Source: Natronobacterium haloterrestre
GTDB taxonomy: Archaea; Halobacteriota; Halobacteria; Halobacteriales; Natrialbaceae
Direction of reading: 5' to 3'
Length of the DNA: 64,000 nucleotides
NCBI RefSeq assembly: GCF_900112205.1
Contig: NZ_FOKW01000004.1
Span: 124,001 to 188,000, forward strand
Shown: positions 1-64,000 of the stretch, in pieces
Position numbering within the stretch: the stretch's first letter is position 1
Layout of the letters: each line of letters begins with the position of its first letter
Notes under the pieces: model-generated
Database searches by the model: none
What the model was told of the DNA's origin: nothing
What the model saw: the letters and a program-made list of their open reading frames with translations, nothing else
Translations under genes and position numbers: made by a program

Positions 1-1
1 C

Positions 2-463
2 ATCGATCACCTGCTCAACGTGGCCGGCACCTGGCGCGGCGGCGATCCGATCGCCGAAACCGACCTCGAGGAGTTCGAGTTCCTGCTGGACGTCAACCTG
101 AAAACCGCGTTCCTGGCCTCGAAACACGCACTTGCGCACCTCGAGGAGACGGAGGGATCGATCGTCAACGTCAGCGCCCGGTCGTCGCTCGAGGGCGGAG
201 AGGGGGACGGCCCGTACCGGATCTCGAAGGCGGGCATTCGGCTACTCACCGAGACGCTCGCCGAGGAGAACCTCGGGACCGTCCGTGCAAACTGCGTCAT
301 GCCGAGCGTCATCGATACGCCGATGAACCGGGAGATGATGCCCGACGCGGACCACGACTCGTGGGTCGAACCGGGCGAGATCGCCGAGACGATGACGTTT
401 CTCTGCAGCGACGGCGCGGCGGTAACGAGCGGCGCGGCGGTGCCGGTCTACGGCGAGGCCTAG
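2..463 (+). CDS. Short-chain dehydrogenase/reductase (5' truncated by window edge)
   Basis: NAD(P)-dependent oxidoreductase of the SDR superfamily; substrate unknown. The frame is open from base 2, so the Rossmann nucleotide-binding start lies outside the window. What remains shows the SDR order of motifs: an NVAG motif (the NNAG equivalent), the strand ending in a catalytic-serine segment (NVSARSS), the catalytic pair in YRISK, and the MPSVIDTPM loop that replaces the usual PG motif after the active site. The C-terminus (TSGAAVPVYGEA) is typical of classical SDRs. It converges on the next gene and shares 4 bases with it. Confidence 0.9.
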   Translation: MDHLLNVAGTWRGGDPIAETDLEEFEFLLDVNLKTAFLASKHALAHLEETEGSIVNVSARSSLEGGEGDGPYRISKAGIRLLTETLAEENLGTVRANCVMPSVIDTPMNREMMPDADHDSWVEPGEIAETMTFLCSDGAAVTSGAAVPVYGEA

Positions 464-789
464 CGCTCGACCGTTTTCGACCTGATCTCGTCGCCCTCGC
501 GCCACTGGTAGTACCAGTACTCGGTACCGGCGATCTCGGTCTCGGTGACGGTCGCTCGCTCGGGGACGCCCGGCGGGTAGTCGTCACCGTCACCGTCACC
601 GTCATCGTCACCATCACCGTCTCCCGAACCGCCGCCCGCCTCGAGCCAGTCCGCGAGGTCGGCGGCGTACAGCGCGACGTCCCGGATCGTTTCCGGATCG
701 TACTCCCGTAACTCCTCGAGCGCGCTCCGCAGGTCCTCGTCCGTGATCGTCGCGGGCACCGTCGGTTCCTCGTCGCCGGGATCGGTCAT
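460..789 (-). CDS. Conserved haloarchaeal hypothetical acidic protein
   Basis: A 109-aa acidic protein that I do not recognise. The start chosen is the Met beginning MTDPGDEEP; a longer upstream reading is Arg-rich and unlike haloarchaeal coding sequence. The N-terminal half is predicted helical (LRSALEELREYDPETIRDVALYA cut by acidic residues), followed by a low-complexity Gly-Asp linker coded by CACCGT-type hexamers at 586-625. The C-terminal segment has Tyr/Trp-rich strands (EYWYYQWR). No signal peptide, membrane helix or Cys motif is visible. The helix-linker-strand layout suggests a small cytosolic protein with two folded pieces. Confidence 0.65.
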   Translation of the reverse strand: MTDPGDEEPTVPATITDEDLRSALEELREYDPETIRDVALYAADLADWLEAGGGSGDGDGDDDGDGDGDDYPPGVPERATVTETEIAGTEYWYYQWREGDEIRSKTVER

Positions 790-923
790 GCGTCTCGTCG
801 TTCGATGGGTGCGGCCGTAAAACGGTCGCGTCCTCCGGGCCACGAGCGACGGCGTGTCACGAGAGACGGTGACAACGGTCCTACTAGGACGTAGCGTTCC
901 ATTTTAACACAATGGCCGGTGCG

Positions 924-932
924 CCTATATAC
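924..932 (+). promoter_or_regulatory. TATA box for the 953 wHTH gene
   Basis: CCTATATAC lies about 26 bases before the GTG at 953 and 31 before the ATG at 959. This is the archaeal TATA-to-TSS distance, so the transcript would begin at or within a few bases of the start codon (leaderless). Confidence 0.6.
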
Positions 933-952
933 GGGAACGTGGTCCGGTCGCA

Positions 953-1189
953 GTGACAATGCAATCACAGGAGCACCGTTCCGAGAAACGGATCGAACCG
1001 GTCCCGGAAGGAGTCGAGTCGGCACAGGCGAAACTCGTCTACATCTACCTCGAGGCGGTCGGCGGCGCGACGGTCGACGAACTGGCTGACGTCCTGACGT
1101 TGAAGAAAATAGACGTGCTGAGCGTGCTGAACTCGCTGTCGACCGCGGGCGTGATCGAACGGGACGGCGACGAGTACGTCGCGTCCTGA
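953..1189 (+). CDS. Small winged-helix DNA-binding protein (MarR/TrmB-like)
   Basis: A 78-aa protein consisting of little more than one winged-helix domain: residues about 24-72 give helix-helix-recognition helix-wing (VDELADVLTLKKIDVLSVLNS then a GVIERDGDEYVAS wing). The architecture fits compact haloarchaeal TrmB/MarR-type regulators. The start is GTG 953 or ATG 959; the TATA box supports both. It converges on glnA and ends 93 bases from it, so a role in nitrogen control is possible but is only inferred from position. Confidence 0.8.
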   Translation: MTMQSQEHRSEKRIEPVPEGVESAQAKLVYIYLEAVGGATVDELADVLTLKKIDVLSVLNSLSTAGVIERDGDEYVAS

Positions 1190-1282
1190 GGAGGGGTCGG
1201 TTTTCGACGCGGCCGCTGACGCACGCGGCGCACAGTAGCGAGCGGTCGGGAAGGCCGGACGGGAGTCGGCCGTCGTATCGGC

Positions 1283-2638
1283 CTAGAACGTCTCGAGGTA
1301 GCGGTCGAGTTCCCACTCGGAAACGTCGACCAGGTACTCCTCGAACTCCTGGCTCTTCGCTTCGACGAACTTCGGCGCGACGTGGTCGCCAAGCGCGTTG
1401 TAGACGACCTCGTCCTCCTCGAGGGCGTCGACCGCCTGACCGAGGTTCGACGGCAGCGTCTCGATGCCGTACTCCTCGCGGGTCTCCTCGTCGAACTCGT
1501 AGATGTTCTCCCGGATCGGTTCGGGGCACTCGAGGTCGTTCTCGATGCCGTCGAGGCCGGCGTGGATCATGACGGCGAACGCGAGGTAGGGGTTACACGA
1601 CGGGTCCGGCGAGCGCAGTTCGATGCGCGAGGCGGCCGGGACGCGGGCCGCAGGCTTGCGGACCAGGGCCGACCGGTTGCGGTCGGACCAGGCGACGTAC
1701 ACCGGTGCCTCGTAGCCGGGCACCAGGCGCTTGTAGCTGTTTACGGTCGGGTTCGCGACCGCCGTGATCGCCGGCGCGTGCTCGAGGATGCCGGCGAGGT
1801 ACGACCGTGCGGTGTCGCTCAGGTTGAACTCGTCGTCCTCGTCGTGGAAGGCGTTCTCGCCGCCGGCCTCCATCAGCGACATGTGGGTGTGCATCCCCGA
1901 GCCGTTGATCTTCGGGATCGGCTTGGGCATGAACGTCGCGTGGAGGTCGTGCTGGGCCGCGATAGCGCGGACGACGGTGCGGAAGGTGGCGACGTTGTCC
2001 GCGGTCGCCAGCGCGTCGTCGTACTCGAAGTTGATCTCGTACTGGCCGCGGGCGACCTCGTGGTGGCTGGCTTCGATCTCGAAGCCCATGTCCTCTAAGC
2101 CGTAGATGATGTCCCGGCGAACGTCGCTCGCGAGGTCCTTCGGCGCGAGGTCGAAGTAGCCGCCGTGGTCGGCGGTCTCGGTCGTCGCCCGTCCCTCCTC
2201 GTCCTCCTCGAACATGAAGAACTCCGGTTCGGGCGCGAAGTTGACCTCGTACCCCATCTCCTCGGCCCGCTCGAGGGCCTGGCGGAGCACGTACCGTGGG
2301 TCGCCCTCGAACGGCTCGCCGGTCGAGGTGTCGTAGACGTCACAGATCATCCGGGCCGCGGCGCTCTCCTCGTCCTGACGCCACGGGAGGACGGCGAACG
2401 TCTCCGGGTCGGGAACCAGACGCATGTCCGATTCCTGGATGCGGACGAACCCTTCGATCGACGAACCGTCGAAGTAGATCCCCTCGGTGAACGCCTTCTC
2501 CGCCTGGCGGGCGGGGACGGCGACGTTTTTCACCGTTCCCAGGATGTCGGTGAACTGTAACCGAAGGAAGTCGACGTCTTGCTCTTCGATTTCGTCCAGT
2601 ACGTCCTGTTCCGCCGAAGTCAGTTTTCCGTTTGCCAT
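1283..2638 (-). CDS. glnA: Glutamine synthetase, type I
   Basis: Condenses glutamate and ammonia to glutamine using ATP; the main ammonia-assimilation enzyme in the cytoplasm, acting as a dodecamer in this family. The 451-aa length is normal for GSI. Visible motifs in order: beta-grasp N-domain (residues about 15-110) with FDGSSIEGF, the metal/ATP segment [11 protein letters not shown], the catalytic [10 protein letters not shown], the glutamate loop [11 protein letters not shown], and the NRSALVRKP arginine segment. The start is the Met of MANGK; it is preceded by a TATA-like TTTAATAG on the minus strand about 38 bases upstream, giving a short leader. It converges on a small wHTH gene. Confidence 0.98.
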
Positions 2639-2826
2639 CTTTTGCTCGAGTAGTCCATCGACTTCTACTATTAAAGCTCTATTGTTGTGGGCGAATATCC
2701 GACAATCTGCCAGAGAGTGGACGGCTGTAAACCCGTGTGGCAATATCTGCGAGCGCGGTCGGAGTGCGTCGGAAAACGAGGCGCGAAATTCGAGAAACGT
2801 CTCGACGAGTCGCTGATCGGCCGGAT

Positions 2827-3060
2827 CTATCTGGACGGGACGGGGCGCCGGGGGCCACCGTCCGTGCGTTCGTGGCCCGGTCGCTCGTCGATCGTCGTAT
2901 CACAGACCGGACAGACGTACTCCACGACGCCATCGCTCGAGCGGCGAATCCAGTCGCCGTCGATGGTGCTCGCGTGAGCGCACGCCCAGCAGAACAGGAC
3001 CGATTTGCGACGATCCGACGGGGCGGCGTCGTCGGTCGAAGGGGCGGATCGTGTCATCAC
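2827..3060 (-). CDS. Small zinc-ribbon protein
   Basis: A 77-aa protein with two CxxC pairs: CWAC at about residues 24-27 and CPVC at about 50-53, which would make one zinc ribbon (treble-clef/rubredoxin-like knuckles). The wording between them ([22 protein letters not shown]) is typical of the many haloarchaeal zinc-ribbon microproteins of unknown role. A minus-strand TATA (TTATAAAAA, near 3090-3100) sits about 35 bases before the start, consistent with a very short leader. It is divergent from the thioredoxin-like gene. Either of two adjacent Met codons could be the start. Confidence 0.8.
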
Positions 3061-3161
3061 CGATAGTACGGGCTCGAGCGGTATAGGCCCTTTTTATAAC
3101 GGTTAATCCGGTGCGTCGCGCTACCCGTCAGCCGTTTCAGCGGTCGCCCCCTACGCTGGGT

Positions 3162-3524
3162 ATGACCGACCCCGAAACCAGACCACAGCGGCTCGAGGAC
3201 GCCGACGAACTCGACGCGTTCGTCGCGAACCACGACGTCGCGCTCGTCGAACTGTTCACGAGTGGCTGTCCGAAGTGCCAGGCGATGGAGCCGGTACTCG
3301 GCAACGTCGCCCGTTCGACGGGCGTCCCCGTCGGCCTCGTCAACCTCGGCGACGACCCGCGACTCGTCGAGCGATTCGAGGTCCAGTCCGTGCCTGCCCT
3401 CGTCGTATTCCGCGACGGGGAACGTGTTGCCCACCTGGCCGACGGCTTCGTCGGCGGCGACGAACTCACCTCGTTTCTCGCGGACCACGCCCCGGACGCG
3501 GTCGACGGGGCGAGTACAGCCTAA
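3162..3524 (+). CDS. Thioredoxin-family protein
   Basis: A 120-aa thioredoxin-fold protein, cytosolic (no signal peptide). It carries a redox motif CPKC within SGCPKCQAM, and the cis-Pro strand SVPALVVF. Canonical thioredoxins have WCGPC; here Trp is missing and the central dipeptide is PK, so it is a thioredoxin-like disulfide reductase of unknown partner rather than the general TrxA. The Met of MTDPETRPQ was chosen because the upstream reading is Arg-rich. It ends 51 bases before the exonuclease gene on the same strand, which has its own promoter-like TTAAG. Confidence 0.9.
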   Translation: MTDPETRPQRLEDADELDAFVANHDVALVELFTSGCPKCQAMEPVLGNVARSTGVPVGLVNLGDDPRLVERFEVQSVPALVVFRDGERVAHLADGFVGGDELTSFLADHAPDAVDGASTA

Positions 3525-3575
3525 CCGCGCCCGCGTCCACGAAATCTTAAGCCTCCCCGCCCGAACCCACCACGT

Positions 3576-5072
3576 GTGACGACTCGAGGTGGCGCGACCC
3601 TGCTCGCGGTTCGCTGCGAGACCCTCGCCGAGCGGGGCGACCCGGCGCTGTCGGACGCCCTCGAGTATTTCGACCCCGACCTCGTCTACGTGCTCCGGGA
3701 AGGGTTCGACCCACGGATCGCGAGCCGGTTCCGGCGCGCGTTCGACGGCCCCGTCGTCCGCGCCGACGACCCTCGGCGGGACGGCTGGAGAGTGGAGACC
3801 GTCGCCGGGATCCGCTTTCTCTTCGCGGACGCCCCCGAGCAGTTGACGGACTCTGCGGACGACCCGCCCGCGGACGCCGACTACGTCGTCTGTGACGCCA
3901 TCGAGACTCGCACGGACGCCGTCTCGCTCGAGGTCGACCTCGCTGGACGGGAGGCGATCGCGGCGTACCGAGCGCGGGTAGCTGACGAGCGGGCGGGCGA
4001 CGGCGGTCCGACCGTCCTCACCGGCGCGCTCGAGGCGGGCTACGACCACGTGTGGACGGCGACGGTCGACGGGAGCCGCGTTCGACTCCCGGTCCGCGGC
4101 GTCGGCCCGATCCGTCGTGCCGGGGCCGCCGAACTCGCCTGCCTCGCCTGCGGTCCGGACGGGTCGGTCGCGGTCTCGTCCGTTCCGGCCGACCGGTTCG
4201 GCCTGACGGCCCTCGAGGGCGTCGGTCCCGAAACGGCGGATCGACTCCGTGCAGCCGGCTACGACGACCGAGATGCGGTCGCCGAGGCCGCGCTCGCGGA
4301 CCTCCGGTCGGTCCGCGGGATCGGGACCGCGACAGCCGAAACGATCCGCGGGAGCGCACGGGCCGTCGCCGAGGGCAGAGTCGTACGCCGAACCGACGAC
4401 CCCGTTCCGCCCGCCGACGCCACGCCGCTTTTCGTCGACATCGAGACGGACGGTCTCCATCCGACGGTGATCCCCCTGATCGGCGTCTACGATCCCGACC
4501 GCGGCGCCTACGTCGATTTCGCCGACCGCGATCCATCGCGGGACGACCCCGGCCGCGCGACCCGCGAGTTCGTCGACTGGCTGGCCGCCGAGTACGACCG
4601 GCCCGCGCTGGTCGCCTGGAACGGCCACGAGTTCGACTTCCCCCACCTCGAGCGGTTCGTCGCGAAATACGCGCCCGGGTTCCGGGAGTACTGGCGCGAG
4701 CACGTCTCGACGTACGACCCCTACGACTGGGCGGTCCGGGGCGACAACGCCGTCCTGCCGGGGCGAACGAACCGCCTCGGCGACGTGGCCGCGGCGCTGG
4801 ACTGCGACCGCGGCCCCGAGGTCGCGGCGATCGACGGCCGAACGCTGGGGACGCGGATCCGTCGGCTGCTCGAGGCCGACGGTGCCGGTGCCGGTGCCGG
4901 TGCCGCGGACGGACCCGACGCCGTCGGCGTCGACTGGGAGCGCGCCCGCCGCTACTGCGAGGCCGACGTTCGGGAACTGGCGGCCGTGTACGACGCTATT
5001 GTAACGGCGGAAACGACGGACGAATCGCACGACGAGCGGGAGACGACCCAGACCGGACTCACCGATTTCTGA
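3576..5072 (+). CDS. HhH-containing RNase H-fold 3'-5' exonuclease (YprB/MrfB-like)
   Basis: A 498-aa predicted nuclease. The central part (residues about 205-265) holds tandem helix-hairpin-helix DNA-binding units (LEGVGPETADRLRAAGY and VRGIGTATAETI). The C-terminal part is a DEDD-type RNase H-like exonuclease: first acidic pair in VDIETDG (287-293), the second motif WNGHEFDFPHL, and a final YCEADVREL Asp. This domain matches the YprB/MrfB 'ribonuclease H-like' family. A Gly-Ala linker (GAGAGAA) is coded by GGTGCC hexamers near 4890. It starts at GTG 3576, about 28 bases after CTTAAG, so it is probably leaderless. The helicase gene follows after 8 bases, indicating an operon and likely joint DNA repair. 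Confidence 0.88.
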   Translation: MTTRGGATLLAVRCETLAERGDPALSDALEYFDPDLVYVLREGFDPRIASRFRRAFDGPVVRADDPRRDGWRVETVAGIRFLFADAPEQLTDSADDPPADADYVVCDAIETRTDAVSLEVDLAGREAIAAYRARVADERAGDGGPTVLTGALEAGYDHVWTATVDGSRVRLPVRGVGPIRRAGAAELACLACGPDGSVAVSSVPADRFGLTALEGVGPETADRLRAAGYDDRDAVAEAALADLRSVRGIGTATAETIRGSARAVAEGRVVRRTDDPVPPADATPLFVDIETDGLHPTVIPLIGVYDPDRGAYVDFADRDPSRDDPGRATREFVDWLAAEYDRPALVAWNGHEFDFPHLERFVAKYAPGFREYWREHVSTYDPYDWAVRGDNAVLPGRTNRLGDVAAALDCDRGPEVAAIDGRTLGTRIRRLLEADGAGAGAGAADGPDAVGVDWERARRYCEADVRELAAVYDAIVTAETTDESHDERETTQTGLTDF

Positions 5073-5080
5073 CACCAGCC

Positions 5081-7573
5081 ATGGACGACCGCACTGCCGA
5101 CGACCTCGCGCTCACCCCCGACGATCTCCGGGACAGCTACCCGACCGACCGCTATCGCGGCCAGATCCGCGAGCGGATCACGATCCCCGCACGGTCGGCC
5201 GACCACGTCCCGCCCGGCGACGTCCTCCCCCCGACGCTCGCCGCGCGGCTCCCCGTCGACCTCTGGAGCCACCAGGCCGAGGCCCTCGAGTCGCTTTCCG
5301 CCGGCGAGAACGTCTGCGTCTCGACGTCCACCTCGTCGGGGAAGACCTACGTCTACGGCCTCGAGATCGCCCGTCGCGCCCTCGAGAACCCGGACGTCCG
5401 CGCGTTGCTCGTCTACCCCACCAAGGCGCTCAGCCGCGACCAGCGGCGGGAACTCGCGGAGTTGTTCGACGACCTCGGACTGGACCTGACCGTCGGCGTC
5501 TACGACGGCGACACCGACCCCGGCGACAAGGCCCGCATCCGCGAGGAGGCGAACGTCGTCATCACGAACGTCGCGGGGCTGAACCAGTACCTCGAGGGGC
5601 ACCACCGCTGGGCCGGGTTCCACGCGAACTGCGAACTGGTGGTCGTCGACGAGGCCCACTCCTGGACCGGGATCAGCGGCATGCACGCGGCCTGGATCCT
5701 CCGGCGGGCCCGGCGCGTGATCGACTGGTACGGCGGCGCCCCCCAGTACGTCCTGACCAGCGCGACGATCGGCAACCCCGGCGACCACGCCGCGGCGCTG
5801 ACCGGCGAGCCGGCGACGGTGATCGACGAGGACGGCTCCCCGAGGGGCCGCCGGCACCTCGTGTTCTGGGAGCCGCCCGAACGAAGCGGGGACGACGACG
5901 GGATTCCCAGCAAGCGGCCCGCGACCGTCGAAGCACCGGAGCTGTGGGCCCACTGCTGTTACCACGGCGTCCCCTCGCTGCTGTTTTGCGACTCCCGCAA
6001 GGCGACCGAACTGGCCGTCGACCGCGCGACCGACTTCGTCGAGCACCCGACGCTGCCCTACGCCGGCGGCGTCGCCCTCGAGCCGTACAACGCGGGCCAC
6101 GGCAAACGGTCGCGCCGCGAGACCGAACGCCGGCTGAAGTCCGGCGACCTCGACGGGGTCGCGACCACCAGCGCCCTCGAGGTCGGGATCGACGTCGGCG
6201 GGATCGACGGGACCGTGCTCATGGGCTATCCCGGCTCGCGAAGCTCCTTCTGGCAGCGGATCGGCCGCGCCGGACGCGGAACCCGGGACGCCCTCTCGGT
6301 GTTCGTCCCCGACCAGGCCACCCTCGACGGCTACGTCAGCCGCCATCCCGAGTACCTGTTCGAGAACGACCCCGAGGACGCCGTCGTCGACCTCGAGAAC
6401 CACCCAGTCTTCCTGCAACACCTCCGCTGTGCGGCCCAGGAGTTGCCGGTGACCCGCGACGACGCGGACCCCTTCGGCGGACGCGACCGCCTCGAGCGGG
6501 CCGTCGCGTACGGACGCAAGACCGGCGACCTCGAGGGATCGCTCGCCGGCGGGGTGACCTACGCCCGGCGGGACCGCCCCCAGGACGATATCAGCCTCTA
6601 CGCCACCGGCGGTACGACGTTCGACGTCCGCGTGGCCGGCGAGGGTTCGATCGACCACGAGCCGATCGGCGAGGCCCGTGCGTACCGGGACTACCACGAG
6701 GGCGCGACGGTGCTCTACCGGGGCGACCGGTACGAGGTGCGCGAACTCCGGGCCGATCGACCGCAGCCGTTCGTCGAACTCGAGCCCGCGGACGTCGACT
6801 ACTACACCCAGTCCCAGCGGCAGGTGGCGATCCACGACACCGAGGTCCGCGAGTCGCGGGCGGTCGACGTCGCCGACGGGAACGGGTTCCGCCTCAACTG
6901 GGGCTACGGCACCGTCACCGTCCGCTACCCCACATACACCAAACGCGACGTCGAAACCGGTGAGGTACTCGAGACCGGCCTCGAGACCGGCGTCCCGCCG
7001 GTCGAGATGCGAACCCAGCTGTGCTGGGCGGAGGTGCCGACCGGGGTCGAACGGGCGGTGACCGAGACCCACTCCGACTACCGCAACGAGGAGTGCGTCG
7101 ACCTCCCGCCCCGGCTCCACGGCTACCTCGGCGGCATCCACGCGATCGAACACGCCATGATCGGCGTCGCGCCCCTCGAGTTGACCGTCGACTCGAACGA
7201 CCTCGGCGGGCTCGCGACGAACCGACTGCCCGACGCGCCGGACACCAGCGGCTGGTTCATCTACGACGGGGTCGAGGGCGGACTCGGGTTCTCCCGGCGG
7301 ATCTACGAGGAATTCGAGGACGTCGCCCGCCGCGCCCGGGAGCTGATCGTCGACTGCGACTGCGGCCGCGACGAGGGGTGTCCGGCCTGTCTCATGAGCG
7401 ACCGCTGTGGGAACGACAACCGGCCGCTGTACGGCCCCGCAGCGACCGACGTGATCGACGCCCTGCTCGGCGAACGCGGGGCGGAGCCGGCCGATCTCGA
7501 GCCGACGGCCGCCTCGGGGGAGACGAGCGAGGGCGACGACGGGAGGCGTCGGCCACCGGCGTCGGTCTCCTGA
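5081..7573 (+). CDS. Superfamily 2 DEAD/H helicase with DUF1998 zinc module (YprA/MrfA/Hrq1-like)
   Basis: An 830-aa ATP-dependent helicase. Motif I is TSSGKT (about residue 88), motif II DEAH in VVVDEAHSW, motif III SAT, and motif VI QRIGRAGRG. The C-terminal DUF1998 module ends with four closely spaced Cys (CDCGRDEGCPACLMSDRCG, about residues 759-777) that in MrfA and Hrq1 bind zinc. In Bacillus subtilis MrfA works with the exonuclease MrfB to excise mitomycin C lesions; here an MrfB-like exonuclease lies 8 bases upstream in the same operon. The biochemical role in this organism is inferred from that pairing. ATG 5081 was chosen because the frame further upstream overlaps the exonuclease gene. 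Confidence 0.92.
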   Translation: MDDRTADDLALTPDDLRDSYPTDRYRGQIRERITIPARSADHVPPGDVLPPTLAARLPVDLWSHQAEALESLSAGENVCVSTSTSSGKTYVYGLEIARRALENPDVRALLVYPTKALSRDQRRELAELFDDLGLDLTVGVYDGDTDPGDKARIREEANVVITNVAGLNQYLEGHHRWAGFHANCELVVVDEAHSWTGISGMHAAWILRRARRVIDWYGGAPQYVLTSATIGNPGDHAAALTGEPATVIDEDGSPRGRRHLVFWEPPERSGDDDGIPSKRPATVEAPELWAHCCYHGVPSLLFCDSRKATELAVDRATDFVEHPTLPYAGGVALEPYNAGHGKRSRRETERRLKSGDLDGVATTSALEVGIDVGGIDGTVLMGYPGSRSSFWQRIGRAGRGTRDALSVFVPDQATLDGYVSRHPEYLFENDPEDAVVDLENHPVFLQHLRCAAQELPVTRDDADPFGGRDRLERAVAYGRKTGDLEGSLAGGVTYARRDRPQDDISLYATGGTTFDVRVAGEGSIDHEPIGEARAYRDYHEGATVLYRGDRYEVRELRADRPQPFVELEPADVDYYTQSQRQVAIHDTEVRESRAVDVADGNGFRLNWGYGTVTVRYPTYTKRDVETGEVLETGLETGVPPVEMRTQLCWAEVPTGVERAVTETHSDYRNEECVDLPPRLHGYLGGIHAIEHAMIGVAPLELTVDSNDLGGLATNRLPDAPDTSGWFIYDGVEGGLGFSRRIYEEFEDVARRARELIVDCDCGRDEGCPACLMSDRCGNDNRPLYGPAATDVIDALLGERGAEPADLEPTAASGETSEGDDGRRRPPASVS

Positions 7574-7618
7574 TCGGGGTCGATCGACGGGGAGAAAGGT
7601 CTCTGGGGCGCAGCCCCG

Positions 7619-8023
7619 TTACTCGCTCACTTCGTCGGCTTCGGCGGCCAGCTCCTCGAGCGAGACCTCCCCGTCGAGGAACCGTTCCCCCAGGTCCGTC
7701 ACGTCGTACATCCCCGTCGCCACCTTCTTCAGGAGCCCCCGTTTCGCCAGTTCGCGACAGCGGTGGCTGGCCACTGGGCCGCGACAGACGTCCGCCTCGG
7801 CCGCGTGGCTCGGCGCGAAGTTGTGGTCCTCCCGCAGCACCGCGAGGATCTCCTCGTCCTCCGGCTCGAGCCAGTCGGGGCCGGGCGACTCCGCCTCGAA
7901 GCTCCGAAAGCCGGTGGGTGTGGGGGACCGGCCAGTGGTTTGGTCGGGCTCGGGGTCGGGGTCTGGATCGACATCGGCCCCGGAACCAGCGTCGCCATCG
8001 TTCTCGTTCGCGTCCGGAGTCAT
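7619..8023 (-). CDS. PhiH1-repressor-like winged-helix protein
   Basis: A 134-aa protein with a disordered N-terminus containing a DPDPDPEPD dipeptide repeat, then a winged helix (residues about 60-115: DEEILAVLREDHNFAPSHAA and RCRELAKRGLLKKVATGMY). This layout matches the haloarchaeal PhiH1-repressor-like / DUF2250 type of DNA-binding protein: helix-turn-helix with a wing reporting GMYDVTDLGERFL. The start is Met of MTPDAN. It converges on the helicase gene. Target genes are unknown; a single chromosomal copy far from phage genes argues for a host regulator rather than a prophage repressor. Confidence 0.8.
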   Translation of the reverse strand: MTPDANENDGDAGSGADVDPDPDPEPDQTTGRSPTPTGFRSFEAESPGPDWLEPEDEEILAVLREDHNFAPSHAAEADVCRGPVASHRCRELAKRGLLKKVATGMYDVTDLGERFLDGEVSLEELAAEADEVSE

Positions 8024-8092
8024 ACGCGTCCCTAGTCGGCGACCGCTCAAGAAGCATCGGGATCGCCGCGCGACCGTCGCACCGGCGCCCCG

Positions 8093-8257
8093 TCAGGACG
8101 GGTGCTGGTGGCTGATCTTCTCCGCGACCGTCCCCGGAACCGGGGTTCCACAGTCCTTGCACTTCCAGGTGGGGGAGGCTGCACCCGGTTCCTTCTCCAT
8201 GTCCTGTCTGAACCTGAGTTGGGCGCCGCAGACGCACCTGTGCGTGGAACGGGTCAT
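8093..8257 (-). CDS. Zinc-ribbon microprotein
   Basis: A 54-aa protein starting at MTRSTHRCVCGAQ. It has a CVCG knuckle near the N-terminus and CKDCG about 28 residues later, enough for one zinc ribbon. The upstream in-frame extension to 8380 is low quality and overlaps the cupin gene end, so the short form is preferred. No function is known; such single-ribbon proteins are common in haloarchaea and often act as nucleic-acid or protein adaptors. Confidence 0.72.
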   Translation of the reverse strand: MTRSTHRCVCGAQLRFRQDMEKEPGAASPTWKCKDCGTPVPGTVAEKISHQHPS

Positions 8258-8376
8258 ACCCGTTCCGTACGGACTCGAGGCGATAAAACGTCTGCCCGCA
8301 GTTCCGTCGGTGAGAACGGAGGGCACCAGCGTGGCGGGCAGCGGCCATCGGCGCGGACCAGCGTCGGCGTCGCCGA

Positions 8377-8919
8377 TCACCCGGGGAGATCGTAACCGAG
8401 CAAGCGCCCGAGGCCAGCCAGGCCCTTGAACGCCCAGTGTGGTGGGTTTACCGCACGGATGTCCCCCTCGTGTTCCGTCGTCAGCATCGCCAACAGTACG
8501 ACGTCGTCGAAGCCGTCCGGGGGTAACGACACGCCTCGCTCCGTCACGAGGCGATGGAACCTCCGGAAGAACTCCTCGTGCCGTAACGCGGGCTCGTGGA
8601 CGTTGATGAGTTCCACGGGCGTCTTGTTCCTGAAGGTGTGCGGCGTTCCCGGTGGGACCGTGTGTTCTTCACCGGCCGACACGTCCGTCCATTCACCGTC
8701 CACGTACACTTCCAGCACGCCGGAGCGCACTTCGTAGCGTTCTTCGGCGTGTGGATGGGTGTGGACGAACGGCCCCTCCTCGGGGACGGATTCGATCTCG
8801 AATCGCATCTCCAGTAGCTCGCCGTTCGTGTCCTCGGTCGAACGCGTGATCTCCCAGCGGCCGGGGAACTCCCCGAAATCGAGCACGCGGTTCGGTTCCC
8901 TGTGTTCTTTGGCCGTCAT
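8377..8919 (-). CDS. Cupin-domain protein
   Basis: A 180-aa single-domain cupin. Cupin motif 1 is visible as HTHPHAEERYEVRSGVLEVYVDG (His, His, Glu ligand pattern) and motif 2 as PPGTPHTFRN (His ligand), which together bind a divalent metal. A helical C-terminal extension (FFRRFHRLVTERG, LLAMLTTEHEGD) is shared with small cupins of the quercetinase/oxalate type, but the substrate cannot be told. Met of MTAKEHREP was chosen; the long upstream frame to 9045 is Arg-rich and probably not translated. Confidence 0.88.
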   Translation of the reverse strand: MTAKEHREPNRVLDFGEFPGRWEITRSTEDTNGELLEMRFEIESVPEEGPFVHTHPHAEERYEVRSGVLEVYVDGEWTDVSAGEEHTVPPGTPHTFRNKTPVELINVHEPALRHEEFFRRFHRLVTERGVSLPPDGFDDVVLLAMLTTEHEGDIRAVNPPHWAFKGLAGLGRLLGYDLPG

Positions 8920-9285
8920 GCTGTCCCCTCCGGCCCGGTACGGTCGGGCTTGCAGTCCGTGTTGCGCGTTGTGATCATTGGTGCCACCCACGAGATCCGG
9001 TTTGCCGTTTCGCCATCTCCGCTTCTTTCGTCGCTCACCGACCACTACGTCGCGTGGTCGCGCCCTGCGCCGGGCGAATGATAGTAGCAGCGGGATCGGG
9101 TTATGTGTTAGGAGAAGGATATTTCTCTAGCCCGACCGAGCGGAATCCAGCTTCCGGAGGTTCGTGCTCGAGTGGCCGGATCATGGAGCCGACGGCCGAT
9201 GGGTACTCCGCCGCGATGCGGAACGGCCCGGACGGGAGGCACCGGAACTTTTACAATCTGACTTTTTGTAGTGAAACCTGAGTTT
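8920..9285. other. Intergenic region upstream of the cobalt operon
   Basis: A 366-base gap with no convincing gene. Its right end contains an inverted repeat TACAA-N9-TTGTA at 9252-9270, just 15 bases before the cbtB start. It overlaps the probable TATA element (TTTTACAA) and is therefore well placed for a repressor. Confidence 0.4.
9252..9270 (+). promoter_or_regulatory. Inverted repeat / putative operator before cbtB
   Basis: TACAATCTGACTTTTTGTA has 5-base arms (TACAA/TTGTA) around 9 bases. It sits over the likely promoter of the cobalt-uptake operon. A metal- or cobalamin-responsive regulator could bind here; this is inference from position only. Confidence 0.3.
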
Positions 9286-9474
9286 ATGACAGTGACGAAC
9301 GATACCGTTCACGATCGAATCGAAACGGCCCGGACGGATCTCACACCGATGCAGCTAGCGGCGATTCTCGTCTTCGCGGCCGCGATCGGATTCACGCTCC
9401 TGTTCCTTCAGGAACCGATCGCTCACGATGCGATGCACAACTTCCGCCACGGTGCCGGGATCACCTGTCACTGA
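9286..9474 (+). CDS. cbtB: Cobalt transporter subunit CbtB
   Basis: A 62-aa, one-helix membrane protein with a short N-terminal amphipathic stretch, one hydrophobic segment (about residues 22-41) and a His-rich tail (HNFRHGAGITCH). That His/Cys tail is the hallmark of CbtB, the small partner of CbtA in cobalt uptake for cobalamin synthesis. ATG 9286 is preferred over GTG 9271 from the TATA position. Its stop codon overlaps the cbtA start by one base, so the two are translationally coupled. Confidence 0.9.
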   Translation: MTVTNDTVHDRIETARTDLTPMQLAAILVFAAAIGFTLLFLQEPIAHDAMHNFRHGAGITCH

Positions 9475-10229
9475 TGCTGGTCGACTACCTCCAGCGGGGT
9501 GTCGTCGCGGGGGCTATCGCGGGCCTCCTTTACGGAGTTTACATGGCCGTCGTGGCGAACCCCCTGATCGAGTATATGGAAACCGTGTCCCACCACGCCG
9601 GAGAACACGATCACGGGCACGCGGCTGATCCCGCACACGCCCACGCAGTCAGCGAGGCCACGACGGAGGTCGTCAGCGTCGGCAGCGGGGTGCTGTGGGG
9701 AATCTTCCTGGGCGGTCTGTTCGCGCTGACGTTCTACTTCCTCGAGCCAGCGCTACCCGGGACGGAGCGCGTCTCCGCGTACGTACTCGCGGGTGCCGGA
9801 TTCCTGACCGTCTCCGTGACCCCGTGGCTGGTCCTCCCGCCGGCGACACCGGGTGCCGAACAGTCGCTCGGGCCGAACCCGCGGCTCGTGATCTATGCCG
9901 GACTGATGGTCCTCGGTGCCGTCGTCGCGGCCACGGCGATCCTCGGCTACGAGCGAACGACGGCACGAACCGGGAGCCGGTACTACGGTCTCGTCGTCGC
10001 AGGGGCGCCGGTGGTCGCAACCGTCGCGATCGTCCCCACCCTGACGCCGACGATTACGACCGCCGGGGCGATGCCGGCCGAACTCGTGACCACCTTCAGA
10101 GGGCTTACCGTCCTGAGTCAGGCCGCCGTCTGGGCGATCGTGGCGGGGAGTTTCTCGTGGCTCACCGACCACGTGGAGTCGACCGACGGAACGGCCGCCC
10201 TCGAGGACGACCACCCAGTGGCGGCATGA
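9474..10229 (+). CDS. cbtA: Cobalt transporter subunit CbtA
   Basis: A 251-aa integral membrane protein with about six hydrophobic segments. It follows CbtB and matches the CbtA family: helix 1 GVVAGAIAGLLYGVYMAVV, then a His-rich external loop (HHAGEHDHGHAADPAHAHA, residues about 40-58) likely to capture Co2+. No ATPase gene accompanies it, as is usual for CbtAB. It overlaps cbtB by one base and the ferredoxin gene by four (ATGA), forming one operon. The expected role is uptake of cobalt for the corrin ring. Confidence 0.93.
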   Translation: MLVDYLQRGVVAGAIAGLLYGVYMAVVANPLIEYMETVSHHAGEHDHGHAADPAHAHAVSEATTEVVSVGSGVLWGIFLGGLFALTFYFLEPALPGTERVSAYVLAGAGFLTVSVTPWLVLPPATPGAEQSLGPNPRLVIYAGLMVLGAVVAATAILGYERTTARTGSRYYGLVVAGAPVVATVAIVPTLTPTITTAGAMPAELVTTFRGLTVLSQAAVWAIVAGSFSWLTDHVESTDGTAALEDDHPVAA

Positions 10230-10576
10230 ACCGGCGCACCGAGCAACAGCGCGATCGAATCGGAGCACAGGTGCTGGTCTGTACGAACGATCGCGACTCG
10301 GAGTACGCCTGCTGTGCGGACGTCGGTGCGGACGAGGTCGTCGCGGCGGTCGAGTCGTGGCTCCGCGACCGGAACGCTTTCTGGTCGCCGATCGCCGTCA
10401 CCGAGACAGCGTGTCTCGGCCTCTGTAGTGAGGACGGAACGGCGGTCGCGATCCAGCCCCGCGACGAGTGGTACGCCGACGTGACGCCTGCGGACATCCC
10501 CGACCTGCTCGAGCGGGAGTTCGGTCCCGAGGCCGAGTCGATCGACGAGCGAGCCGTCGATGGGGGCGTCCCGTAG
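10226..10576 (+). CDS. Thioredoxin-like [2Fe-2S] ferredoxin-type protein
   Basis: A 116-aa protein with the spacing of the thioredoxin-like 2Fe-2S ferredoxins: an N-terminal strand ending in VCTNDRDSEYACC, then a helix, then ACLGLCSEDG. The Cys pairs (C in VCTND, ACC; CLGLC) would bind the cluster. The ATG overlaps the cbtA stop (ATGA), so it belongs to the cobalt operon. In other haloarchaea similar ferredoxins occur beside cobalamin genes; a role as electron donor in corrin metabolism is plausible but inferred. Confidence 0.85.
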   Translation: MNRRTEQQRDRIGAQVLVCTNDRDSEYACCADVGADEVVAAVESWLRDRNAFWSPIAVTETACLGLCSEDGTAVAIQPRDEWYADVTPADIPDLLEREFGPEAESIDERAVDGGVP

Positions 10577-10881
10577 CGTCCGTCATAGTCGAAACTCGTT
10601 TTCGGACAACCGGTCGACTCCTTCTCCCGATTTCCCGTTGTCGCTGCCGTTTCGCTCGCCGTTGGCGCGTGAACCCTCGAGGAACTCGTTGCCGGCTTTC
10701 CCACCGTGACCCGGTGCTACCGGTATCCGATCACTACAGGCACCGACGGCATCCTCCCTGGTCTCAGGCTCCCGACACGAGTCGGATCGACTGTCGATCC
10801 GCACCAGTGGTTGCTGCGGAGATCGGCGCCCCACGCGGGAGTTCCGAGAAGAGCTATACGCTCCCTGGACGAACTAGTCGC
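10577..10881. other. Intergenic gap, no gene seen
   Basis: About 305 bases after the cobalt operon. Open frames here are Arg/Ser-rich and lack haloarchaeal coding character. Only a promoter-like CTATACG is seen near the right end. Confidence 0.5.
10854..10860 (+). promoter_or_regulatory. TATA box of the DUF5519 gene
   Basis: CTATACG lies about 26 bases before ATG 10882, consistent with a leaderless transcript. Confidence 0.5.
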
Positions 10882-11355
10882 ATGTCTGGGGGAAACCGCA
10901 GGGGGATCGAGGAAACGGTTACGCAACTCGTCGAGGAGGTCGGCTCCTGGCCGGGAGTGACGGTCGGAGAGCACCGGTTCGGAGGCACCGAATGGCGCGT
11001 CGGGCCGCGCGAGATCGGGCACGTCCACGCGTGGGGGATGCTGGACATCGCGTACTTCCGGGCGCTGCGCGACGCCCTCGTCGAGGAGGGACAGACCGGC
11101 GTCCACCACCTGCTGGATGGATCCGGCTGGACCACGTTCTACGTCGAAGACCCCGACGACTACGACCACGCGCGGTGGCTCGTTCGCCTCTCGTATCTGT
11201 ATCACGTCAACGTCCTCAAGAAGACCCCCGCGGGTGCCGAAGCGTACGCCGACGTGGACGTCGAGGCCGAACTCGACGCGCTCGAGCCCAGCGACTCCGT
11301 TCGGACGGCCGTCGAGCGGCGGCGTCCCGGACGGGCCGGCACGCCCGAGGAATAG
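10882..11355 (+). CDS. Luciferase-like DUF5519 family protein
   Basis: A 157-aa soluble protein of the family labelled 'luciferase domain' (DUF5519). Recognisable pieces are the GGTEWRVGPREIGHVHAWG strand-turn and the C-terminal block HHLLDGSGWTTFYVEDPDD followed by ARWLVRLSYLYHVN. The name does not imply bioluminescence; no enzyme activity is established for the archaeal members. The start is set by a leaderless promoter. It converges on the F420-type reductase gene 27 bases downstream. Confidence 0.8.
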   Translation: MSGGNRRGIEETVTQLVEEVGSWPGVTVGEHRFGGTEWRVGPREIGHVHAWGMLDIAYFRALRDALVEEGQTGVHHLLDGSGWTTFYVEDPDDYDHARWLVRLSYLYHVNVLKKTPAGAEAYADVDVEAELDALEPSDSVRTAVERRRPGRAGTPEE

Positions 11356-11382
11356 CGACGAAACGTCCCGCTACCGGCGCTG

Positions 11383-11976
11383 TCAACCCTCCTGGAGGAG
11401 TCGGAACGCGATGTCACGGCCGTACTCCCGGCTGAGGTGGATCCAGAACCGGGCGAGGTCCTCGAGATAAGCCGCCGCCGAGAGGTCGCCTGCTACGAGC
11501 GGTTCGAACCCGAGGTCACGTGCGAGCGCCCCGACCGTCCCCAGGGCGTCCTCGTCGCCGGCGAGGAACATCGTCGCGCGTTCGCCGTCGACGACCGGGT
11601 CGGTCATGCGGTTCGCGCCGATCGTATTGAACGCCTTCACGACGCTCGAGTCCGGTGTCGCGTCGGCGACCTGCGCCGCGAGCGAGGGCTCCGACGTCGC
11701 CGACGGATATTCGTTGGCCGCATCGACCACGGGTTTGTCCGCGAGGGCGTCCCGCAGGTCGGCCGCGACGTCAGCGACGACGCGGGCGGGAACCGCGAGG
11801 ACGACGACGTCACCCCGTTCGGCGGCCCTGCGTTGTGTCGTGACTTCCGCGTCGGTTCCCTCTACCGTCTCCGGGTTCCGTGATCCGAGAACGACGTCGT
11901 GTTCGTGTCCGACGGCCCTGAACCCCTCAGCGAGCGCCCGTCCGACGGCTCCCGTCCCGATGATCCCGACGTTCAT
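11383..11976 (-). CDS. NADPH-dependent F420 reductase-like dinucleotide-binding protein
   Basis: A 197-aa Rossmann protein. Its N-terminal GIIGTGAVGRALAEG binds the dinucleotide and the GSRNPE loop has an Arg placed to read the NADP 2'-phosphate. The middle VVKAFNTIGANRM and the C-terminal helix bundle match the F420H2:NADP oxidoreductase (NpdG/Fno) family. Haloarchaea use F420, so hydride transfer between F420 and NADP is plausible. Several relatives with this layout have unknown partners, so the exact substrate is uncertain. The Met of MNVGIIG is the obvious start. Confidence 0.85.
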   Translation of the reverse strand: MNVGIIGTGAVGRALAEGFRAVGHEHDVVLGSRNPETVEGTDAEVTTQRRAAERGDVVVLAVPARVVADVAADLRDALADKPVVDAANEYPSATSEPSLAAQVADATPDSSVVKAFNTIGANRMTDPVVDGERATMFLAGDEDALGTVGALARDLGFEPLVAGDLSAAAYLEDLARFWIHLSREYGRDIAFRLLQEG

Positions 11977-12409
11977 AGTTCGAGTTGCCTCTACGAGGGC
12001 ACCCGTATTGGTTCTCGCCCGTCCGTCTCGAGTTTCCGGTCGCGACACTGCCGACAGGGGTGACTGAACGCTACCAGCGAGTCGCTCCCACCGACACGGA
12101 AAGAATCGGGGAAGACGCCGGATCTGTCGCCGCGGAAATCAGGGGAGGATCGTGGTAGCTTCACGGGGCCGGACCCCGAGAGGGGCTGTCGTTTCCGTTT
12201 CGACGCGCTGCATCCGTCGTGAAGTATCGACCTCGCTGATCGCCCGCAGCGTCGCTCACCTCGTTTCGCCCGTCGGGACCATCTCGGCTGGCGTACCGAT
12301 CTTCGCACCCCGGCCGACTGATCCGGCCGACGTGTGGCATCTCGCCGTAGCCGTACCGGAGGAAGCTGCCAGAGTTAGGAAACCGGGTGATTCGGCCGGC
12401 GGATCGGTC
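11977..12409. other. Intergenic gap, no gene seen
   Basis: 433 bases between two minus-strand genes. Frames across it are Arg/Ser-rich shadows. I see no tRNA-like fold, repeat or convincing small gene. Confidence 0.5.
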
Positions 12410-12652
12410 TCAGTCCGACTCCTCGAGCAGTCCGAGGTCTGTCGCGATCAGGTCGGCGATGCTCTCGGCGACGTCGGGATCGACCTCGGCGACGTCCTCG
12501 CCGTCGTGAAGCTGCTGATTGTGGCGCTCGATCGAGTCGGCCAGATCGGACAGGGGGACCCGGGAGGTCGTTTCACACTCGGGGCAGACGACCGGGACGC
12601 GTGGATCGTCCTCGGACCCGTCCCCGTCGGGATCGGTATCGGTGGGAGCCAT
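12410..12652 (-). CDS. Small acidic zinc-binding protein
   Basis: An 80-aa protein with one CPEC knuckle (VVCPECETTSRVPLSDL, about residues 22-38) followed by an acidic helical tail ending in LLEESD. The single CxxC implies either dimerisation around zinc or a His partner (ERHNQQLHDGED contributes two His). This wording (VPVxCPxCxTxxxVPLxxLxDxxxxHN) recurs in haloarchaeal small proteins of unknown role. No neighbouring gene suggests a pathway. Confidence 0.75.
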   Translation of the reverse strand: MAPTDTDPDGDGSEDDPRVPVVCPECETTSRVPLSDLADSIERHNQQLHDGEDVAEVDPDVAESIADLIATDLGLLEESD

Positions 12653-12750
12653 TTGATGGATGTCTCGCGGCTACCGTCAAAATCTAATTGGTTCCGCTCG
12701 GCCCGATCCGGTCGTCGTGTGCGCGGTCCCGTTCGCGGACGGGTGTGGAC

Positions 12751-13782
12751 TCACCCCGCCACGCGTCGGGCGAGGAGGGCCGACGCCAGGGCGACGACCG
12801 CGACGAGCGGGCCGAATCCGGGCACGTCGTCGGCTTCGGCGGTCGCGGGGGTCGTCTCGTCGTCGGTGTCGCCGTCGTCGCCGTCACCGTCGTCGGTGCC
12901 GGTGCTGGTGTCGGTGCCGTTATCATCCTCGTCATCCCCAGCGTTCGATCCGTCGTTTCCGTCGTCCCCACCGTCGCTGCCGTCCTCGTCGACGTCACCG
13001 TCTAACTGGAGTACGACGACCGCCTGGCCGTGTGAGCCGTCCTCGTAGTAGGTCCAGCCGCCCGCTTGTTCGTAGGGTTCGGCGGCCTCGAGCGGGTCGA
13101 TGTCGGTCTCCCAGGTGTCGTGTGCTTTCTGGATGTACCCGACGAGTTCGATGTCTTCCGCGTCCTCGCCCTCGATCTGCGCTTCGCCGTACTCGATCGT
13201 CCCGTCTTCCGGCAGGCCGTGGAACTCGATGCAGTGCGAATCGAGGTAGCCGCTGCCCTGGGGGAGGCTCTCGTTCGTGCCGAACTGGTCGGCGTCGAGC
13301 GGCCGCTCGTAGTTCTCGGTCAGCGGGTACTCGACCGTGAACGGGTCGGCTCCGTCGTGCCACTCGAGGGAGTCGCCCGTCGGGACCGTCACCGTCGCGG
13401 CCGGGACGCTCTCGCCGACGACGGGGTCGCCGTTCTCGTTCAGCAGCGTGACGCAGATCTTCCCGGAGCCGTCGCCGAGATACGGGCTGCGGTACTCGTC
13501 GCGCGGGTTGATGTAGCTGATCCAGCTGCCGTCGTTGGCGGCGGCTTCGAAGTACGGGTCACCTTCCTCGGGGACTTCTTCGACGTACTCCTCTTCGCTG
13601 ACGCCGTCCTGCAACTGGGCCGCGGCCGGGAGCGACGCCCCGTCGTCCGCGCTCGAGTCGGGGGCGGGTGCGCCGGCGACGGCACCGATCGCGACGATGC
13701 TCGCGAAGACGACGGCGACGAGGCCCACGAAAAGCGCCGTCGCGAGGGTCGACTGCGCGCGATCGGAGAGGACCGATCTCAT
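12751..13782 (-). CDS. Exported PGF-CTERM surface protein
   Basis: A 343-aa secreted protein. The N-terminus is a signal/anchor (AQSTLATALFVGLVAVVFAS). The middle is a soluble domain with two Cys (KICVTLL, SHCIEFHG) and a beta-rich composition. Residues about 265-315 are a Thr/Asp/Gly-rich linker typical of O-glycosylated spacers. The C-terminus has the PGF-CTERM signal: PGFG, a hydrophobic helix and a final ARRVAG. In haloarchaea archaeosortase ArtA cleaves such tails and lipid-anchors the protein to the cell surface. Function of the body is unknown. A strong Shine-Dalgarno fixes the start. Confidence 0.88.
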   Translation of the reverse strand: MRSVLSDRAQSTLATALFVGLVAVVFASIVAIGAVAGAPAPDSSADDGASLPAAAQLQDGVSEEEYVEEVPEEGDPYFEAAANDGSWISYINPRDEYRSPYLGDGSGKICVTLLNENGDPVVGESVPAATVTVPTGDSLEWHDGADPFTVEYPLTENYERPLDADQFGTNESLPQGSGYLDSHCIEFHGLPEDGTIEYGEAQIEGEDAEDIELVGYIQKAHDTWETDIDPLEAAEPYEQAGGWTYYEDGSHGQAVVVLQLDGDVDEDGSDGGDDGNDGSNAGDDEDDNGTDTSTGTDDGDGDDGDTDDETTPATAEADDVPGFGPLVAVVALASALLARRVAG

Positions 13783-13786
13783 TTCG

Positions 13787-13796
13787 TGATCACCTC
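13787..13796 (-). promoter_or_regulatory. Unusually strong Shine-Dalgarno site
   Basis: On the minus strand GAGGTGATCA precedes the ATG at 13782 by four bases. Nine bases match the archaeal anti-SD (complement of the 16S end). Most genes in this window look leaderless, so this one is probably expressed from a leadered mRNA; the site also fixes the start codon. Confidence 0.75.
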
Positions 13797-14052
13797 GGCG
13801 CGTGTGACCGACGGGAGGGCGTCGCCAGTCGCGGACGGAACGCGTCGATCCGGAAGGGACGCCGGACCGTTTGGAATCCGTGACAGTCGTCGTTGGGGAG
13901 CTGTCATGTGAACGAAATACCGAGTTATCTGCCGTATATATGAGCCGCGTAACGGCGCGTAGGGGCCACATACCCGGCGATTTCTCGAAAATTGAGAATT
14001 TCGGGATCCTTGCGTACCCACCCCAATCGACTTTCCGCTCGAGGGTGTACGG

Positions 14053-14649
14053 ATGTCGATGCGTATTCGACTCCCAGTACGGGACCAGGAATCGACCGGC
14101 GGGCAATCGACAGACGATCGCGAGCGGTCGGGATCGGGGTCGGGGTCAGGCTCAGGGTCAGGCTCAGTGTCAGGCCTCCGACGCCTGCTCCTCCTCGCGG
14201 CCGGCTCCGTTGCCGTCGCTTACCTCGTCTCGCGATACGTGAGCGACCGTGCAGTGCCGTCCGTCGACGAGGTGCGGGACCGCGCGCCGTCGGCCGAGGA
14301 ACTCCGGGAACAGACTGCCGACGCCGTCTCCGACGAGTTCCGTCCGATCCCCATCGGTGATCGGGGCGAGAACGAGGGGCGAGCACAGGAGAAAACGGAA
14401 GACACCGACGGAACGGATCCGATCGACGACGTGGAGACCTCGATCGACGTCACCGACGGCGAGCGATCCCCCGAGGAGATCGCCGAGCGGGCCGACGAGG
14501 AGGTGCCGGAGCCGGGCGAGATGGCCGTCGACGAGGAGGTCGCCGAGGAACTGATCGACGACGAGGACGACCTCGAGGGTGCGAACGAGGGGGAGCAGGA
14601 AAGCGACGGCGACGAGGAAGAAGGCGACGAGCAGGGGAGAAACGAGTAA
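14053..14649 (+). CDS. Single-span membrane protein with Gly-Ser linker and acidic tail
   Basis: A 198-aa protein I do not recognise by name. Residues about 26-38 are a Ser-Gly dipeptide run coded by GGGTCAGG-type hexamers at 14128-14170. One transmembrane helix follows (LRRLLLLAAGSVAVAYLVS). The rest is a strongly acidic, probably disordered tail with a segment (SPEEIAERADEEVPEPGEMAVDEE cut by turns) that recurs in haloarchaea. Topology is likely N-terminus and acidic tail on opposite faces. It ends 48 bases before lhr and may share its transcript. Confidence 0.75.
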   Translation: MSMRIRLPVRDQESTGGQSTDDRERSGSGSGSGSGSGSVSGLRRLLLLAAGSVAVAYLVSRYVSDRAVPSVDEVRDRAPSAEELREQTADAVSDEFRPIPIGDRGENEGRAQEKTEDTDGTDPIDDVETSIDVTDGERSPEEIAERADEEVPEPGEMAVDEEVAEELIDDEDDLEGANEGEQESDGDEEEGDEQGRNE

Positions 14650-14697
14650 TCCCCCGAGAGCGTGGCCCTTATCCGCCGCTCGCCCGTAGGCCGGTTG

Positions 14698-17601
14698 ATG
14701 ACAGACGGGGACGTCGCGGCCTTTACACGCCTCGGATCGACGGTTCGCGGTGCGCTCTCCGAACGCGGATTCTCCACGCCGACGGCGCCACAACAGGTGG
14801 CGATTCCGCCGCTTGCCGCCGGGCAGAACACCCTCGTGATCGCGCCCACCGGGAGCGGCAAGACCGAGACGGCGATGTTGCCCGTCTTCGACGATCTCGT
14901 CGCCGGCGAGGGCGAGGGCGAGGAGAAGGCGAGTACGGCGAGGCGATCCTCGCCGGCGGAAACCCCCGACGCTGGGCCACCGGAGGGGTTCGGCGCGCTC
15001 TACATCACCCCGCTGCGGGCGCTGAACCGCGACATGCTCGAGCGCCTCGAGTGGTGGGGCGACTACCTCGACCTCGAGGTCGACGTCCGCCACGGGGACA
15101 CCACCGACTACCAGCGGAGCAAGCAAGCCGAGGACCCCCCCGACGTCCTGATCACGACCCCCGAGACGCTGCAGGCGATGCTGACGGGCGAACGCCTGCG
15201 GGAGGCCCTGCAGGACGTCTCCCACGTCGTGATCGACGAGGTCCACGAACTCGCGGCCTCGAAACGCGGCGCCCAGCTGGCGATCGGCCTCGAGCGGCTG
15301 CGGGACCTCGCGGGCGAGATGCAGCGTATCGGACTCTCGGCGACGGTCGGCGACCCCGGGGAGGTAGCCGGGTTCCTCACCGGCGGTCGGCCGTGCGAGA
15401 TCCGCGAGATCGACGTCGGGAGCAACGTCGACGTCGAGGTCCGCAAGCCCGAGATCACCAGTGAGGACGAGGAACTCGCCGGGAAACTGATGACCGAACC
15501 CGACACGGCGAGCCACGTCCGGCTGATCCGCGATCTCGTCGCGGAACACGAGTCGACGCTGATCTTCGTCAACACCCGCCAGACGGCGGAGGCGCTTGGC
15601 TCGCGGTTCAAGGAACTCGACCTGCCGATCGGCGTCCACCACGGCTCGCTCTCGAAGGAGGCCCGGATCGACGTCGAAGACCGGTTCAAGTCGGGCGAAC
15701 TGGACGGGCTGCTCTGTACGTCCTCGATGGAACTGGGGATCGACGTCGGCAGCGTCGATCACGTCATTCAGTACAAGAGCCCCCGTCAGGTTACCCGGCT
15801 GCTCCAGCGAATCGGCCGCGCCGGCCACCGCCAGGACGAGGTCTCGAGCGGGACCATCGTCACGACCCGGCCGGACGACACCTTCGAGGCGCTGTCGATC
15901 GCGCGCCGCGCCCGCGAGGGCGAGGTCGAACCGGCGGCGATCCACGAGGGCAGCCTCGACGTCGTCGCGAACCAGGTGCCGGGGATCGTCCAGAGTCGCG
16001 GGGACACCCACCTCCGGGAGGCCTACGACACCGTCTCCCGGGCGTACCCGTTCCGCCGCCTCCGGGAGGAGACGTTCCGGGAGGTGGTCTCCGAACTCGA
16101 CCGCAACCGAATCGTCTGGTTCGACGAGGGCGAAGACCGGATCGAGACGAGCGGCGGCACCTGGCAGTACGTCTACGCGAACCTCTCGATGATCCCCGAC
16201 GAGGAGACCTACGAGGTCCACGACATCGCCTCCGGGGGCCAGATCGGGACCTTAGACGAGCGGTTCGTCGTCAACTTCGCCGAACCCGGCGAGGTCTTCG
16301 TCCAGCGCGGGGAGATGTGGCGAATCAGCGAGATCGACGACGAGGAGGGCCGGGTGAAGGTCAGCCCGATCGAGGACCCCGCCGGCGAGGTCCCCTCCTG
16401 GATCGGCCAGGAAATCCCCGTCCCCGCCGCCGTCGCGGGCGAGGTCGGCGAGATCCGCGAGGTCGCACGGCCGCAGTTCGAGGCGGGCGCGGACGCGACG
16501 GCCGTCGGCCGCGAACTGTCGAACCGATACCCGGCCGACGAGTATACGCTCGGCGAGGCCTGCGAACAACTCGAGCGCCAGGTCGAAAGCGAGTCGCCGA
16601 TGCCTACGGCGAAGCGACTCGTCCTCGAGCGCCAGGGCCGGACGATCGTCCTCAACGCGCCGTTCGGCCACACCGCCAACGAGACGCTGGGACGGGTCCT
16701 CTCGTCGCTGCTCGGGCAACGGGCCGGTTCCTCCGTCGGCCTCGAGACCGATCCCTACCGGATCGAACTCGAGGTCCCGACATCGATCGCGACAAGCGAC
16801 GTCCTGGAGGTGCTCGAGGGGACCGATCCCGACCACGTCGAGACGATCGTCGAACTCGGGCTGAAGAACTCGGACGCGCTGGCGTTCCGGCTGGCACAGG
16901 TCTCCGCGAAGTTCGGCGCGCTCAAGCGCTGGCAGGGCCAGGGGTCGGGCCGGATCTCCAACGAACGGCTGCTGGCCGCCCTCGAGGACACCCCGATGTA
17001 CGAGGAGGCGATCCGCGAGGTCTTCCACGAGGATTTAGACGCCGAGCGCGCGAGCGCGGTTCTGGAGGGGATCCAGTCGGGCGAGATCGATCTCGTGACC
17101 CACCGCGGCCGGACCCCGGTCGGACAGGGCGGGCGTTCCTCCGGCGGCAAGGAACTGCTCGCGCCGGAGAACGCCGATGCGAGCGTCATCGAGACCGTCC
17201 GCGAGCGACTGCAGAACGACCGGGTCATCCTCCTGTGTACCCACTGCAAGGACTGGAAGGTCAAGACGAAAGTCAAACGCGTCCGCGACCAGCCCGAGTG
17301 CCCCGAGTGTGGGTCGACCCGGATCGCGTCGCTGAACCCGTGGGCCGACGAGGTCGTCCAGGCGGTCCGTGCCGAGGAGAAAGACGAGGAACAGGAGAAG
17401 ATGACCGAACGGGCCTACCGTGCGGCGAGTCTGGTCCAGAGCCACGGCAAGCAGGCGGTGATCGCGATGGCGGCCCGCGGCGTCGGCCCGCACAACGCCG
17501 CCCAGATCATCAACAAGCTCCGGGAGGACGAGTCGGCGTTCTACCGGGATATCCTCTCGAAGGAACGGGAGTACGCGCGGACACAGTCGTTCTGGGACTG
17601 A
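14698..17601 (+). CDS. lhr: Lhr-type SF2 ATP-dependent helicase
   Basis: A 967-aa large helicase related (Lhr-core). Motif I APTGSGKTET, motif II DEVH, motif III SATVGD and motif VI QRIGRAGHR are all present, followed by the winged-helix and beta-barrel 'Lhr' domains. Near the C-terminus two CxxC pairs (CTHCKDW and CPECGSTRI, about residues 846-876) form a zinc ribbon, a feature of one archaeal Lhr subgroup. Lhr proteins unwind RNA:DNA and branched DNA with 3'-5' polarity and act in DNA repair/recombination. Met 14698 was chosen because an upstream Met gives a poor Arg-rich start. A GEGEGEE hexamer-coded linker lies at residues 71-77. Confidence 0.95.
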   Translation: MTDGDVAAFTRLGSTVRGALSERGFSTPTAPQQVAIPPLAAGQNTLVIAPTGSGKTETAMLPVFDDLVAGEGEGEEKASTARRSSPAETPDAGPPEGFGALYITPLRALNRDMLERLEWWGDYLDLEVDVRHGDTTDYQRSKQAEDPPDVLITTPETLQAMLTGERLREALQDVSHVVIDEVHELAASKRGAQLAIGLERLRDLAGEMQRIGLSATVGDPGEVAGFLTGGRPCEIREIDVGSNVDVEVRKPEITSEDEELAGKLMTEPDTASHVRLIRDLVAEHESTLIFVNTRQTAEALGSRFKELDLPIGVHHGSLSKEARIDVEDRFKSGELDGLLCTSSMELGIDVGSVDHVIQYKSPRQVTRLLQRIGRAGHRQDEVSSGTIVTTRPDDTFEALSIARRAREGEVEPAAIHEGSLDVVANQVPGIVQSRGDTHLREAYDTVSRAYPFRRLREETFREVVSELDRNRIVWFDEGEDRIETSGGTWQYVYANLSMIPDEETYEVHDIASGGQIGTLDERFVVNFAEPGEVFVQRGEMWRISEIDDEEGRVKVSPIEDPAGEVPSWIGQEIPVPAAVAGEVGEIREVARPQFEAGADATAVGRELSNRYPADEYTLGEACEQLERQVESESPMPTAKRLVLERQGRTIVLNAPFGHTANETLGRVLSSLLGQRAGSSVGLETDPYRIELEVPTSIATSDVLEVLEGTDPDHVETIVELGLKNSDALAFRLAQVSAKFGALKRWQGQGSGRISNERLLAALEDTPMYEEAIREVFHEDLDAERASAVLEGIQSGEIDLVTHRGRTPVGQGGRSSGGKELLAPENADASVIETVRERLQNDRVILLCTHCKDWKVKTKVKRVRDQPECPECGSTRIASLNPWADEVVQAVRAEEKDEEQEKMTERAYRAASLVQSHGKQAVIAMAARGVGPHNAAQIINKLREDESAFYRDILSKEREYARTQSFWD

Positions 17602-17681
17602 ACTCCCGACGGCAGGAGACGACCCGGCTGCTTGAAACCGCACCCGTGTTCTTTTCCTGCGACCGTTCATAAACCGAGGCG

Positions 17682-19829
17682 ATGGGATCCGGGCCACCCT
17701 CGAGACCGTCGGACGAGCGGGACGACCGTTCCGAGTCGGATCGCTCCGCTCCCGCGGTCGCGCCCATTCGAGTAGACAGGTTACTGTCGGCTGCCGACGT
17801 CACCGGGTTCCGCGCGACGCCCGACGGAACGATCGTCGAGGCGACAGCGGCGTTCGCGTCGTTGACCGGCTACGACCGCTCCGAACTCCGCGGCAGGCCG
17901 CTCGAGTCGATCCTCGACGAGGAGGAACTCCCGCTCGCGTCCCTGGTCGACGACCCGGCCGAGCCGGCGTCGCGACGCCTTTCGATACGAACCGCGGCAG
18001 ACACCGTCGTTCCGGCCGAAGTCCACCTCGAGCCGTTCCGCCCGGGCGGCGACGAGTCCTGGATCGCCGGGATCGTCGACCCCGATCCGGGTCCCTCGAA
18101 CGGGTCGACCGCGCCGAGTCAGGCGGCGGACGCCGACCTCTCGTACGGGAAGACGTTCCGTGCGCTCGCCGACGCGCTCCCGGACGGGATCATCGTGCTC
18201 GATACCGACAGCGACATCCGGTACGCGAACCCCGCCGTCGAGCGCATTCTCGGGCACGCGCCGGAGGAACTGGTCGGCTCGAGCAAGGTCACCATCATTC
18301 CGCCGCGGCTGCGCCGGACTCACCTGCAGGCCCTCCAGCGGTACCTCGAGACCGGCGAGCGGAACCTGAACTGGCCGTACGTCGAACTCCCGGGCCAGCA
18401 CGCGGACGGGCACGAGGTCCCCCTCGGCGTGTCGATCAACGACTTCGTCTACGAGGGCGAGCGGTACTTCGTCGGGCTCTTCCGGGACATCACGCCGCGG
18501 AGGGAGGCCGAACGCGCCCTGAAGGAGAAGGTCGCCCAGCTCGAGTCGGTCGCCTACCTCGGAGAGCGGGCGCTGGATCCGTCGGACGTCGATTCGCTCC
18601 TCGAGGAGGCGGCCGAACTCGTCGACGCGGGGCTGGACACGGACTGCTGTGCGGTGTTCGAACTCGGCGGGGACGCGGCTCGGATCGATCCCGAGCGGTT
18701 CCATCTGCGTGCGAGCGCCGGGCGTACGGATCTTATCGAGCGCTCGAGCGCAAACGCGAACCCGAACGCGAACGCGAACGAGGGCACGACAGGAGCGGGC
18801 GCAAGCGCGGGTTCGAGTGAGCCGGAGCCGGACCCGGCAATGGCCCTCGCCCGCGAAGCGCTCGAGGCCACCGAGCCCGTCGTCCTCGACGCGAGCGGCT
18901 TCGAGCCGCCCGGAACCGCGGACGAGGTGACGAGCACCGTCGCCGTCCCGATCGGTTCCGCGGCCGACCCCTGGGGCGTCCTCGAGATCTACGACGCCGA
19001 GACCGATCCCGACGAGTTCGCGGACCACGACCTGGATTTCCTCGAGAGCGTCGCCTCGCTGCTGGCGACCGGGATCGAGCGCCGCGAGTACGAACGCCGG
19101 CTCAACGAAACCGTCGACGAACTCGAGGCCTCGAACGAACGGTTAGAGCAGTTCGCCTACGCCGTCTCCCACGACCTCGAGGAACCGTTGCGGATGATCT
19201 CGAGTTACCTCCAGCTCGTCGAGCGCCGGTACGGCGACGAACTCGACGCCGACGGCCGCGAGTTCATCGAGTTCGCCGTCGACGGAGCCGATCGCATGAA
19301 GGAGATGATCGACGGCCTGCTCGCCTACTCGCGGATCGACACCAGGGGCGAGCCGTTCGAACCCGTCGATCTCGAGGCCGTTCTCGAGGACGTAACGACG
19401 GACATCGGGGTGCTGATCGCGGACAGCGATGCCCAGCTCGCGGTCGAACCCCTGCCGGTCGTCGAGGGCGACGCCAGCCAACTCCGGCAGCTCTTCCAGA
19501 ACCTCGTGAGCAACGCGATCAAGTACAGCGGCGACGAGCCGCCGCGGATCGACGTCACAGCAACCCGCGACGGGGATCGCTGGGCGGTCACCGTCCGCGA
19601 CGAGGGGATCGGCATCGAACCGGACGCGAGAGACCGCATCTTCCGGGTGTTCCAGCGTGGCGACCGTGGCCACGACGTCGAGGACGGCACCGGAATCGGG
19701 CTCGCGATCGCACGGCGGATCGTCGACCGACACGGCGGGGAAATCAGCGTCGAGTCCGAACCCGGGGAGTGGACGGCGGTGACCGTCACGCTGCCCGGGG
19801 TCGAGTCCGGCCCCGATCCGATCCCGTAA
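17682..19829 (+). CDS. PAS-PAS-GAF sensor histidine kinase
   Basis: A 715-aa cytosolic sensor kinase without membrane helices. Domain order: PAS (about 35-125), a second PAS with PAC (about 155-280), GAF (about 290-465), a coiled linker, HisKA with the phospho-acceptor His497 in SHDLEEP, and HATPase_c with N box QNLVSNAIKYS, G1 DEGIGIEP and G2 GTGIGLAIARR. A run NANPNANANEG in the GAF is coded by AACGCG hexamers. The SHDLEEPLR signature matches phytochrome-type haloarchaeal kinases. The signal is unknown. A short receiver gene follows after 112 bases but lacks the phospho-acceptor, so the real partner may be elsewhere. Confidence 0.95.
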   Translation: MGSGPPSRPSDERDDRSESDRSAPAVAPIRVDRLLSAADVTGFRATPDGTIVEATAAFASLTGYDRSELRGRPLESILDEEELPLASLVDDPAEPASRRLSIRTAADTVVPAEVHLEPFRPGGDESWIAGIVDPDPGPSNGSTAPSQAADADLSYGKTFRALADALPDGIIVLDTDSDIRYANPAVERILGHAPEELVGSSKVTIIPPRLRRTHLQALQRYLETGERNLNWPYVELPGQHADGHEVPLGVSINDFVYEGERYFVGLFRDITPRREAERALKEKVAQLESVAYLGERALDPSDVDSLLEEAAELVDAGLDTDCCAVFELGGDAARIDPERFHLRASAGRTDLIERSSANANPNANANEGTTGAGASAGSSEPEPDPAMALAREALEATEPVVLDASGFEPPGTADEVTSTVAVPIGSAADPWGVLEIYDAETDPDEFADHDLDFLESVASLLATGIERREYERRLNETVDELEASNERLEQFAYAVSHDLEEPLRMISSYLQLVERRYGDELDADGREFIEFAVDGADRMKEMIDGLLAYSRIDTRGEPFEPVDLEAVLEDVTTDIGVLIADSDAQLAVEPLPVVEGDASQLRQLFQNLVSNAIKYSGDEPPRIDVTATRDGDRWAVTVRDEGIGIEPDARDRIFRVFQRGDRGHDVEDGTGIGLAIARRIVDRHGGEISVESEPGEWTAVTVTLPGVESGPDPIP

Positions 19830-19911
19830 TTATCGGTGAAATTTTCCGCCTCATTCCCGCATTCCGGGTCGCAGAAGGCCCACAAAGAGCGATTTCGAGT
19901 TGCCAAACGAT

Positions 19912-19917
19912 TTATGA
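19912..19917 (+). promoter_or_regulatory. TATA box of the receiver gene
   Basis: TTATGA about 27 bases before ATG 19942 indicates its own leaderless transcript, separate from the upstream kinase. Confidence 0.45.
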
Positions 19918-19941
19918 GAAGTCGGCAGAGTTATCTTTTCA

Positions 19942-20334
19942 ATGTCATCGTACTCCGTTCTCCTCGTGGAAGACAGCGAGTTCATGATCGAACACGTGAG
20001 CCAGGCGCTCGAGGGGAAACACGGGTTCGAGGTCGAAGCCGTGGCGACCGCGGACGAAGCGCGCGCGGTCTTCGATACGTCGACGTTCGACTGCGTCATC
20101 TCGAGTTACGAACTCCTCAACGAGAGCGGGATCCACCTCGCGGCGTCGCTCGAGGAGGCGGTCGACGGGGCGTCGGTCCCGTTCATCCTCTTTACCGGGA
20201 ACCCGCTCGAACCGCTGGTCGAGGAAGCGCTCGAGGCAGGGGTCTCGGCGTTCGTCAGCAAGAGCAACCACGCGACGGGGGAAATGAACGTCTTCGCGAA
20301 CCGGATCCGGCTGGCGATCGAGGCCGCCGAGTGA
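19942..20334 (+). CDS. Stand-alone receiver-domain protein lacking the phospho-acceptor Asp
   Basis: A 130-aa single receiver domain. The acidic pair E10-D11 (LLVEDSEF), the Thr85 (FILFTGN) and Lys107 (AFVSKSN) of response regulators are present. At the site where haloarchaeal homologues read SDYDMPGMDG it reads SSYELLNESG, so the phosphorylated Asp is Ser55. It therefore probably cannot be phosphorylated conventionally and may act as a pseudo-receiver that binds a kinase or other receiver. It lies after a histidine kinase on the same strand but has its own TATA box. Confidence 0.88.
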   Translation: MSSYSVLLVEDSEFMIEHVSQALEGKHGFEVEAVATADEARAVFDTSTFDCVISSYELLNESGIHLAASLEEAVDGASVPFILFTGNPLEPLVEEALEAGVSAFVSKSNHATGEMNVFANRIRLAIEAAE

Positions 20335-20418
20335 TCGGGCGAGCGGGCGTGACTCTCGACCGCCATCGAACCGGGGCCGTCCGTAACGACCATACGAATC
20401 GCTCCCCTCGATTGGGAC

Positions 20419-21141
20419 ATGAACGTCGCGCCGGGCGGCTGGAAGTACGCGATCTTTCCGCTGCTTGCCGCCCCCTTCGCGCTCCTGTACAGCGTCGCCG
20501 CGAGCCTGCTCGCGCTGGCCGTCGGCGTCGGCACGCTCGCGTTCTTCCGCGATCCGGAGCGGACGCCGCCCCCGACCGGGGTCGTCTCGCCGGCGGACGG
20601 CACGGTGTCGGTCCTCCGCGAGGAAGGCGACCGCGTCCGCCTCGGCGTGTTCATGAACGTCTGGCACGTCCACGTCGTCCGTTCACCGTTCACAGCCACC
20701 GTCACCGATCTCGAGCACGTCTCCGGGGCGAACCGCCCCGCGTTCTCGAAGGAGTCGGACCGCAACGAACGGGTCCACGTGCGCCTCGAGACGGACTCGC
20801 CGGAGTTGCCGTCGGTCGCGGTCGAACCGCAGCCCGAGACGGACGAAAACGAGGGGACGGACGACGTCGAGGCGGACGGGAACGGTGACGAAGCCGGGGA
20901 CGCCACGGTTACCCTCATCGCCGGCGCGTTCGCCCGCCGCATCTTCCCCTACGTCGACCCCGGAGACGGCCTCGAGCGCGGCGACCGACTCGGCCACATC
21001 GCCTTCGGCAGCCGCGTCGACCTCGTGTTCCCGCCGTCCGTCGACCCCGACGACCTCGCGGTCGAACCCGGCGATTCGATGACGGCCGGCGAGACGGTTG
21101 TACTCGACTCGAGCGAAGCGCACTCGAGCGAAGCGTACTGA
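20419..21141 (+). CDS. psd: Phosphatidylserine (archaetidylserine) decarboxylase proenzyme
   Basis: A 240-aa membrane-associated enzyme converting archaetidylserine to archaetidylethanolamine. Two N-terminal hydrophobic helices (residues 8-42), then the conserved FFRDPERTPP, VVSPADGTV and VFMNVWHVHVVRSP blocks. Near the C-terminus the FGSRVDL segment holds the Gly-Ser bond whose self-cleavage makes the pyruvoyl cofactor (LGST in many bacteria). An acidic insertion (residues about 137-160) is lineage-specific. It starts at the Met of MNVAPGGWK. The two closing repeats of SSEA are duplications (GACTCGAGCGAAGC twice). Confidence 0.93.
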   Translation: MNVAPGGWKYAIFPLLAAPFALLYSVAASLLALAVGVGTLAFFRDPERTPPPTGVVSPADGTVSVLREEGDRVRLGVFMNVWHVHVVRSPFTATVTDLEHVSGANRPAFSKESDRNERVHVRLETDSPELPSVAVEPQPETDENEGTDDVEADGNGDEAGDATVTLIAGAFARRIFPYVDPGDGLERGDRLGHIAFGSRVDLVFPPSVDPDDLAVEPGDSMTAGETVVLDSSEAHSSEAY

Positions 21142-21261
21142 AAGGCGACTCTCACCGGGTGTTCGACGGAATCGCCCGGAGCCGAACGAAGCCTGTCGAG
21201 AACAGCCAACCTGGACCGACCCGATGAGACACCGAGACCATCTCCCGTGGTGTCCGGTCGC

Positions 21262-21528
21262 TCACCGACTCGAGCGTTTCGATCGCTCGACCCCGGATTC
21301 GGCCCCCGATTCGGCCAGGTCACCGTACAGGTTGACGAACGTCAGCAAGAGGATCACCCAGCCCACGAACGCGATCAACGCGCCGCTTCCCTGAACGGCA
21401 GCGTACCGATACCAGGACTGCCCCGTCGCGAACAGCACCTCCCGAATCCCGTACGCGACGAGGAGGCTCCCGAGCGTCGCTCCCGCGGAGTACGCGCCGA
21501 TCCGAGCGGCGATCTGCCAGCCGGCCAT
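21262..21528 (-). CDS. Small two-helix membrane protein with GIRE motif
   Basis: An 88-aa protein with two to three hydrophobic segments. The middle AYGIREVLFATG resembles GYGIREAIYGFQ in the protein at 30982-31302; the two are likely distant paralogues. Ends in a short charged tail. The function is unknown. It converges on psd, ending 121 bases from it. Confidence 0.7.
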   Translation of the reverse strand: MAGWQIAARIGAYSAGATLGSLLVAYGIREVLFATGQSWYRYAAVQGSGALIAFVGWVILLLTFVNLYGDLAESGAESGVERSKRSSR

Positions 21529-21691
21529 CGCCCGAGGATTGGCGGCCGACCCGTATAGTTTCAGCGTTCTAACTCGAGCGGTCCGCTCGAGGAGTGACAG
21601 CGATCCAAAACGTTTACTGGAAGCATCACGCGCTAGCGATCATGCAACCGGTCCCCGAATGTGACGGACGGAGCCCCGGCGGTGGTCGACA

Positions 21692-23362
21692 GTGAGCGGT
21701 CCGGTGACGGCGGTCACCCGCACGGAGTGTCGGCGGACGATCCGTACCGTCGCTGGCGACCGGACGAAACTCCTCGTACTGGCCGGTATCGCGGTGGTGG
21801 CGTTCGGCCCGATTACAGCAGTTGCCCTCCTTCTGTTGCCCGCGCTGGGCGAGACCATCGCCGCCGGGGAGTTCGACGCCGAGACGGTCGCGACCGCGAC
21901 CGACGTCGCCACCAGCGGGGCCGCCATCGGCTGGCTCTTCCTGACCCTGATGGCCGCCATCCGGACCGTGACGACAGTCGCCGACGTCGACGAACCGGCC
22001 TGTCTGCTGGTCTCGACCCGGCTCCGTTCCGTCGTCGTGGGCGTGATCGGGGCCGAACTGGTGTTGTTCTCGCTGTGGTTCCTGCCCGCGGCGATCGTCT
22101 TCGCCGCCGCGTTCGCGTCCGGGGCCGGCACGGTGCTTCCGGTCGTCGTCGCGCCGGTGCTCGTCGTCGTCCTGCTCGCCGGTTCCCTCCCCGTCGGCTT
22201 CCTCGTCGGGATCTGGTTTCGGCACCTGATCACCGTCTACGAGCCGATCGCTCGCTTCCGGACGCCCCTGCTCGTCGTCCTCGCGGTCGCATACTTCGGC
22301 TCGATCGCGACGGGCTGGTTCGACGTCGTCACCGCGGAGCTGTTCTCGCTGCTCGGCGACGGCCCCCTCGGCTGGCCCGGGCACCTCGTCCTGCTTGCCG
22401 TCCCGAACGTCGGGGGCTCGAGCGTGGCTGCAGCGGCTGCCGTCGTCGGGGCAGTGGGGATCGCTGGAGTCGCCGTCGCGGCTGCCGTCCCTTCCGCCCG
22501 CGTCCACTGGTTCGCCGATCCGGCGCGAACCGCCGATGGGACGGTCTCCGGCTCGAGCACGGCTGGCTCGAGTCGCCTCGAACGTACCCTTTCGCGTGTG
22601 GGCTCGCGGCCGGCGCGGACCGTGGCGGTGACCGCGATCCGCCGAACGCGGCGAGCACCGATCCGGCTCGCCTACGCGGCCTACCCGCTGTTCGGCGCGC
22701 TGTTTTTCGTCCAGGACGTGATCCGGATGGGGCGACTGCCGGCGTATGTCGCCGTTCTGCTGTGTCTGTACGCGGTCTGGGGCACCGGCGTCCTCTTCGC
22801 TCTCAACCCGCTGGGCGACCTCGGACGGGCGTTGCCCGCGGTCCTGACCTCGACCCTCTCCGGCCGGGACGCCGTTCGCGGCCGGATGCTGGCCGGCTCG
22901 CTCGTCGGCGTCCCGCTCGCAGTCCTCGTCGCGCTCGGTGCCGGGGTCGCGAGTCCCCTCTCGCTCGAGGTGACCGCCGCATTGCTCGTCGGAACTTCGA
23001 TCGGGGCAATCGCCTCACCGGCGCTGGCGGCCGGCGTCGGGGCCGCGTTCCCCCGGTTCGGCAGCGTCACGGTGACCAACAACCGCGAGGCAGTGATGCC
23101 GAGCAAGTCCGCGTTCGTGGTCTACACCGCGGGGATCGTCCTCCCCGCCGGCGCGGCCGGTCTGCTCTACACCGAGGCAGCGCCGCTCATCGCCGAGGTC
23201 TCGGCCGCCCTGCTCGCGGTGACGCCGCTGGGGGAAGCAGCGACCGTCTCGCCGACCGGGATCGAGACCGCCGCGTGGGTCGTCCTCGTCGCGGGGCTGG
23301 TCGCGCCGCCGGTCGCCTACCTCTACGCTGTCGAACGGTTCGACCGGTACGTACTGGAGTGA
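21692..23362 (+). CDS. Polytopic membrane protein, ABC-2-type exporter permease-like
   Basis: A 556-aa protein with about 12-14 hydrophobic segments and a central cytoplasmic loop (residues about 285-330) rich in Ser/Arg. The N-terminal start, with a helix then long hydrophobic pairs, resembles haloarchaeal ABC-2-type permeases that are normally encoded beside an ATP-binding gene; here neither neighbour is an ATPase. A conserved cytosolic motif TNNREAVMPSKSAF lies near residue 465. Starts at GTG 21692. It could pair with an ATPase elsewhere; the window's ABC ATPase at 57471 is a candidate but sits 35 kb away. Confidence 0.7.
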   Translation: MSGPVTAVTRTECRRTIRTVAGDRTKLLVLAGIAVVAFGPITAVALLLLPALGETIAAGEFDAETVATATDVATSGAAIGWLFLTLMAAIRTVTTVADVDEPACLLVSTRLRSVVVGVIGAELVLFSLWFLPAAIVFAAAFASGAGTVLPVVVAPVLVVVLLAGSLPVGFLVGIWFRHLITVYEPIARFRTPLLVVLAVAYFGSIATGWFDVVTAELFSLLGDGPLGWPGHLVLLAVPNVGGSSVAAAAAVVGAVGIAGVAVAAAVPSARVHWFADPARTADGTVSGSSTAGSSRLERTLSRVGSRPARTVAVTAIRRTRRAPIRLAYAAYPLFGALFFVQDVIRMGRLPAYVAVLLCLYAVWGTGVLFALNPLGDLGRALPAVLTSTLSGRDAVRGRMLAGSLVGVPLAVLVALGAGVASPLSLEVTAALLVGTSIGAIASPALAAGVGAAFPRFGSVTVTNNREAVMPSKSAFVVYTAGIVLPAGAAGLLYTEAAPLIAEVSAALLAVTPLGEAATVSPTGIETAAWVVLVAGLVAPPVAYLYAVERFDRYVLE

Positions 23363-23428
23363 CGGCGAACAGAGAACGGAGAACGGAGAACGGCGAACGG
23401 AGAAAACCGCCGGTCGATCAGTCCCTCG

Positions 23429-26400
23429 CTACTCGTCGCCCCACTGCGCACCGCGTTTCGGACGCTCGCTCACGCAGTCGACCTCGAGTTCGCCGTCGAA
23501 CGACCTCAGGGCCTCGACGTAGGCCTCCGCGGCCGCTTCGGTCGAGAGGTACGGGATCTCCTCCTCGACCGCCATCTCGAGGGTGTCGCGGTCGCGGCTG
23601 ACGACGAAGTCGACCTTGCCCTCGCGGATCGCTCCCGGCACGTCGTCGAACGTTTCGACGTCGAAGTGGTCCTCGAAGCCGTCGACGTCCAGGTCGACGA
23701 CGGCGGTCCCCTCGCTGACCGCGTTGTGGGCGGCCTGCTGGGCCTTCCAGTAGGCCGTGCCGAACTCCTCGGCGGTGCCCATCACTTCGCCGGTCGATTT
23801 CATCTCCGGGCCGAGACGCGGATCCGACCCCGGCAGGCGGTCGAACGGCAGGACGACCTCCTTGATCGAGGTGTGTTCGGGGATCTGCTCCTCGGCCTCG
23901 AGCGTCGAGAGGGTCTCGCCGGCCATGACTTTCGCCGCGAGTTTGGCGATCGGGACACCCGTCGCCTTCGAGACGAAGGGGACGGTACGCGAGGAGCGCG
24001 GGTTCGCTTCCAGCACGTACACCTCGCCGTCGCGTACGGCCAGCTGGACGTTCAACAGCCCTCTCGTCTCCAGTGCCTCGGCGATGTCCTCGGTGACCTC
24101 GCGGACGCGGGCGAGCGTGTCCGCCTCGAGCGAGCGCGGCGGGATCATACACGCGGAGTCGCCCGAGTGGACGCCCGCGCTCTCGACGTGTTCCATGATG
24201 CCGCCGATCAGCGTCGAGCGGCCGTCCGAGACGGCGTCGACGTCGAGTTCGACGGCGTCCTCGAGGAAGTCGTCCACGAGAATCGGTTTCTCGGGGGAGA
24301 CGCGGACGGCCTCCTCGATGTAGGTCTCGAGGTCATCGTCGTCGTAGACGACGTCCATCGCGCGGCCGCCGAGCACGTAAGAGGGACGCACGAGCACGGG
24401 GTAGCCGATCTCGTGGGCCAGTTGCAGGGCTTCCTCCTTCGAGAAGGCTGTGCCACCCTCCGGCTGGGCGATGCCCAGTTCGTCCATCAGGGCGTTGAAA
24501 CGGTCACGGTCCTCGGCGAGGTCCATCGCCTCGACCGAGGTCCCCATGATCTCGCAGTCGAGGTCGCGGCGCTCGAGTTCCGCCTCGAGCGGTTCGCCGA
24601 TGTTGACGGAGGTCTGTCCGCCGAACTGGACCATCACGCCGTCCGCGCCGGTCGCTTCGGCGACGTCGGCGACCTCCTCGGCCGTGATCGGCTCGAAGAA
24701 CAGCCCGTCGGAGGTGTCGTAGTCCGTCGAGACCGTCTCGGGGTTGTTGTTGACGACGTGGGCGTCGATGCCGAGTTCGCGCAGCGCGCGGACCGCGTGG
24801 ACCGAACAGTAGTCGAACTCCACGCCCTGGCCGATTCGGATCGGCCCGCCGCCGACGACGATCACGCTCTCGACGTCGGGATCGACCTCGAGTTCGCCCG
24901 CGGCGGCCTGACCCTCGAGCGGGCCGGACTCGAACTCGTTCTTGCGGGCGGAGTAGTAGTACGGCGTCTCGGCCTCGAACTCGCCCGCGCAGGTGTCGAC
25001 CTGCTTGTACGAGCGGCCGGGGACCTGCTGTTCGACGGTGTCGACGTCGGCCCCGGCCACGGAGGCGATGGCGGCGTTCGTGCGGCCGGCGACCGCGGCC
25101 TCGGTGAAGTCTCCCTCCTGGGCCGCGCGGGTCGACTCGGCGATGCGTGCGTAGCGCTCGGTGTACCACTCGAAGATGCCCGTGAGTTCGACGACCTCAT
25201 CGACCGTGTAGCCGCGCTCGAAGGCCTCGAACATCGCGTACGGACGGTCCGGCGACGGGCGGGCGAGGTACTGTTCCTCGAGTTCCTCGTCGCTTACGTC
25301 GGCCCAGTCGACGTCGGGTTCGTACTCGGAAGAGCGCAGCGCCTTCAGCAGCGACTCCTCGAAGCTGCGGCCGATGGCCATCGCCTCGCCGGTCGACTTC
25401 ATCGCGGTGGTGAGTTCGAAGTCGACGTCGTCGAACTTGTCCTTGGGCCAGCGCGGAACTTTCGTGACCACGTAGTCGATCGCCGGCTCGAAGGCCGCCG
25501 TGGTCTCACCCGTAATCTCGTTCTCGATCTCGTGGAGGCGCTTGCCCAGGGCGACCTTCGCGGTCACGCGGGCGATCGGGTAGCCCGTCGCCTTCGAGGC
25601 GAGCGCGGAGGAGCGGGAGACACGCGGGTTGACCTCGACGACGCGGTACTCGCCGCCGGGGGTACCGTCGTCGCGCCAGGCGAACTGGATGTTACAGCCG
25701 CCCTGGATACCGAGTTCGCGAATGACGTCGAGTGCCGCGGTTCGCATCTCCTGGTGACCCTCGTCGGGGACGATCTGGGAGGGCGTGACGACCGTCGACT
25801 CCCCGGTGTGGATCCCCATCGGGTCGATGTTCTCCATGTTGCAGATGATGATACAGGAGTCGTCGGCGTCGCGCATGACCTCGTACTCGTACTCGACCCA
25901 GCCGGCGATGGACTCGGTGATGAGCACCTCGCTGTTGCGCGAGAGGCGCAGTCCCTTGCGGACGCGTTCGACGAGTTCGTCGAACTCGTGGACGACGCCC
26001 GACCCGCTCCCGCCGAGCGTGTAGGTCGTGCGGGCGATCACGGGGAGGCCGCCGACCTCGTCGACGGCTTCCTGGACGCGCTCCGTGAGGTCCTCCTCGG
26101 TCAGTTCGCTGACGGACTCGCCCTCCTCGAGCGAGATGGTCGTCGAGCCCGGAACCGGCTGACCGATCTTCTCCATGCGCTGACGGAAGAGGTCGCGGTC
26201 CTCCGTCGCGTAGATCGTATCGAGCGGCGTCCCCATGATGTCGACGTCGTGCTCCTCGAGGACCCCCTCCTCGGCGAGTTCGGCGGTGACGTTCAGTCCG
26301 GTCTGACCGCCGAGGCCGGCGATGACACCGTCGGGGTTCTCCTCCCGGATGATCTCGGCGATGGCGTCGGTCGTGATCGGTTCGATGTAGACCTGGTCCG

Positions 26401-26596
26401 CCATCTCCGGGTCCGTCATGATCGTCGCCGGGTTGGAGTTGACGAGGACGACTTCCGCGCCTTCCTCCCGGAGCGCGCGGCAGGCCTGTGCGCCGGAGTA
26501 GTCGAACTCGGCAGCCTGCCCGATCTGGATCGGTCCACTGCCGATGAGCAGGATTTTGCGGCCGTCCCCTGTCGCGTCGTCGGTGTCCGTACTCAT
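23429..26596 (-). CDS. carB: Carbamoyl-phosphate synthase, large subunit
   Basis: A 1055-aa enzyme making carbamoyl phosphate from ammonia (supplied by CarA from glutamine), bicarbonate and two ATP, for arginine and pyrimidine synthesis. The duplicated architecture is clear: first half begins KILLIGSGPIQIGQAAEFDY, second half VIVVGGGPIRIGQGVEFDY. Each half has an ATP-grasp domain (GEYRVVEVNPRVSRSSAL and GEVYVLEANPRSSRTVPF), and the C-terminus is an MGS-like allosteric domain. carA is not adjacent. The Met of MSTDTDD was chosen; a minus-strand TATA-like CTTATTAC lies about 35-40 bases upstream. Length is normal. Confidence 0.98.
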   Translation of the reverse strand: MSTDTDDATGDGRKILLIGSGPIQIGQAAEFDYSGAQACRALREEGAEVVLVNSNPATIMTDPEMADQVYIEPITTDAIAEIIREENPDGVIAGLGGQTGLNVTAELAEEGVLEEHDVDIMGTPLDTIYATEDRDLFRQRMEKIGQPVPGSTTISLEEGESVSELTEEDLTERVQEAVDEVGGLPVIARTTYTLGGSGSGVVHEFDELVERVRKGLRLSRNSEVLITESIAGWVEYEYEVMRDADDSCIIICNMENIDPMGIHTGESTVVTPSQIVPDEGHQEMRTAALDVIRELGIQGGCNIQFAWRDDGTPGGEYRVVEVNPRVSRSSALASKATGYPIARVTAKVALGKRLHEIENEITGETTAAFEPAIDYVVTKVPRWPKDKFDDVDFELTTAMKSTGEAMAIGRSFEESLLKALRSSEYEPDVDWADVSDEELEEQYLARPSPDRPYAMFEAFERGYTVDEVVELTGIFEWYTERYARIAESTRAAQEGDFTEAAVAGRTNAAIASVAGADVDTVEQQVPGRSYKQVDTCAGEFEAETPYYYSARKNEFESGPLEGQAAAGELEVDPDVESVIVVGGGPIRIGQGVEFDYCSVHAVRALRELGIDAHVVNNNPETVSTDYDTSDGLFFEPITAEEVADVAEATGADGVMVQFGGQTSVNIGEPLEAELERRDLDCEIMGTSVEAMDLAEDRDRFNALMDELGIAQPEGGTAFSKEEALQLAHEIGYPVLVRPSYVLGGRAMDVVYDDDDLETYIEEAVRVSPEKPILVDDFLEDAVELDVDAVSDGRSTLIGGIMEHVESAGVHSGDSACMIPPRSLEADTLARVREVTEDIAEALETRGLLNVQLAVRDGEVYVLEANPRSSRTVPFVSKATGVPIAKLAAKVMAGETLSTLEAEEQIPEHTSIKEVVLPFDRLPGSDPRLGPEMKSTGEVMGTAEEFGTAYWKAQQAAHNAVSEGTAVVDLDVDGFEDHFDVETFDDVPGAIREGKVDFVVSRDRDTLEMAVEEEIPYLSTEAAAEAYVEALRSFDGELEVDCVSERPKRGAQWGDE

Positions 26597-26900
26597 TTGT
26601 CTTGTTCGTCCGGAGTTCGTACATCGTAATAAGCCCCACGATACAGTACGAATCTCGCAATCGAATTTCGAATTTCGAATAGATTGCGCGATCGTCCCCG
26701 TTTCGGCCCGCACGACGGGGCGGTTGCCGGAATCCGATCTCGCGGCGACGACGAATGACGGGCCCGGCCCCCTGGCAGTCGCTCGGCTCCCGGGATGGAT
26801 CGACCGTGAAACCGCGAGAAAACGCGCCTCGATCGCCGCCTCGAGTCGTGGGCAAGCTCACGGATCACGACCCGGTACGAATATCGAAGCGGCGGGGCCG
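26597..26900. other. Intergenic gap between carB and the rhomboid gene
   Basis: 304 bases. It holds the likely carB promoter and, near 26655-26680, an AT-rich repeat of ATTTCGAA units (TTTCGAATTTCGAATA) that is self-complementary. No gene is seen. Confidence 0.45.
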
Positions 26901-28820
26901 CTACTCGTAGGTCTCCCGTTCGGCGACCAGGACCTCGGTGTCGCTCGCGTCCGGCGTCGCGAACAGGCGGATCCCGTCCTCGCCCTCTTCCGCTGTGAAC
27001 TCGAGGTCGCCGATCGTCGCCGTCTCGTTGACCGACGGCACCGCGACCGCGTCGACGGAATCCCCGTCGTCGACGCGCAGTTCGAAGGGATCGCCCGCCG
27101 TGTCGCCCGGAGCGAGCGCGATCGTCTGCCCGTCGATCCGGGCCGCCGCTTCGATCGGCTCGGACGCGAACGAGCGTGTCGCGTCGCCCGATTCGGAGAC
27201 GGTGTCGGTCCCGACCTCGAGGTCGACCGCGTATGCGGTGTCGTTGCCGATCACGTCCCACCCGCTTCGCGAAACGGCGACGGTTTCGCGCCAGTCGAGA
27301 CCGCCGACCTCGACCGTCGCGTTCCCGTCGTGCTCGAGGGTGTAGTCCCGGGCGCCGAGGGTCCAGATCTCGCGGTCGTCGTTGACGACGATCACGCCGC
27401 TCAGTTCGCTCTCGAACTGGTCTTCCGCCTCGTCCTCGGCGGGAAGGGGGCCCGGATCGATGACCGGCGTTTGGCCGACCGTCGCGTTTCGCTCGTAGGT
27501 GACGGCGTAGCCGCCGACCTCGACTTCGCCGTCGCCGGGCGGGCCGCCGTCGACCACGAGCATGTTCAGCGGGACGCTCGGCACCGCGACGAGCACCGTA
27601 AACGCCAGCAGGACGCCGACCGCCGCCTGTCGCCGGGAGAGCGGACTCGAGATCCAGCGGTCGGGGAGGACGGCTGGCAAGGCCGGGAGCGCGAGCAGGC
27701 CGACCAGGAGGGCCAGCGGCGCGATCGTCACGATGGGGGAGTACTCGTCGAGGAACGCGCCGACGACGCCGGCGAGGAAGCCGACGGCGAGCAGGAGAAG
27801 CCAGCCCACGGCGAGGCGTCGGCGACCCGGCACCCGCGACGTCGGCAGCGCCGCGAGGAGCCGCGGCACCGGCCTGTCACTCCCGGCGACGGCGACCATC
27901 GTCACCACCGCGAGCCCGAAGACCATGATGACCCCGGCCCCCCGGTAGAGGAAGAACACGTCCTCGTCGGTCAACACCAGCAGCCACAGCGCCTGGGCCA
28001 TCCCGAACAGCAGGACACCGAAGAAGATCCGGTCCCCGGCCGGCCGACGGCCGCGCCGTCGGAGCAGCGCGAGCCCCGCTAGGGCCCCGAGCAGGAACCC
28101 GAGGAGGTGCGCCTGGAAGCCGACGCCGGCCCAGGCGGGCGGACTCGGCGGCCCGACCTCGAGGACCTCCCGGACGACGGGCTGGGTCAGGGCCTCGTAC
28201 AGGATCTGGAGCGCGCTCGTGGCGACGACGGCGACGACCGTCGCGACGGGGTAGTTCACGACCGCGAAGCCGGCGATGGCGAAGACGGCCCCGGAAAAGC
28301 CCAGTCCCGGCCCCAGCGCGAAGACGGCCGTCAGCAACGCGGCGAGGAGCAACGCCGCCGGGAAGACGACGACCGCGCGGAACCAGGGTCGGGCCAGCGG
28401 GCCGCCCGCGGCGGTCCCGGCGTCGCGGCCTCCGCGATCGGTTCCCGCCGGGGGGTAGTGGCCCCAGGCGTACTCCGCGATGGGGGCCAGCGCGACCGTC
28501 CCGGCGGTGTTCGACGCCAGGTGGGCCGGCGAGCCGTGGGCGACGCCCGCCGTGAGCAGTCCAGTCGGGTAGAAGTACGACCACGTGATGAACGGCAGCG
28601 TCAGCGGTTCGCTCCACGTCCGCAGTCCGGCCTGGACGATGCCGTAGAACGCGACGAGAAGCGCGACGGTGACCAGCGTCCCCCACGGAACACCGTAGAG
28701 AAATCGGTCCGCGACCAGCGCCCGCCACCGTCCCCGTCCCTCGGCGTACCAGACGAAGCCGAGGGCGAGCAGGGCCGCGAGCACCAGTACGATCCGGGTC
28801 GGATCGAGATCGAGTGGCAT
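26901..28820 (-). CDS. Rhomboid-family intramembrane serine protease
   Basis: A 639-aa membrane protein. The rhomboid core is in the first 270 residues: HGSPAHLASN (the H-x4-H-x3-N helix-2 motif, residues 95-104), catalytic Ser176 in GLGFSG, and catalytic His238 in QAHLLG. Later segments add about six more membrane helices. The last 210 residues form an extracellular beta-rich domain, an unusual addition. Rhomboids cleave membrane-spanning substrates in the bilayer; the substrate here is unknown, though PGF-CTERM and other surface proteins would be reachable. Downstream of its 3' end lies carB on the same strand. Confidence 0.9.
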   Translation of the reverse strand: MPLDLDPTRIVLVLAALLALGFVWYAEGRGRWRALVADRFLYGVPWGTLVTVALLVAFYGIVQAGLRTWSEPLTLPFITWSYFYPTGLLTAGVAHGSPAHLASNTAGTVALAPIAEYAWGHYPPAGTDRGGRDAGTAAGGPLARPWFRAVVVFPAALLLAALLTAVFALGPGLGFSGAVFAIAGFAVVNYPVATVVAVVATSALQILYEALTQPVVREVLEVGPPSPPAWAGVGFQAHLLGFLLGALAGLALLRRRGRRPAGDRIFFGVLLFGMAQALWLLVLTDEDVFFLYRGAGVIMVFGLAVVTMVAVAGSDRPVPRLLAALPTSRVPGRRRLAVGWLLLLAVGFLAGVVGAFLDEYSPIVTIAPLALLVGLLALPALPAVLPDRWISSPLSRRQAAVGVLLAFTVLVAVPSVPLNMLVVDGGPPGDGEVEVGGYAVTYERNATVGQTPVIDPGPLPAEDEAEDQFESELSGVIVVNDDREIWTLGARDYTLEHDGNATVEVGGLDWRETVAVSRSGWDVIGNDTAYAVDLEVGTDTVSESGDATRSFASEPIEAAARIDGQTIALAPGDTAGDPFELRVDDGDSVDAVAVPSVNETATIGDLEFTAEEGEDGIRLFATPDASDTEVLVAERETYE

Positions 28821-28919
28821 CGTGATACGAGTACGATTTCGACCCGACGAACAAAGGTCTGGTTACGAGTCGAGCCCTCTTCGGTCTCGCGGTCTCCTCT
28901 CTAGGGCCCCGAAAAACGA

Positions 28920-29456
28920 TCAGATCGCGCCGTCGTGTGCGCTCTCGAAGTCCCGCTGGGCCCGGTACTGCTCGACGAACTCGGCGACGTCGAACTCGAG
29001 CATCTGGGACTCGAACTCGGTGATCGCACTGTCGTCCTCGGCGTGGCTGATCGCGTGTTCCATCAGTTCGACGACGAGTTCGACGACGACCTCGTGGAGC
29101 CGCCGGGAGTCGAAGTCGAAGACCCACAGCATCGCGTAGCCGACGGCGCCGTCGTCGCTGCCGTCGTAGGTGACGGTCTTCTCGGGGAACTCCTCCATGG
29201 CGACGCCCATGAGATGGGGCATGCCGAACTGCTCGAACTCGTCGTCGGTCTCGATCGTCTCCTGGAGGACCGCGACGAGCGACTCGGGGAAGAACCGCGA
29301 CGGCGGGTGGGCGTCGGTGACGACGGCGTGAGACGCGCCGCAGGAACAGTCGTAGTCGCGCATCCCGAGGCCGACGTCGTGGGGGTCGAGCGTCTTCCCG
29401 CAGGGAAGCTCGAGCGACCGTTCGGGATCCGAACCCGGTACGCGGGGCTCTGCCAT
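28920..29456 (-). CDS. Conserved haloarchaeal protein, DUF5815-like
   Basis: A 178-aa acidic soluble protein. An N-terminal knuckle has a lone Cys (ELPCGKTLDPHDVGLGMRDYDCSCG cut here at Cys clusters) giving CGK and CSCG, a plausible zinc site. The remainder is helical (LVAVLQETIE, LHEVVVELVVELMEHAISH). It matches the layout of the DUF5815 haloarchaeal family; no role is known. The start is Met of MAEPRVPGSD; upstream residues look untranslated. Confidence 0.8.
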   Translation of the reverse strand: MAEPRVPGSDPERSLELPCGKTLDPHDVGLGMRDYDCSCGASHAVVTDAHPPSRFFPESLVAVLQETIETDDEFEQFGMPHLMGVAMEEFPEKTVTYDGSDDGAVGYAMLWVFDFDSRRLHEVVVELVVELMEHAISHAEDDSAITEFESQMLEFDVAEFVEQYRAQRDFESAHDGAI

Positions 29457-29574
29457 TGGTCCCGGTAGGGCGGGCCGAGTCATAAGGGCGACGACTCGAG
29501 AAGGGACCGGCGGGACGAACGTGTTCCGGCCCGACTATTTGACCCTCCGGCGGCAACCGGAACCGACCACAGCG

Positions 29575-30846
29575 ATGAGCCAGCAACTCGCCGCCAGCAC
29601 GGTCAGACCCCCGTCGTTCGGCGATCGAAGCTTAGAGGAGATCGCCGAATCGCGGGAGCGGCCGGTCGACGACGAGACCGACGCGCTTCCGTCGACGCCG
29701 CGACACGAGCTCGCGGATCTCCGAGACCTGCTCGCGGTCGCCGAGCGCCGGCCCGGCGCGGTCTCGCTGGTCGATACGGTCCGCCACGAGCGGATCGCCC
29801 GCATCGACGGCGTCGGCCGCGGTCCCCACTCGATCGCCTTTCACCGGTCGCTCCCCGAGAACACCCGCGAGGGGGCCCACGCCTACGTCCAGTCCAGACA
29901 GGGATGGGTGTCGAAGATCGACCTCTACGGCGGCCGCCTCGTCGCCCGCGTCCGCGGAGGGACGTCCGGGCGGTCGATCGCCGTCTCGGCCGACTCGCGG
30001 TACGTCTGTGCGGGGTACTACAACCCGAACCACGTCGTCGTCTTCGACGCCGACACCCTCGAGCCGCTAACGCGAATCCGGACCCACGGGATCGACCCGG
30101 AGGGCGAAAGCGTTCCCTCTCGAGTCTGTACGGTACTCGACGTGCCGGGCCAGCGGTGTTTCCTGGTGGCGCTGAAGGACGCGGGACGGGTCTGGTTCGT
30201 CGACTACGGCACGGACAGCGGTTCCGACTCGTTCCCGGTCGTCGACGACGTACCCGTCGGTCCCGTACTCCACGACGCCCTGTTCGCGCCCGACGAGCGG
30301 CACTGCTTCCTGGCCTCGCAGGGCGAGGAGTGTCTGTTCGTGCTCGATACGGAACGGCGGGAAGTCGTCGACCGGATCCCGACCGCTGGACCGCCCCACC
30401 CCAGCCCCGGCGCGATCGACCGCGACCGCGGTCTGGGGTTCGCCGCGACCGTGATGACCGACGCGGTGACGGCCTGGGACCTCGAGCGGTGGGAGCCCGT
30501 GGCCGACGTCGAGGTCCCGGGGGACGGCATGTTCCTCAACTCCCACCCCGACTGTGATGCCGTCTGGGGCGACGTCATCTTCGACTCCGGCGATCGGAAC
30601 GAACTGCTCTACCGGATCGATCCCGACACCCTCGAGGTCGCGGACGTGATCGACACGAGCGAGTGGGGCGAGGGGCGGTCGCTGCATCCCGAGTTCACGC
30701 GCGACGGCGACTCGGTCTACGTCAGCCTCTGGGACGCCGGGAAACTGCTCGTTTTCGACGCCGAAAGCGGCGACCTCAGGACGGAGATCGACGGCCTCGA
30801 GACGCCGACTGGGTCGTTCCTCGGGACGAGGGCGACGGATCCCTGA
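29575..30846 (+). CDS. Cytochrome d1 heme-domain (NirF-like) beta-propeller protein
   Basis: A 423-aa beta-propeller related to the heme d1 domain of nitrite reductase and to NirF/NirN. Repeated blades with Tyr-Val-Ser-Asp-style strands are visible (GRSIAVSADSRYVCAGYYNPNHVVVFD split by turns; SVYVSLWDAGKLLVFDAESGD). His residues (FHRSLPEN, NSHPDCD, SLHPEFTRDG) could contact heme. There is no signal peptide, so it is cytosolic, unlike periplasmic NirF of proteobacteria. No nir or other heme-d1 genes are nearby. It may serve heme biosynthesis or be a non-heme propeller; function is uncertain. Confidence 0.75.
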   Translation: MSQQLAASTVRPPSFGDRSLEEIAESRERPVDDETDALPSTPRHELADLRDLLAVAERRPGAVSLVDTVRHERIARIDGVGRGPHSIAFHRSLPENTREGAHAYVQSRQGWVSKIDLYGGRLVARVRGGTSGRSIAVSADSRYVCAGYYNPNHVVVFDADTLEPLTRIRTHGIDPEGESVPSRVCTVLDVPGQRCFLVALKDAGRVWFVDYGTDSGSDSFPVVDDVPVGPVLHDALFAPDERHCFLASQGEECLFVLDTERREVVDRIPTAGPPHPSPGAIDRDRGLGFAATVMTDAVTAWDLERWEPVADVEVPGDGMFLNSHPDCDAVWGDVIFDSGDRNELLYRIDPDTLEVADVIDTSEWGEGRSLHPEFTRDGDSVYVSLWDAGKLLVFDAESGDLRTEIDGLETPTGSFLGTRATDP

Positions 30847-30873
30847 CGGGCCCGATGAAAAACGGGTCGTCTC

Positions 30874-30982
30874 ATACTGTCGGACAGAACTACGTGAAGC
30901 CGATCGTTCCCCTGGAGTCGTCACCGGTGGCGACGACGCCGAATTCACGATCGGCTTCGTATTGACTTCTGTCCAACAGTAT
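30874..30982. repeat. 109-bp MITE-like element with long imperfect inverted repeats
   Basis: The left arm starts ATACTGTCGGACAGAA and runs through GAAGCCGATCG (30874-30904). The right arm, read on the minus strand from 30982, starts ATACTGTTGGACAGAA and also runs through GAAGCCGATCG. The centre has an ACCGGT core flanked by GTCGTC and GACGAC. It has no coding capacity and ends at the stop codon of the next gene. The structure fits a miniature inverted-repeat element; the parent transposon is not in this window and I cannot name it. Confidence 0.7.
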
Positions 30983-31302
30983 CACTCTCGGTAGCCGTAC
31001 CCCCGAGCGAACAGCCTCGTCACGTAACTCAACACGAGCAACGCGACGAGTAACGCGCCGAGCGCGTACGGCTGGAAGCCGTAGATCGCCTCCCGGATCC
31101 CGTAACCGACGACGAGCAGCCCCATCGCCAGCGCCGTGCCGCCGGCCCAGCGGGAGACGTACGCCGGATCGACGCCGCTTTCCTCGTCGTAGTCCGTGTG
31201 GAGGTCCGCCCGTCCCCGGATCCCGATGAGATAGCCGAGGTAACAGATCACGAGCCCGCAGACGAACCAGACGCCGCCGCTGACGTAGTTGGGGTCGACC
31301 AT
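30982..31302 (-). CDS. Three-helix membrane protein with GIRE motif
   Basis: A 106-aa protein with three hydrophobic segments: WFVCGLVICYLGYLIG, ALAMGLLVVGYG and ALGALLVALLVLSYV. The second helix ends GYGIREAIYG, shared with the small membrane protein at 21262-21528. Function unknown. Its stop codon abuts the MITE-like element, which therefore probably inserted at, or replaced, its 3' flank without truncating it. Confidence 0.7.
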   Translation of the reverse strand: MVDPNYVSGGVWFVCGLVICYLGYLIGIRGRADLHTDYDEESGVDPAYVSRWAGGTALAMGLLVVGYGIREAIYGFQPYALGALLVALLVLSYVTRLFARGYGYRE

Positions 31303-31419
31303 CCGTTCCGAACTGGTGGGACGGTTCGAATAAGTCCGACGATCACGCCGCCGTTACCGGGGAAGAAACCGGCAGTTCGCGGGGGCTTCCGTTAGGAGAT
31401 CCGACGTTTTCGTATACAA

Positions 31420-31429
31420 AAGATATTTT
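31420..31429 (+). promoter_or_regulatory. AT-rich promoter of the Lrp gene
   Basis: AAGATATTTT about 26 bases before ATG 31454, preceded by TATACAAA at 31413-31420. The gene is probably leaderless and may autoregulate, as Lrp proteins often do, since the AT tract overlaps the likely operator. Confidence 0.45.
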
Positions 31430-31453
31430 CCCGTCCGAGCAAAACAGTCTCAC

Positions 31454-31882
31454 ATGAGTACCCAGGCGACGGAAGATCGCATCCTCGAGGTTCTCGAAGA
31501 GGATGCCCAGGCTTCGTACGCCGAGATCGCCGAGCGGGCGGGCGTCTCGAAGCCAACGGTGCGAAAGTACATCAACCAACTCGAGGACGAGGGCGTCATC
31601 GTCGGCTACTCGGCCGAGATCGACCCGAAGAAGCTCTCGAGTCAGACGATCGCGATGGTCGGGCTCGACGTCGCGAGCGAACGCTACGTCGAGGCGACGA
31701 AGACGCTGAAGGAACTCGACGAGATCGAGGCACTGTATAGTTCGAGCGGCGACCACATGCTGATGGCCGAAGTACGGGCCGAGGACGGCGACTCCCTCGG
31801 CGAGTTCATCTCGGAGGAACTGCTCGAGATCGAAGGGGTCACGGCGGCACACCCCTCTTTCCTGCAGGAGCGACTGAAGTAA
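31454..31882 (+). CDS. Lrp/AsnC-family transcription regulator
   Basis: A 142-aa regulator. The N-terminal helix-turn-helix (residues about 8-52; ASYAEIAERAGVSKPTVRKYI) is followed by a RAM/ACT-type ligand domain: QTIAMVGLDVASERYVEATK and the strand GDHMLMAEVRAEDGDS. Such proteins form octamers and sense amino acids. Size and layout match haloarchaeal LrpA-type regulators. It stands alone here, about 29 kb from glnA, so control of nitrogen genes is only a family-based guess. Confidence 0.93.
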   Translation: MSTQATEDRILEVLEEDAQASYAEIAERAGVSKPTVRKYINQLEDEGVIVGYSAEIDPKKLSSQTIAMVGLDVASERYVEATKTLKELDEIEALYSSSGDHMLMAEVRAEDGDSLGEFISEELLEIEGVTAAHPSFLQERLK

Positions 31883-31955
31883 CCCGTCCGGATGCGACCC
31901 GCGAGCGTCGTCCGCTCGAAGGTCGAGCCGTCGCCGGTCGTCGCCTACGGTCCCG

Positions 31956-32228
31956 TTATCGTATGGCACCCAGTTCCACGAACGCGTCAGCGTTTGCTGA
32001 CAGCCACGTCGTGAGCCGTTCGGCGTCGTCGCACTTCCGGGGGGTGATCGTCCGCCGGTCCGGGCCGTCCTCGTACCGAACGACGACGGCCTCGAGGTCC
32101 GACTCGAGGTCCGACTCGACCGGCCGGGAGGGGGTGTCGGCCGAACGAGATCGCCGGTCTCGCTGGCGCCGGCGGTGGCAGTCCCCGTCGATATCGCGTC
32201 CGTCGTGTCCGCTCGAGGGTCCCGTCAT
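31956..32228 (-). CDS. Small haloarchaeal protein, DUF7511-like
   Basis: A 90-aa protein. The N-terminal half is a disordered Arg/Asp-rich stretch; a repeat ESDLESDLEA (coded by GACTCGAGGTCC repeats) links to a compact domain: VVVRYEDGPDRRTITPRKCDD then WLSANADAFVELGAIR. That ending pattern (WL...FV.L...R) is shared with the DUF7511 group of haloarchaeal proteins as I recall it. No function is known. Convergent with the Lrp gene. Confidence 0.65.
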   Translation of the reverse strand: MTGPSSGHDGRDIDGDCHRRRQRDRRSRSADTPSRPVESDLESDLEAVVVRYEDGPDRRTITPRKCDDAERLTTWLSANADAFVELGAIR

Positions 32229-32335
32229 GACTGTGTCGACGGATACGAGTCTCGATCGGACGGTAAAAGCCGCTGCTAGTTGTGATATTGAGGAATATTG
32301 ATCGGTGACGATCGGTCAGTACGGGGGTCGCCCCA

Positions 32336-32608
32336 TCACTCCGGCAGTTCGCCGGCGTCCTGCAGTCCGTCGATGATGTCGTCCGCCAGTGCCTCAGGGC
32401 TCTCGTAGGGGAACCGTTCTTTCGGATCCACGTCGGCCGTACTGTGGATCTGCATCATCGACATCGAGAACTCGCCCGACTCGAAGGTCGTCGCGGGCCC
32501 GTTCGGGAGGGCGGGCAACAGGTCCATCGGCGTCGATACCGGATAGTCGGCCCCGTCGAACGCGTCGACGAGTTGTTCGCGGATGTCGGAGACGTCGGGT
32601 TCGGTCAT
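32336..32608 (-). CDS. MTH865-family protein
   Basis: A 90-aa helical protein beginning MTEPDVSDIREQLVDAFDGADYPVST and containing PMDLLPALPNGPATTFESG, the signature of the MTH865 family first seen in a Methanothermobacter structure. The family is an EF-hand-like fold of unknown activity. The start is Met of MTEPDV; further upstream frames are unlike coding sequence. Divergent from the thiolase gene, 136 bases away. Confidence 0.8.
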   Translation of the reverse strand: MTEPDVSDIREQLVDAFDGADYPVSTPMDLLPALPNGPATTFESGEFSMSMMQIHSTADVDPKERFPYESPEALADDIIDGLQDAGELPE

Positions 32609-32716
32609 CGCCGGACGTTCGGCCGGCGGTCGGATAATTGTTCGGTGACGGTCGGGGTGGCTCCGCTCGAGCGGTTTCGTGGGGTCGGACCCGAGCGCCG
32701 ACCGCCCCGGAACCCC

Positions 32717-32721
32717 TATAT
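32717..32721 (+). promoter_or_regulatory. TATA box of the thiolase gene
   Basis: TATAT in CCCCTATATCGG lies about 26 bases before ATG 32745, giving a leaderless mRNA and supporting the start. Confidence 0.6.
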
Positions 32722-32744
32722 CGGCACGGCGACAGCTATCGAGT

Positions 32745-33956
32745 ATGCACGACGCGGTCATCGTGGACGCGGTTCGAACCCCCTTCGGCGACCGGAACGG
32801 ATCCTTTCGCGACACCCACCCGCAGGATCTGGCGGCGAAACCGCTCGAGGCCCTCGAGGAGCGCAACGGCTTCGACCCGGAGACGATCGAGGACGTGATC
32901 TACGGCTGCGTGACGCCGGTCGACGAGCAGGGGCTGAACGTCGGTCGCATCGCGCCGATGGTCGCCGGCTGGGGCGAGGGCGTCCCCGGGGTCCAGCTCA
33001 ACCGGATGTGCGGCTCGGGCCAGCAGGCGGTCAACTTCGCCGCGACGAACGTGATGGCCGGCCAGCACGACGTCCTCGTCGCCGGCGGCGTCGAACACAT
33101 GACCCGGGTACCGCTGGGATCGGACGGCGTCGACGGCCTCGCCGGGGACGACGCCGTCACGGACACCTACTTCGAGCACTTCGACGAACTGACGACGCAG
33201 GGCGAAGGGGCCGAACGGATCGCCGAGGAGTACGACCTCTCCCGGCGCGACGTCGACGAACTCGCCCTCGACTCCCAGCGGCGGTGGGCCGAAGCCTGGG
33301 AGGACGGACGGTACGACGACCAGATCGTTCCCGTCGAGACCGAACTCGAGGTGGAAAACGGCGAGGACGGTCGAACGGGGAGTGAACCGACCCGCGAGAC
33401 GGTCGTCGTCGAGAGGGACGAACACCCGCGGCCCGACACCGACCTCGAGACGCTCGGCGACCTCCCGGTGTCCTTCCGCGAGGAAGGCGAGGGCGTCCAT
33501 CACCCCGGCAACGCCTCGGGGATCGTCGACGGCTCCGCGGCGCTGCTGATCGCGAGCGAGGCGGCCGCCGCCGAACACGGCTGGGAGCCGATGGCCCGGA
33601 TCGTCGACACCGCGGTCGTCGGCGTCGACCCCACCACCATGCTCACCGGGCCGATTCCGGCCACCGAGGAGGTCCTCGAGAAGAGCGGACTCACGGTCGG
33701 CGATATCGATCTCTTCGAGGTCAACGAGGCCTTCGCCTCGGTCGTCGCGGCCTGGCTCGAGGAGACCGGCGCCCCCTGGGAGCGGACCAACGTCAACGGC
33801 GGTGCGATCGCCCACGGCCACCCGCTGGGCGCGACCGGGGCGGCGTTGCTGGGGAAACTGGCACACGAACTCGAGCGGACGGGGGGCGAGATCGGCCTCT
33901 CGACGATGTGCATCGGGTTCGGGCAGGGGATCGCGACGGTGATCGAGCGGGTGTGA
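32745..33956 (+). CDS. Thiolase family acetyl-CoA acyltransferase
   Basis: A 403-aa thiolase catalysing acetyl-CoA condensation or beta-ketoacyl-CoA cleavage in the cytoplasm. The nucleophilic Cys89 is in LNRMCGSGQQAV, the second catalytic region is VNGGAIAHGHPLGATG (the general-base His), and the third is TMCIGFGQG (Cys acid). An insertion rich in Glu/Thr (about residues 200-235) is a haloadaptation feature. In haloarchaea thiolases serve fatty-acid breakdown, PHB synthesis or the mevalonate pathway; which one applies is not told by the neighbours, which are unrelated small genes. Confidence 0.95.
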   Translation: MHDAVIVDAVRTPFGDRNGSFRDTHPQDLAAKPLEALEERNGFDPETIEDVIYGCVTPVDEQGLNVGRIAPMVAGWGEGVPGVQLNRMCGSGQQAVNFAATNVMAGQHDVLVAGGVEHMTRVPLGSDGVDGLAGDDAVTDTYFEHFDELTTQGEGAERIAEEYDLSRRDVDELALDSQRRWAEAWEDGRYDDQIVPVETELEVENGEDGRTGSEPTRETVVVERDEHPRPDTDLETLGDLPVSFREEGEGVHHPGNASGIVDGSAALLIASEAAAAEHGWEPMARIVDTAVVGVDPTTMLTGPIPATEEVLEKSGLTVGDIDLFEVNEAFASVVAAWLEETGAPWERTNVNGGAIAHGHPLGATGAALLGKLAHELERTGGEIGLSTMCIGFGQGIATVIERV

Positions 33957-34127
33957 GGATCGGACGAACGCGCGGGATCGGTCCGCTGGTGGCCGCCCAG
34001 TCGTCTTCGACTCGAGGTTCCTGGCCGTACTTCCTGCCCCCGGACCGACTCGACCGGGCCCTCCGCTCGAGTCGGCGGCGGTCCCGCCGCTGAATCGCCG
34101 ATCCGGTCGACGGACCGGAAGATAGTT

Positions 34128-34141
34128 GTCACTGAAGTGAC
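34128..34141 (+). promoter_or_regulatory. Perfect 14-bp palindrome before the 34154 gene
   Basis: GTCACTGAAGTGAC, arms of six, ends 12 bases before the GTG start. It is placed like an operator or at the TSS. No matching regulator is nearby. Confidence 0.3.
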
Positions 34142-34153
34142 TTTCGTGTCGTA

Positions 34154-34651
34154 GTGAACGACGCGCTCCTCCTTTCGGGAACGGCGGTCGAGAACGCGGT
34201 CGGGTGGCTGCTTCTCGCCGCGTCCCTGCTGGTTCCCGGCGCGATAGCGGCCCTGCTGTGGACGCCGTTTTTGTTCTCGAGTCGGATCCGGACCCTGTTC
34301 GTCCGGCTGCCACCGTCCGATTCGCTGGCGCCGAGTTACGCTGTCGTCGGCGTCGCCGCGTCGCTGCCGTTCGTCCTCGGGCCGTTCGTCGCCGTGACGA
34401 GGGCCGGGCCCGACGCCCTCTGGGGGCCGCCGATACTCGGCGTGACCGCCGTGCTGTTCGTCGGCTACGCCGCGGGGACGCCCCTCGTCGGCGCGCTGGC
34501 GCTGCCACGGCTGGGGATCGACTGGGACCCACACGGCTACGACGCGTCCACGTGGGCGCTCCTCGGTGCGGGCGGGATCTGGTACGCGGCGCTGTTTACC
34601 GTCCCGCTCGCAGTCCTGGGGCTCGTGCTCTCGCTTCCCGGCGGATACTGA
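34154..34651 (+). CDS. Four-helix membrane protein, unknown
   Basis: A 165-aa integral membrane protein with four hydrophobic segments: WLLLAASLLVPGAIAALLW, SYAVVGVAASLPFVLGPFV, PILGVTAVLFVGYAAGTPLVG and WYAALFTVPLAVLGLVL. GTG start. A conserved loop IDWDPHGYDAST lies before the last helix. I cannot assign a family or function. Convergent with the copper ATPase gene. Confidence 0.72.
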   Translation: MNDALLLSGTAVENAVGWLLLAASLLVPGAIAALLWTPFLFSSRIRTLFVRLPPSDSLAPSYAVVGVAASLPFVLGPFVAVTRAGPDALWGPPILGVTAVLFVGYAAGTPLVGALALPRLGIDWDPHGYDASTWALLGAGGIWYAALFTVPLAVLGLVLSLPGGY

Positions 34652-34780
34652 CCGGCCGGCGCCGCGTCGATCCGATCACCGGTGGCCCCGACGCCCCGGC
34701 TTCCCGAGCGTGCAGTTCGTCCCCGCGATACCGCCGGTTTCCATCACGAAGAACACTGACGACGTTCGAATCGGCCGCCG

Positions 34781-37240
34781 TTACCGGGCCGAGATCCCGG
34801 GCTCGGGTCCGGACTCCGTCGCGGACTCCGGCTCCGATCTTCGGAGCCAATCCGGCCCGAAACCGCCCGCGCTCCGGAACGAGTTGGCGACCACGACGAG
34901 GCTGCTCGCCCCCATCATCAGCGCGGCGACGAGCGGGTTGATCGCGCCGACCATCGCCAGCGGAATCGCGAGGAGGTTGTAACAGACGGCCCAGCCGAGG
35001 TTCGTTCGAATCCGGCGACGTGTCGATCGCGACACCTCGAACACCGTCGGGATCGCCCCGAGGTCGTCGCCCCGCACGACGACGTCGGCCGCGTCCATCG
35101 CGACGTCCGTGCCCTCCTCGAGCGCGATGCCCAGGTCGGCCCGCGCGAGCGCCGGCGCGTCGTTCGTGCCGTCCCCGATCATCGTCGTCGTGCCGTCCTC
35201 CCGCAGCCCCCTGACGACGGCCTCCTTCGAGGCGGGCCGCACGCCGGCGAACACGTCGTCGACGTGCGGGTGGTCCCGGAGCCACCCCGTTGCGCGCTCG
35301 TCGTCGCCGGTGAGGACGACGATCCGGCGACCGTCGGCCGCCAGCGCGGCCACGACGTCCGCCCAGTTCTCCCGCGGCCGGTCGCGGACCGCGACGACGC
35401 CGCGGACGACGCCGCCCCAGCCGACGACGGTCGGGCGACAGCCGTCCCCGCGTGCGGACTCGATCGCCTCCCGGAAGCGGTCCGGGAGGGTCCACGCCCG
35501 GTCCGAGCGGAACGCCGCCGGATGTCCCACGGTCACGCGTCGCCCGTCGATGGTCGCCGAGACGGCCCGCGGGTCCCGTTCGAACCCGTCGACCGCCCGC
35601 TCCGTCGCCGGCGCCGCCTCGACGATCGCGTCCGCGATCGGGTGGTTCGACCGCGACTCGACGGCCGCCGCTCGCTCGAGGACCGCCTCCGGATCGTCGG
35701 CGACGACGCGTTCGACCGTCATCTCGCCGGTCGTGAGCGTTCCCGTCTTGTCGAAGACGACGATCTCGGAGTCCGTGATCCGCTCGAGCGCGTTCGCCGA
35801 GAGCACGGCGGCTCCCGCCTCGGCCGCGCGGCCGCTCCCGGCGGCCAGCGCGAGCGGCGTGGCGATCCCGAGCGAACACGGACAGGAGACCACGAGGACG
35901 GAGAGGCCGATCAACAGCGCGGTTTCCGCCGACGCTCCGGCGGCGAGCCAGAGGGCGGCGGCGACGCCCGCCAGCACGATCACCAGCGGGACGAACGCCA
36001 GGGCGAACGCGTTGACGAGCCGCTGGGGGCCGACCTCGGTGCTCTGGACCTCCCAGAGCAGTTCGACGAGCCGATCCAGCGTGCTCGAGTCGTCGACGGC
36101 GACGGTGAGCGTTCCGTCCGAGAGGACGGCCCCGCCGACGACCGCGTCGCCGCTCGCGACCGACCTGGGGATCGACTCGCCGGTCACGAACGACTCGTCG
36201 ACCGTCGCCGTCCCGTCGACGACCGTCCCGTCGAAGGGGATCCGGTCACCGGGATTGACGACCACCCGGTCGCCGGGGTCGCAGGCCTCCCGCGGAACCT
36301 CCTCGAGCGAACCGTTCCCCGAAACCCGTCGGACCGTCGTCTCGCGGGCCGCGGCGAGGTCGGCGTGGGCGTCGACCGCCCGGCGTTTGACCGCCGTCTC
36401 GAGGCGGTTGCCGACGGTGACGACGACCAGCACCATCACCGCGACGTCGAAGTAGACGTGCCGGGAGCCGACCGCGAAGGCCGCGAGCGAGTAGGCGTAC
36501 GCCGCGAGTACGGCGATCGAGACGAGGACGTCGACGTTCGGCCGGCGAACGGCCAGGCTGACGTAGCCGCTCCTGAAGATCGGATACCCAAGTCCCAGGA
36601 GGACGAGCGTGCTCCAGAGGGCGAGCGGCACGAACACCATCGTCCGGATCGTCGAGCCGTGGAGAAACGACGCCGGGTACAGCCCCAGGTACGTCGGGTA
36701 GATGAAAAGCAGGTACGGCGCCATGACGGGCATCGCGAGGAGGAGGGCGAACGCCGTCCGGTACTTCCCGAGGTCGAAGCCGCTTCCCTCCCGTTCCCGG
36801 TCGTCCCCGGGATCGTGAGCGCGGTAGCCGAACCCATCGAGCGCCGCCGGCAGTTCCTCGCGGTCGATCGTCTCCGGATCGTACCGGAGCCGGATCATCT
36901 CGGTGGCGTAGCTCGCCCGCGCCTCACGAATCCCCGCCGTTCCGAGGGCGACCGCCTCGAGGAACCGCTCGCAGGTGGTACAGTGCATCCCCTCGAGGGC
37001 GAGGAAGGCAGTCTCCAGCGTCTCGTCCCCGTCGCCGGTCTCGAACGCGTCGGCGTCGCTCGCGTCGGCCGGGAGGATGGATCCCTCGCCGTCGACCTCG
37101 TCCGGCGACGGGGCGTCGTCGGCGCCGTCCCGGATCCGGTGGACCTCGAGGCAGCCGCGACAGCAGAACGCTCCCTCGAGACCGTCCTCGCGGACGGGGC
37201 GGTCGCCGACGGGGAGTCCACAGAGGGTACACGCCGTCAT
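34781..37240 (-). CDS. Copper-type P1B ATPase next to cytochrome oxidase genes
   Basis: An 819-aa P-type ATPase. The N-terminus has a Cys-rich knuckle (CTLCG, residues 4-8; CCRGC, 26-30) like the TRASH-type metal-binding start of CcoI/FixI-class ATPases, then an HMA domain with GMHCTTC (84-90). Membrane helices surround the ion site CPCS (SCPCSLGIATP). The actuator TGES, phosphorylation DKTGTLTTG and hinge GDGTNDAPA motifs are present. The gene runs in the same direction as coxC, 105 bases downstream of it, so its likely job is delivering Cu to cytochrome oxidase rather than bulk detoxification. Confidence 0.93.
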   Translation of the reverse strand: MTACTLCGLPVGDRPVREDGLEGAFCCRGCLEVHRIRDGADDAPSPDEVDGEGSILPADASDADAFETGDGDETLETAFLALEGMHCTTCERFLEAVALGTAGIREARASYATEMIRLRYDPETIDREELPAALDGFGYRAHDPGDDREREGSGFDLGKYRTAFALLLAMPVMAPYLLFIYPTYLGLYPASFLHGSTIRTMVFVPLALWSTLVLLGLGYPIFRSGYVSLAVRRPNVDVLVSIAVLAAYAYSLAAFAVGSRHVYFDVAVMVLVVVTVGNRLETAVKRRAVDAHADLAAARETTVRRVSGNGSLEEVPREACDPGDRVVVNPGDRIPFDGTVVDGTATVDESFVTGESIPRSVASGDAVVGGAVLSDGTLTVAVDDSSTLDRLVELLWEVQSTEVGPQRLVNAFALAFVPLVIVLAGVAAALWLAAGASAETALLIGLSVLVVSCPCSLGIATPLALAAGSGRAAEAGAAVLSANALERITDSEIVVFDKTGTLTTGEMTVERVVADDPEAVLERAAAVESRSNHPIADAIVEAAPATERAVDGFERDPRAVSATIDGRRVTVGHPAAFRSDRAWTLPDRFREAIESARGDGCRPTVVGWGGVVRGVVAVRDRPRENWADVVAALAADGRRIVVLTGDDERATGWLRDHPHVDDVFAGVRPASKEAVVRGLREDGTTTMIGDGTNDAPALARADLGIALEEGTDVAMDAADVVVRGDDLGAIPTVFEVSRSTRRRIRTNLGWAVCYNLLAIPLAMVGAINPLVAALMMGASSLVVVANSFRSAGGFGPDWLRRSEPESATESGPEPGISAR

Positions 37241-37345
37241 GAGGGGTGACGTGCCGGCCTACCACGCGGGGGGTATAGAAACTCCGGCCGGCGACGGTCG
37301 CCCGCGGTCGCACGGGCGCCCGAACGGGGTAACCGGGGCGACACG

Positions 37346-38251
37346 CTACGCGACCGACCCGACGTACAGCGTCGCGACCAGGATCACCCACACGAGGTCG
37401 ACGAAGTGCCAGTACATCGACACCGTCGAGACGGCCGTGTGCCGCTCCGCGGAGAACTGGCCCGCGAGGGCCCGGACGAAGACGATCGAGAGCAACGCCA
37501 CACCCAGGCCGACGTGGAGCCCGTGCAGCCCCGTCAGGGCGAAGAAGGCGCTCCCGAAGACGTCGGTGACGCCCGTCCCCTCGACGACCAGGAGTTCGTA
37601 GTACTCGAGCAGCTGCCCCCCGACGAAGACGAGCCCGAGCAGCACCGTCAGCCCGAGCAGGGCGAGAAACCGCCGCCTGTGGCCGTCGCGGATTCCCTCG
37701 TGTGCCACGTGTAACGTCACGCTGCTGGCGATCAGAACGGCGGTGTTGACGAGCACGAGCGACGAGAGCAGCGGCGGGAGTTCGCCAGGTGGCCACGAAC
37801 CCGTCCGAACGAAGAAGTAGTAGACGAAGCCGGCGCTGAAGGTCATGACGTCGGTGGCCAGAAAGAGGACCATTCCCCAGTGCAGGTCGACCGCGTCGCC
37901 GACCGCCGGCTCGGCCCGCTCCCGGTAGGAGCGAACGAACCCGTGGTAGGTCCATCCGTACAGGCCGGCGAGGAAGACCGCGGTGCCGCCGACGAGTACG
38001 ACCGGCGGCAGTCGCCGTCCGACGAGCGGGTCCTCGCCGCGGGCGAGGAGGACGAGCGCGACGCCGAAGTAGAGGCCGGCGATCCCGACGGCGGTGACGA
38101 CGGGCCACCAGCTCGCCTCGCCGAACCCTCGCGGCCAGTCGTCGGGCGCCGGCGGGTCGTGGCCACCGTCGCCGTCGTGTCCGTCGCCGTGTCCGTGTTC
38201 TCGGCCCCTCTGTGCGTTCGGTTCGCCCTCGGCGTCGACGGCGGACCCCAT
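37346..38251 (-). CDS. coxC: Cytochrome c oxidase subunit III
   Basis: A 301-aa membrane protein of the heme-copper oxidase III family with seven hydrophobic segments. A His/Gly/Asp-rich cytosolic N-terminus (HGHGDGHDGDGGH) precedes helix 1. Conserved segments: WTYHGFVRSYRE, WGMVLFLATDVMTFSAGF, FVGGQLLEYYEL and FALTGLHGLHVGLG, and the C-terminal YWHFVDLVWVIL. The Met of MGSAVDAEGE is used; the frame continues upstream but without a better start. Downstream is the copper ATPase. coxA and coxB are 1.4-3.7 kb away on the same strand, separated by small genes. Confidence 0.95.
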   Translation of the reverse strand: MGSAVDAEGEPNAQRGREHGHGDGHDGDGGHDPPAPDDWPRGFGEASWWPVVTAVGIAGLYFGVALVLLARGEDPLVGRRLPPVVLVGGTAVFLAGLYGWTYHGFVRSYRERAEPAVGDAVDLHWGMVLFLATDVMTFSAGFVYYFFVRTGSWPPGELPPLLSSLVLVNTAVLIASSVTLHVAHEGIRDGHRRRFLALLGLTVLLGLVFVGGQLLEYYELLVVEGTGVTDVFGSAFFALTGLHGLHVGLGVALLSIVFVRALAGQFSAERHTAVSTVSMYWHFVDLVWVILVATLYVGSVA

Positions 38252-38366
38252 ACCGCCGAATACGGGAACCGTTCGCAAAAACGTCCGGCCGGCGAATCGA
38301 GCGCAGAGGCCGTGCGAGCGGTCGGCCGGGGGTAGCTTCATACCGCTTCGCGTGGTCGGCCGGAGC

Positions 38367-38789
38367 ATGGAACGCGACCGGGACCGCGAGACCGAGCAGC
38401 GCTCGAGCGCGTGGCCGCTAATCGCGGCGATCGGGATCGTGGCGACCGAGGCCGGCGTCCTGTTCGGGCTGGTGGTGATCGCGGTCGTCGGCGTTCTCGC
38501 CGTCGGGGCGAGCGTCGCGGGCCTGCTCCACGAAACCGGGTACGCGGCGGATCCGTGGCGGCCGCTGCGGCTCGTCGGGGTGGTCGTCGCCGGCGTCAGC
38601 GCGGCGGTCTGGATCGCCGTCGCACCCGCGGTAACGCCGGCGGCACTCGTCGACGCCGCCGCGACCGACGGGGTCGCCGTCCGGGCGGCCGTCGTCCTCG
38701 CCGCGGCGGCGCTGTTGATCGTCGCCGGCGTCACCGGACCCGCGGTCTCGAGTCGCCGCGGGGGGTCACACGGCGACCTCGAGCACTGA
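38367..38789 (+). CDS. Cox-cluster four-helix membrane protein
   Basis: A 140-aa membrane protein with a short charged N-terminus (MERDRDRETEQRSS) and four hydrophobic segments. Haloarchaeal genomes often carry such a protein beside oxidase genes, but I cannot name an activity. It is divergent from coxC (115 bases) and ends 20 bases before the tiny minus-strand gene. Confidence 0.7.
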   Translation: MERDRDRETEQRSSAWPLIAAIGIVATEAGVLFGLVVIAVVGVLAVGASVAGLLHETGYAADPWRPLRLVGVVVAGVSAAVWIAVAPAVTPAALVDAAATDGVAVRAAVVLAAAALLIVAGVTGPAVSSRRGGSHGDLEH

Positions 38790-38809
38790 GTGCGGCCCGC
38801 CACACCGGC

Positions 38810-38896
38810 TTAGAGCAACGCGACGACGAACGCGGTCGCGAAGACGCCGAGCGCGACGCCGGCCAGCAGTAGTCCGAGCGTTTCCTTCCGGGGCAT
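38810..38896 (-). CDS. 28-aa single-helix microprotein in the cox block
   Basis: An ORF of 28 codons reads MPRKETLGLLLAGVALG then VFATAFVVALL: two positive charges at the N-terminus followed by one membrane helix to the C-terminus. The start ATG (38894-38896) and stop TAA (38810-38812) are clear. It lies inside the oxidase block, between coxC and coxA, and could be a small oxidase subunit of the subunit-IV type. It is short enough that chance cannot be excluded. Confidence 0.55.
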   Translation of the reverse strand: MPRKETLGLLLAGVALGVFATAFVVALL

Positions 38897-39058
38897 GCCG
38901 ATACCGGCGCTCCAACGCGGCGACGTAAAACGATGCCGTCGTCGCCGTTCCCGCCGTCGCCGTCGTTCGCGTTCGGAGTAGCGAACTCGAGGCTCCCGTT
39001 CGGCAGGCCACGGACTGCCCGACAGTTATTACCCGCAACGTGGTACGTCCGGAAAACG

Positions 39059-39601
39059 ATGAGCGGAGCCGACGAGCCGGGTCCGGACGCGTCCGCGGAG
39101 CAGGCCGAGGCGGTCTCGGGTGCGCCGGTCGACCGGGACGAGCTGGGCGCGGAGCTCGACATCACCCTCCGCGTCGTGCTCTCTGCGTTCGTCGGCGGCG
39201 CCGTCGGCCTGGTCGCGATGGTCCCGATCCTCTTCGTTCCGCCCTTCTTCTTCGACCTCTTTCGGGCGGAGACGCTCGTCGACGTCGCCGAACTCGGCCG
39301 TGTGCTCGGCCTCGAGCCGAACCTCCTGCTCGGGGTTCTCGTGTTCGTCGCCGGCGGGACCGTCGCCCTGCCGCTGCTGTTCGTCGTCGCCGGCGCGTTC
39401 CTGCCGCCGCGACAGCCCCGGGCCGCCCGCGGGATCACCTTCGCGACGATCATGTGGACCGGCTTCGTCCTCGCCTTCTGGCCCGGCGAGTACGCCGGCG
39501 TGCTGTTCCTCGGACTGTCGCTTGCGGCCCACTGGGTCTACGGCTACGTGCTCGGACGGGTGATGCAACGGCTCGCGTACGTCCCCCAACACTCCGTGTA
39601 G
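39059..39601 (+). CDS. DUF6789-like membrane protein flanking coxA (copy 1)
   Basis: A 180-aa membrane protein with an acidic N-terminus and four hydrophobic segments. The block RGITFATIMWTGFVLAFWPG followed by AAHWVYGYVLGRVM matches RGVVFASILWLPFVITGRGD and FAHWAYGFTLGAVYG in the protein at 41576-41992; the two are paralogues. Both sit next to coxA. It converges on coxA with 19 bases between the stop codons. It probably belongs to the oxidase complex or its assembly; this is inferred from conserved position. Confidence 0.78.
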   Translation: MSGADEPGPDASAEQAEAVSGAPVDRDELGAELDITLRVVLSAFVGGAVGLVAMVPILFVPPFFFDLFRAETLVDVAELGRVLGLEPNLLLGVLVFVAGGTVALPLLFVVAGAFLPPRQPRAARGITFATIMWTGFVLAFWPGEYAGVLFLGLSLAAHWVYGYVLGRVMQRLAYVPQHSV

Positions 39602-39620
39602 CGCGGGTCGAGGGGCGTTT

Positions 39621-41447
39621 TCAGTCGGACCCGGAATCGGAGTCAGAGTCGGAGTCGGAATCGGTATCCTCCCCCGCTCGAGTCCGTTCCGGGCTCGACT
39701 CGGGCCGCGTCGAACCGTCGCGGCGCTCCTCGAGTCGCTCCTCGAACCACTGCCACTCGCGGGTGAACTGGCCGGTCTCTTTCAGGTTCCAGACGTCGGC
39801 GTCGCGGACGACCGGACCGACGCGGGCCGACTGGACCATGTTCACCAGCCAGAGCACCACGCTCACGCCGAGGACGAGGGCGCCGAGCGAGGCGATCTGG
39901 TTGAGGGTGATGAACTCCGCGGGATAGACGCCGTACCGGCGGGGCATCCCCTCGTAGCCGAGCACCAGCAGCGGCAGGAACGTGACGAAGCTCCCGACGA
40001 CGAGCAGCAGGGACTGTACCCTCGCGAGCCGCTGGTTGTACATCCGGCCGGTGATCAGGGGGAACCAGTAGTAGCTCGCCGCGATCATCGCAAGCGGGAT
40101 GACGCCGACGACGATGAGGTGGAAGTGGCCCACGACGTAGTGGGTGTCGTGCAGCACCAGGTCGACCGGCACGGCCGCGAGGAAGACGCCCGTGATCCCC
40201 CCGACGACGAACGTACTCAGGCCGCCGATGATACAGATCAGCGGGGCGTCGAGTCGGAGCCGCCCGTTCCACATCGTGGCGATCCAGTTGAACTCCTTGA
40301 TGGCGCTCGGGATCGCGATCGCCAGCGAGACGGCCATGAAGCTCGCGCGTAGCCGCGGGTCCATCCCCGTCGCGAACATGTGGTGGGCCCAGACGCCGAA
40401 CGACATGACCCCGATCGCGATCGTCGAGTAGACGATAAACCGGAAGCCGAAGAGCCGTCGGCCGCAGAACTTCGGGAGGATGAGGCTGATCAGCCCGAAC
40501 GCCGGCAACACCAGGATGTACACTTCGGGGTGACCGAAGAACCAGAACAGGTGCTGCCAGAGCATCGGCCCGCCGCCCTCGATCGCGAAGAACGTCGTCC
40601 CGAAGTTCCGATCGAGCAGGAGCATGATCAGCGTGCTGCCGAGCAGCGGGAAGGCAAGCAGGATCAGCCCGCTCGTGACGAGGATGTTCCACGAGAAGAT
40701 GTCCAGCCTGTCCCAGCCGAGGTCGTCCGGCCGCTCCGTGAGGACGGTGACGATGAAGTTGATCGCCGCCATGGTGGTGGCGACGCCGCTCAGGTGCAAC
40801 CCGAGCAACGCGACGCTGATCTGGGGGTTCGCCATCTCGACCGACAAGGGCGTGTACATCGTCCACCCCATCCCGACCGGCTCGAGGGCCTCGAGCGCGG
40901 AGACGTCGAGCGGAAGCACGCCGAGGACCATCCCCATAACGTCCGTGATCAGCCCGCCCCGAACCAGCAGAAGCGACGGGGGGAGCAGCCAGAACGCGAT
41001 CGCGTTGATCCGCGGGAACGCGAGGTCGTCGGCCCCGAGCAACAGCGGCAACACGTAGTTCGCGATGCCGGTGAACACCGGCGTCACGAAGAAAAACAGC
41101 ATCGTGAACCCGTGGGTCGTGAACACCGCGTTGTACGTCTCGACGTTCCAGATCGCGGTCTCGGGTACCAGCAGTTCGGTCCGGATCATCATCGCGTCCG
41201 TCGCGCCCCACAGCGCGGCGGCCGTCCCGAACAGGATGTACAACAGCCCGATGTCCTTGTGGTCGACGGTTGTGAACCATCGCAGGAGGCCGGCCGGTTT
41301 CTCCGTTCCCGTCAATCCGACCGTTACCGACGCGGTTCCGCCGTCGGCGAACGATCGCGCCGGTCGACCGCTGCGGAGGCGATAGTACGCGAGGAGCGCG
41401 GCCGCTATGACCGCGGCGACGACGACTCCGGGGATCGTCTCGAGCAT
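39621..41447 (-). CDS. coxA: Cytochrome c oxidase subunit I (heme-copper, A-type)
   Basis: A 608-aa catalytic subunit reducing O2 to water and pumping protons. Twelve or more helices. Ligands: low-spin heme His in TTHGFTMLFF; Cu-B/tyrosine pair in GHPEVYILVLP (with the Glu of the D-channel, A-family); Cu-B His pair in WAHHMFATG; heme a3 and a His in HDTHYVVGHFHL. A C-terminal Asp/Ser dipeptide run (SDSDSDSDS) is coded by GGAATC-type hexamers near 39630-39660. Transcribed after coxB and a DUF6789-like gene. coxC is separate. Its start is Met of MLETIPG. Confidence 0.97.
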   Translation of the reverse strand: MLETIPGVVVAAVIAAALLAYYRLRSGRPARSFADGGTASVTVGLTGTEKPAGLLRWFTTVDHKDIGLLYILFGTAAALWGATDAMMIRTELLVPETAIWNVETYNAVFTTHGFTMLFFFVTPVFTGIANYVLPLLLGADDLAFPRINAIAFWLLPPSLLLVRGGLITDVMGMVLGVLPLDVSALEALEPVGMGWTMYTPLSVEMANPQISVALLGLHLSGVATTMAAINFIVTVLTERPDDLGWDRLDIFSWNILVTSGLILLAFPLLGSTLIMLLLDRNFGTTFFAIEGGGPMLWQHLFWFFGHPEVYILVLPAFGLISLILPKFCGRRLFGFRFIVYSTIAIGVMSFGVWAHHMFATGMDPRLRASFMAVSLAIAIPSAIKEFNWIATMWNGRLRLDAPLICIIGGLSTFVVGGITGVFLAAVPVDLVLHDTHYVVGHFHLIVVGVIPLAMIAASYYWFPLITGRMYNQRLARVQSLLLVVGSFVTFLPLLVLGYEGMPRRYGVYPAEFITLNQIASLGALVLGVSVVLWLVNMVQSARVGPVVRDADVWNLKETGQFTREWQWFEERLEERRDGSTRPESSPERTRAGEDTDSDSDSDSDSGSD

Positions 41448-41575
41448 CGTGAATCGTAGGACGGCGGTGCCGACCGGCGGATCTGGACCGGGACCGGGAC
41501 CGGGACCGCCCGGTTGGAACCGACTTCAACGAACGGCTGGTAAAGGTTTGTGTCGACACACGGCAAGGTCGTCGA

Positions 41576-41992
41576 TCACGCGGGCCGGAACAGTCGGCCG
41601 TACACCGCGCCGAGGGTGAAGCCGTACGCCCAGTGTGCGAACAGCGTGTACGCTCCGAAGAAGACCAGCAGCGGTCCGCCGATGTCGCCCCGCCCCGTGA
41701 TCACGAACGGGAGCCAGAGGATCGAGGCGAACACGACCCCTCGGGCGGCGGGATCGGGTCCGCGCGGGAGGTACGGTTCGAGCGCGAGAAACAGGAGCGG
41801 CCAGGCGACCGTGCCGGCGACGGCGAACAGCGCGAACCCGACGGCCGGGTCGTCGGGGGTCCCGATGAACCGGGCGATCACGTAGAAGACCTTCAGGGCC
41901 GATCGGGTTTCGACCTCGAGCAACAAAAGCAGCAGCGACATCACCGCGGTCCCGGCGACGCCGCCGGCGATCGCGCTCGAGAACCGCTTCAT
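41576..41992 (-). CDS. DUF6789-like membrane protein between coxB and coxA (copy 2)
   Basis: A 138-aa four-helix membrane protein. The start ATG overlaps the coxB stop (ATGA), so it is co-translated with coxB; coxA begins 128 bases further on. It shares RGVVFASILW and FAHWAYGFTLG with the protein at 39059-39601. Its first helix (GGVAGTAVMSLLLLLLEVETR) is typical of the DUF6789 group. Close coupling to subunit II suggests an accessory or assembly subunit of the oxidase. Confidence 0.8.
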   Translation of the reverse strand: MKRFSSAIAGGVAGTAVMSLLLLLLEVETRSALKVFYVIARFIGTPDDPAVGFALFAVAGTVAWPLLFLALEPYLPRGPDPAARGVVFASILWLPFVITGRGDIGGPLLVFFGAYTLFAHWAYGFTLGAVYGRLFRPA

Positions 41993-42828
41993 GGACCGCC
42001 TCCGACACGGTCGGTCGATTCGTTGTCGGACCCGTCGTCCGCCCCGTTGCCCGACTCGTCGTCCGATCCGGAGTCCGCGTCTCCGTCCGCTCGTTCCGTC
42101 AGCCACGATTCGTACCCGTCCTCGTCGACCACCCGGACCGTCGACAGCATCTCGGGATGGCCCTCCCCGCACAGTTCGGCACAGTACAGGCGGTACTCCC
42201 CGGTCTCCGTCGGTTCCGTACGGATGAGGTGTGTCTCGCCCGGTACGGCGTCCTGTTTCAGGCCCAGCCCGGGCACGTGGACGGAGTGGATCACGTCCTC
42301 CGAGGTGACGTACAGGTACACAGGCCGGTTCGCGGGGAGCACCAGTTCGTCGTCGGTCGTCACGTCCTCGTCGAGGTACTCGAAGGTGTATTCCCACTGC
42401 TCGGTCGTGACGTTCACTTCGACGGCCCCCTCGGGCGCGCCGCCCGGTTCCTGGCCGCCGTGGGGGCCGTTGGGCAGCGTCGATACCGCCGGGTGGGCCA
42501 GCGCGTGGAACGACGCCGTGCCGACGAACAGCAACACGATCGCGGTCGCGATCGTCCAGGTGATCTCGAGTTGTCGGTTCTCACGGGTCGGTCGGGGCTC
42601 CGCGTCGCCGTTCCCGTCGCTGCGGAACCGCCAGACGGTATAGAGGAGGATGACCTCGACGAGGACCGCGATCGGCACTGCGAGATAGAGCAGTTGCCGG
42701 TTGAGCCGCCGGATGAGCTGATTCGTAACCGACCCCGATCCCGAACCGGCGACGGCGACGATCGGGACCGCCGCGAGCGCGACGCCGAACAGCACGGCCG
42801 CGACGGCGGCCCGGTGGGTTCGTCTCAT
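41989..42828 (-). CDS. coxB: Cytochrome c oxidase subunit II
   Basis: A 279-aa subunit with a signal/anchor helix (residues 6-27), two membrane helices (about 44-66 and 88-110) and an external cupredoxin domain. The binuclear Cu-A site is intact: His in VIHSVHVPG and the C-x3-C-x3-H-x2-M pattern in CAELCGEGHPEM. A disordered acidic tail with DSGSDDESGNGADDGSDNES follows the domain. First gene of the cox operon. It receives electrons from a soluble or membrane donor, probably halocyanin in this group. Confidence 0.96.
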   Translation of the reverse strand: MRRTHRAAVAAVLFGVALAAVPIVAVAGSGSGSVTNQLIRRLNRQLLYLAVPIAVLVEVILLYTVWRFRSDGNGDAEPRPTRENRQLEITWTIATAIVLLFVGTASFHALAHPAVSTLPNGPHGGQEPGGAPEGAVEVNVTTEQWEYTFEYLDEDVTTDDELVLPANRPVYLYVTSEDVIHSVHVPGLGLKQDAVPGETHLIRTEPTETGEYRLYCAELCGEGHPEMLSTVRVVDEDGYESWLTERADGDADSGSDDESGNGADDGSDNESTDRVGGGP

Positions 42829-42966
42829 CCACGGGGTGGCCTACATCAACTCCCGTCATAAGCGTTTGTCCGGGAACAGCCGGTTCCGCTCGGCTCCGTA
42901 CTGCCCGCGGTTCGCCCCCGGCGATCCGGGGTACGGTTTATTCCGCTCGCAGACGAACGCTGGAGT

Positions 42967-43200
42967 ATGCTCGAGTGGCTCTCTCGAGAAACGGTCGTCG
43001 ACATCTCGATCAACGCGGTCCCGGTGCTCATCCTCGCTTACTTCGCGGTACTCTTCGAGGTCGCATCGCCCTGGGAGTTCGATCCGCTGGCGGTGGTCCT
43101 CACCCACACGCTGACGCTGTTCCCGCTGCTCGTCCTCGTGTGTGCCACGTACCTCGTCGCCAGAGTGATCGAACGGGACGCGACCCGGTCGTCGGGGTGA
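42967..43200 (+). CDS. Cox-cluster small membrane protein, DUF6684-like
   Basis: A 77-aa two-helix membrane protein: residues 13-32 (NAVPVLILAYFAVLFEV) and 42-66 (LVLVCATYLVARVI). In other haloarchaea a protein of this size and layout (DUF6684, 'cox cluster protein') lies beside coxB. It is divergent from coxB, separated by 138 bases holding both promoters. Role unknown; probably assembly or a supernumerary subunit. Confidence 0.75.
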   Translation: MLEWLSRETVVDISINAVPVLILAYFAVLFEVASPWEFDPLAVVLTHTLTLFPLLVLVCATYLVARVIERDATRSSG

Positions 43201-43274
43201 CCGAGCGCGGGTCGGCGTCGGATCGACGGGGTGCACACGGCGCGCCCGTTCCCGACGACGATTGCCGGTCGGGA

Positions 43275-43280
43275 GTTTAA
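43275..43280 (+). promoter_or_regulatory. TATA element of the 43-aa gene
   Basis: GTTTAA (in GGGAGTTTAAGCGG) lies about 28 bases before ATG 43307, so this very short gene has a proper leaderless promoter. Confidence 0.5.
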
Positions 43281-43306
43281 GCGGTCGGCGCTCGTATACG
43301 TAACCG

Positions 43307-43438
43307 ATGGCGCACCGGTTCCCGTCCGTCTACACGCCCCAGGGAGCGTTCGCGTACATGATGGCCGTCCTCCTGCTCGCGCTGGTGGCTGGACTCGTCT
43401 ACCTCGCAGCGTTTACCGGCGCGAGCGTCCCGTTCTAG
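43307..43438 (+). CDS. 43-aa single-helix membrane microprotein
   Basis: Reads MAHRFPSVYTPQGAFAYMM, then a membrane helix (AVLLLALVAGLVYLAAF) and TGASVPF. It has a TATA box at the right distance and follows the DUF6684-like gene in the same direction by 106 bases. Small helices of this kind accompany heme-copper oxidases. No homology is claimed beyond this context. Confidence 0.65.
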   Translation: MAHRFPSVYTPQGAFAYMMAVLLLALVAGLVYLAAFTGASVPF

Positions 43439-43824
43439 TCGGCGTCGGAACCGCCCCTCGAGGCGATCGGTTTCCGTTCGAACCCCAAACTTCGTGAGGC
43501 CGGTATTCACACCGAAGACACCGCGATGGAGGGGTTCGACGTCCGGGGGATTGCTACGACTACGACTGCGGTTCGTCCGACCTGCGGGGCGAATACGTCG
43601 GCGGCCGGTTCCCATCGACGGCCGCGAGTGCGACGACGGAGTTGTGAACGTCGGGGCGTCGCCGAGCGCCGCCCGCGAACGGGGGCCGTCGGAATTCGTC
43701 GACGCCTACGAAGTGTGAGCCAGGACTCGAGTCGGACAGGCCGAAGACGGAGGTTGTCCGTTCTCTGACACACTCCCGCGGCTAAAACCGTGGGCTTCCG
43801 CGCTGTCCCGCTGTGACCGACGAC
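43439..43824. other. Probable remnant and right end of an IS200/IS605-type element
   Basis: 386 bases without an intact gene. Frames across it are broken and of poor coding quality. Near the right side a hairpin (43775-43793) followed by GTGGGCTTCCGC resembles the 3' end of tnpB-carrying IS200/IS605 (IS1341-type) elements of haloarchaea. No tnpB is left. Confidence 0.4.
43775..43793 (+). repeat. IS1341-type terminal hairpin
   Basis: CCCGCGG-CTAAAA-CCGTGGG, seven-base stem with one G-U pair and a CTAAAA loop. Haloarchaeal IS1341-type element right ends (also the 3' end of the guide RNA) carry this kind of structure. Confidence 0.5.
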
Positions 43825-44049
43825 TCAGCGTCGAGAACGGCGTTCGGCTCCCCGTCGACCGTCCCATCGTCTGTGGAGTCCCGAAGAGACGACTCCGAGT
43901 GCCCGGACGGTCCAGAACGCGGTGACACCGAGAGCACCGATGAGCAACAGAGACACGAGGACCCGAAACAGGTACTCCGTGAAGGTCACCTCCGCGCCGT
44001 GGCTCGTATGCAGTACGACGAACGCTACTGAGCTAGCGAGCGAAAACAT
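43825..44049 (-). CDS. Small two-helix membrane protein at the end of the OsmC operon
   Basis: A 74-aa reading frame beginning MFSLASSVAFVVLHTS with two hydrophobic segments (SSVAFVVLHT and FRVLVSLLLIGALGVTAFW) and a basic tail (HRRWDGRRGAERRSRR). It starts 11 bases after the previous gene's stop, fitting the tight operon. The tail is Arg-rich and adjoins the suspected IS remnant, so its C-terminus may have been altered. No family recognised. Confidence 0.5.
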   Translation of the reverse strand: MFSLASSVAFVVLHTSHGAEVTFTEYLFRVLVSLLLIGALGVTAFWTVRALGVVSSGLHRRWDGRRGAERRSRR

Positions 44050-44060
44050 GATCGGGGAAA

Positions 44061-44561
44061 TCAGCCGGCGTTTCGAACCCCTGGATACGACAACGCAACC
44101 CCGACGACGAACACGACCGTCGCGAGGTAGATCGGTCCGAGATGCGTCACCCAGTCGTGGGCGAACGCGTCTCCCGTCCAGTGCATCGGTAACGCGAGCG
44201 CCAGGCCGACGACGGCGGCGACGATCGCCGTCGCCCATGCCCAGGTGAGCCGCTGGCGCACGCCGTACCACGAGAGGCTCGCAACGGCGATACCCGTCGA
44301 GATGATGAACGCGGCGGTGGCGACGTGGAGGTGACTGATGTAGTACGCCACCGTCGGGTCGAGGTCGGCCGACGTCATCCCGCCTAACGTACCGACGCCG
44401 ATTTCGAAGCCGCTCCCGACGAAATTCATTACGAGGAACACGACACCGTAGCCGACGAACCCGATCCCCGCGAGGGTCATCAGCAGGGACCCGTTCCGGA
44501 GCCGTGACTCGTACTGTACTCGCTCTTGCTGTTCGTCCGCAGTCGGTTGGTTTGTCGCCAT
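44061..44561 (-). CDS. Four-helix membrane protein of the OsmC operon
   Basis: A 166-aa integral membrane protein; helices at about 28-50, 75-98, 106-128 and 140-160. Possible ligands His (ISHLHVATAAF and MHWTGDAFAHDWVTHLG) lie at helix ends. Its start codon follows the methyltransferase stop by five bases and has a GTGATCA Shine-Dalgarno-like sequence, indicating translational re-initiation in an operon. Function unknown; the His positions would allow heme or metal binding but this is speculation. Confidence 0.78.
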   Translation of the reverse strand: MATNQPTADEQQERVQYESRLRNGSLLMTLAGIGFVGYGVVFLVMNFVGSGFEIGVGTLGGMTSADLDPTVAYYISHLHVATAAFIISTGIAVASLSWYGVRQRLTWAWATAIVAAVVGLALALPMHWTGDAFAHDWVTHLGPIYLATVVFVVGVALSYPGVRNAG

Positions 44562-44566
44562 AGTGA

Positions 44567-45334
44567 TCACGTGGTTGCTCCGAGCGAGATGCTCTTGACG
44601 CCGTACTTCTCGCACGCGTTGGCCGCCCGCTCCGAGACGAATTCGTACTGCGTGTTCTCCCGGACCTCCGTCACCGAGAAGCCGACTGCCTCGATGGCCG
44701 TCGTATACCGGTCGATCTGCTGGGCCCCACCGATGCAGGCCGCCCAGAGGTCTTCGTCGTTCTTGATGCTCTCGGGCATCTCCTCCTCGCTGATGATATC
44801 GGAGATAGCCAGCCGACCGCCGGGGGCGAGCACTCGGGAGGCTTCCTCGAACACCCTCGGCTTGTCCGGCGAGAGGTTGATCACCCCGTTCGAGATGACC
44901 ACGTCGAAGGTCCCATCGTCGAAGGGAACGTCCTCGATGTACCCGTGCTCGAACGAGACGTGCTCCAGCCCCGCGGCGTCGCGCAACGTCCTGGCTTTCT
45001 CGAGTTGCTTGTCCGTCATTTCCAGCCCGATCACGCGACCATTCTCTCCGGCGTGGAGGGCCGCGACGAACGCGTCCATCCCCGATCCGCTGCCGAGGTC
45101 GAGTACGTCGTCTCCCTCCTCGATATCGGCCAGGTCGAAATGGTATCCGACGCCGGCGAACGATTCCGTCGCCGCCACGGGAACGTGATCGAGGTGCTCC
45201 GGCCGATAGCCGAGACGCTCCGCCAGTTCGCGGCCCATCTCGAAGTGATACTCCTCGTCCGGCTCCGCCGCGACGTCCTGATAGACCGACTTGACAGCCC
45301 GTTCCAGTTTGTCGACGTCGAGTGAGTTTGCCAT
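44567..45334 (-). CDS. SAM-dependent methyltransferase, arsenite-methyltransferase-like
   Basis: A 255-aa class I methyltransferase. SAM motif I is VLDLGSGSGMDAF, acidic loop GLEMTDKQL, and the later VISNGVINLSPDKPRVFEE and RVLAPGGRLAISDII strands match the ArsM/UbiE branch. It keeps one Cys (AACIGGAQ) where ArsM has its arsenic-binding ECLGG Cys, but lacks a clear set of the other arsenic Cys, so arsenite methylation is only possible, not shown. It lies between OsmC and a membrane protein with 11 and 5 base gaps, so it is part of the same operon. Confidence 0.85.
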   Translation of the reverse strand: MANSLDVDKLERAVKSVYQDVAAEPDEEYHFEMGRELAERLGYRPEHLDHVPVAATESFAGVGYHFDLADIEEGDDVLDLGSGSGMDAFVAALHAGENGRVIGLEMTDKQLEKARTLRDAAGLEHVSFEHGYIEDVPFDDGTFDVVISNGVINLSPDKPRVFEEASRVLAPGGRLAISDIISEEEMPESIKNDEDLWAACIGGAQQIDRYTTAIEAVGFSVTEVRENTQYEFVSERAANACEKYGVKSISLGATT

Positions 45335-45345
45335 GTGTCTCCCCC

Positions 45346-45951
45346 CTAGTCGTCGGCGCCCACCTCGGCAGGCGTAGTCACCGTGAGGTTGACCTCCTGG
45401 TCGAGGGAGACGAGATTGTAGACCGGCGCCCGCCGGGCCCACTCGTCGACCTCGTCCTTGTCGAGGTCGGGGCTCTCGATCTCGACCTCCGCGGTCAAGT
45501 TTTCGAACACGGTGTCGGCGTTCCCGAGATCCTCCACGCTGAAGAGGACGCTCGGGTCGAACTCGGTACGAACGCGCGTCTCGAGGTGGTCGATGTCGAC
45601 GCCGTTCGCGACGGCATTGATGCTGATGCCGACGTTGATGCACGAGGCGAGTGCGGAGAGCGCGACCTCGATCGGTTCCATCCGATCCGTCGCTTCGACC
45701 CAGCCGCCGGCCTCGAGCACTTCCTTCCACCCGCCGTACGGGATCGTGTACGCCCGGGTACCGCGGTCGATCGTCTCGCCGCCGAGGACGTACGAGTCTA
45801 TCGTCGCCAGACTGTGGGCGCACGTCCCTTCGTAGATCGATCGGGCACTCAGTCCGAGCTGGACGTCCTCGGGGTTTTCGGCGGCGTGTTCCGCGAACGC
45901 GTCGAGTTCCTCGGTATCGACGCCATGGGAGAGGTGTCGTTCGGTTCCCAT
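45346..45951 (-). CDS. OsmC-family protein
   Basis: A 201-aa OsmC/Ohr-type protein, cytosolic. In OsmC/Ohr two Cys reduce organic hydroperoxides: here the N-terminal Cys is in YEGTCAHSLAT and the second in LSALASCINVGIS, the usual spacing of the family. The central GVDIDHLETRVRTEF matches the OsmC beta-strand after the active-site helix. The start follows the DUF1059 gene stop by three bases. The operon suggests defence against peroxides or electrophiles. Confidence 0.88.
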   Translation of the reverse strand: MGTERHLSHGVDTEELDAFAEHAAENPEDVQLGLSARSIYEGTCAHSLATIDSYVLGGETIDRGTRAYTIPYGGWKEVLEAGGWVEATDRMEPIEVALSALASCINVGISINAVANGVDIDHLETRVRTEFDPSVLFSVEDLGNADTVFENLTAEVEIESPDLDKDEVDEWARRAPVYNLVSLDQEVNLTVTTPAEVGADD

Positions 45952-45954
45952 AGA

Positions 45955-46128
45955 TCAGACGACCTGGAGGTGAGCCTCCCGGAGTTCGTCGTCCGAGTAG
46001 TCCTGCCCGTGGTCCTCCTGCATGTGGTTCTTTGCCAGTTCGATCGCTTCGGTTTCGTTCTCCGACTGGATGATGAAGCGGCAATCGGCCGACTCCGATT
46101 CACAGTCGAGTTTGTATGCGTCTGCCAT
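45955..46128 (-). CDS. DUF1059 small protein
   Basis: A 57-aa protein with the DUF1059 signature: YKLDCESESADCRFIIQSE followed by EAIELAKNHMQEDHGQ. Two Cys in the N-terminal strand pair and a C-terminal helix make up the fold. DUF1059 proteins are widespread but of unknown role. First gene of a minus-strand five-gene operon. An inverted repeat TTGCC-TTGC-GGCAA (46140-46153) lies 11 bases upstream of the start. Confidence 0.85.
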   Translation of the reverse strand: MADAYKLDCESESADCRFIIQSENETEAIELAKNHMQEDHGQDYSDDELREAHLQVV

Positions 46129-46139
46129 CGTGGTCTCCC

Positions 46140-46153
46140 TTGCCTTGCGGCAA
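46140..46153 (-). promoter_or_regulatory. Inverted repeat upstream of the OsmC operon
   Basis: TTGCCTTGCGGCAA, five-base arms with a four-base spacer, just before the first gene. Placed as an operator or leader hairpin; the next gene upstream is a winged-helix regulator that might bind here. Confidence 0.3.
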
Positions 46154-46220
46154 TGTATGGTAAAGAGTTGCAAGGACACATAACTAACCTGTGACATTTG
46201 GGCAGGAGGTACCGCTCTCC

Positions 46221-46241
46221 GCAGACTCCGCCGGAGTCTGC
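46221..46241. terminator. Strong 10-bp hairpin
   Basis: GCAGACTCCG-C-CGGAGTCTGC, arms of ten with a one-base centre (realistically nine pairs with a 3-base loop). Sits between the winged-helix regulator and the OsmC operon; not followed by a T run. It could be a processing site or terminator for the regulator mRNA. Confidence 0.35.
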
Positions 46242-46362
46242 AGCCGCTGACGATCGCTCAGGTGCTGAAAACCCGCCGCCATAGCTATGAGGCCGAAAGT
46301 ACGACCGTACACCGTCCACCCGCGCCCGCTGTCGATTCCGTCACCGACACCCGCTTGCCCCT

Positions 46363-47169
46363 TCACAGGTCGTTCTCGAGTGGGAGCGTCGGCGTCTTTC
46401 GTCTGTGGGCAGTGAAGGTCGATTCCGCCCACTCGCGTGGGTCGGTCCCGTCGGTGTCAACCAGAACCCGAACCGCAACACCCTCCGGATCGTACCCGAT
46501 TATCGCGGTTCGGTCGTCGAACAGACCGACCCCGAACGGGGGTAAGTCGTCGTGTAGTCGGAGATCGAGATTGCCGCTCTCGAGCGCCTCGGAGAAGAGA
46601 TCCGGACAGTCCGAGCGGATGTAATCCGCCACTCTCGGCGGGTTGATGAGTTCTGTTTCCATCCCTTCGACGATCCGCCGGCAGAGTTCGGTCTTACACG
46701 AGTCGAGCATGGCAACGTCGAGTCCGGTCACTCGCAACCGATCCGTCCCCTCGAAAAGCGCACAGAACCTGCTAATGGGACGGCTGGGCTCCTCGGGGTC
46801 GGCGACGGTCACGGTCGCGTCCGAACACATGTCGATGGTGAAACCTGTTTCTTCGTCCGGGAGCAATCGCCAGACGTCACGCAGTTGCCGCTCGGTTTCG
46901 ATCCTGTCGATCGACTCTGCTATCGCCGAGGCAACGAAGGCACCCATCTGTGTCGCCTCGTACTGATATCCGTCCCTGTACACCCAGTTGCGCGCTTCGA
47001 ATTCGCTCAGAGTCCGTCTGATCGTGGACTCCGATACGCCGGTCATTTCCCAGAGCTCGGATCGGCTACGCGGACGAACGCTGAGCGCGATAAGCGCTGG
47101 CGCCCGGTGTTCGGATCGCGTAAGGTACGCGATGTCGTCGATCGGTGAATCCGTGTTAGCATTCCCCAT
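46363..47169 (-). CDS. Winged-helix regulator with FilR1-type sensor domain
   Basis: A 268-aa protein: an N-terminal winged helix (residues about 20-75; SRSELWEMTGVSESTIRRTL, then FEARNWVYRDGYQYEAT) and a C-terminal alpha/beta domain (about 110-255) with FTIDMCSDATVTVADPEEP and LFDDRTAIIGYDPEG. This layout is the haloarchaeal 'transcriptional regulator FilR1' family. It precedes the OsmC operon on the same strand and is the best candidate for its regulator. The ligand is unknown. Confidence 0.85.
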   Translation of the reverse strand: MGNANTDSPIDDIAYLTRSEHRAPALIALSVRPRSRSELWEMTGVSESTIRRTLSEFEARNWVYRDGYQYEATQMGAFVASAIAESIDRIETERQLRDVWRLLPDEETGFTIDMCSDATVTVADPEEPSRPISRFCALFEGTDRLRVTGLDVAMLDSCKTELCRRIVEGMETELINPPRVADYIRSDCPDLFSEALESGNLDLRLHDDLPPFGVGLFDDRTAIIGYDPEGVAVRVLVDTDGTDPREWAESTFTAHRRKTPTLPLENDL

Positions 47170-47366
47170 ACGTGTCGCTACAGACGACGGATTGAAAAAA
47201 CCACCCTACTCTTGACGCGGTCTACCTGTAACACGCAACTTCTCTCGTCCGAAGGAGCAAACGGTTCGGATTCCTGATACGCGCCAATCGGGTGCCGAGT
47301 TCGAACGGTAGTGCGACGTAAACGGTCTTTCGGATATTCCGTCGGTTACAGCGGGGCCCTTCGAGC

Positions 47367-47738
47367 CTACTGCTCCTCGTTTTCGAACGCCTCGTTTGCC
47401 TCCGGCCAGTGTCGTTCAGCCCACGCGTGAAGGTCCTTGAAGATCGGATTCAGTTCCTGGGCCTTCGTCGTCGCCTCGTATTCGACCCGCGGTGGAATCT
47501 CGTCGTAAGACCGCCGCGTGAGAAGGCCCGCGTCGGTCAACTCCTCGAGCCGGTTCGACAGCGTGTTCGGCGAGATGTCGAGTTCCGCTTCCAACTCGTT
47601 GAATCGCCACGGTCGCTGTTCCCGCCGCGTCACGTAGTACAGAATCGCCAGCGCGTGGGCCCGGCCGAGGAGATCCATCAGCTCTCGAGCGGGGTGTTCG
47701 CCGTCCGATAGCGGTGGTGATCGGCTCTCGTCGGCCAT
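47367..47738 (-). CDS. HxlR-family transcription regulator
   Basis: A 123-aa regulator with a winged helix of the HxlR/MarR type: HALAILYYVTRREQRPWRFN, LDISPNTLSNRLEELTDAGL and the wing RRSYDEIPPRVEYEATTKAQ. HxlR proteins often sense electrophiles or redox state. It is divergent from the DUF6069-NmrA-nitroreductase operon with a dyad-symmetric intergenic region of 150 bases between them. It lacks the conserved N-terminal Cys of bacterial redox-sensing members (no Cys in the protein from MADESRS), so redox sensing is doubtful. Confidence 0.9.
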   Translation of the reverse strand: MADESRSPPLSDGEHPARELMDLLGRAHALAILYYVTRREQRPWRFNELEAELDISPNTLSNRLEELTDAGLLTRRSYDEIPPRVEYEATTKAQELNPIFKDLHAWAERHWPEANEAFENEEQ

Positions 47739-47837
47739 ACCGTCGCTTCGAAATCCGTAGTGAAAGCAGTTCTGCCGTCCCGCCACAGCTGACGAGGTAC
47801 AACGCCGCCTGGCTCGCTTCGAAGCCTGGTAGTGACT

Positions 47838-47886
47838 CCTATACTGCGAAGTTGAGAGTATATTACTTCAAAACTCGTATTATAGG
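47838..47886. promoter_or_regulatory. Dyad-symmetric operator region between HxlR and the DUF6069 operon
   Basis: Outer arms CCTATA (47838) and TATAGG (47886 end), inner arms GAAGT and ACTTC (47848, 47865 region), with TATATT between them that serves as the probable TATA for the plus-strand GTG at 47889. Two nested inverted repeats over the promoter suit a dimeric HxlR protein. Confidence 0.45.
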
Positions 47887-47888
47887 GT

Positions 47889-48308
47889 GTGACCGAAAAC
47901 ATCACCACACGAAGGCGGCGTTACGGCCGATCTCTGCCGGTTCGCGGCGGACTCGCCGTCGTACTCGCCGTGCTCGCAAACGCGGCTCTGGTCGTCGGAG
48001 CCGAAACGTTCGATATCGCCCCCGGATTTCAGGCGTTGACGCTCCCGCCGGTCGCGTTCCTGTCGGCGCTCGGAGCCGTCGGTGCGACCGTCGTCTACGG
48101 CCTGATGGCCCGGTACGGAGCGGACGTCGACCGCACCTTCGTACGCGTCGCCGGAGGTGTGTTGGTCCTCTCGTTCGTTCCAGACGTCGCCTTGCTCGCC
48201 GTCGACCCGGCAGCCACCGTACTCGGCGTCGTCCTGCTCATGATCATGCACGTGGTCGTCGCCGCCGCGGCGGTCGGTACGCTCGTCTACTGGGGGCGTG
48301 AACGTTGA
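47889..48308 (+). CDS. DUF6069-family membrane protein
   Basis: A 139-aa protein with an Arg-rich start and four hydrophobic segments: GLAVVLAVLANAALVVGAE, LTLPPVAFLSALGAVGATVV, VAGGVLVLSFVPDVALLAV and VVLLMIMHVVVAAAAVGTLV. This matches DUF6069, common next to oxidoreductase genes in actinobacteria and haloarchaea. GTG start with a TATA at the leaderless distance. Overlaps the next gene by four bases (TTGA). Confidence 0.82.
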   Translation: MTENITTRRRRYGRSLPVRGGLAVVLAVLANAALVVGAETFDIAPGFQALTLPPVAFLSALGAVGATVVYGLMARYGADVDRTFVRVAGGVLVLSFVPDVALLAVDPAATVLGVVLLMIMHVVVAAAAVGTLVYWGRER

Positions 48309-49189
48309 CGGGGACGGTTCTCGTCACGGGAGCGACCGGAACGGTCGGACGACACGTCGTTGGCGCGCTTGCGGACCGTCCCGGTGACGTCCGAGTCGGC
48401 GTTCGCGATCCGGAAGCCGCGCAGTCGACGCTGCCGGACGCCGCCGACGCTGACGTCGTGGAGTTCGATTTCGAGAAACCCGAGACGTGGGGACCAGCGG
48501 TAGCCGGCGTCGACGGCCTCTTTCTCGTCCGGCCGCCCACGGTGGGCGACGGAGATGTGGCGGCGTTCGCCGAGGCGGCGGACCGCGCTGGGGTCGCCCA
48601 CATCGCGTATCTTTCCACGCTGGGCGCGGAGAAGAACGTCCTCGTCCCGCATCACCGAATCGAGAAACGGGTCGTGGCGACCGACGCTGCCCACACGCTG
48701 CTCCGGGCTTCGTTTTTCATGCAGAACCTCCTCGAGGTTCACCGGACCGACGTCGTCGAACACGACGAGATATTCGTCCCCGCCGGCGACGGCAAAACGA
48801 GTTTCGTCGACGCACGGGACCTCGGAGAAATCGCGGCGATCGTACTGACCGAATCGGGCCACGAAAATCGAGCCTACGACCTCACCGGCCCCGAAGCGTT
48901 GGACTATCACGAGGTCGCGAGCGTCTTTAGCGACGTTCTCGAGCGGTCGATTACGTATCCGCGGCCCTCCGTACTGGAGTTCGGCGCTCGCATGCGTCGA
49001 CGCGGAACGGGGCTGGGCTTTATCGTGCTCATGTGTGGCATCTACACGACGGCACGCCTCGGGTTAGCCGGTCGCGTTACCGGGGACAGTCAGCGGATTC
49101 TCGGTCGGCGGCCACGCGATATGCGAGCGTTCGTCGACGCGTATGCGGACGAATTTCGGGCCGATTCCGAAACCACGACCGTCAGCTAA
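48305..49189 (+). CDS. NmrA-like NAD(P)-binding protein
   Basis: A 294-aa atypical short-chain dehydrogenase of the NmrA type. The N-terminal VLVTGATGTVGRHVV binds NAD(P), followed by the GVRDPEAA loop (Arg placed for the 2'-phosphate). A YxxxK motif is absent, typical of NmrA proteins, which bind dinucleotides rather than catalyse. The C-terminus (RRPRDMRAFVDAYADEF) is shared with quinone-oxidoreductase-like NmrA proteins. Start is TTG 48305 overlapping the previous stop. Probably co-regulated by HxlR. Confidence 0.88.
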   Translation: MTGTVLVTGATGTVGRHVVGALADRPGDVRVGVRDPEAAQSTLPDAADADVVEFDFEKPETWGPAVAGVDGLFLVRPPTVGDGDVAAFAEAADRAGVAHIAYLSTLGAEKNVLVPHHRIEKRVVATDAAHTLLRASFFMQNLLEVHRTDVVEHDEIFVPAGDGKTSFVDARDLGEIAAIVLTESGHENRAYDLTGPEALDYHEVASVFSDVLERSITYPRPSVLEFGARMRRRGTGLGFIVLMCGIYTTARLGLAGRVTGDSQRILGRRPRDMRAFVDAYADEFRADSETTTVS

Positions 49190-49216
49190 CTGGCCACGAG
49201 TGACGCCGACTCGAGC

Positions 49217-49747
49217 GTGGGTGCCGGTCGGGGAAACGGTACGATCGAGGGCGACGACGAGAGTTACGTCGAAACGCGCGGCCTGCCTGTTCCGGAGGCC
49301 GCTTACACAGTCATCAATCCCCTAGTGGAACTGCTGTTGCGGTCGCCGCTTCACCCCCTGGTCAGCTATTCGGTGGCGGTGCTGACGTTCACCGGCGCAA
49401 AGACCGGCAACGAATACTCGACTCCGGTCGGGGACTGGGTGAAAGACGGTCGTATCATCATCACCACGCACAGTTCCTGGTGGCGGAATCCGAAAGGAGG
49501 GGCGGAGGTCGGGCTTCATCTCCGGGGGGAGTCCCGATCGGGCGTTGCGACGCCGTATTCGGAGCCGGACGACGTCGCGGAGTACATGAAGGAGTTCATC
49601 GACCGACACGGAACCGACGCCGCCCGGCGTTTTGGCATCCGAATCAACGGCGACGGGGAACCGACCATGGGCGAACTGGAGGAGGGTGTCACGGGAACCG
49701 TCGTCATCGAGATCAAACTGACCGACGACAATCCCCCGGTGCGCTAA
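49217..49747 (+). CDS. Deazaflavin (F420)-dependent nitroreductase-family protein
   Basis: A 176-aa split-barrel protein of the F420-binding (Ddn-like) nitroreductase family: the segments VAVLTFTGAKTGNEYSTPVGDW, RIIITTHSSWWRNPKGGAEVG and the terminal GVTGTVVIEIKLTDDNPP. It starts at GTG 49217, 27 bases after the NmrA-like gene, completing an operon with DUF6069. Such proteins reduce quinones or nitro compounds with F420H2. The HxlR neighbour supports a role against electrophiles, as an inference. Confidence 0.82.
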   Translation: MGAGRGNGTIEGDDESYVETRGLPVPEAAYTVINPLVELLLRSPLHPLVSYSVAVLTFTGAKTGNEYSTPVGDWVKDGRIIITTHSSWWRNPKGGAEVGLHLRGESRSGVATPYSEPDDVAEYMKEFIDRHGTDAARRFGIRINGDGEPTMGELEEGVTGTVVIEIKLTDDNPPVR

Positions 49748-49859
49748 GTTCGTCGGTGGAGAGTCGTCCTGAAACCTTTCGGTGCTGGCCCGAAACCACC
49801 GCTACACACCGCATAATCCGACACATCCGATACGGAAGGCCCGATACCCCCGAATTCGG

Positions 49860-49892
49860 TCATCTGTTTTCCCGCTGTTCAACCTTGTTCAG
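49860..49892 (-). repeat. Copy A of the chorismate mutase 3' end (att-like repeat)
   Basis: Read on the minus strand it codes LNKVEQRENR then TGA, identical in protein to the last ten residues of aroQ at 52475. The core CTGTTCAACCTTGTTCAGAT differs from copy B at one base. It is separated from aroQ by 2.6 kb. Confidence 0.8.
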
Positions 49893-50004
49893 ATGACTGA
49901 AATCCGTAACACGAACTGGTGGAACAAAGTTGTTTTGAGAGATATAAACCCCAGAAAACGAGCGATAGAGGCTCTTTTCCGATCCATTATATAAATGAGC
50001 GTGC

Positions 50005-50046
50005 CCTACCGGTGGTGAAGTCTCGTCAGCACTCTCGACCGGTAGG
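50005..50046. repeat. Perfect 9-bp inverted repeat
   Basis: CCTACCGGT at 50005-50013 and ACCGGTAGG at 50038-50046. Possible element end or operator; its partner is unknown. Confidence 0.35.
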
Positions 50047-50290
50047 ATACTGCACCGATGATGCTTAACACATGATACGAATACAACAAATTGAAGAGTG
50101 TAAGGTTGGATGTGTGATCACTTAGGTAAGCCCGGAGTAAATCGGGGATTTCTTGTTTGAAGCCAAGATAATACGGCGAGTTTGTAAATGCATAATGGTT
50201 GGTGTGGTGTCATCTTATGTGGGTCGCTGACATACTAGAGTGTGAGTCGGTTCCAACCGCTGCTGTGGGCCACTCGGGGGAACATGAGCC

Positions 50291-51433
50291 ATGAGCAACG
50301 AGACACACGACACGACGGCTGACGCAGAATCGAACTCCGAATTGCTACGAGCGACCCGCCGCACCGCGCTTCGGGGGGCGGGTCTCGCCGGATTACTTGC
50401 AGTGGCTGGTGGTAGCGTCTCTGCCAGCCAGAACTTCTCGGAGGCGAACACCTGCCAAGATGGAACCGAGACGTCAGAAGACGACGAGCCAATCCCCGTG
50501 ACGTGGGAGAACTACCCGCGCGCCAACTGTCATCTCACATGGGAGTTGACCGTTGACAATGGTGGATTCGGACAGTTCAACCACCAGAGAGATCTGGCCC
50601 CCATCGAGGATCAGTTGGCCATCCAGGCAAACCGTGACACACTCTACTCACTCGGGGTCTTCGATCTGACCGAGCCAGTCACCATCACGAAACCGGACAC
50701 CGGTGACCGATACCAGTCGATGAACGTCCAGAACGAGGACCAGTACGTGAAACTGTACGCCACCGACCCCGGCGAGTACACGATAACAAAAGACCTCATA
50801 GGTACTCGGTATGCTGGCGTCGCGATCCGCACGTTCGTCGATCCTGACGACCCGGACGACCTGAGACAAGTTCGGCAACTCCAGGACGAGATCGGCGTGG
50901 AGCAATCGTCCCCTGGTTCGTTCGAGATTCCCAACTGGGATCCGCAATCGTACACACAACTCAACGACGCGCTCAAAATAGTTGAACTCACGATAGATGA
51001 CTTCTCGGGCGCGTTTGGTGACGTCGACGAGGTCGACCCTGTGAAATTCTTCATCGCCAGTACCGTAGGATGGACCGGCGTTCCGCAGCCGTCACAAGCA
51101 ATCGTCCTCCAACGAGTTCCCGACCAGAACGACGGCACGACGCCACACACACTCACCGTCCAGGACGTCCCTGTCGACGGGTTCTGGTCGGTCACCGTCT
51201 ACAACCGTGACCAGTATCTCGAGCAAAACGAGTACGACGCCTACTCGGTCAACAATGTGACCGCAGAGCGGGACGCTGTCGGCAGCGTCACGATCCACTT
51301 CGGCGGCGACCCCGACCAGCCGAACTTCATCTACACACCAGCGGGATGGAGCTATACTGTCCGACTCTACCAACCGCGCGAGTCACTCATCAACGGGAGC
51401 TACCAGTTCCCTGAGGCCCAGCCGGTGGAGTGA
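50291..51433 (+). CDS. Tat-exported DUF1254/DUF1214-like protein
   Basis: A 380-aa protein with a twin-arginine signal: RRTALRGAGLAGLLAVAGG followed by SVSASQNF. The mature part has a DUF1254-like N-domain (NYPRANCHLTWELTV; NRDTLYSLGVFDLTEPVTI) and a DUF1214-like C-domain (VDGFWSVTVYNRDQYLEQN; NFIYTPAGWSYTVRLYQPR). The proteins are secreted in bacteria and haloarchaea, with no known enzyme activity. It lies between aroQ 3'-end copies, has lower GC and less typical codon use than its neighbours, and appears horizontally acquired. Confidence 0.85.
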   Translation: MSNETHDTTADAESNSELLRATRRTALRGAGLAGLLAVAGGSVSASQNFSEANTCQDGTETSEDDEPIPVTWENYPRANCHLTWELTVDNGGFGQFNHQRDLAPIEDQLAIQANRDTLYSLGVFDLTEPVTITKPDTGDRYQSMNVQNEDQYVKLYATDPGEYTITKDLIGTRYAGVAIRTFVDPDDPDDLRQVRQLQDEIGVEQSSPGSFEIPNWDPQSYTQLNDALKIVELTIDDFSGAFGDVDEVDPVKFFIASTVGWTGVPQPSQAIVLQRVPDQNDGTTPHTLTVQDVPVDGFWSVTVYNRDQYLEQNEYDAYSVNNVTAERDAVGSVTIHFGGDPDQPNFIYTPAGWSYTVRLYQPRESLINGSYQFPEAQPVE

Positions 51434-51452
51434 GGCAAGCGCCGGGCTGTAG

Positions 51453-51731
51453 CCATGCTGTTCGCTGACGTCGACTCACCGCGACGCCGAACTTCGACTC
51501 GTCGTCCGACTTGTCTCAAAGAACGTACTGGATACATCCTCTATATGCAGCACGCCAGCCCTGTTGGCTGAATGCTTCAAGGATGCGGATTCTTTGTTAT
51601 CGCTAATCGAACGAGAAACAGAAGAGCAGCTGTCGGAAGAAGATTTAGCCGTCCAGTCCGTAATAGAGGCTCTGAAACGCCCGAATACGGCTACCGGCTC
51701 TCGCGCTGTTCGACCTTGTTCAGATAGATAA
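51453..51731 (+). pseudogene. Remnant coding segment, family unknown
   Basis: Open for 92 codons without any start codon, with coding-like composition (ELRLVVRLVSKNVLDTS; ALLAECFKDADSLLSLIERE; EEQLSEEDLAVQSVIEALKR). The end runs through the att-like copy B. It seems to be the C-terminal piece of a protein whose start was lost during an integration or deletion. I cannot assign it. Confidence 0.35.
51691..51729 (-). repeat. Copy B of the chorismate mutase 3' end (att-like repeat)
   Basis: On the minus strand it codes IIYLNKVEQRESR then TAG. Compared with aroQ (LIELNKVEQRENR, TAA) the protein is nearly the same while most codons differ synonymously, so it derives from a divergent aroQ rather than a recent copy of this one. 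Confidence 0.8.
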
Positions 51732-51825
51732 TATCCAATGTGCGAACAGATGAAACACTGGCGACTGTACCATCAAACGCCTACTGGTGGTAAGATTCTT
51801 TGTCTTTGGTACCATAGTCGTATAC

Positions 51826-52071
51826 ATGTCAGCAGAAACGGACGGGCAAGGGAGGCTGTACATCCCCAAAGACGTACGAGAAAAATACGGCGAAAAGTAC
51901 CACATCGTCACGTACGAGGATAGAATCGAACTCGTTCCGGTTGCGGACGACCCGCTCGCTGCAGTTCGGGAGGCAGCAGGCGAGTTACGTGATGCGTCCA
52001 TCGACGATATTCGTGCGGACATCGAAGCAGAGGGGAAAGCTGAGGCCCGTAAGAAAGGGGACGATAGATGA
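51826..52071 (+). CDS. vapB: VapB-type AbrB-fold antitoxin
   Basis: An 81-aa protein with an AbrB/MazE-like swapped-hairpin DNA-binding domain at the N-terminus (DGQGRLYIPKDVREKYG; YHIVTYEDRIELVPV) and a C-terminal helix (LAAVREAAGELRDASIDDIR) that would occupy the toxin. The start is the ATG of MSAETDG, where TATA-like sequence TATACATG lies just upstream. It overlaps the toxin gene by four bases (ATGA). Confidence 0.88.
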   Translation: MSAETDGQGRLYIPKDVREKYGEKYHIVTYEDRIELVPVADDPLAAVREAAGELRDASIDDIRADIEAEGKAEARKKGDDR

Positions 52072-52451
52072 CGGTCTACGTAGAAAGCGACTTTTTGCTT
52101 GCGCTCGCCAAAGACTCGGACTGGTTGCAGCAATCAGCAGAAGAAGCACTGGACGAGTACGACGTAGAAACGTCGGCGTTCTCCTATCTCGAACTCCTTC
52201 TCGCCCGAGAACGGTACGAGTTTGAGTACGTCCCACTCGTGGCAAATCTGCTCGAACTCGTCCCTGTCCGAGACGAGGAAGAGCGACAAATCGTTCTGAA
52301 GGCCGTCAACTACTACGACGAGGGAATGACGGCGTTCGATTCCTTCCACGCCGCGACTGCAGAAACACGTACGCTGAACGTGCTCTCATCGGAGAAAGAC
52401 TACGAAGACATTGAGGTGGAACGAGTCCCGCTCGAACCTGCTGATGAATGA
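52068..52451 (+). CDS. vapC: VapC-type PIN-domain toxin
   Basis: A 127-aa PIN-domain ribonuclease. Acidic catalytic residues are in place: D8 in VESDFLLAL, E42 in SYLELLLAR, D92 in MTAFDSFHAATA, and D110 in SSEKDYEDI. VapC toxins cleave specific RNAs (often initiator tRNA or rRNA) when the antitoxin is lost. It lies between aroQ 3'-end copies B and C, i.e. exactly within the repeated-integration site, so it probably stabilises the island. Confidence 0.88.
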   Translation: MTVYVESDFLLALAKDSDWLQQSAEEALDEYDVETSAFSYLELLLARERYEFEYVPLVANLLELVPVRDEEERQIVLKAVNYYDEGMTAFDSFHAATAETRTLNVLSSEKDYEDIEVERVPLEPADE

Positions 52452-52474
52452 TGTAGCAATAATAATGTGGTGCG

Positions 52475-52507
52475 TTACCGATTCTCTCGTTGCTCGACTT
52501 TGTTCAG
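52475..52507 (-). repeat. Copy C: the genuine 3' end of aroQ
   Basis: LNKVEQRENR then TAA, the present end of the chorismate mutase gene, matching copies A and B in protein but not in codons. If it arrived with the latest integrating element, the older ends were displaced to A and B. Confidence 0.8.
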
Positions 52508-52804
52508 TTCGATCAACAGCCGGAAGATCGCCTTCACCAGATTCGCGTCCACGTCAAACTGCTCGGCGTTTTCGCCCGCCCGGTCCATCACCTGCTGTTC
52601 CTGCTGCTCGTCGGTCGTCGGCAACCCCTTCTCGTCTTTGACCTGTGCGATCGTATCCGCGACGTAGGTCCGCTGGGCGATCAACTCGACGATCTCGCGG
52701 TCGATCGTCTCGATCTCCTCGCGGAGTTCGTCGAGGCTCATTTCGTCGGGGGTTCGCGTTTCGGTCCGTTCGTTCCGTTCGTCGTCGGTCGTGTCTCGAG
52801 TCAT
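52475..52804 (-). CDS. aroQ: Chorismate mutase (AroQ type)
   Basis: A 109-aa all-alpha chorismate mutase converting chorismate to prephenate for Phe and Tyr. An acidic N-terminal tail (residues 1-22) precedes the AroQ core: LDELREEIETIDREIVELIAQR (long helix with the catalytic Arg), VKDEKGLPTTDEQQEQQVMD and the final IFRLLIELNKVEQRENR. The gene is 16 bases downstream of aroK on the same strand, forming an aromatic-biosynthesis operon. Its 3' end is the target of the att-like repeats. Confidence 0.93.
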   Translation of the reverse strand: MTRDTTDDERNERTETRTPDEMSLDELREEIETIDREIVELIAQRTYVADTIAQVKDEKGLPTTDEQQEQQVMDRAGENAEQFDVDANLVKAIFRLLIELNKVEQRENR

Positions 52805-52820
52805 GGTGTACTGTCTCCGT

Positions 52821-53708
52821 TCAGCTACGGGGCCGCGTCCGCGTCCCGTCGGTTCGTGTCGCAAGCAACCGCGTCGTCCCGTTGCGCTCGTCCCACCTTT
52901 CCCGAACCGCCTCGAGTGCGTCCGTCTCGCCGAGGGCGACGTAACTCGGCCCCGTCCCGGACAGCGAGACGCCGGCGACGTCGGGAAGGGCGTCGACCAG
53001 CGGTCCAGCCGGGAACTCGAGCGCGCCGCAGAAGGCGAAGCCGTTGACGGTCATCGCCTCGCCGTATCGCCCGTCGAGGGCCAGTTCCTCGACCAGGGCG
53101 GCCATCGGGGCGATCCGTTCGCAGGCGTCGACGTTCGCGTCGGCGCTGAACGACTGTTCCGGCGGGGTGTAAACGAGCGCGTGCCAGCCCCCATCGAGTT
53201 CGTCGCGGGCGAGCAGTTCGTCGGTCCCGTTGTCGGTGACCGTTACGCCCCCGAGCATGCTGGCGCTCGCATCGTCGAACGCGCCGGTGACGGTGACGCC
53301 GGCGTCGCGGGCAGCCTGAACACCGAGCCGGCAGGCATCGATCCGCTCGACGGCGTCGGCGATCCCGAGCGCGTCGAGCGTCGCGAGCACCGTCGCGTTG
53401 GCCGCGGCGCTCGAGCTTTTCAGCCCCGAGGCCATCGGCACCTCGCTCTCCGTGCGGACGCGAGCGCCGACCGCGGCGTCGGCCAGTCCCGCACGATCGG
53501 CGTACTCGGCGATCGCCAGTTCGGCACAGCGCTCGATGAGGGTCGCGTCGGCGTCGGCCTGGCCGTCGATCCGGCCGTGAACGTCACCGTCGTCGGTGAG
53601 TTCGACCGTGGCTGTCGTCTCGAGGTCGATGGCAAACGCGGAGCCGACTCCGGTCGCGAGTGCGTTGAGAACCGTCCCGGCTGCGGGAGCAACGGCGCGG
53701 CCGTCCAT
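52821..53708 (-). CDS. aroK: Shikimate kinase, archaeal GHMP type
   Basis: A 295-aa GHMP-superfamily kinase phosphorylating shikimate with ATP, unrelated to bacterial AroK. Its ATP loop is PMASGLKSSSAAANA, and the C-terminal GVSLSGTGPSYVALGE matches GHMP motif 3. Start at MDGRAVAPAAGTVLNAL, a normal GHMP first strand. The 5' flank holds the divergent DUF5796 gene. The aroQ gene follows after 16 bases. Confidence 0.95.
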   Translation of the reverse strand: MDGRAVAPAAGTVLNALATGVGSAFAIDLETTATVELTDDGDVHGRIDGQADADATLIERCAELAIAEYADRAGLADAAVGARVRTESEVPMASGLKSSSAAANATVLATLDALGIADAVERIDACRLGVQAARDAGVTVTGAFDDASASMLGGVTVTDNGTDELLARDELDGGWHALVYTPPEQSFSADANVDACERIAPMAALVEELALDGRYGEAMTVNGFAFCGALEFPAGPLVDALPDVAGVSLSGTGPSYVALGETDALEAVRERWDERNGTTRLLATRTDGTRTRPRS

Positions 53709-53862
53709 ATCCGTACACTCGTGGACGGATACTTACGGCTGACGATCCGGGTGAGCACGGCACACGGATGCGTCACGTGGTCGCGGCGTTCGGTTTCCGG
53801 TCCGGCATCGAACGCGGGTGAGAACGCACGCCTTTTCCCCCATCCGACCGAACGATGGGGCA

Positions 53863-54354
53863 ATGACCACGCGCAGCAACGTCGCCCCGAGCACGATCGG
53901 CGTCGACCTCGTCGACGGCGGCGTCGTCGTCCAGTACCTCGACGGCCGCGAGGTGTTCTATCACGGGCCGCCGAAACCCGTCGAGGGGTCGATCACCACG
54001 CCGCCGGGGAAGGACGTCCACGTCCTCGTCACCGACCCCGACGGCGTCGAGGGCGTCATGACCTACGTCAACGACCGCGACACCCACGACGGAATCCTCG
54101 AGACGACCGGCGTCGGGCGGGTCATGCTCGAGAGCGACGACGAGGAGGTGCTGTACCCGGGCGTGACGGTCTCGACGGAAGGGTACTCGATCCGGGTCGA
54201 GGCGGACGTCTCGGCGGTCGACGGTCGGATCTTCGTCTTCGCGGAGGACGAACTGAGCGAGCACGCCTACGAACTGGTCGCGGAGACGGACGACGGGGAG
54301 GACGAGGACGGCGGGGAAGCCGCCGCCGAACCGACCGACGCCACGGAGGAGTGA
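53863..54354 (+). CDS. DUF5796 family protein
   Basis: A 163-aa acidic beta-rich protein. The N-terminal part reads TIGVDLVDGGVVVQYLDGREVFYHG and GVEGVMTYVNDRDTHDG, ending in an acidic disordered tail. This is the DUF5796 family of haloarchaea; no role is known. The Met of MTTRSNV is preferred over upstream starts. Only two bases separate its stop from the next GTG, so the pair is co-translated. Confidence 0.85.
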   Translation: MTTRSNVAPSTIGVDLVDGGVVVQYLDGREVFYHGPPKPVEGSITTPPGKDVHVLVTDPDGVEGVMTYVNDRDTHDGILETTGVGRVMLESDDEEVLYPGVTVSTEGYSIRVEADVSAVDGRIFVFAEDELSEHAYELVAETDDGEDEDGGEAAAEPTDATEE

Positions 54355-54356
54355 CC

Positions 54357-54602
54357 GTGCCACTGCAGAAACCCTGGACCGATCTCGACCGCGACGCGGT
54401 CGCGAAAGCGCCGGACCGGCCGGGTGTCTACGAACTCGGCGACGCGGACGGTACTGTCCGCTCTGTCGGGCACGGCGTCTTGCGCGACGAACTCAAGACG
54501 GCGCTTTCCTACGGCGACGGCGACCGCGTTCGCTGGACCGAGACGCACACCCTCGAGCGGGCCCGCGAACTCGCCGAGGAACACCGGGAACGCCTCGAGT
54601 AA
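54357..54602 (+). CDS. Small protein with GIY-YIG-like start
   Basis: An 81-aa protein beginning at GTG 54357. Residues about 20-45 read RPGVYELGDADGTVRSVGHG, resembling the GVYxL...G...IG core of GIY-YIG nucleases, but the rest of a nuclease domain is missing. A C-terminal helix (ERARELAEEHRERLE) ends it. It lies directly after the DUF5796 gene. Probably a non-catalytic relative; function unknown. Confidence 0.78.
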   Translation: MPLQKPWTDLDRDAVAKAPDRPGVYELGDADGTVRSVGHGVLRDELKTALSYGDGDRVRWTETHTLERARELAEEHRERLE

Positions 54603-54701
54603 CGGAGGCGATCGCCGGCGGGAACGGATCGCGTCGCCTCGGTTTCCCGGCTCTTCATCTGGCCCGCATCGAAACCGGTGCAAGCGAGGCGATCACTGCG
54701 A

Positions 54702-54836
54702 TCACTGGATGTACGACGGCTCGGTGTCGTCACAGCGCTGCTCGTGTTCGGAGGCGTCCGACTTCTCGTCGAAGAGCAACCCACAGTTTTCACACTCGTA
54801 CCACGTCGCGTCGTCCCGCTCGGTCTGGACGACCAT
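54702..54836 (-). CDS. 44-aa zinc-finger-like microprotein
   Basis: Reads MVVQTERDDATWYECENCG then LLFDEKSDASEHEQRC. The pattern C-x2-C ... H-x3-C resembles a C2HC finger within a domain of about 30 residues. Haloarchaea encode near-identical microproteins. The longer upstream extension to 54944 is unlikely. No function is known. Confidence 0.78.
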   Translation of the reverse strand: MVVQTERDDATWYECENCGLLFDEKSDASEHEQRCDDTEPSYIQ

Positions 54837-54977
54837 GCGGGGGGATGCGACGCGAACCCTCAAATGCGTTTCTCCGGCGGGACGGGCGACCGCCGGCCGG
54901 AGGGGCTGGCGGGACCAGTGAGACCGGCGAGACCGGCGGGGCAACCCTCAAGGCGACCCGGCCGGAACGTACGCTCC

Positions 54978-57278
54978 ATGAGTGGGTCGGATCCGGACCC
55001 GGACCCGGGCTCGAGCGCGAACGGCGACGGCGTGGAGCTAACGGTGCGGGCCGCCGAGAAACGGGACGCCGGGCGCGGCGTGGCGCGGATCCCGGAGTTC
55101 GCGCGGCGACAGCTGGGCGTCCTGAGCGGCGATACGGTGGTCATCGAGGGCGACGCGACGACCGTCGCGAAGATGTGGCCAGCCGATCCGTCAGTGCCCG
55201 AGAACGTGGTCCAGATCGACGCCGACACGCGGGCGAACGCGGGCGTCCACGTCGGCGACACCGTCGTCGTCCGGACGAAAGACAAATCGTCGATCCAGGA
55301 GGCCCAGCGAGTGACGCTTGTCGCCCCGCCCTCGCTGTCCGACGACGAGCGCCAGGTCGCCGAGCGCAAGGCGACCAAGAAACTTCGGAACCGGCCAGTC
55401 CGGGCCGGCGAACAGATCCGCGTCGAGGGGTTCGGCCAGGAGCCGTTCAAGGTGGTCGACACCGATCCCGACGGCGACGTGCGTATCTCGAGTACGACGA
55501 CGATCCGGATCGTCGACGCGCAGGGGAGGAAACCCAACCGGGCGAGTTCCGGATCCGGAAGCACGGAGCGATCCGGCTCCACCGGGTCGACCGATACGTC
55601 CGCCGGCAGCACCGATACTGACACCGACGACGCCAACCTCGAGACCGAACTCGAGGGCGGCGACCCCTCCGAGACCGGCGGCGGCTCCGGGCCGAGTTCC
55701 GGCGTCACCTACGAGGACATCGGCGGTCTCGACGAGGAACTCGAGTTGGTGCGGGAGATGATCGAACTCCCGCTGTCGGAACCGGAACTGTTCCAGCGGC
55801 TCGGCGTCGAGCCGCCGTCGGGCGTCCTGCTGTACGGTCCGCCGGGCACCGGGAAAACGTTGATCGCCCGCGCGGTGGCCAACGAGGTCGACGCCCACTT
55901 CGAGACGATCTCCGGCCCGGAGATCATGTCCAAGTACAAGGGCGAAAGCGAGGAACAACTGCGCCGAACCTTCGAGCGGGCCCGCGAGGAGGCCCCGACG
56001 ATCATTTTCTTCGACGAGATCGACTCCATCGCGGGCGCTCGCGACGACGAGGGCGACGCCGAGAACCGGATCGTCGGCCAGTTGCTGACGCTGATGGACG
56101 GTCTCGACGCCCGCGGCGAAGTGATCGTCATCGGCGCGACCAACCGCGTCGACACGATCGATCCCGCCCTGCGCCGTGGCGGCCGGTTCGACCGCGAGAT
56201 CCAGATCGGCGTTCCCGACGAGAAAGGTCGGAAGGAGATCCTCGAGGTCCACACCCGGGGGATGCCCCTGGCCGACAACGTAAGCGTCGACGCCGTCGCC
56301 CGCCGGACCCACGGGTTCGTCGGCGCGGACCTGGACGCGGTCGCGAGCGAGGCGGCGATGGCGGCGATCCGCGACCGGCCGACAGACGCCAGCGATCGGG
56401 TCGAGTGGAACCGGGATCCGGTCGTCGAGAAGCGCCACTTCGACGAGGCGCTGGCGTCCGTCGAACCGTCCGCGATGCGGGAGTACGTCGCCGAATCGCC
56501 CGACACCGACTTCTCGGACGTCGGCGGCCTCGAGGACGCGAAGGGGACCCTTCGTGAATCGGTCGAGTGGCCCCTGACTTACGATCGGCTGTTCGAGGAG
56601 ACCAACACCGACCCGCCGTCGGGCGTCCTGCTGTACGGCCCGCCGGGAACCGGCAAGACACTGCTGGCCCGGGCGCTGGCCGGCGAGACGGACGTCAACT
56701 TCGTCCGCGTCGACGGTCCGGAGATCGTCGATCGCTACGTCGGCGAGAGCGAGAAGGCGATCCGGGAGGTGTTCGAGCGGGCCCGCCAGTCCGCGCCGTC
56801 GATCGTCTTCTTCGACGAGATCGATGCAATCACGGCCGCCCGGGGGGAGGGCCACGAGGTCACCGAACGCGTCGTCTCCCAACTGCTGACCGAACTCGAC
56901 GGGATGCGGGAAAACCCCAACCTCGTCGTGCTCGCCGCCACGAACCGCAAGGAGCAGATCGATCCCGCACTCCTGCGCCCGGGACGACTCGACACCCACG
57001 TGCTGGTCGGCGAACCCGACCGCGAGGCTCGCGAGAAGATCCTCGAGGTTCACACCCGCGGGAAACCGTTAGACGAGGACGTCGACGTGCGCGAACTCGC
57101 CGCCGAACTCGAGGGGTACACCGGCGCGGACCTCGAGGCGCTGGTCAGAAACGCCTCGATGAAGGCGATCCGCGAGGTCGCGACCGAGTACGATCCCGAG
57201 GCGGCCAACGAGCGGGCCGACGAGGTCGTCATCGAGCGGCGTCACCTCGCGGAGGCGAAGGAGTCGATCGACCGCTGA
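54978..57278 (+). CDS. cdc48: CDC48/VAT-like AAA ATPase
   Basis: A 766-aa two-ring AAA+ unfoldase. An N-terminal double-psi barrel/clam domain (about residues 20-180; VVRTKDKSSIQEAQRVTLVAPP) is followed by a Ser/Thr/Asp-rich linker (about 188-230). The D1 ring has Walker A GPPGTGKT at about 287 and FFDEIDSIAGARDD, the D2 ring Walker A at about 554 and FFDEIDAITAARGE; both have arginine-finger segments. It unfolds ubiquitin-like-tagged or damaged proteins for the proteasome. The linker's GSGSTERSGSTGSTDTS is longer than in classical Cdc48, a haloarchaeal feature. Confidence 0.95.
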   Translation: MSGSDPDPDPGSSANGDGVELTVRAAEKRDAGRGVARIPEFARRQLGVLSGDTVVIEGDATTVAKMWPADPSVPENVVQIDADTRANAGVHVGDTVVVRTKDKSSIQEAQRVTLVAPPSLSDDERQVAERKATKKLRNRPVRAGEQIRVEGFGQEPFKVVDTDPDGDVRISSTTTIRIVDAQGRKPNRASSGSGSTERSGSTGSTDTSAGSTDTDTDDANLETELEGGDPSETGGGSGPSSGVTYEDIGGLDEELELVREMIELPLSEPELFQRLGVEPPSGVLLYGPPGTGKTLIARAVANEVDAHFETISGPEIMSKYKGESEEQLRRTFERAREEAPTIIFFDEIDSIAGARDDEGDAENRIVGQLLTLMDGLDARGEVIVIGATNRVDTIDPALRRGGRFDREIQIGVPDEKGRKEILEVHTRGMPLADNVSVDAVARRTHGFVGADLDAVASEAAMAAIRDRPTDASDRVEWNRDPVVEKRHFDEALASVEPSAMREYVAESPDTDFSDVGGLEDAKGTLRESVEWPLTYDRLFEETNTDPPSGVLLYGPPGTGKTLLARALAGETDVNFVRVDGPEIVDRYVGESEKAIREVFERARQSAPSIVFFDEIDAITAARGEGHEVTERVVSQLLTELDGMRENPNLVVLAATNRKEQIDPALLRPGRLDTHVLVGEPDREAREKILEVHTRGKPLDEDVDVRELAAELEGYTGADLEALVRNASMKAIREVATEYDPEAANERADEVVIERRHLAEAKESIDR

Positions 57279-57470
57279 CTTTCGGTGTCGGCTCGACTCG
57301 GGTCCGATAGCGGTCTTCATCCCGAAGAGAGACACGAGCACCTGCGGGTCCGAGAAGCGAGCGACGGCCTCTCCTGGGGAGGGCTATGACTGCACGCCGG
57401 CGCGCGACCCCTCTCGGCGCAATTGACAACGAAGTAACGGCTTTAACCCCTGGGGGACGAAACAGGAGGT

Positions 57471-58280
57471 ATGCCTTCCGCCCCTGCCGACGGCGACGCC
57501 TCCGCCCCCGTCATCGAGACGGCCGACCTGACGAAGCGATACGGCGAGACGACCGCCGTCGCGGACCTCGATCTGGCGGTCGACCGGGGGACCGTCTACG
57601 GCTTTCTCGGTCCGAACGGCGCGGGCAAGACGACGACGATGCGGATGCTGACGACGCTGACCCGGCCGACTGCCGGTACCGCCCGCGTCGCGGGTCATCC
57701 CATCAGCGACCGGGAACTCGTCACGCCCCACATCGGCTACCTCCCCGAGGAGCCGCCGATCTACGACGAACTCAGCGGGCGCGAGCAACTCGAGTACGTC
57801 GCCGGGTTACGTGACCTGCCCGAACACGAGGTCACGGACCGCATCGAGTCGCTGCTCGAGCGGTTCGACCTGCTTGCCGACGCCGACAAACGCATCGAGG
57901 AGTACTCGAAGGGGATGCGCCAGAAGGTCGGCGTCATTCAGGCGGTGTTACACGAACCCGCAGTGGCCTTCCTCGACGAACCCACGAGCGGGCTCGACCC
58001 CCGCGCCGCGCGGACGATGCGGGACACGATCGCCGAACTCGCCGACCGCGAGATGACGATCTTCCTCTCGACGCACATCCTGCCGGTGGTCGACGAACTG
58101 GCCGACGAGATCGGCGTCCTCCACGACGGTCGCCTCGTCGCGGAGGGCGACCCCGAGACGCTGAAATCCCGCGCGGAGACCGGCGACGCTCGCAGCCTCG
58201 AGGACGCGTTCCTCGAGGTGACCCGGGAGTCGCCCGACCGACGGGCCGACGACGTGGCGGCGAACTCCTCGCCCGAATGA
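57471..58280 (+). CDS. ABC transporter ATP-binding protein
   Basis: A 269-aa ATPase: Walker A GPNGAGKTTT, Q loop YLPEEPPIYDEL, signature YSKGMRQKVG (LSGGQ variant), Walker B VAFLDEPTSGLD and His switch STHILPVVDE. This is the DrrA/CcmA-type of exporter ATPase. TATA-like CTTTAA lies about 28 bases upstream of the ATG, with GGAGGT directly abutting the start and too close to act as a Shine-Dalgarno. No clear permease adjoins it, although a polytopic protein follows after 55 bases. Confidence 0.93.
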   Translation: MPSAPADGDASAPVIETADLTKRYGETTAVADLDLAVDRGTVYGFLGPNGAGKTTTMRMLTTLTRPTAGTARVAGHPISDRELVTPHIGYLPEEPPIYDELSGREQLEYVAGLRDLPEHEVTDRIESLLERFDLLADADKRIEEYSKGMRQKVGVIQAVLHEPAVAFLDEPTSGLDPRAARTMRDTIAELADREMTIFLSTHILPVVDELADEIGVLHDGRLVAEGDPETLKSRAETGDARSLEDAFLEVTRESPDRRADDVAANSSPE

Positions 58281-58297
58281 GTCGTCACGAACGTGGT

Positions 58298-58306
58298 GGT
58301 AAATAT
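58298..58306 (+). promoter_or_regulatory. TATA box of the 58336 membrane gene
   Basis: GTAAATATA lies about 33 bases before the ATG at 58336. This separate promoter argues for the second Met (58336) as the start, not that at 58309. Confidence 0.45.
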
Positions 58307-58335
58307 ACATGTGGTCGGCCGTGGCAGCTCCGTGC

Positions 58336-59163
58336 ATGGTCCCTTCGCTTCCTCGTCCCTCCTCGGCGGCGATCGCGACCGGCCTCGTCGGCGGCGTCGG
58401 CAACGCCGTCGTCGCCGTCGCGCTGTACGCCCGCGCTGACTACCCCGCCCTCGAGTCGACGGGCGAAACCGCGCTCGTCGCGCTGTCCGCGTTTCCGGTC
58501 GGGTTCGTCCCGCTGTTGCTCGCGGCCTACGCCCGACTCGTCGCTCCCGCCCTCGGCTTCCTCGGACTCGTCGCCGGAACGGTCCGGCTCGAGGTGACCA
58601 CTCCCGCTCCCGAGTGGGGCGAACTGGGGGAGTACGTCGTCGTCGACGGGCCGACACACGTCGGCAGCTACGTCGATGCCTGGTACCTCTGGCTCGTGCT
58701 GGCCGCACTGCTGGCCGTCGCGGAGTTCGGGCTCCGTCGGCGGTACGGGATCGGCGACGGGCGGCTCCGCAACCTGCCCGACGGGCCACTCGAGCGGTCG
58801 AGCCGCTACGCGGTCGTCGTCGGAACCGCCGTCCTCGTCGGCATCGCGACGTCGTTGCTGGTGGTCGACGCGGGGATCAGGCCGGCCGCGCTGACGTCCG
58901 CGGTCTTCGCGTTCGCGGCCGCCGTGACGGCCGTTCCGCTCGCCGCGCTGTTCGAGGACGGCGCGCTCGCGCCGCTTGCCCTCTTCCCGCTGGTCCCGTA
59001 CTTCCTCGTCCTCGAGGTCTTCGTGACGACCGACAGCCCCGTTCACATCCTGCTGTTCGGGCCTTACGCCGTCGTTCTGGCCGTCGTCTGGGCGCTCGAG
59101 CGGCGGTTCCGATCCCGGCTGGGGGCAAGCGGCGATTCGCTCGGGGCGGACGAGCCGGTTTGA
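58336..59163 (+). CDS. Seven-helix membrane protein, unknown
   Basis: A 275-aa polytopic membrane protein from the second Met. Seven hydrophobic segments alternate with charged loops, and the middle contains ELGEYVVVDGPTHVGSYVDA before a membrane span. It could be an unconventional permease partner of the ATPase encoded 55 bases upstream, but it has its own TATA box. It resembles no family I can name. Confidence 0.72.
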   Translation: MVPSLPRPSSAAIATGLVGGVGNAVVAVALYARADYPALESTGETALVALSAFPVGFVPLLLAAYARLVAPALGFLGLVAGTVRLEVTTPAPEWGELGEYVVVDGPTHVGSYVDAWYLWLVLAALLAVAEFGLRRRYGIGDGRLRNLPDGPLERSSRYAVVVGTAVLVGIATSLLVVDAGIRPAALTSAVFAFAAAVTAVPLAALFEDGALAPLALFPLVPYFLVLEVFVTTDSPVHILLFGPYAVVLAVVWALERRFRSRLGASGDSLGADEPV

Positions 59164-59201
59164 GACGCGAAAACGCTTACCCTCGTCCCCAGTAGCACGA
59201 C

Positions 59202-59416
59202 TCAGGGATCGAACACGCCGCGGCGCAGGCCCTCGCGGACGGGGTCGTGTTCGGCGTCGGTCGGCGGCGGGCTCGTCACGAGCATCGCCTCGAGCCGTTC
59301 GTCCTCGTCGGCGAGTTCTAATGTGGCAGTGCGGGGGCCGATGGCGGCAACTCATCGGCCCCAAGGTCGGCCTCGAGGTCGATATCGATCTGTCGCCTGT
59401 CGATCGTCGCGGACAT
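59202..59416 (-). pseudogene. Frameshifted small conserved gene
   Basis: From ATG 59416 the frame reads MSATIDRRQIDIDLEADLGA then runs to a stop. A one-base deletion near 59356-59359 explains this: shifting frame restores AAIGPRTATLELADEDERLE and LVTSPPPTDAEHDPVREG down to the TGA at 59202. The intact protein would be 71 aa. It falls over a perfect 10-bp inverted repeat (59334-59362). Either a true mutation or a sequencing error; function unknown. Confidence 0.5.
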
Positions 59417-59545
59417 GACAACTCGAGATGAGCGGAGATTCCCTCTTTAAATCGACTTACAGTTCCGAATAATCTCGCTGTCGTGGACTTGTGTTAGTTC
59501 CAATCCTAATACTTATTATGTTAGGGTGCATACTAACAAACAGAG

Positions 59546-59845
59546 ATAACAGACGACGTCGCGGTCGTTCGCGACGAGACAGAAGCCTACGCGGACGGCA
59601 CTGCTGCCCGCGTTCGCGTGCTTGCGGTGCCCGAATCCGAGAAGTTCCCCGAGGGTATCAAGTACGCGTTCCACTACGGGGAAGCCGGTGCTGACGATCC
59701 GGTCATTCGGTTCGACAACCACCACGGGGTTCACGAACTGCACCTCAGCGCCGAGGTGTTCGAAATCGACTACCCCGGTCTTCAAGCGCTCTACCGCGCT
59801 TGACGGGCAGAATTCCCACCCAAGAAGCGAGACACTGGTAAGTAG
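59546..59845 (+). pseudogene. Decayed DUF6516-like toxin gene
   Basis: Frame reads TDDVAVVRDETEAYADGTAA, RVRVLAVPESEKFPEGIKYA, FHYGEAGADDPVIRFDNHHG, then YPGLQALYRA and a TGA at 59801 in a place where related proteins have Trp; it continues in frame RAEFPPKKRDTGK to a TAG. No ATG or GTG start remains upstream (ATA at 59546). So both start and a Trp codon are damaged. The family (DUF6516, a toxin-antitoxin toxin group) is inferred from sequence wording; the downstream HTH is its usual partner. Confidence 0.6.
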
Positions 59846-59904
59846 AATCGCCTTCAAATTATCACCCACCTCTTGGGTGACTCTCTGACAAAAACAAAAG
59901 CGCC

Positions 59905-60303
59905 ATGACCCGAACACTCCACGTCCGAATCGACTCGTCGTCCGATCGTAGCGACCTCGAGGATACGCTTGCCGCTCTCGACGCTGGTGAGACAGATGTG
60001 GTCAAGCCGAAACCATCAACGCTCTTAGTTGAGGACCTCGAGACGTTCGGCCGCATCTTCCGGCCGACGAACCTCGAGTTGCTCGAAGCGATCGCGGACC
60101 ACGAACCAGAGAGCATTCGCGAGCTCGCACGCCTCGTCGATCGGCACCCGCCGGAGGTTACGCAGAACGTGAACGAACTCGCCGATTACGGCCTCGTCGA
60201 ACTCGAACAGGACGGGCGAGCGAAGCGACCGACGATCTGGTACGATGAAATTGATGTCGATATCCCACTTGGCCAGCACTCGCCAGATGTCGCGCCAGCC
60301 TAA
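59905..60303 (+). CDS. HTH antitoxin-like regulator (HVO_A0114 type)
   Basis: A 132-aa winged-helix protein: N-terminal segment MTRTLHVRIDSSSDRSDLED, then PTNLELLEAIADHEPESIRE and LARLVDRHPPEVTQNVNELADYGL (helix-turn-helix) and a wing. The layout is the HVO_A0114-type family in which the protein is the antitoxin of a DUF6516 toxin. Here the toxin is a pseudogene, so the regulator survives as an orphan or neutralises a toxin elsewhere. The ATG lies 59 bases after the toxin reading frame ends. Confidence 0.8.
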   Translation: MTRTLHVRIDSSSDRSDLEDTLAALDAGETDVVKPKPSTLLVEDLETFGRIFRPTNLELLEAIADHEPESIRELARLVDRHPPEVTQNVNELADYGLVELEQDGRAKRPTIWYDEIDVDIPLGQHSPDVAPA

Positions 60304-60492
60304 TTCCACTTATATTTTAGCGACTTGATCGGGCTTAGGATCAATATCGGAGGTGATTTTGGTCCTCCCTTCAGAAATAACTCGATCCCATCGTTACGCT
60401 TCTGCTGTAATATCCGCTGCTAAGCTCTCAGTGTCATCTATTCGTCGATTTTCTTAAGTCCGTTGCAAGCTTTTCGGTGTTTTTCTCATTGG

Positions 60493-60702
60493 CTAAACCT
60501 CTAAGAGACGTGTCTTCGATATATGAACAGCTGTATCATCTTCACACCGAACGGTCTCGACCTTCTTATTAGTCAAATCCAGCGGTAGAAAGAAGACAAG
60601 AGTACCTGATTTCACTGCTTCAAGCAAATTGATTTGCTGAGCCCTCAGCGCTTGTAGCAGGTCTTTTTCAATAAATGTCTCTGTATCCTCAATCAGTGCT
60701 AG
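60493..60702 (-). pseudogene. Truncated gene fragment cut by transposon insertion
   Basis: The minus-strand C-terminal piece of an unknown protein: IEDTETFIEKDLLQALRAQQ, NLLEAVKSGTLVFFLPLDLT and VETVRCEDDTAVHISKTRLL, with a stop at 60493. Its N-terminal part is replaced by transposase sequence beyond about 60702. AT-rich codons mark it as foreign to the host's usual composition. Family not recognised. Confidence 0.45.
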
Positions 60703-61227
60703 AGGAGTACTACCACGGCTACGGCTGTACGATCGTCTCGACTGGACAAAGATCCCGATTGTCGCCGAGTTCACCGAGAGTAAACAAGTGCTAGAAGAGA
60801 CGGCGATGCGCGTTACATGTGACGCGCTCGCCGTCAAGAAACCGACATGGATGGTCGGTGACAGCGCCTACGACACACTCTACTGGCACGATCACCTGCT
60901 GGCTGCAGGGGTCGTACCAGCCGCCCATACAACGCACGAAACACTGACGAGCCGAAAGGCATCGAGTACAGGGTTGAAGATCGCATTGAGGAACACAGCA
61001 AAGATATTCAGCTGAAGAAATAGACCCCAAACGAGAGGTATAACCGTCGTACGGGCGTTGAACGAAGCAACGAATCAGTCAAGCACTGCGGCCTCGGGCG
61101 CACCCACGCCCGAGGCCGCGTCCATGCGCAAGCACCAGTGTTCCTCGCGCTGTGTTTGAGCCTCGTCGTTGCAATCTCCAACTACGAGCGTGGAGACAAT
61201 TCAGCAAGTACCGTGATTTCGGTGTGA
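60696..61227 (+). mobile_element. Degenerate DDE transposase remnant
   Basis: Pieces in order: EEYYHGYGCTIVSTG, EFTESKQVLEETAMRVTCDA, KPTWMVGDSAYDTLYWHD, then after frameshifts NARNTDEPKGIEYRVEDRIE, RTGVERSNESVKHCGLGRTH and ALCLSLVVAISNYERGDNSA to a TGA at 61227. This is the C-terminal half of a haloarchaeal DDE transposase, with at least two one-base losses and an internal TAG. It is inactive. The IS family is not determined. Confidence 0.7.
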
Positions 61228-61248
61228 AAAGACTTCTATGATACCCTT

Positions 61249-61473
61249 TTAATCGATATAGGCCAATAACGTCATTCCTATTAGATAGGTTGTCCCTATA
61301 CACAATCCCAAAACCACCGCTTCAGCCCAGAATGCCGAAACAAGTGGAAGGAACCACATCCAACCTATAAACACACCTATGGCCGCAAAAACTGGGCCAC
61401 CGACATAAAGAAACCATTTATTATTCCATGCATCCTTATTAGTACTCAGCTTCCGTTTGACTTTGTCATTCAT
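61249..61473 (-). CDS. Small two-helix membrane protein next to the glycine-zipper protein
   Basis: A 74-aa protein with a basic N-terminus (MNDKVKRKLSTNKDAWNNKW) and two hydrophobic segments: FLYVGGPVFAAIGVFIGWMW and AEAVVLGLCIGTTYLIGMTL. It is encoded 108 bases downstream of the glycine-zipper protein on the same strand and has equally AT-rich codons, so it travels with it. Bacteriocin immunity proteins are often small, basic two-helix membrane proteins; that role is inferred from position and shape alone. Confidence 0.65.
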   Translation of the reverse strand: MNDKVKRKLSTNKDAWNNKWFLYVGGPVFAAIGVFIGWMWFLPLVSAFWAEAVVLGLCIGTTYLIGMTLLAYID

Positions 61474-61581
61474 TGGAATAGGACAGGCCAGTTAGTAATT
61501 GTCTCTTGTTATTGGAACTGCTGTACGGTATTTAGAAGAAGGTGTCTCAGGATGAAGTGTTTTCTCAATAAGGTTCTCTAC

Positions 61582-62595
61582 CTAATATATATCCTCTTCA
61601 AACTCAAAGCCAGCATCGACCGCCGCACCGTTTTCTAAGTGTATTGCAGGAGGATCAACGCTCGGAATAGTAAGTAAATCCTGTTCTTTGTCCATCCAAA
61701 TACCGCTTACAAGTGGTTCCACCTTTGGATTACACAGGCCTGCTGTACAACTATCGTAATCTCGAAGCACAACTGTGGCATTACTCGTATCCTTAAGATA
61801 GTCAATAACGAACGTTGAAATTCCACCTACGATTGCACCAATTGCACCACCTACCGCACCCCCTAGCAGAGCGCCAATGATCGCACCAAGTACACCACCA
61901 AAAAGTGTGGCAGAAAGCGAATTTACGTTATCGTTATAGTCCATTGATGCACCTAACTGATGATGTGGATTACTGTTGTAACTCGCATCACAAGATGTTC
62001 CCTGTGGACTTTCGATATAGTATCCTCCGATTCTATTCAGAGCTTCTTTTGCACCATCTGATAGATCATCAATAATGTCTTCGACAATACTCCGATCTCG
62101 AGTTCCAATGTGTGTGGACTTTATATGATCCCAAAGTTTTGGTTCCGATTCCTTTTCAAATCCACTGGTGCTTTTCTCAGTTGATTGAATATCGTTACGA
62201 TTCTTTTGCTTCTCACTACTTTCTTTTATGAATTCTTCAATACTTTCTAGTACTTTTGGTTTGACACCATATATCTGCTCTTCTTCATCGGGTCCTACAC
62301 TTAGTGAGACTTCACTATCCTTCTGAGTTGAACCTTCGCCGTCTTTAGCTGTTGGAAGGATAAAACCGTCTGTTTCCCCAGTTGTTTTATCATGACAAAC
62401 TGAAATAGTATATTGGGTGTCGTCTTCCGTCATAGTATCAATTGCAACAACTAAATCATCATTCGAACTCTCAGCATGTTCCTCATCATCACTGGCAGCA
62501 CTGGTTTGTCCGGCGAGTATTGTCGAACCCAGGATAGCTGTACTGGCTGATTTCAATACCACTCTTCGATTCGTAGTGGATTTATCATCCATCAT
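61582..62595 (-). CDS. Tat-exported precursor with glycine-zipper hydrophobic core (candidate archaeocin)
   Basis: A 337-aa secreted protein. Its signal is twin-arginine (NRRVVLKSASTAILGSTILA, Arg10-Arg11). The mature N-terminal half is acidic and hydrophilic with Cys67. Residues about 229-260 form a glycine-zipper helix pair (FGGVLGAIIGALLGGAVGG then AIGAIVGGI), bracketed by Cys202 (GTSCDAS) and Cys283/Cys288 (DSCTAGLC). Pore-forming bacteriocins and some toxins use such GxxxG helices. It does not match halocin C8, which is Cys-rich. AT-rich codons and the neighbouring small membrane gene fit a laterally acquired bacteriocin-like locus. The start is one of two adjacent Met codons; bacteriocin activity is a hypothesis. 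Confidence 0.6.
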   Translation of the reverse strand: MMDDKSTTNRRVVLKSASTAILGSTILAGQTSAASDDEEHAESSNDDLVVAIDTMTEDDTQYTISVCHDKTTGETDGFILPTAKDGEGSTQKDSEVSLSVGPDEEEQIYGVKPKVLESIEEFIKESSEKQKNRNDIQSTEKSTSGFEKESEPKLWDHIKSTHIGTRDRSIVEDIIDDLSDGAKEALNRIGGYYIESPQGTSCDASYNSNPHHQLGASMDYNDNVNSLSATLFGGVLGAIIGALLGGAVGGAIGAIVGGISTFVIDYLKDTSNATVVLRDYDSCTAGLCNPKVEPLVSGIWMDKEQDLLTIPSVDPPAIHLENGAAVDAGFEFEEDIY

Positions 62596-62933
62596 TACAT
62601 TCAGCAACCTATATTCTATTGGTAATAGCTTTTCCGAAATGAGCTTAAGTTATATCTAATAATTATAATGACTAGCATTAATCAGGAAATTAATAATTAA
62701 AAGTGCAGCATAGTATCGGTCCTGGCGAATTACTTGGCGTACTCTTAGAGGAGTTCGGAGGAAAACAGTATAATGGCCAATAAGACGCTGCAGTCATGCG
62801 ATTCTTTGGCGGACCAAAGAGGCATGTTTCTTAATTAACCAACAACGAGACTAAACATTGTTCGCTGTTGATTAATATATCCAACTGCAGGTGTTTCAAC
62901 CGCTTCGCCGTAGAGTACTCTGCTAAAATGAGG
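62596..62933. other. AT-rich end of accessory island 2
   Basis: 338 bases, very AT-rich (TAATAATTAT, TTAATTAA runs), with the likely promoter of the glycine-zipper gene at its left edge. A 21-codon ORF with an AGGA upstream (62773-62838) is too weak to call. Confidence 0.4.
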
Positions 62934-63152
62934 TCACTGCAGTACTCGCGTCGGGAGATCGATTTTCGGTTCGACGTCGGATCCGTCGCGGACGCAGATG
63001 GCGACGTCGCTGCCCGGCGCGTGAACGGGGATGAACTGGCCGGGCTCGAAGTAGCCGAGGACGACCTTGATCCGGTCGTTCGCGAAGACGGGCTGTGCGG
63101 AGAACTGTTCGTCGTCGTACTGCCGTTCGGCGTCGAAGTCTGTCGCTGGCAT
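62934..63152 (-). pseudogene. 3'-truncated cupin gene at the island border
   Basis: A 72-aa frame begins like an intact cupin: MPATDFDAERQYDDEQFSAQ, FANDRIKVVLGYFEPGQFI then PVHAPGSDVAICVRDGS (metal-ligand His strand). After RDGS it diverges to DVEPKIDLPTRVLQ and stops, lacking cupin motif 2. Homologues of about 100 residues would continue with a second conserved box. The break coincides with the edge of the AT-rich island, so the island's insertion removed the 3' end. Confidence 0.6.
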
Positions 63153-63239
63153 GGTGTCGACTGTTTAGGTTGGCCTAAACGAGTGTGCGAACGTTGGTCG
63201 GTTCGTCACGTCGGCCTTCCCCCGAACATGTCGGACGTC

Positions 63240-63278
63240 CGCGGACCGCGGACCGCGGACCGCGGACGGCGGACCGCG
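63240..63278. repeat. Short tandem repeat of GGACCGC units
   Basis: Several copies of GGACCGC (one variant GGACGGC) in a row upstream of the folC-like gene. Non-coding; likely slippage-prone. Confidence 0.55.
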
Positions 63279-63350
63279 ATTACGACCTACGAACCGCGGG
63301 ACGACCTGCTCCCGGACGGTCGACCCGACGCTGGACCCGAGTCCGACACG

Positions 63351-63356
63351 CTAAAG
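63351..63356 (+). promoter_or_regulatory. TATA-like element before folC
   Basis: CTAAAG about 26 bases before ATG 63380, giving a leaderless transcript and supporting this start. Confidence 0.45.
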
Positions 63357-63379
63357 CGGCCGGACTGGCTGGTTCGGGT

Positions 63380-64000
63380 ATGGAGTATCACGAGGCGGCG
63401 GACTTTTGTTTCGGTCTGCGGCGGTTCCGTCCGAAGCCGGGGACGGAGTCGACCGCACGGTTGCTCGCCCACCTCGAGAACCCCCACGAGGACGTCGATT
63501 TCGTGCAGATCGCCGGCTCGAACGGTAAAGGGAGCACGGCTCGGATGCTCGAGCGGACGCTCCGGGAGGCCGGACTGACCGTCGGGCTCTACACCTCGCC
63601 GCACCTCGAGGACCTGCGCGAGCGGATCCGCGTCGACGGGCGCAAGATCCCCCGCTCGGCGGTCACCGACTACGTCGAGGCGGTCCGAGAGTACGTAACC
63701 GAGCGGGCAGCGGACGGCGACTCCCCGACGTTCTTCGAGGTGATGACTGGAATGGCGCTGTGGCACTTCGGACGGGAGGACGTCGACGTGGCCGTCCTCG
63801 AGGTCGGCATCGGCGGCCGCTACGACGCGACCAGCGTCGTCGATCCGATCGCCAGCGCGGTGACAAGCGTCACCTTAGAGCACACGGGCATCATCGGCGA
63901 GACCGAGGTCGAGATCGCCGAGGACAAGGCTCACGTGGCCCCGGACGACGCGCCGCTGGTCACCGGCGTCTCGGGCGACCCGCTGGAGGCGATCCGGGAG
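63380..64000 (+). CDS. folC: Dihydrofolate synthase / folylpolyglutamate synthase (3' truncated by window edge)
   Basis: The first 207 residues of a Mur-ligase-like enzyme. The ATP loop is AGSNGKGSTAR, followed by LYTSPHLEDLRERI (omega loop with the catalytic His), FEVMTGMALWHF and VLEVGIGGRYDATS. It adds glutamate to dihydropteroate or folates. In haloarchaea this gene is often fused to folP (dihydropteroate synthase), so the part outside the window may contain that domain; this cannot be checked here. Open to the last base. Confidence 0.93.
   Translation, partial: MEYHEAADFCFGLRRFRPKPGTESTARLLAHLENPHEDVDFVQIAGSNGKGSTARMLERTLREAGLTVGLYTSPHLEDLRERIRVDGRKIPRSAVTDYVEAVREYVTERAADGDSPTFFEVMTGMALWHFGREDVDVAVLEVGIGGRYDATSVVDPIASAVTSVTLEHTGIIGETEVEIAEDKAHVAPDDAPLVTGVSGDPLEAIRE

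Follow-up and report, generated by a model that had tools for sequence, protein, structure and literature searches.

The closest described counterpart of the system reported here is Bacillus subtilis MrfAB (YprAB), in which an SF2 helicase with an MZB domain lies beside a DnaQ-fold exonuclease. The exonuclease, MrfB, is encoded downstream of the helicase, has His as its fifth catalytic residue (DEDDh) and carries a C-terminal TPR domain. MrfB also possesses a Leu113 wedge and Phe171, and its published structural neighbours include 4FLU and 6WJV (PMC11194089). A second point of comparison, and a precedent, is NreA, the archaeal PCNA-dependent mitomycin C repair factor. In Hfx. volcanii, NreA cannot repair mitomycin C damage unless its PIP motif is present (PMC4929162).

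In the window, the 64,000-nucleotide stretch of Natronobacterium haloterrestre DNA analysed as a whole, a nuclease gene directly precedes a YprA-type helicase gene (Table 1), and the pair adjoins glnA and a thioredoxin gene. The sequence-only reading had described an RNase H-fold nuclease with tandem HhH motifs eight bases upstream of a YprA/Hrq1-type helicase with a four-Cys C-terminal module, and our analysis bears out both halves of this description, as well as the stated coordinates. The nuclease matches HHH_5 (PF14520) over residues 210-258 (E 3.3e-10) and RNase_H_2 over residues 285-475 (E 1.6e-15). The helicase matches DEAD (8.6e-24), Helicase_C (6e-11), WHD_HRQ1 (2.8e-6) and MZB (PF09369, 4.7e-20), and its residues 53-774 match B. 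subtilis YprA/MrfA (PDB 6znp) with an E of 2.9e-110. Its four-Cys module is CDCGRDEGCPACLMSDRCGNDN, and the pattern is present in every helicase examined, both in the window and among relatives.

Table 1. Features of the nuclease-helicase locus, in window positions.
Feature	Position	Strand	Remarks
Thioredoxin-like gene	3111..3524	+	Immediate upstream neighbour, outside the module; PF00085 E 1.5e-11
Nuclease gene, 498 aa	3576..5072	+	GTG start 3576, stop 5070-5072; pseudo-phosphoesterase domain, (HhH)2, predicted DEDDy 3'-5' exonuclease domain, predicted PIP box
N-terminal domain, nuclease residues 1-207	3576..4196	+	Modelled metallophosphoesterase fold without conserved catalytic residues
Tandem helix-hairpin-helix domain, nuclease residues 209-266	4200..4373	+	PF14520; RadA/Rad51 N-terminal HhH matches
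DEDDy exonuclease domain, nuclease residues 281-480	4416..5015	+	RNase_H_2 match, conserved residues, fold
Exonuclease residues D288 (4437), E290 (4443), L294 wedge, F353-D354 (4635), Y460 (4953), D464 (4965)		+	
Predicted C-terminal PIP box QTGLTDF, nuclease residues 492-498	5049..5069	+	Conserved ending in relatives
Intergenic spacer, 8 bases	5073..5080	+	
YprA/MrfA-type SF2 helicase gene, 830 aa	5081..7573	+	ATG 5081, stop 7571-7573
MZB zinc-binding domain, helicase residues 689-771	7145..7393	+	PF09369; Cys cluster from C759

The exonuclease domain retains the residues expected of its family. Loss of the DEDD residues in homologues had been named as grounds for abandoning the proposal, and D288, E290, D354 and D464 are all kept in 80/80 aligned nucleases. 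L294, F353 and D354 are invariant in alignment A2 (from which L088, with a broken nuclease frame, was excluded), with L294 and F353 corresponding to the MrfB Leu113 wedge and Phe171, and the two enzymes have in common the DxE, the Leu wedge at D+6, the ExoII Phe-Asp and the final Asp. The fifth catalytic residue, however, is Tyr460 rather than His in all 80 rows, making the haloarchaeal nuclease a DEDDy enzyme by its residues. Structure comparison aligned the domain with archaeal PolB (5mdn; VIA Z 14.9, rmsd 3.1, 169 residues), and its neighbours include 4FLU and 6WJV; PolB/Pol epsilon exonuclease domains are structural neighbours of MrfB and the haloarchaeal enzyme alike. MrfB itself is absent among the structural matches listed for the domain, an absence that does not speak against the likeness. 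Sequence searches of solved structures for MrfB, started from the one protein and from profile A1, listed HhH proteins in nearly every case, so the likeness to MrfB is judged from the domain family, the matching residues and the structural neighbours in common. Because DEDDy folds include the ribonucleases RNase D and NrnC (PMC11194089), the RNase_H_2 protein and YprA might instead process RNA-containing structures such as R-loops at the replication fork. We regard this as highly improbable, given that the closest structural matches of the domain are DNA polymerase proofreading domains and that MrfB prefers DNA. The TM0106-family RecB-like nuclease (TIGR03491) was also considered, as it likewise has HhH followed by RNase_H_2, but it differs in the fold of its N-terminal domain, scores 26 bits against a cut-off of 97.45, and matches residues 210-344 only.

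In addition to this core, the haloarchaeal nuclease has, besides its HhH domain, two further parts that MrfB does not share. The N-terminal domain was modelled with confidence (residues 1-207, AF2 pLDDT 92.4), and the model has a calcineurin-like metallophosphoesterase fold, the evidence for which is wholly structural. It aligns with Rv0805 over nearly the whole domain (VIA Z 10.2, rmsd 4.0, 176 residues), the next structural matches are other metallophosphoesterases, and the best Foldseek match is 3ck2 (COG0622; E 2.2e-4). DNA polymerase B-subunits also occur among the weak Foldseek matches. A set of metal-binding Asp/His/Asn motifs is the mark of calcineurin-like metallophosphoesterases, and conserved residues of this kind were sought and not found across the 77 rows of alignment A8, where Y156 and G175 are the sole invariant residues and L118, L122, W160 and G196 are near-invariant. 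The N-terminal profile did not match plasmid phosphoesterase-HhH-RNase_H_2 fusions (E 0.16).

At the other end of the protein, all 80 aligned nucleases finish in Qxx[LI]x[DES][FW], no more than 2 aa from the C-terminus, while such endings occur in 9/1845 background ORFs under a loose pattern and in none under a strict one. These endings fit the PIP-box pattern Qxx[ILM]xx[aromatic] at an extreme terminus. The motif has a single aromatic residue, matching the FEN1 and NreA tails of the same genome (FEN1 ends TQTGLDRWT), and the tail is modelled with low confidence. On the strength of this motif, the nuclease is a predicted PCNA client. NreA, a haloarchaeal repair protein, likewise has a C-terminal PIP motif, although it is unrelated to the nuclease and works with UvrABC.

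These differences bear on whether the pair is a true MrfAB orthologue, that is, the Bacillus mitomycin C pathway with cosmetic changes. The sequence-only reading had assigned the two proteins to the MrfA and MrfB families, and the helicase family and the DEDD exonuclease stand; the helicase matches MrfA over nearly its whole length, and its operon partner has the same wedge and Phe-Asp residues. The assignment does not extend to a DEDDh site, a TPR domain, the gene order or a grouping with MrfA. No Pfam match to a TPR domain was obtained in the nuclease, and past residue ~480 the model holds just a short helix and a linker before the PIP box. The nuclease gene lies upstream of the helicase, the reverse of the Bacillus order, and the module is patchy and mobile. 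In a 35-row tree with long branches and a distant outgroup, the paired helicases form one clade (99) that takes in neither the B. subtilis protein nor the solo or other archaeal helicases; the failure of this tree to place them with MrfA counts against the repair explanation as well. Elsewhere in the phylum, five operons (L155, L157, L158, L160, L161) also have a YprA helicase directly preceded by an HhH-RNase_H_2 nuclease, but those nucleases are encoded in frames of about 360-400 aa, are DEDDh, and have neither a C-terminal PIP nor an N-terminal domain of haloarchaeal size. The nuclease may therefore have been replaced in haloarchaea, and we consider strict orthology improbable. A role for the haloarchaeal pair against mitomycin C would be an extrapolation from Bacillus.

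The two genes are strictly paired. Across 145 haloarchaeal genomes, 61/61 nuclease matches have, no more than 1.6 kb downstream and on the same strand, a helicase of 44% identity or more, and the reverse holds for 61/61 such helicases; where a match was split, its second piece served for distances only. The helicase is directly downstream of the nuclease at 80/80 named loci. This linkage is far beyond chance and upholds the operon proposed earlier. Thymidylate synthase, the gene next most often found beside the pair, occurs at only 17/80 loci and on the opposite strand, indicating that the module has no third gene; a thioredoxin-related gene cluster is found at 5/80. Outside haloarchaea, a full-length nuclease homologue was sought in 241 genomes from the rest of the phylum and not found (best E 7.7e-20), and a search bearing on viral origin gave at least three weak partial matches in viral contigs.

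The earlier suggestion that the pathway is conserved in haloarchaea was too strong, as the pair occurs in 56/145 genomes and most of the others have a solo YprA. The module is thus not a fixed haloarchaeal pathway. The solo protein shares the helicase family and the Cys module, but it is about 35-39% identical to the paired helicase, falls in a separate clade and has no such adjoining nuclease in the loci examined. It matches the 'YprA only' kind reportedly distinguished by Bell et al. in 2025. Counting solo YprA at 62% identity or above, which leaves out copies at 45-49% and, on plasmids, at 52-56%, 48 genomes have the pair only, 71 the solo protein only, 8 both and 18 neither (OR 0.042, P 3e-15). 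The exclusion persists by genus (58 genera, OR 0.038, P 2.3e-6) and within families (CMH chi2 31.8). This suggests a common function, and the genomes with both or neither indicate that the module is neither essential nor strictly exclusive.

Taken together, these observations lead us to favour, with somewhat better than even confidence, a single clamp-tethered, MrfAB-like DNA-processing machine that spreads horizontally and substitutes for solo YprA, most likely acting on bulky or crosslinked lesions. In this mechanism the helicase, taken by analogy with MrfA as a 3'-5' ssDNA translocase, would open DNA where it is blocked or damaged, and the DEDDy exonuclease would degrade the exposed 3'-ended strand while the HhH motifs grip the backbone of the DNA. 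The pseudo-phosphoesterase domain may serve for structure or docking, and through the flexible PIP box the gap would pass to FEN1 and a polymerase bound to PCNA, which refill it. If this is correct, haloarchaeal repair gains a clamp-tethered helicase-exonuclease, and a repair machine is swapped between two forms, either/or, one an immobile helicase on its own and the other a two-gene module that is mobile. It would also suggest that a DEDDy enzyme can fill a DEDDh-type role, and would connect YprA helicases of the repair type with defence islands.

The mobility of the pair brings in a different explanation, in which it breaks down the DNA of viruses or plasmids, either by itself or as an accessory to Argonaute, BREX or Cas4-type systems, and spreads with defence islands. 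The module is carried on 36 plasmid records, and a nuclease 97.7% identical is shared by two genera of different families. Argonaute lies directly upstream at 4 loci, a Cas4-like gene at 4 and BrxHII at 1; Halobellus inordinatus and Natrinema hispanicum have an Argonaute-nuclease-helicase operon. Such plasmid copies and neighbours are expected of a defence module and count against the repair explanation. PADLOC matches (E<=1e-40) occur in at most 11/333 neighbour-gene clusters, compared with 2/299 genes drawn at random from 20 of these contigs (P 0.024), and comprise three Argonautes, PglX, PglZ, BrxHII, Avs2, CARF/Csx1, PDC-S27 and one Cas12f/TnpB-like match; without the Cas12f match and with CARF/Csx1 counted once, the P value becomes 0.067. 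Most of the 80 loci lack such neighbours, however, thymidylate synthase being the most frequent one, and the window pair lies beside glnA and a thioredoxin gene. The nuclease matched no PADLOC family, and the best helicase match, SngC, covers residues 61-408 of 830 (126.7 bits), with no full-length match to a defence model. Furthermore, a defence gene would not be expected to avoid genomes with a chromosomal solo YprA, and a PCNA tag better fits host repair. A defence function is a serious but less likely alternative in our estimation. More doubtful still is a dual use, with two interchangeable haloarchaeal YprA systems, one solo and chromosomal and the other a mobile PCNA-tethered pair that would repair bulky lesions and, at loci where Argonaute, Cas4-like or BREX genes share its operon, also carry out clamp-guided destruction of replicating foreign DNA. 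Our preferred reading is that the module is mobile, MrfAB-like and PCNA-tethered, is able to take the place of solo YprA, and most likely repairs bulky lesions. In Halobacterium salinarum R1 the pair lies on plasmid pHS3 (OE_RS12870, OE_RS12865), which makes the function of archaeal YprA-family repair helicases directly testable.

The two genes of the pair lie 8 bases apart on the same strand. The nuclease carries HhH and RNase_H_2 domains (Pfam) and has no NCBIfam match above cut-off, with TM0106 (TIGR03491) scoring 26 bits versus the 97.45 required. The helicase carries DEAD, Helicase_C, WHD_HRQ1 and MZB domains (Pfam), and its residues 53-774 align to B. subtilis YprA/MrfA (6znp) with an E-value of 2.9e-110. 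The ORF coordinates, Pfam domains and 6znp alignment therefore bear out, in detail, the observation of a nuclease-helicase operon made in the sequence-only reading.

Genes of the nuclease-helicase pair (window positions)
Feature	Position	Strand	Remarks
Nuclease gene	3576-5072	+	GTG start, 498 aa
Helicase gene	5081-7573	+	830 aa

Among 145 haloarchaeal genomes, 56 hold 61 nuclease matches (E<=4.4e-45), and each of the 61 is followed, no more than 1.6 kb downstream, by a helicase on its own strand. Conversely, every one of the 61 helicases that reach 44% identity is accompanied by the nuclease. In named genomes we found 112 relatives and kept 80, and in every one of these 80 loci the helicase is directly 3' of the nuclease. 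The commonest other neighbour is thymidylate synthase (17 of 80) and no other neighbour is constant; the module consists of the two genes only. The thymidylate synthase gene is just upstream on the opposite strand (for example L092:5542-6570, a locus from another genome), in some of the 17 loci with a dihydrofolate reductase-like gene.

An AlphaFold2 model of the nuclease built from the 80 aligned relatives (mean pLDDT 91.4) predicts a 3′-5′ exonuclease fold for residues 281-480 (VIA: Z 14.9, rmsd 3.1, 169 aligned, archaeal family-B polymerase). Its structural neighbours include 4flu and 6wjv (VIA), which the accessible text of PMC11194089 names among the nearest structures of MrfB. D288, E290, D354, Y460 and D464 are invariant in all 80 rows, as are L294 (D+6) and F353 (before D354), which correspond to Leu113 and Phe171 of MrfB as described there (PMC11194089). 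In contrast, the fifth catalytic residue is tyrosine in 80 of 80 haloarchaeal nucleases versus His258 in MrfB, which makes the nuclease, as judged from its sequence, a DEDDy enzyme. A plain MrfAB orthologue, towards which the shared residues and neighbours would point and from which the tyrosine departs, is a reading we regard as unlikely. In a 35-row helicase tree, which has long branches and a distant outgroup, the paired helicases of haloarchaea make up one clade (SH-aLRT 99), solo YprA (chromosomal haloarchaeal helicases with no such nuclease adjoining in the loci examined) a second (100) and other archaeal paired helicases a third (98), and B. subtilis MrfA groups with two bacterial rows (84). 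Such a tree does not support the paired helicase as the MrfA orthologue in preference to solo YprA.

After a variable-length linker, all 80 nucleases end, at most 2 residues from the C-terminus, in Qxx[LI]x[DES][FW]: Q492 in 80, Leu (79) or Ile (1) at 495, Asp (74), Glu (4) or Ser (2) at 497, and Phe (70) or Trp (10) at 498. These loci hold 1845 other stop-to-stop ORFs that are 200 codons or longer; 9 of them carry a looser version of the motif and none carries the strict one. This form matches the PCNA-interacting (PIP) motif, which is typically at the extreme terminus, according to the parts available of PMC2737543 and PMC3504372. The window nuclease tail is TTQTGLTDF, and the same genome has the tails TQTGLDRWT in FEN1 and LQSNLDAFSRSK in NreA; in Hfx. 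volcanii, removing the PIP motif of NreA affects mitomycin C repair as much as removing NreA itself (PMC4929162, available portion). The conserved motif, these tails and the NreA precedent together make PCNA binding by the window nuclease a strong prediction.

In a search of 294 genomes from the phylum, of which 53 are haloarchaeal and 241 are not, full-length nuclease matches are confined to haloarchaea, the best outside having an E-value of 7.7e-20. In five of eight outside loci (L155, L157, L158, L160 and L161) an HhH-RNase_H_2 nuclease is followed directly by a YprA helicase; L154 and L159 have no helicase nearby, and L156 is on a short contig. The last exonuclease motif has histidine in seven of the eight and tyrosine in L156, a terminal PIP is found in none of the eight, and the five helicase-coupled nucleases are thus DEDDh without PIP. 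These loci indicate that coupling of YprA to a DnaQ-fold nuclease extends beyond haloarchaea, and that the Tyr-plus-PIP form is haloarchaeal within this sample.

Modelled alone (pLDDT 92.4), residues 1-207 align along almost their full length with metallophosphoesterases. Rv0805 ranks first (Z 10.2, rmsd 4.0, 176 aligned), and TT1561, purple acid phosphatases and Mre11/SbcD come next; the top Foldseek row is a COG0622 phosphoesterase (E 2.2e-4). The domain looks like a dead phosphoesterase because no residue that would bind metal is conserved, Y156 and G175 being the sole invariant positions across 77 rows; sequence profiles did not confirm the phosphoesterase identity. Haloarchaeal contigs of 118, 72 and 86 kb (L162, L163, L164), from genomes of different families, encode nearly identical proteins of ~486 aa; a domain scan of the L162 protein shows a metallophosphoesterase (PF00149) fused to RNase_H_2. 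Unlike in the window nuclease, the phosphoesterase motif residues appear mostly present in this type.

Of the 145 genomes, 8 have both the pair and solo YprA, 48 the pair only, 71 solo only and 18 neither (Fisher OR 0.042, P 3e-15); by majority state in 58 genera the counts are 2, 20, 26 and 10 (OR 0.038, P 2.3e-6). Stratification by family gives a CMH chi2 of 31.8, with family f3 at 6 pair-only, 21 solo-only, 0 both and 0 neither (P 3.4e-6) and f4 at 7 both, 5 pair-only, 40 solo-only and 0 neither (P 3.0e-4), all these statistics being inflated by shared ancestry. The distribution has the pattern of functional replacement, and the exclusion argues for a housekeeping role shared by pair and solo YprA. 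The 18 genomes with neither include every sampled member of f5, f8 and f9.

The pair is best read as a putative clamp-tethered helicase-exonuclease, which would open DNA at a lesion and trim one strand, the resulting gap being handed to PCNA-bound enzymes. Its presumed activities and direction are borrowed from MrfA and MrfB, and we infer the lesion type. The accessible text of Bell et al. assigns MrfB-associated YprA helicases to a repair branch and describes associated nucleases as fused or downstream (PMC12458937). Within the available parts of the literature on MrfAB/YprA/Hrq1, haloarchaeal exonucleases, NreA/PCNA, the PIP-box and Argonaute, we found no account of the nuclease PIP, DEDDy switch, pseudo-phosphoesterase or pair/solo exclusion, though supplementary tables of Bell et al. 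may list the genes.

The nuclease occurs in 36 plasmid records, over at least 80% of its length in 29, and in Halobacterium salinarum R1 the pair is on pHS3 with genes overlapping by 4 bases. In a comparison of the nucleases alone, that of Haloferax larsenii (L052) shares 97.7% identity with that of Natronolimnohabitans innermongolicus (L056). On plasmid-like contigs, L052:4259-11013 and L056:4256-11103 hold a divergent solo-type YprA, then nuclease and paired helicase in tandem. PADLOC matches (E<=1e-40) involve no more than 11 of the 333 gene clusters that neighbour the pair, versus 2 of 299 genes taken at random positions on 20 of the contigs concerned (P 0.024; P 0.067 under a stricter count). 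Directly upstream of the pair lie Argonaute in four loci (L071, L080, L086, L085), a Cas4-like gene in four (L091, L099, L101, L103) and PglZ-BrxHII in L053. Such neighbours leave room for a defence module. The pair/solo exclusion and the PIP tail of the nuclease tell against it, and we consider defence rather unlikely as the function of the pair.

In the four Argonaute loci, Argonaute, nuclease and helicase run head to tail, tightly packed (L071:4307-11235), preceded in L071 and L086 by two small genes, one of them in L071 DUF2797. Some haloarchaeal ago-agaP operons adjoin a helicase gene, according to the accessible text of an mLife paper (PMC11442185). About 100-120 kb before the window, the same genome clusters two giant YprA-type MZB helicases, a PLD-domain protein and a DUF6884 protein (L170, G000:C21:3000-22900), resembling BRIGADE systems, which are described from haloarchaea only.
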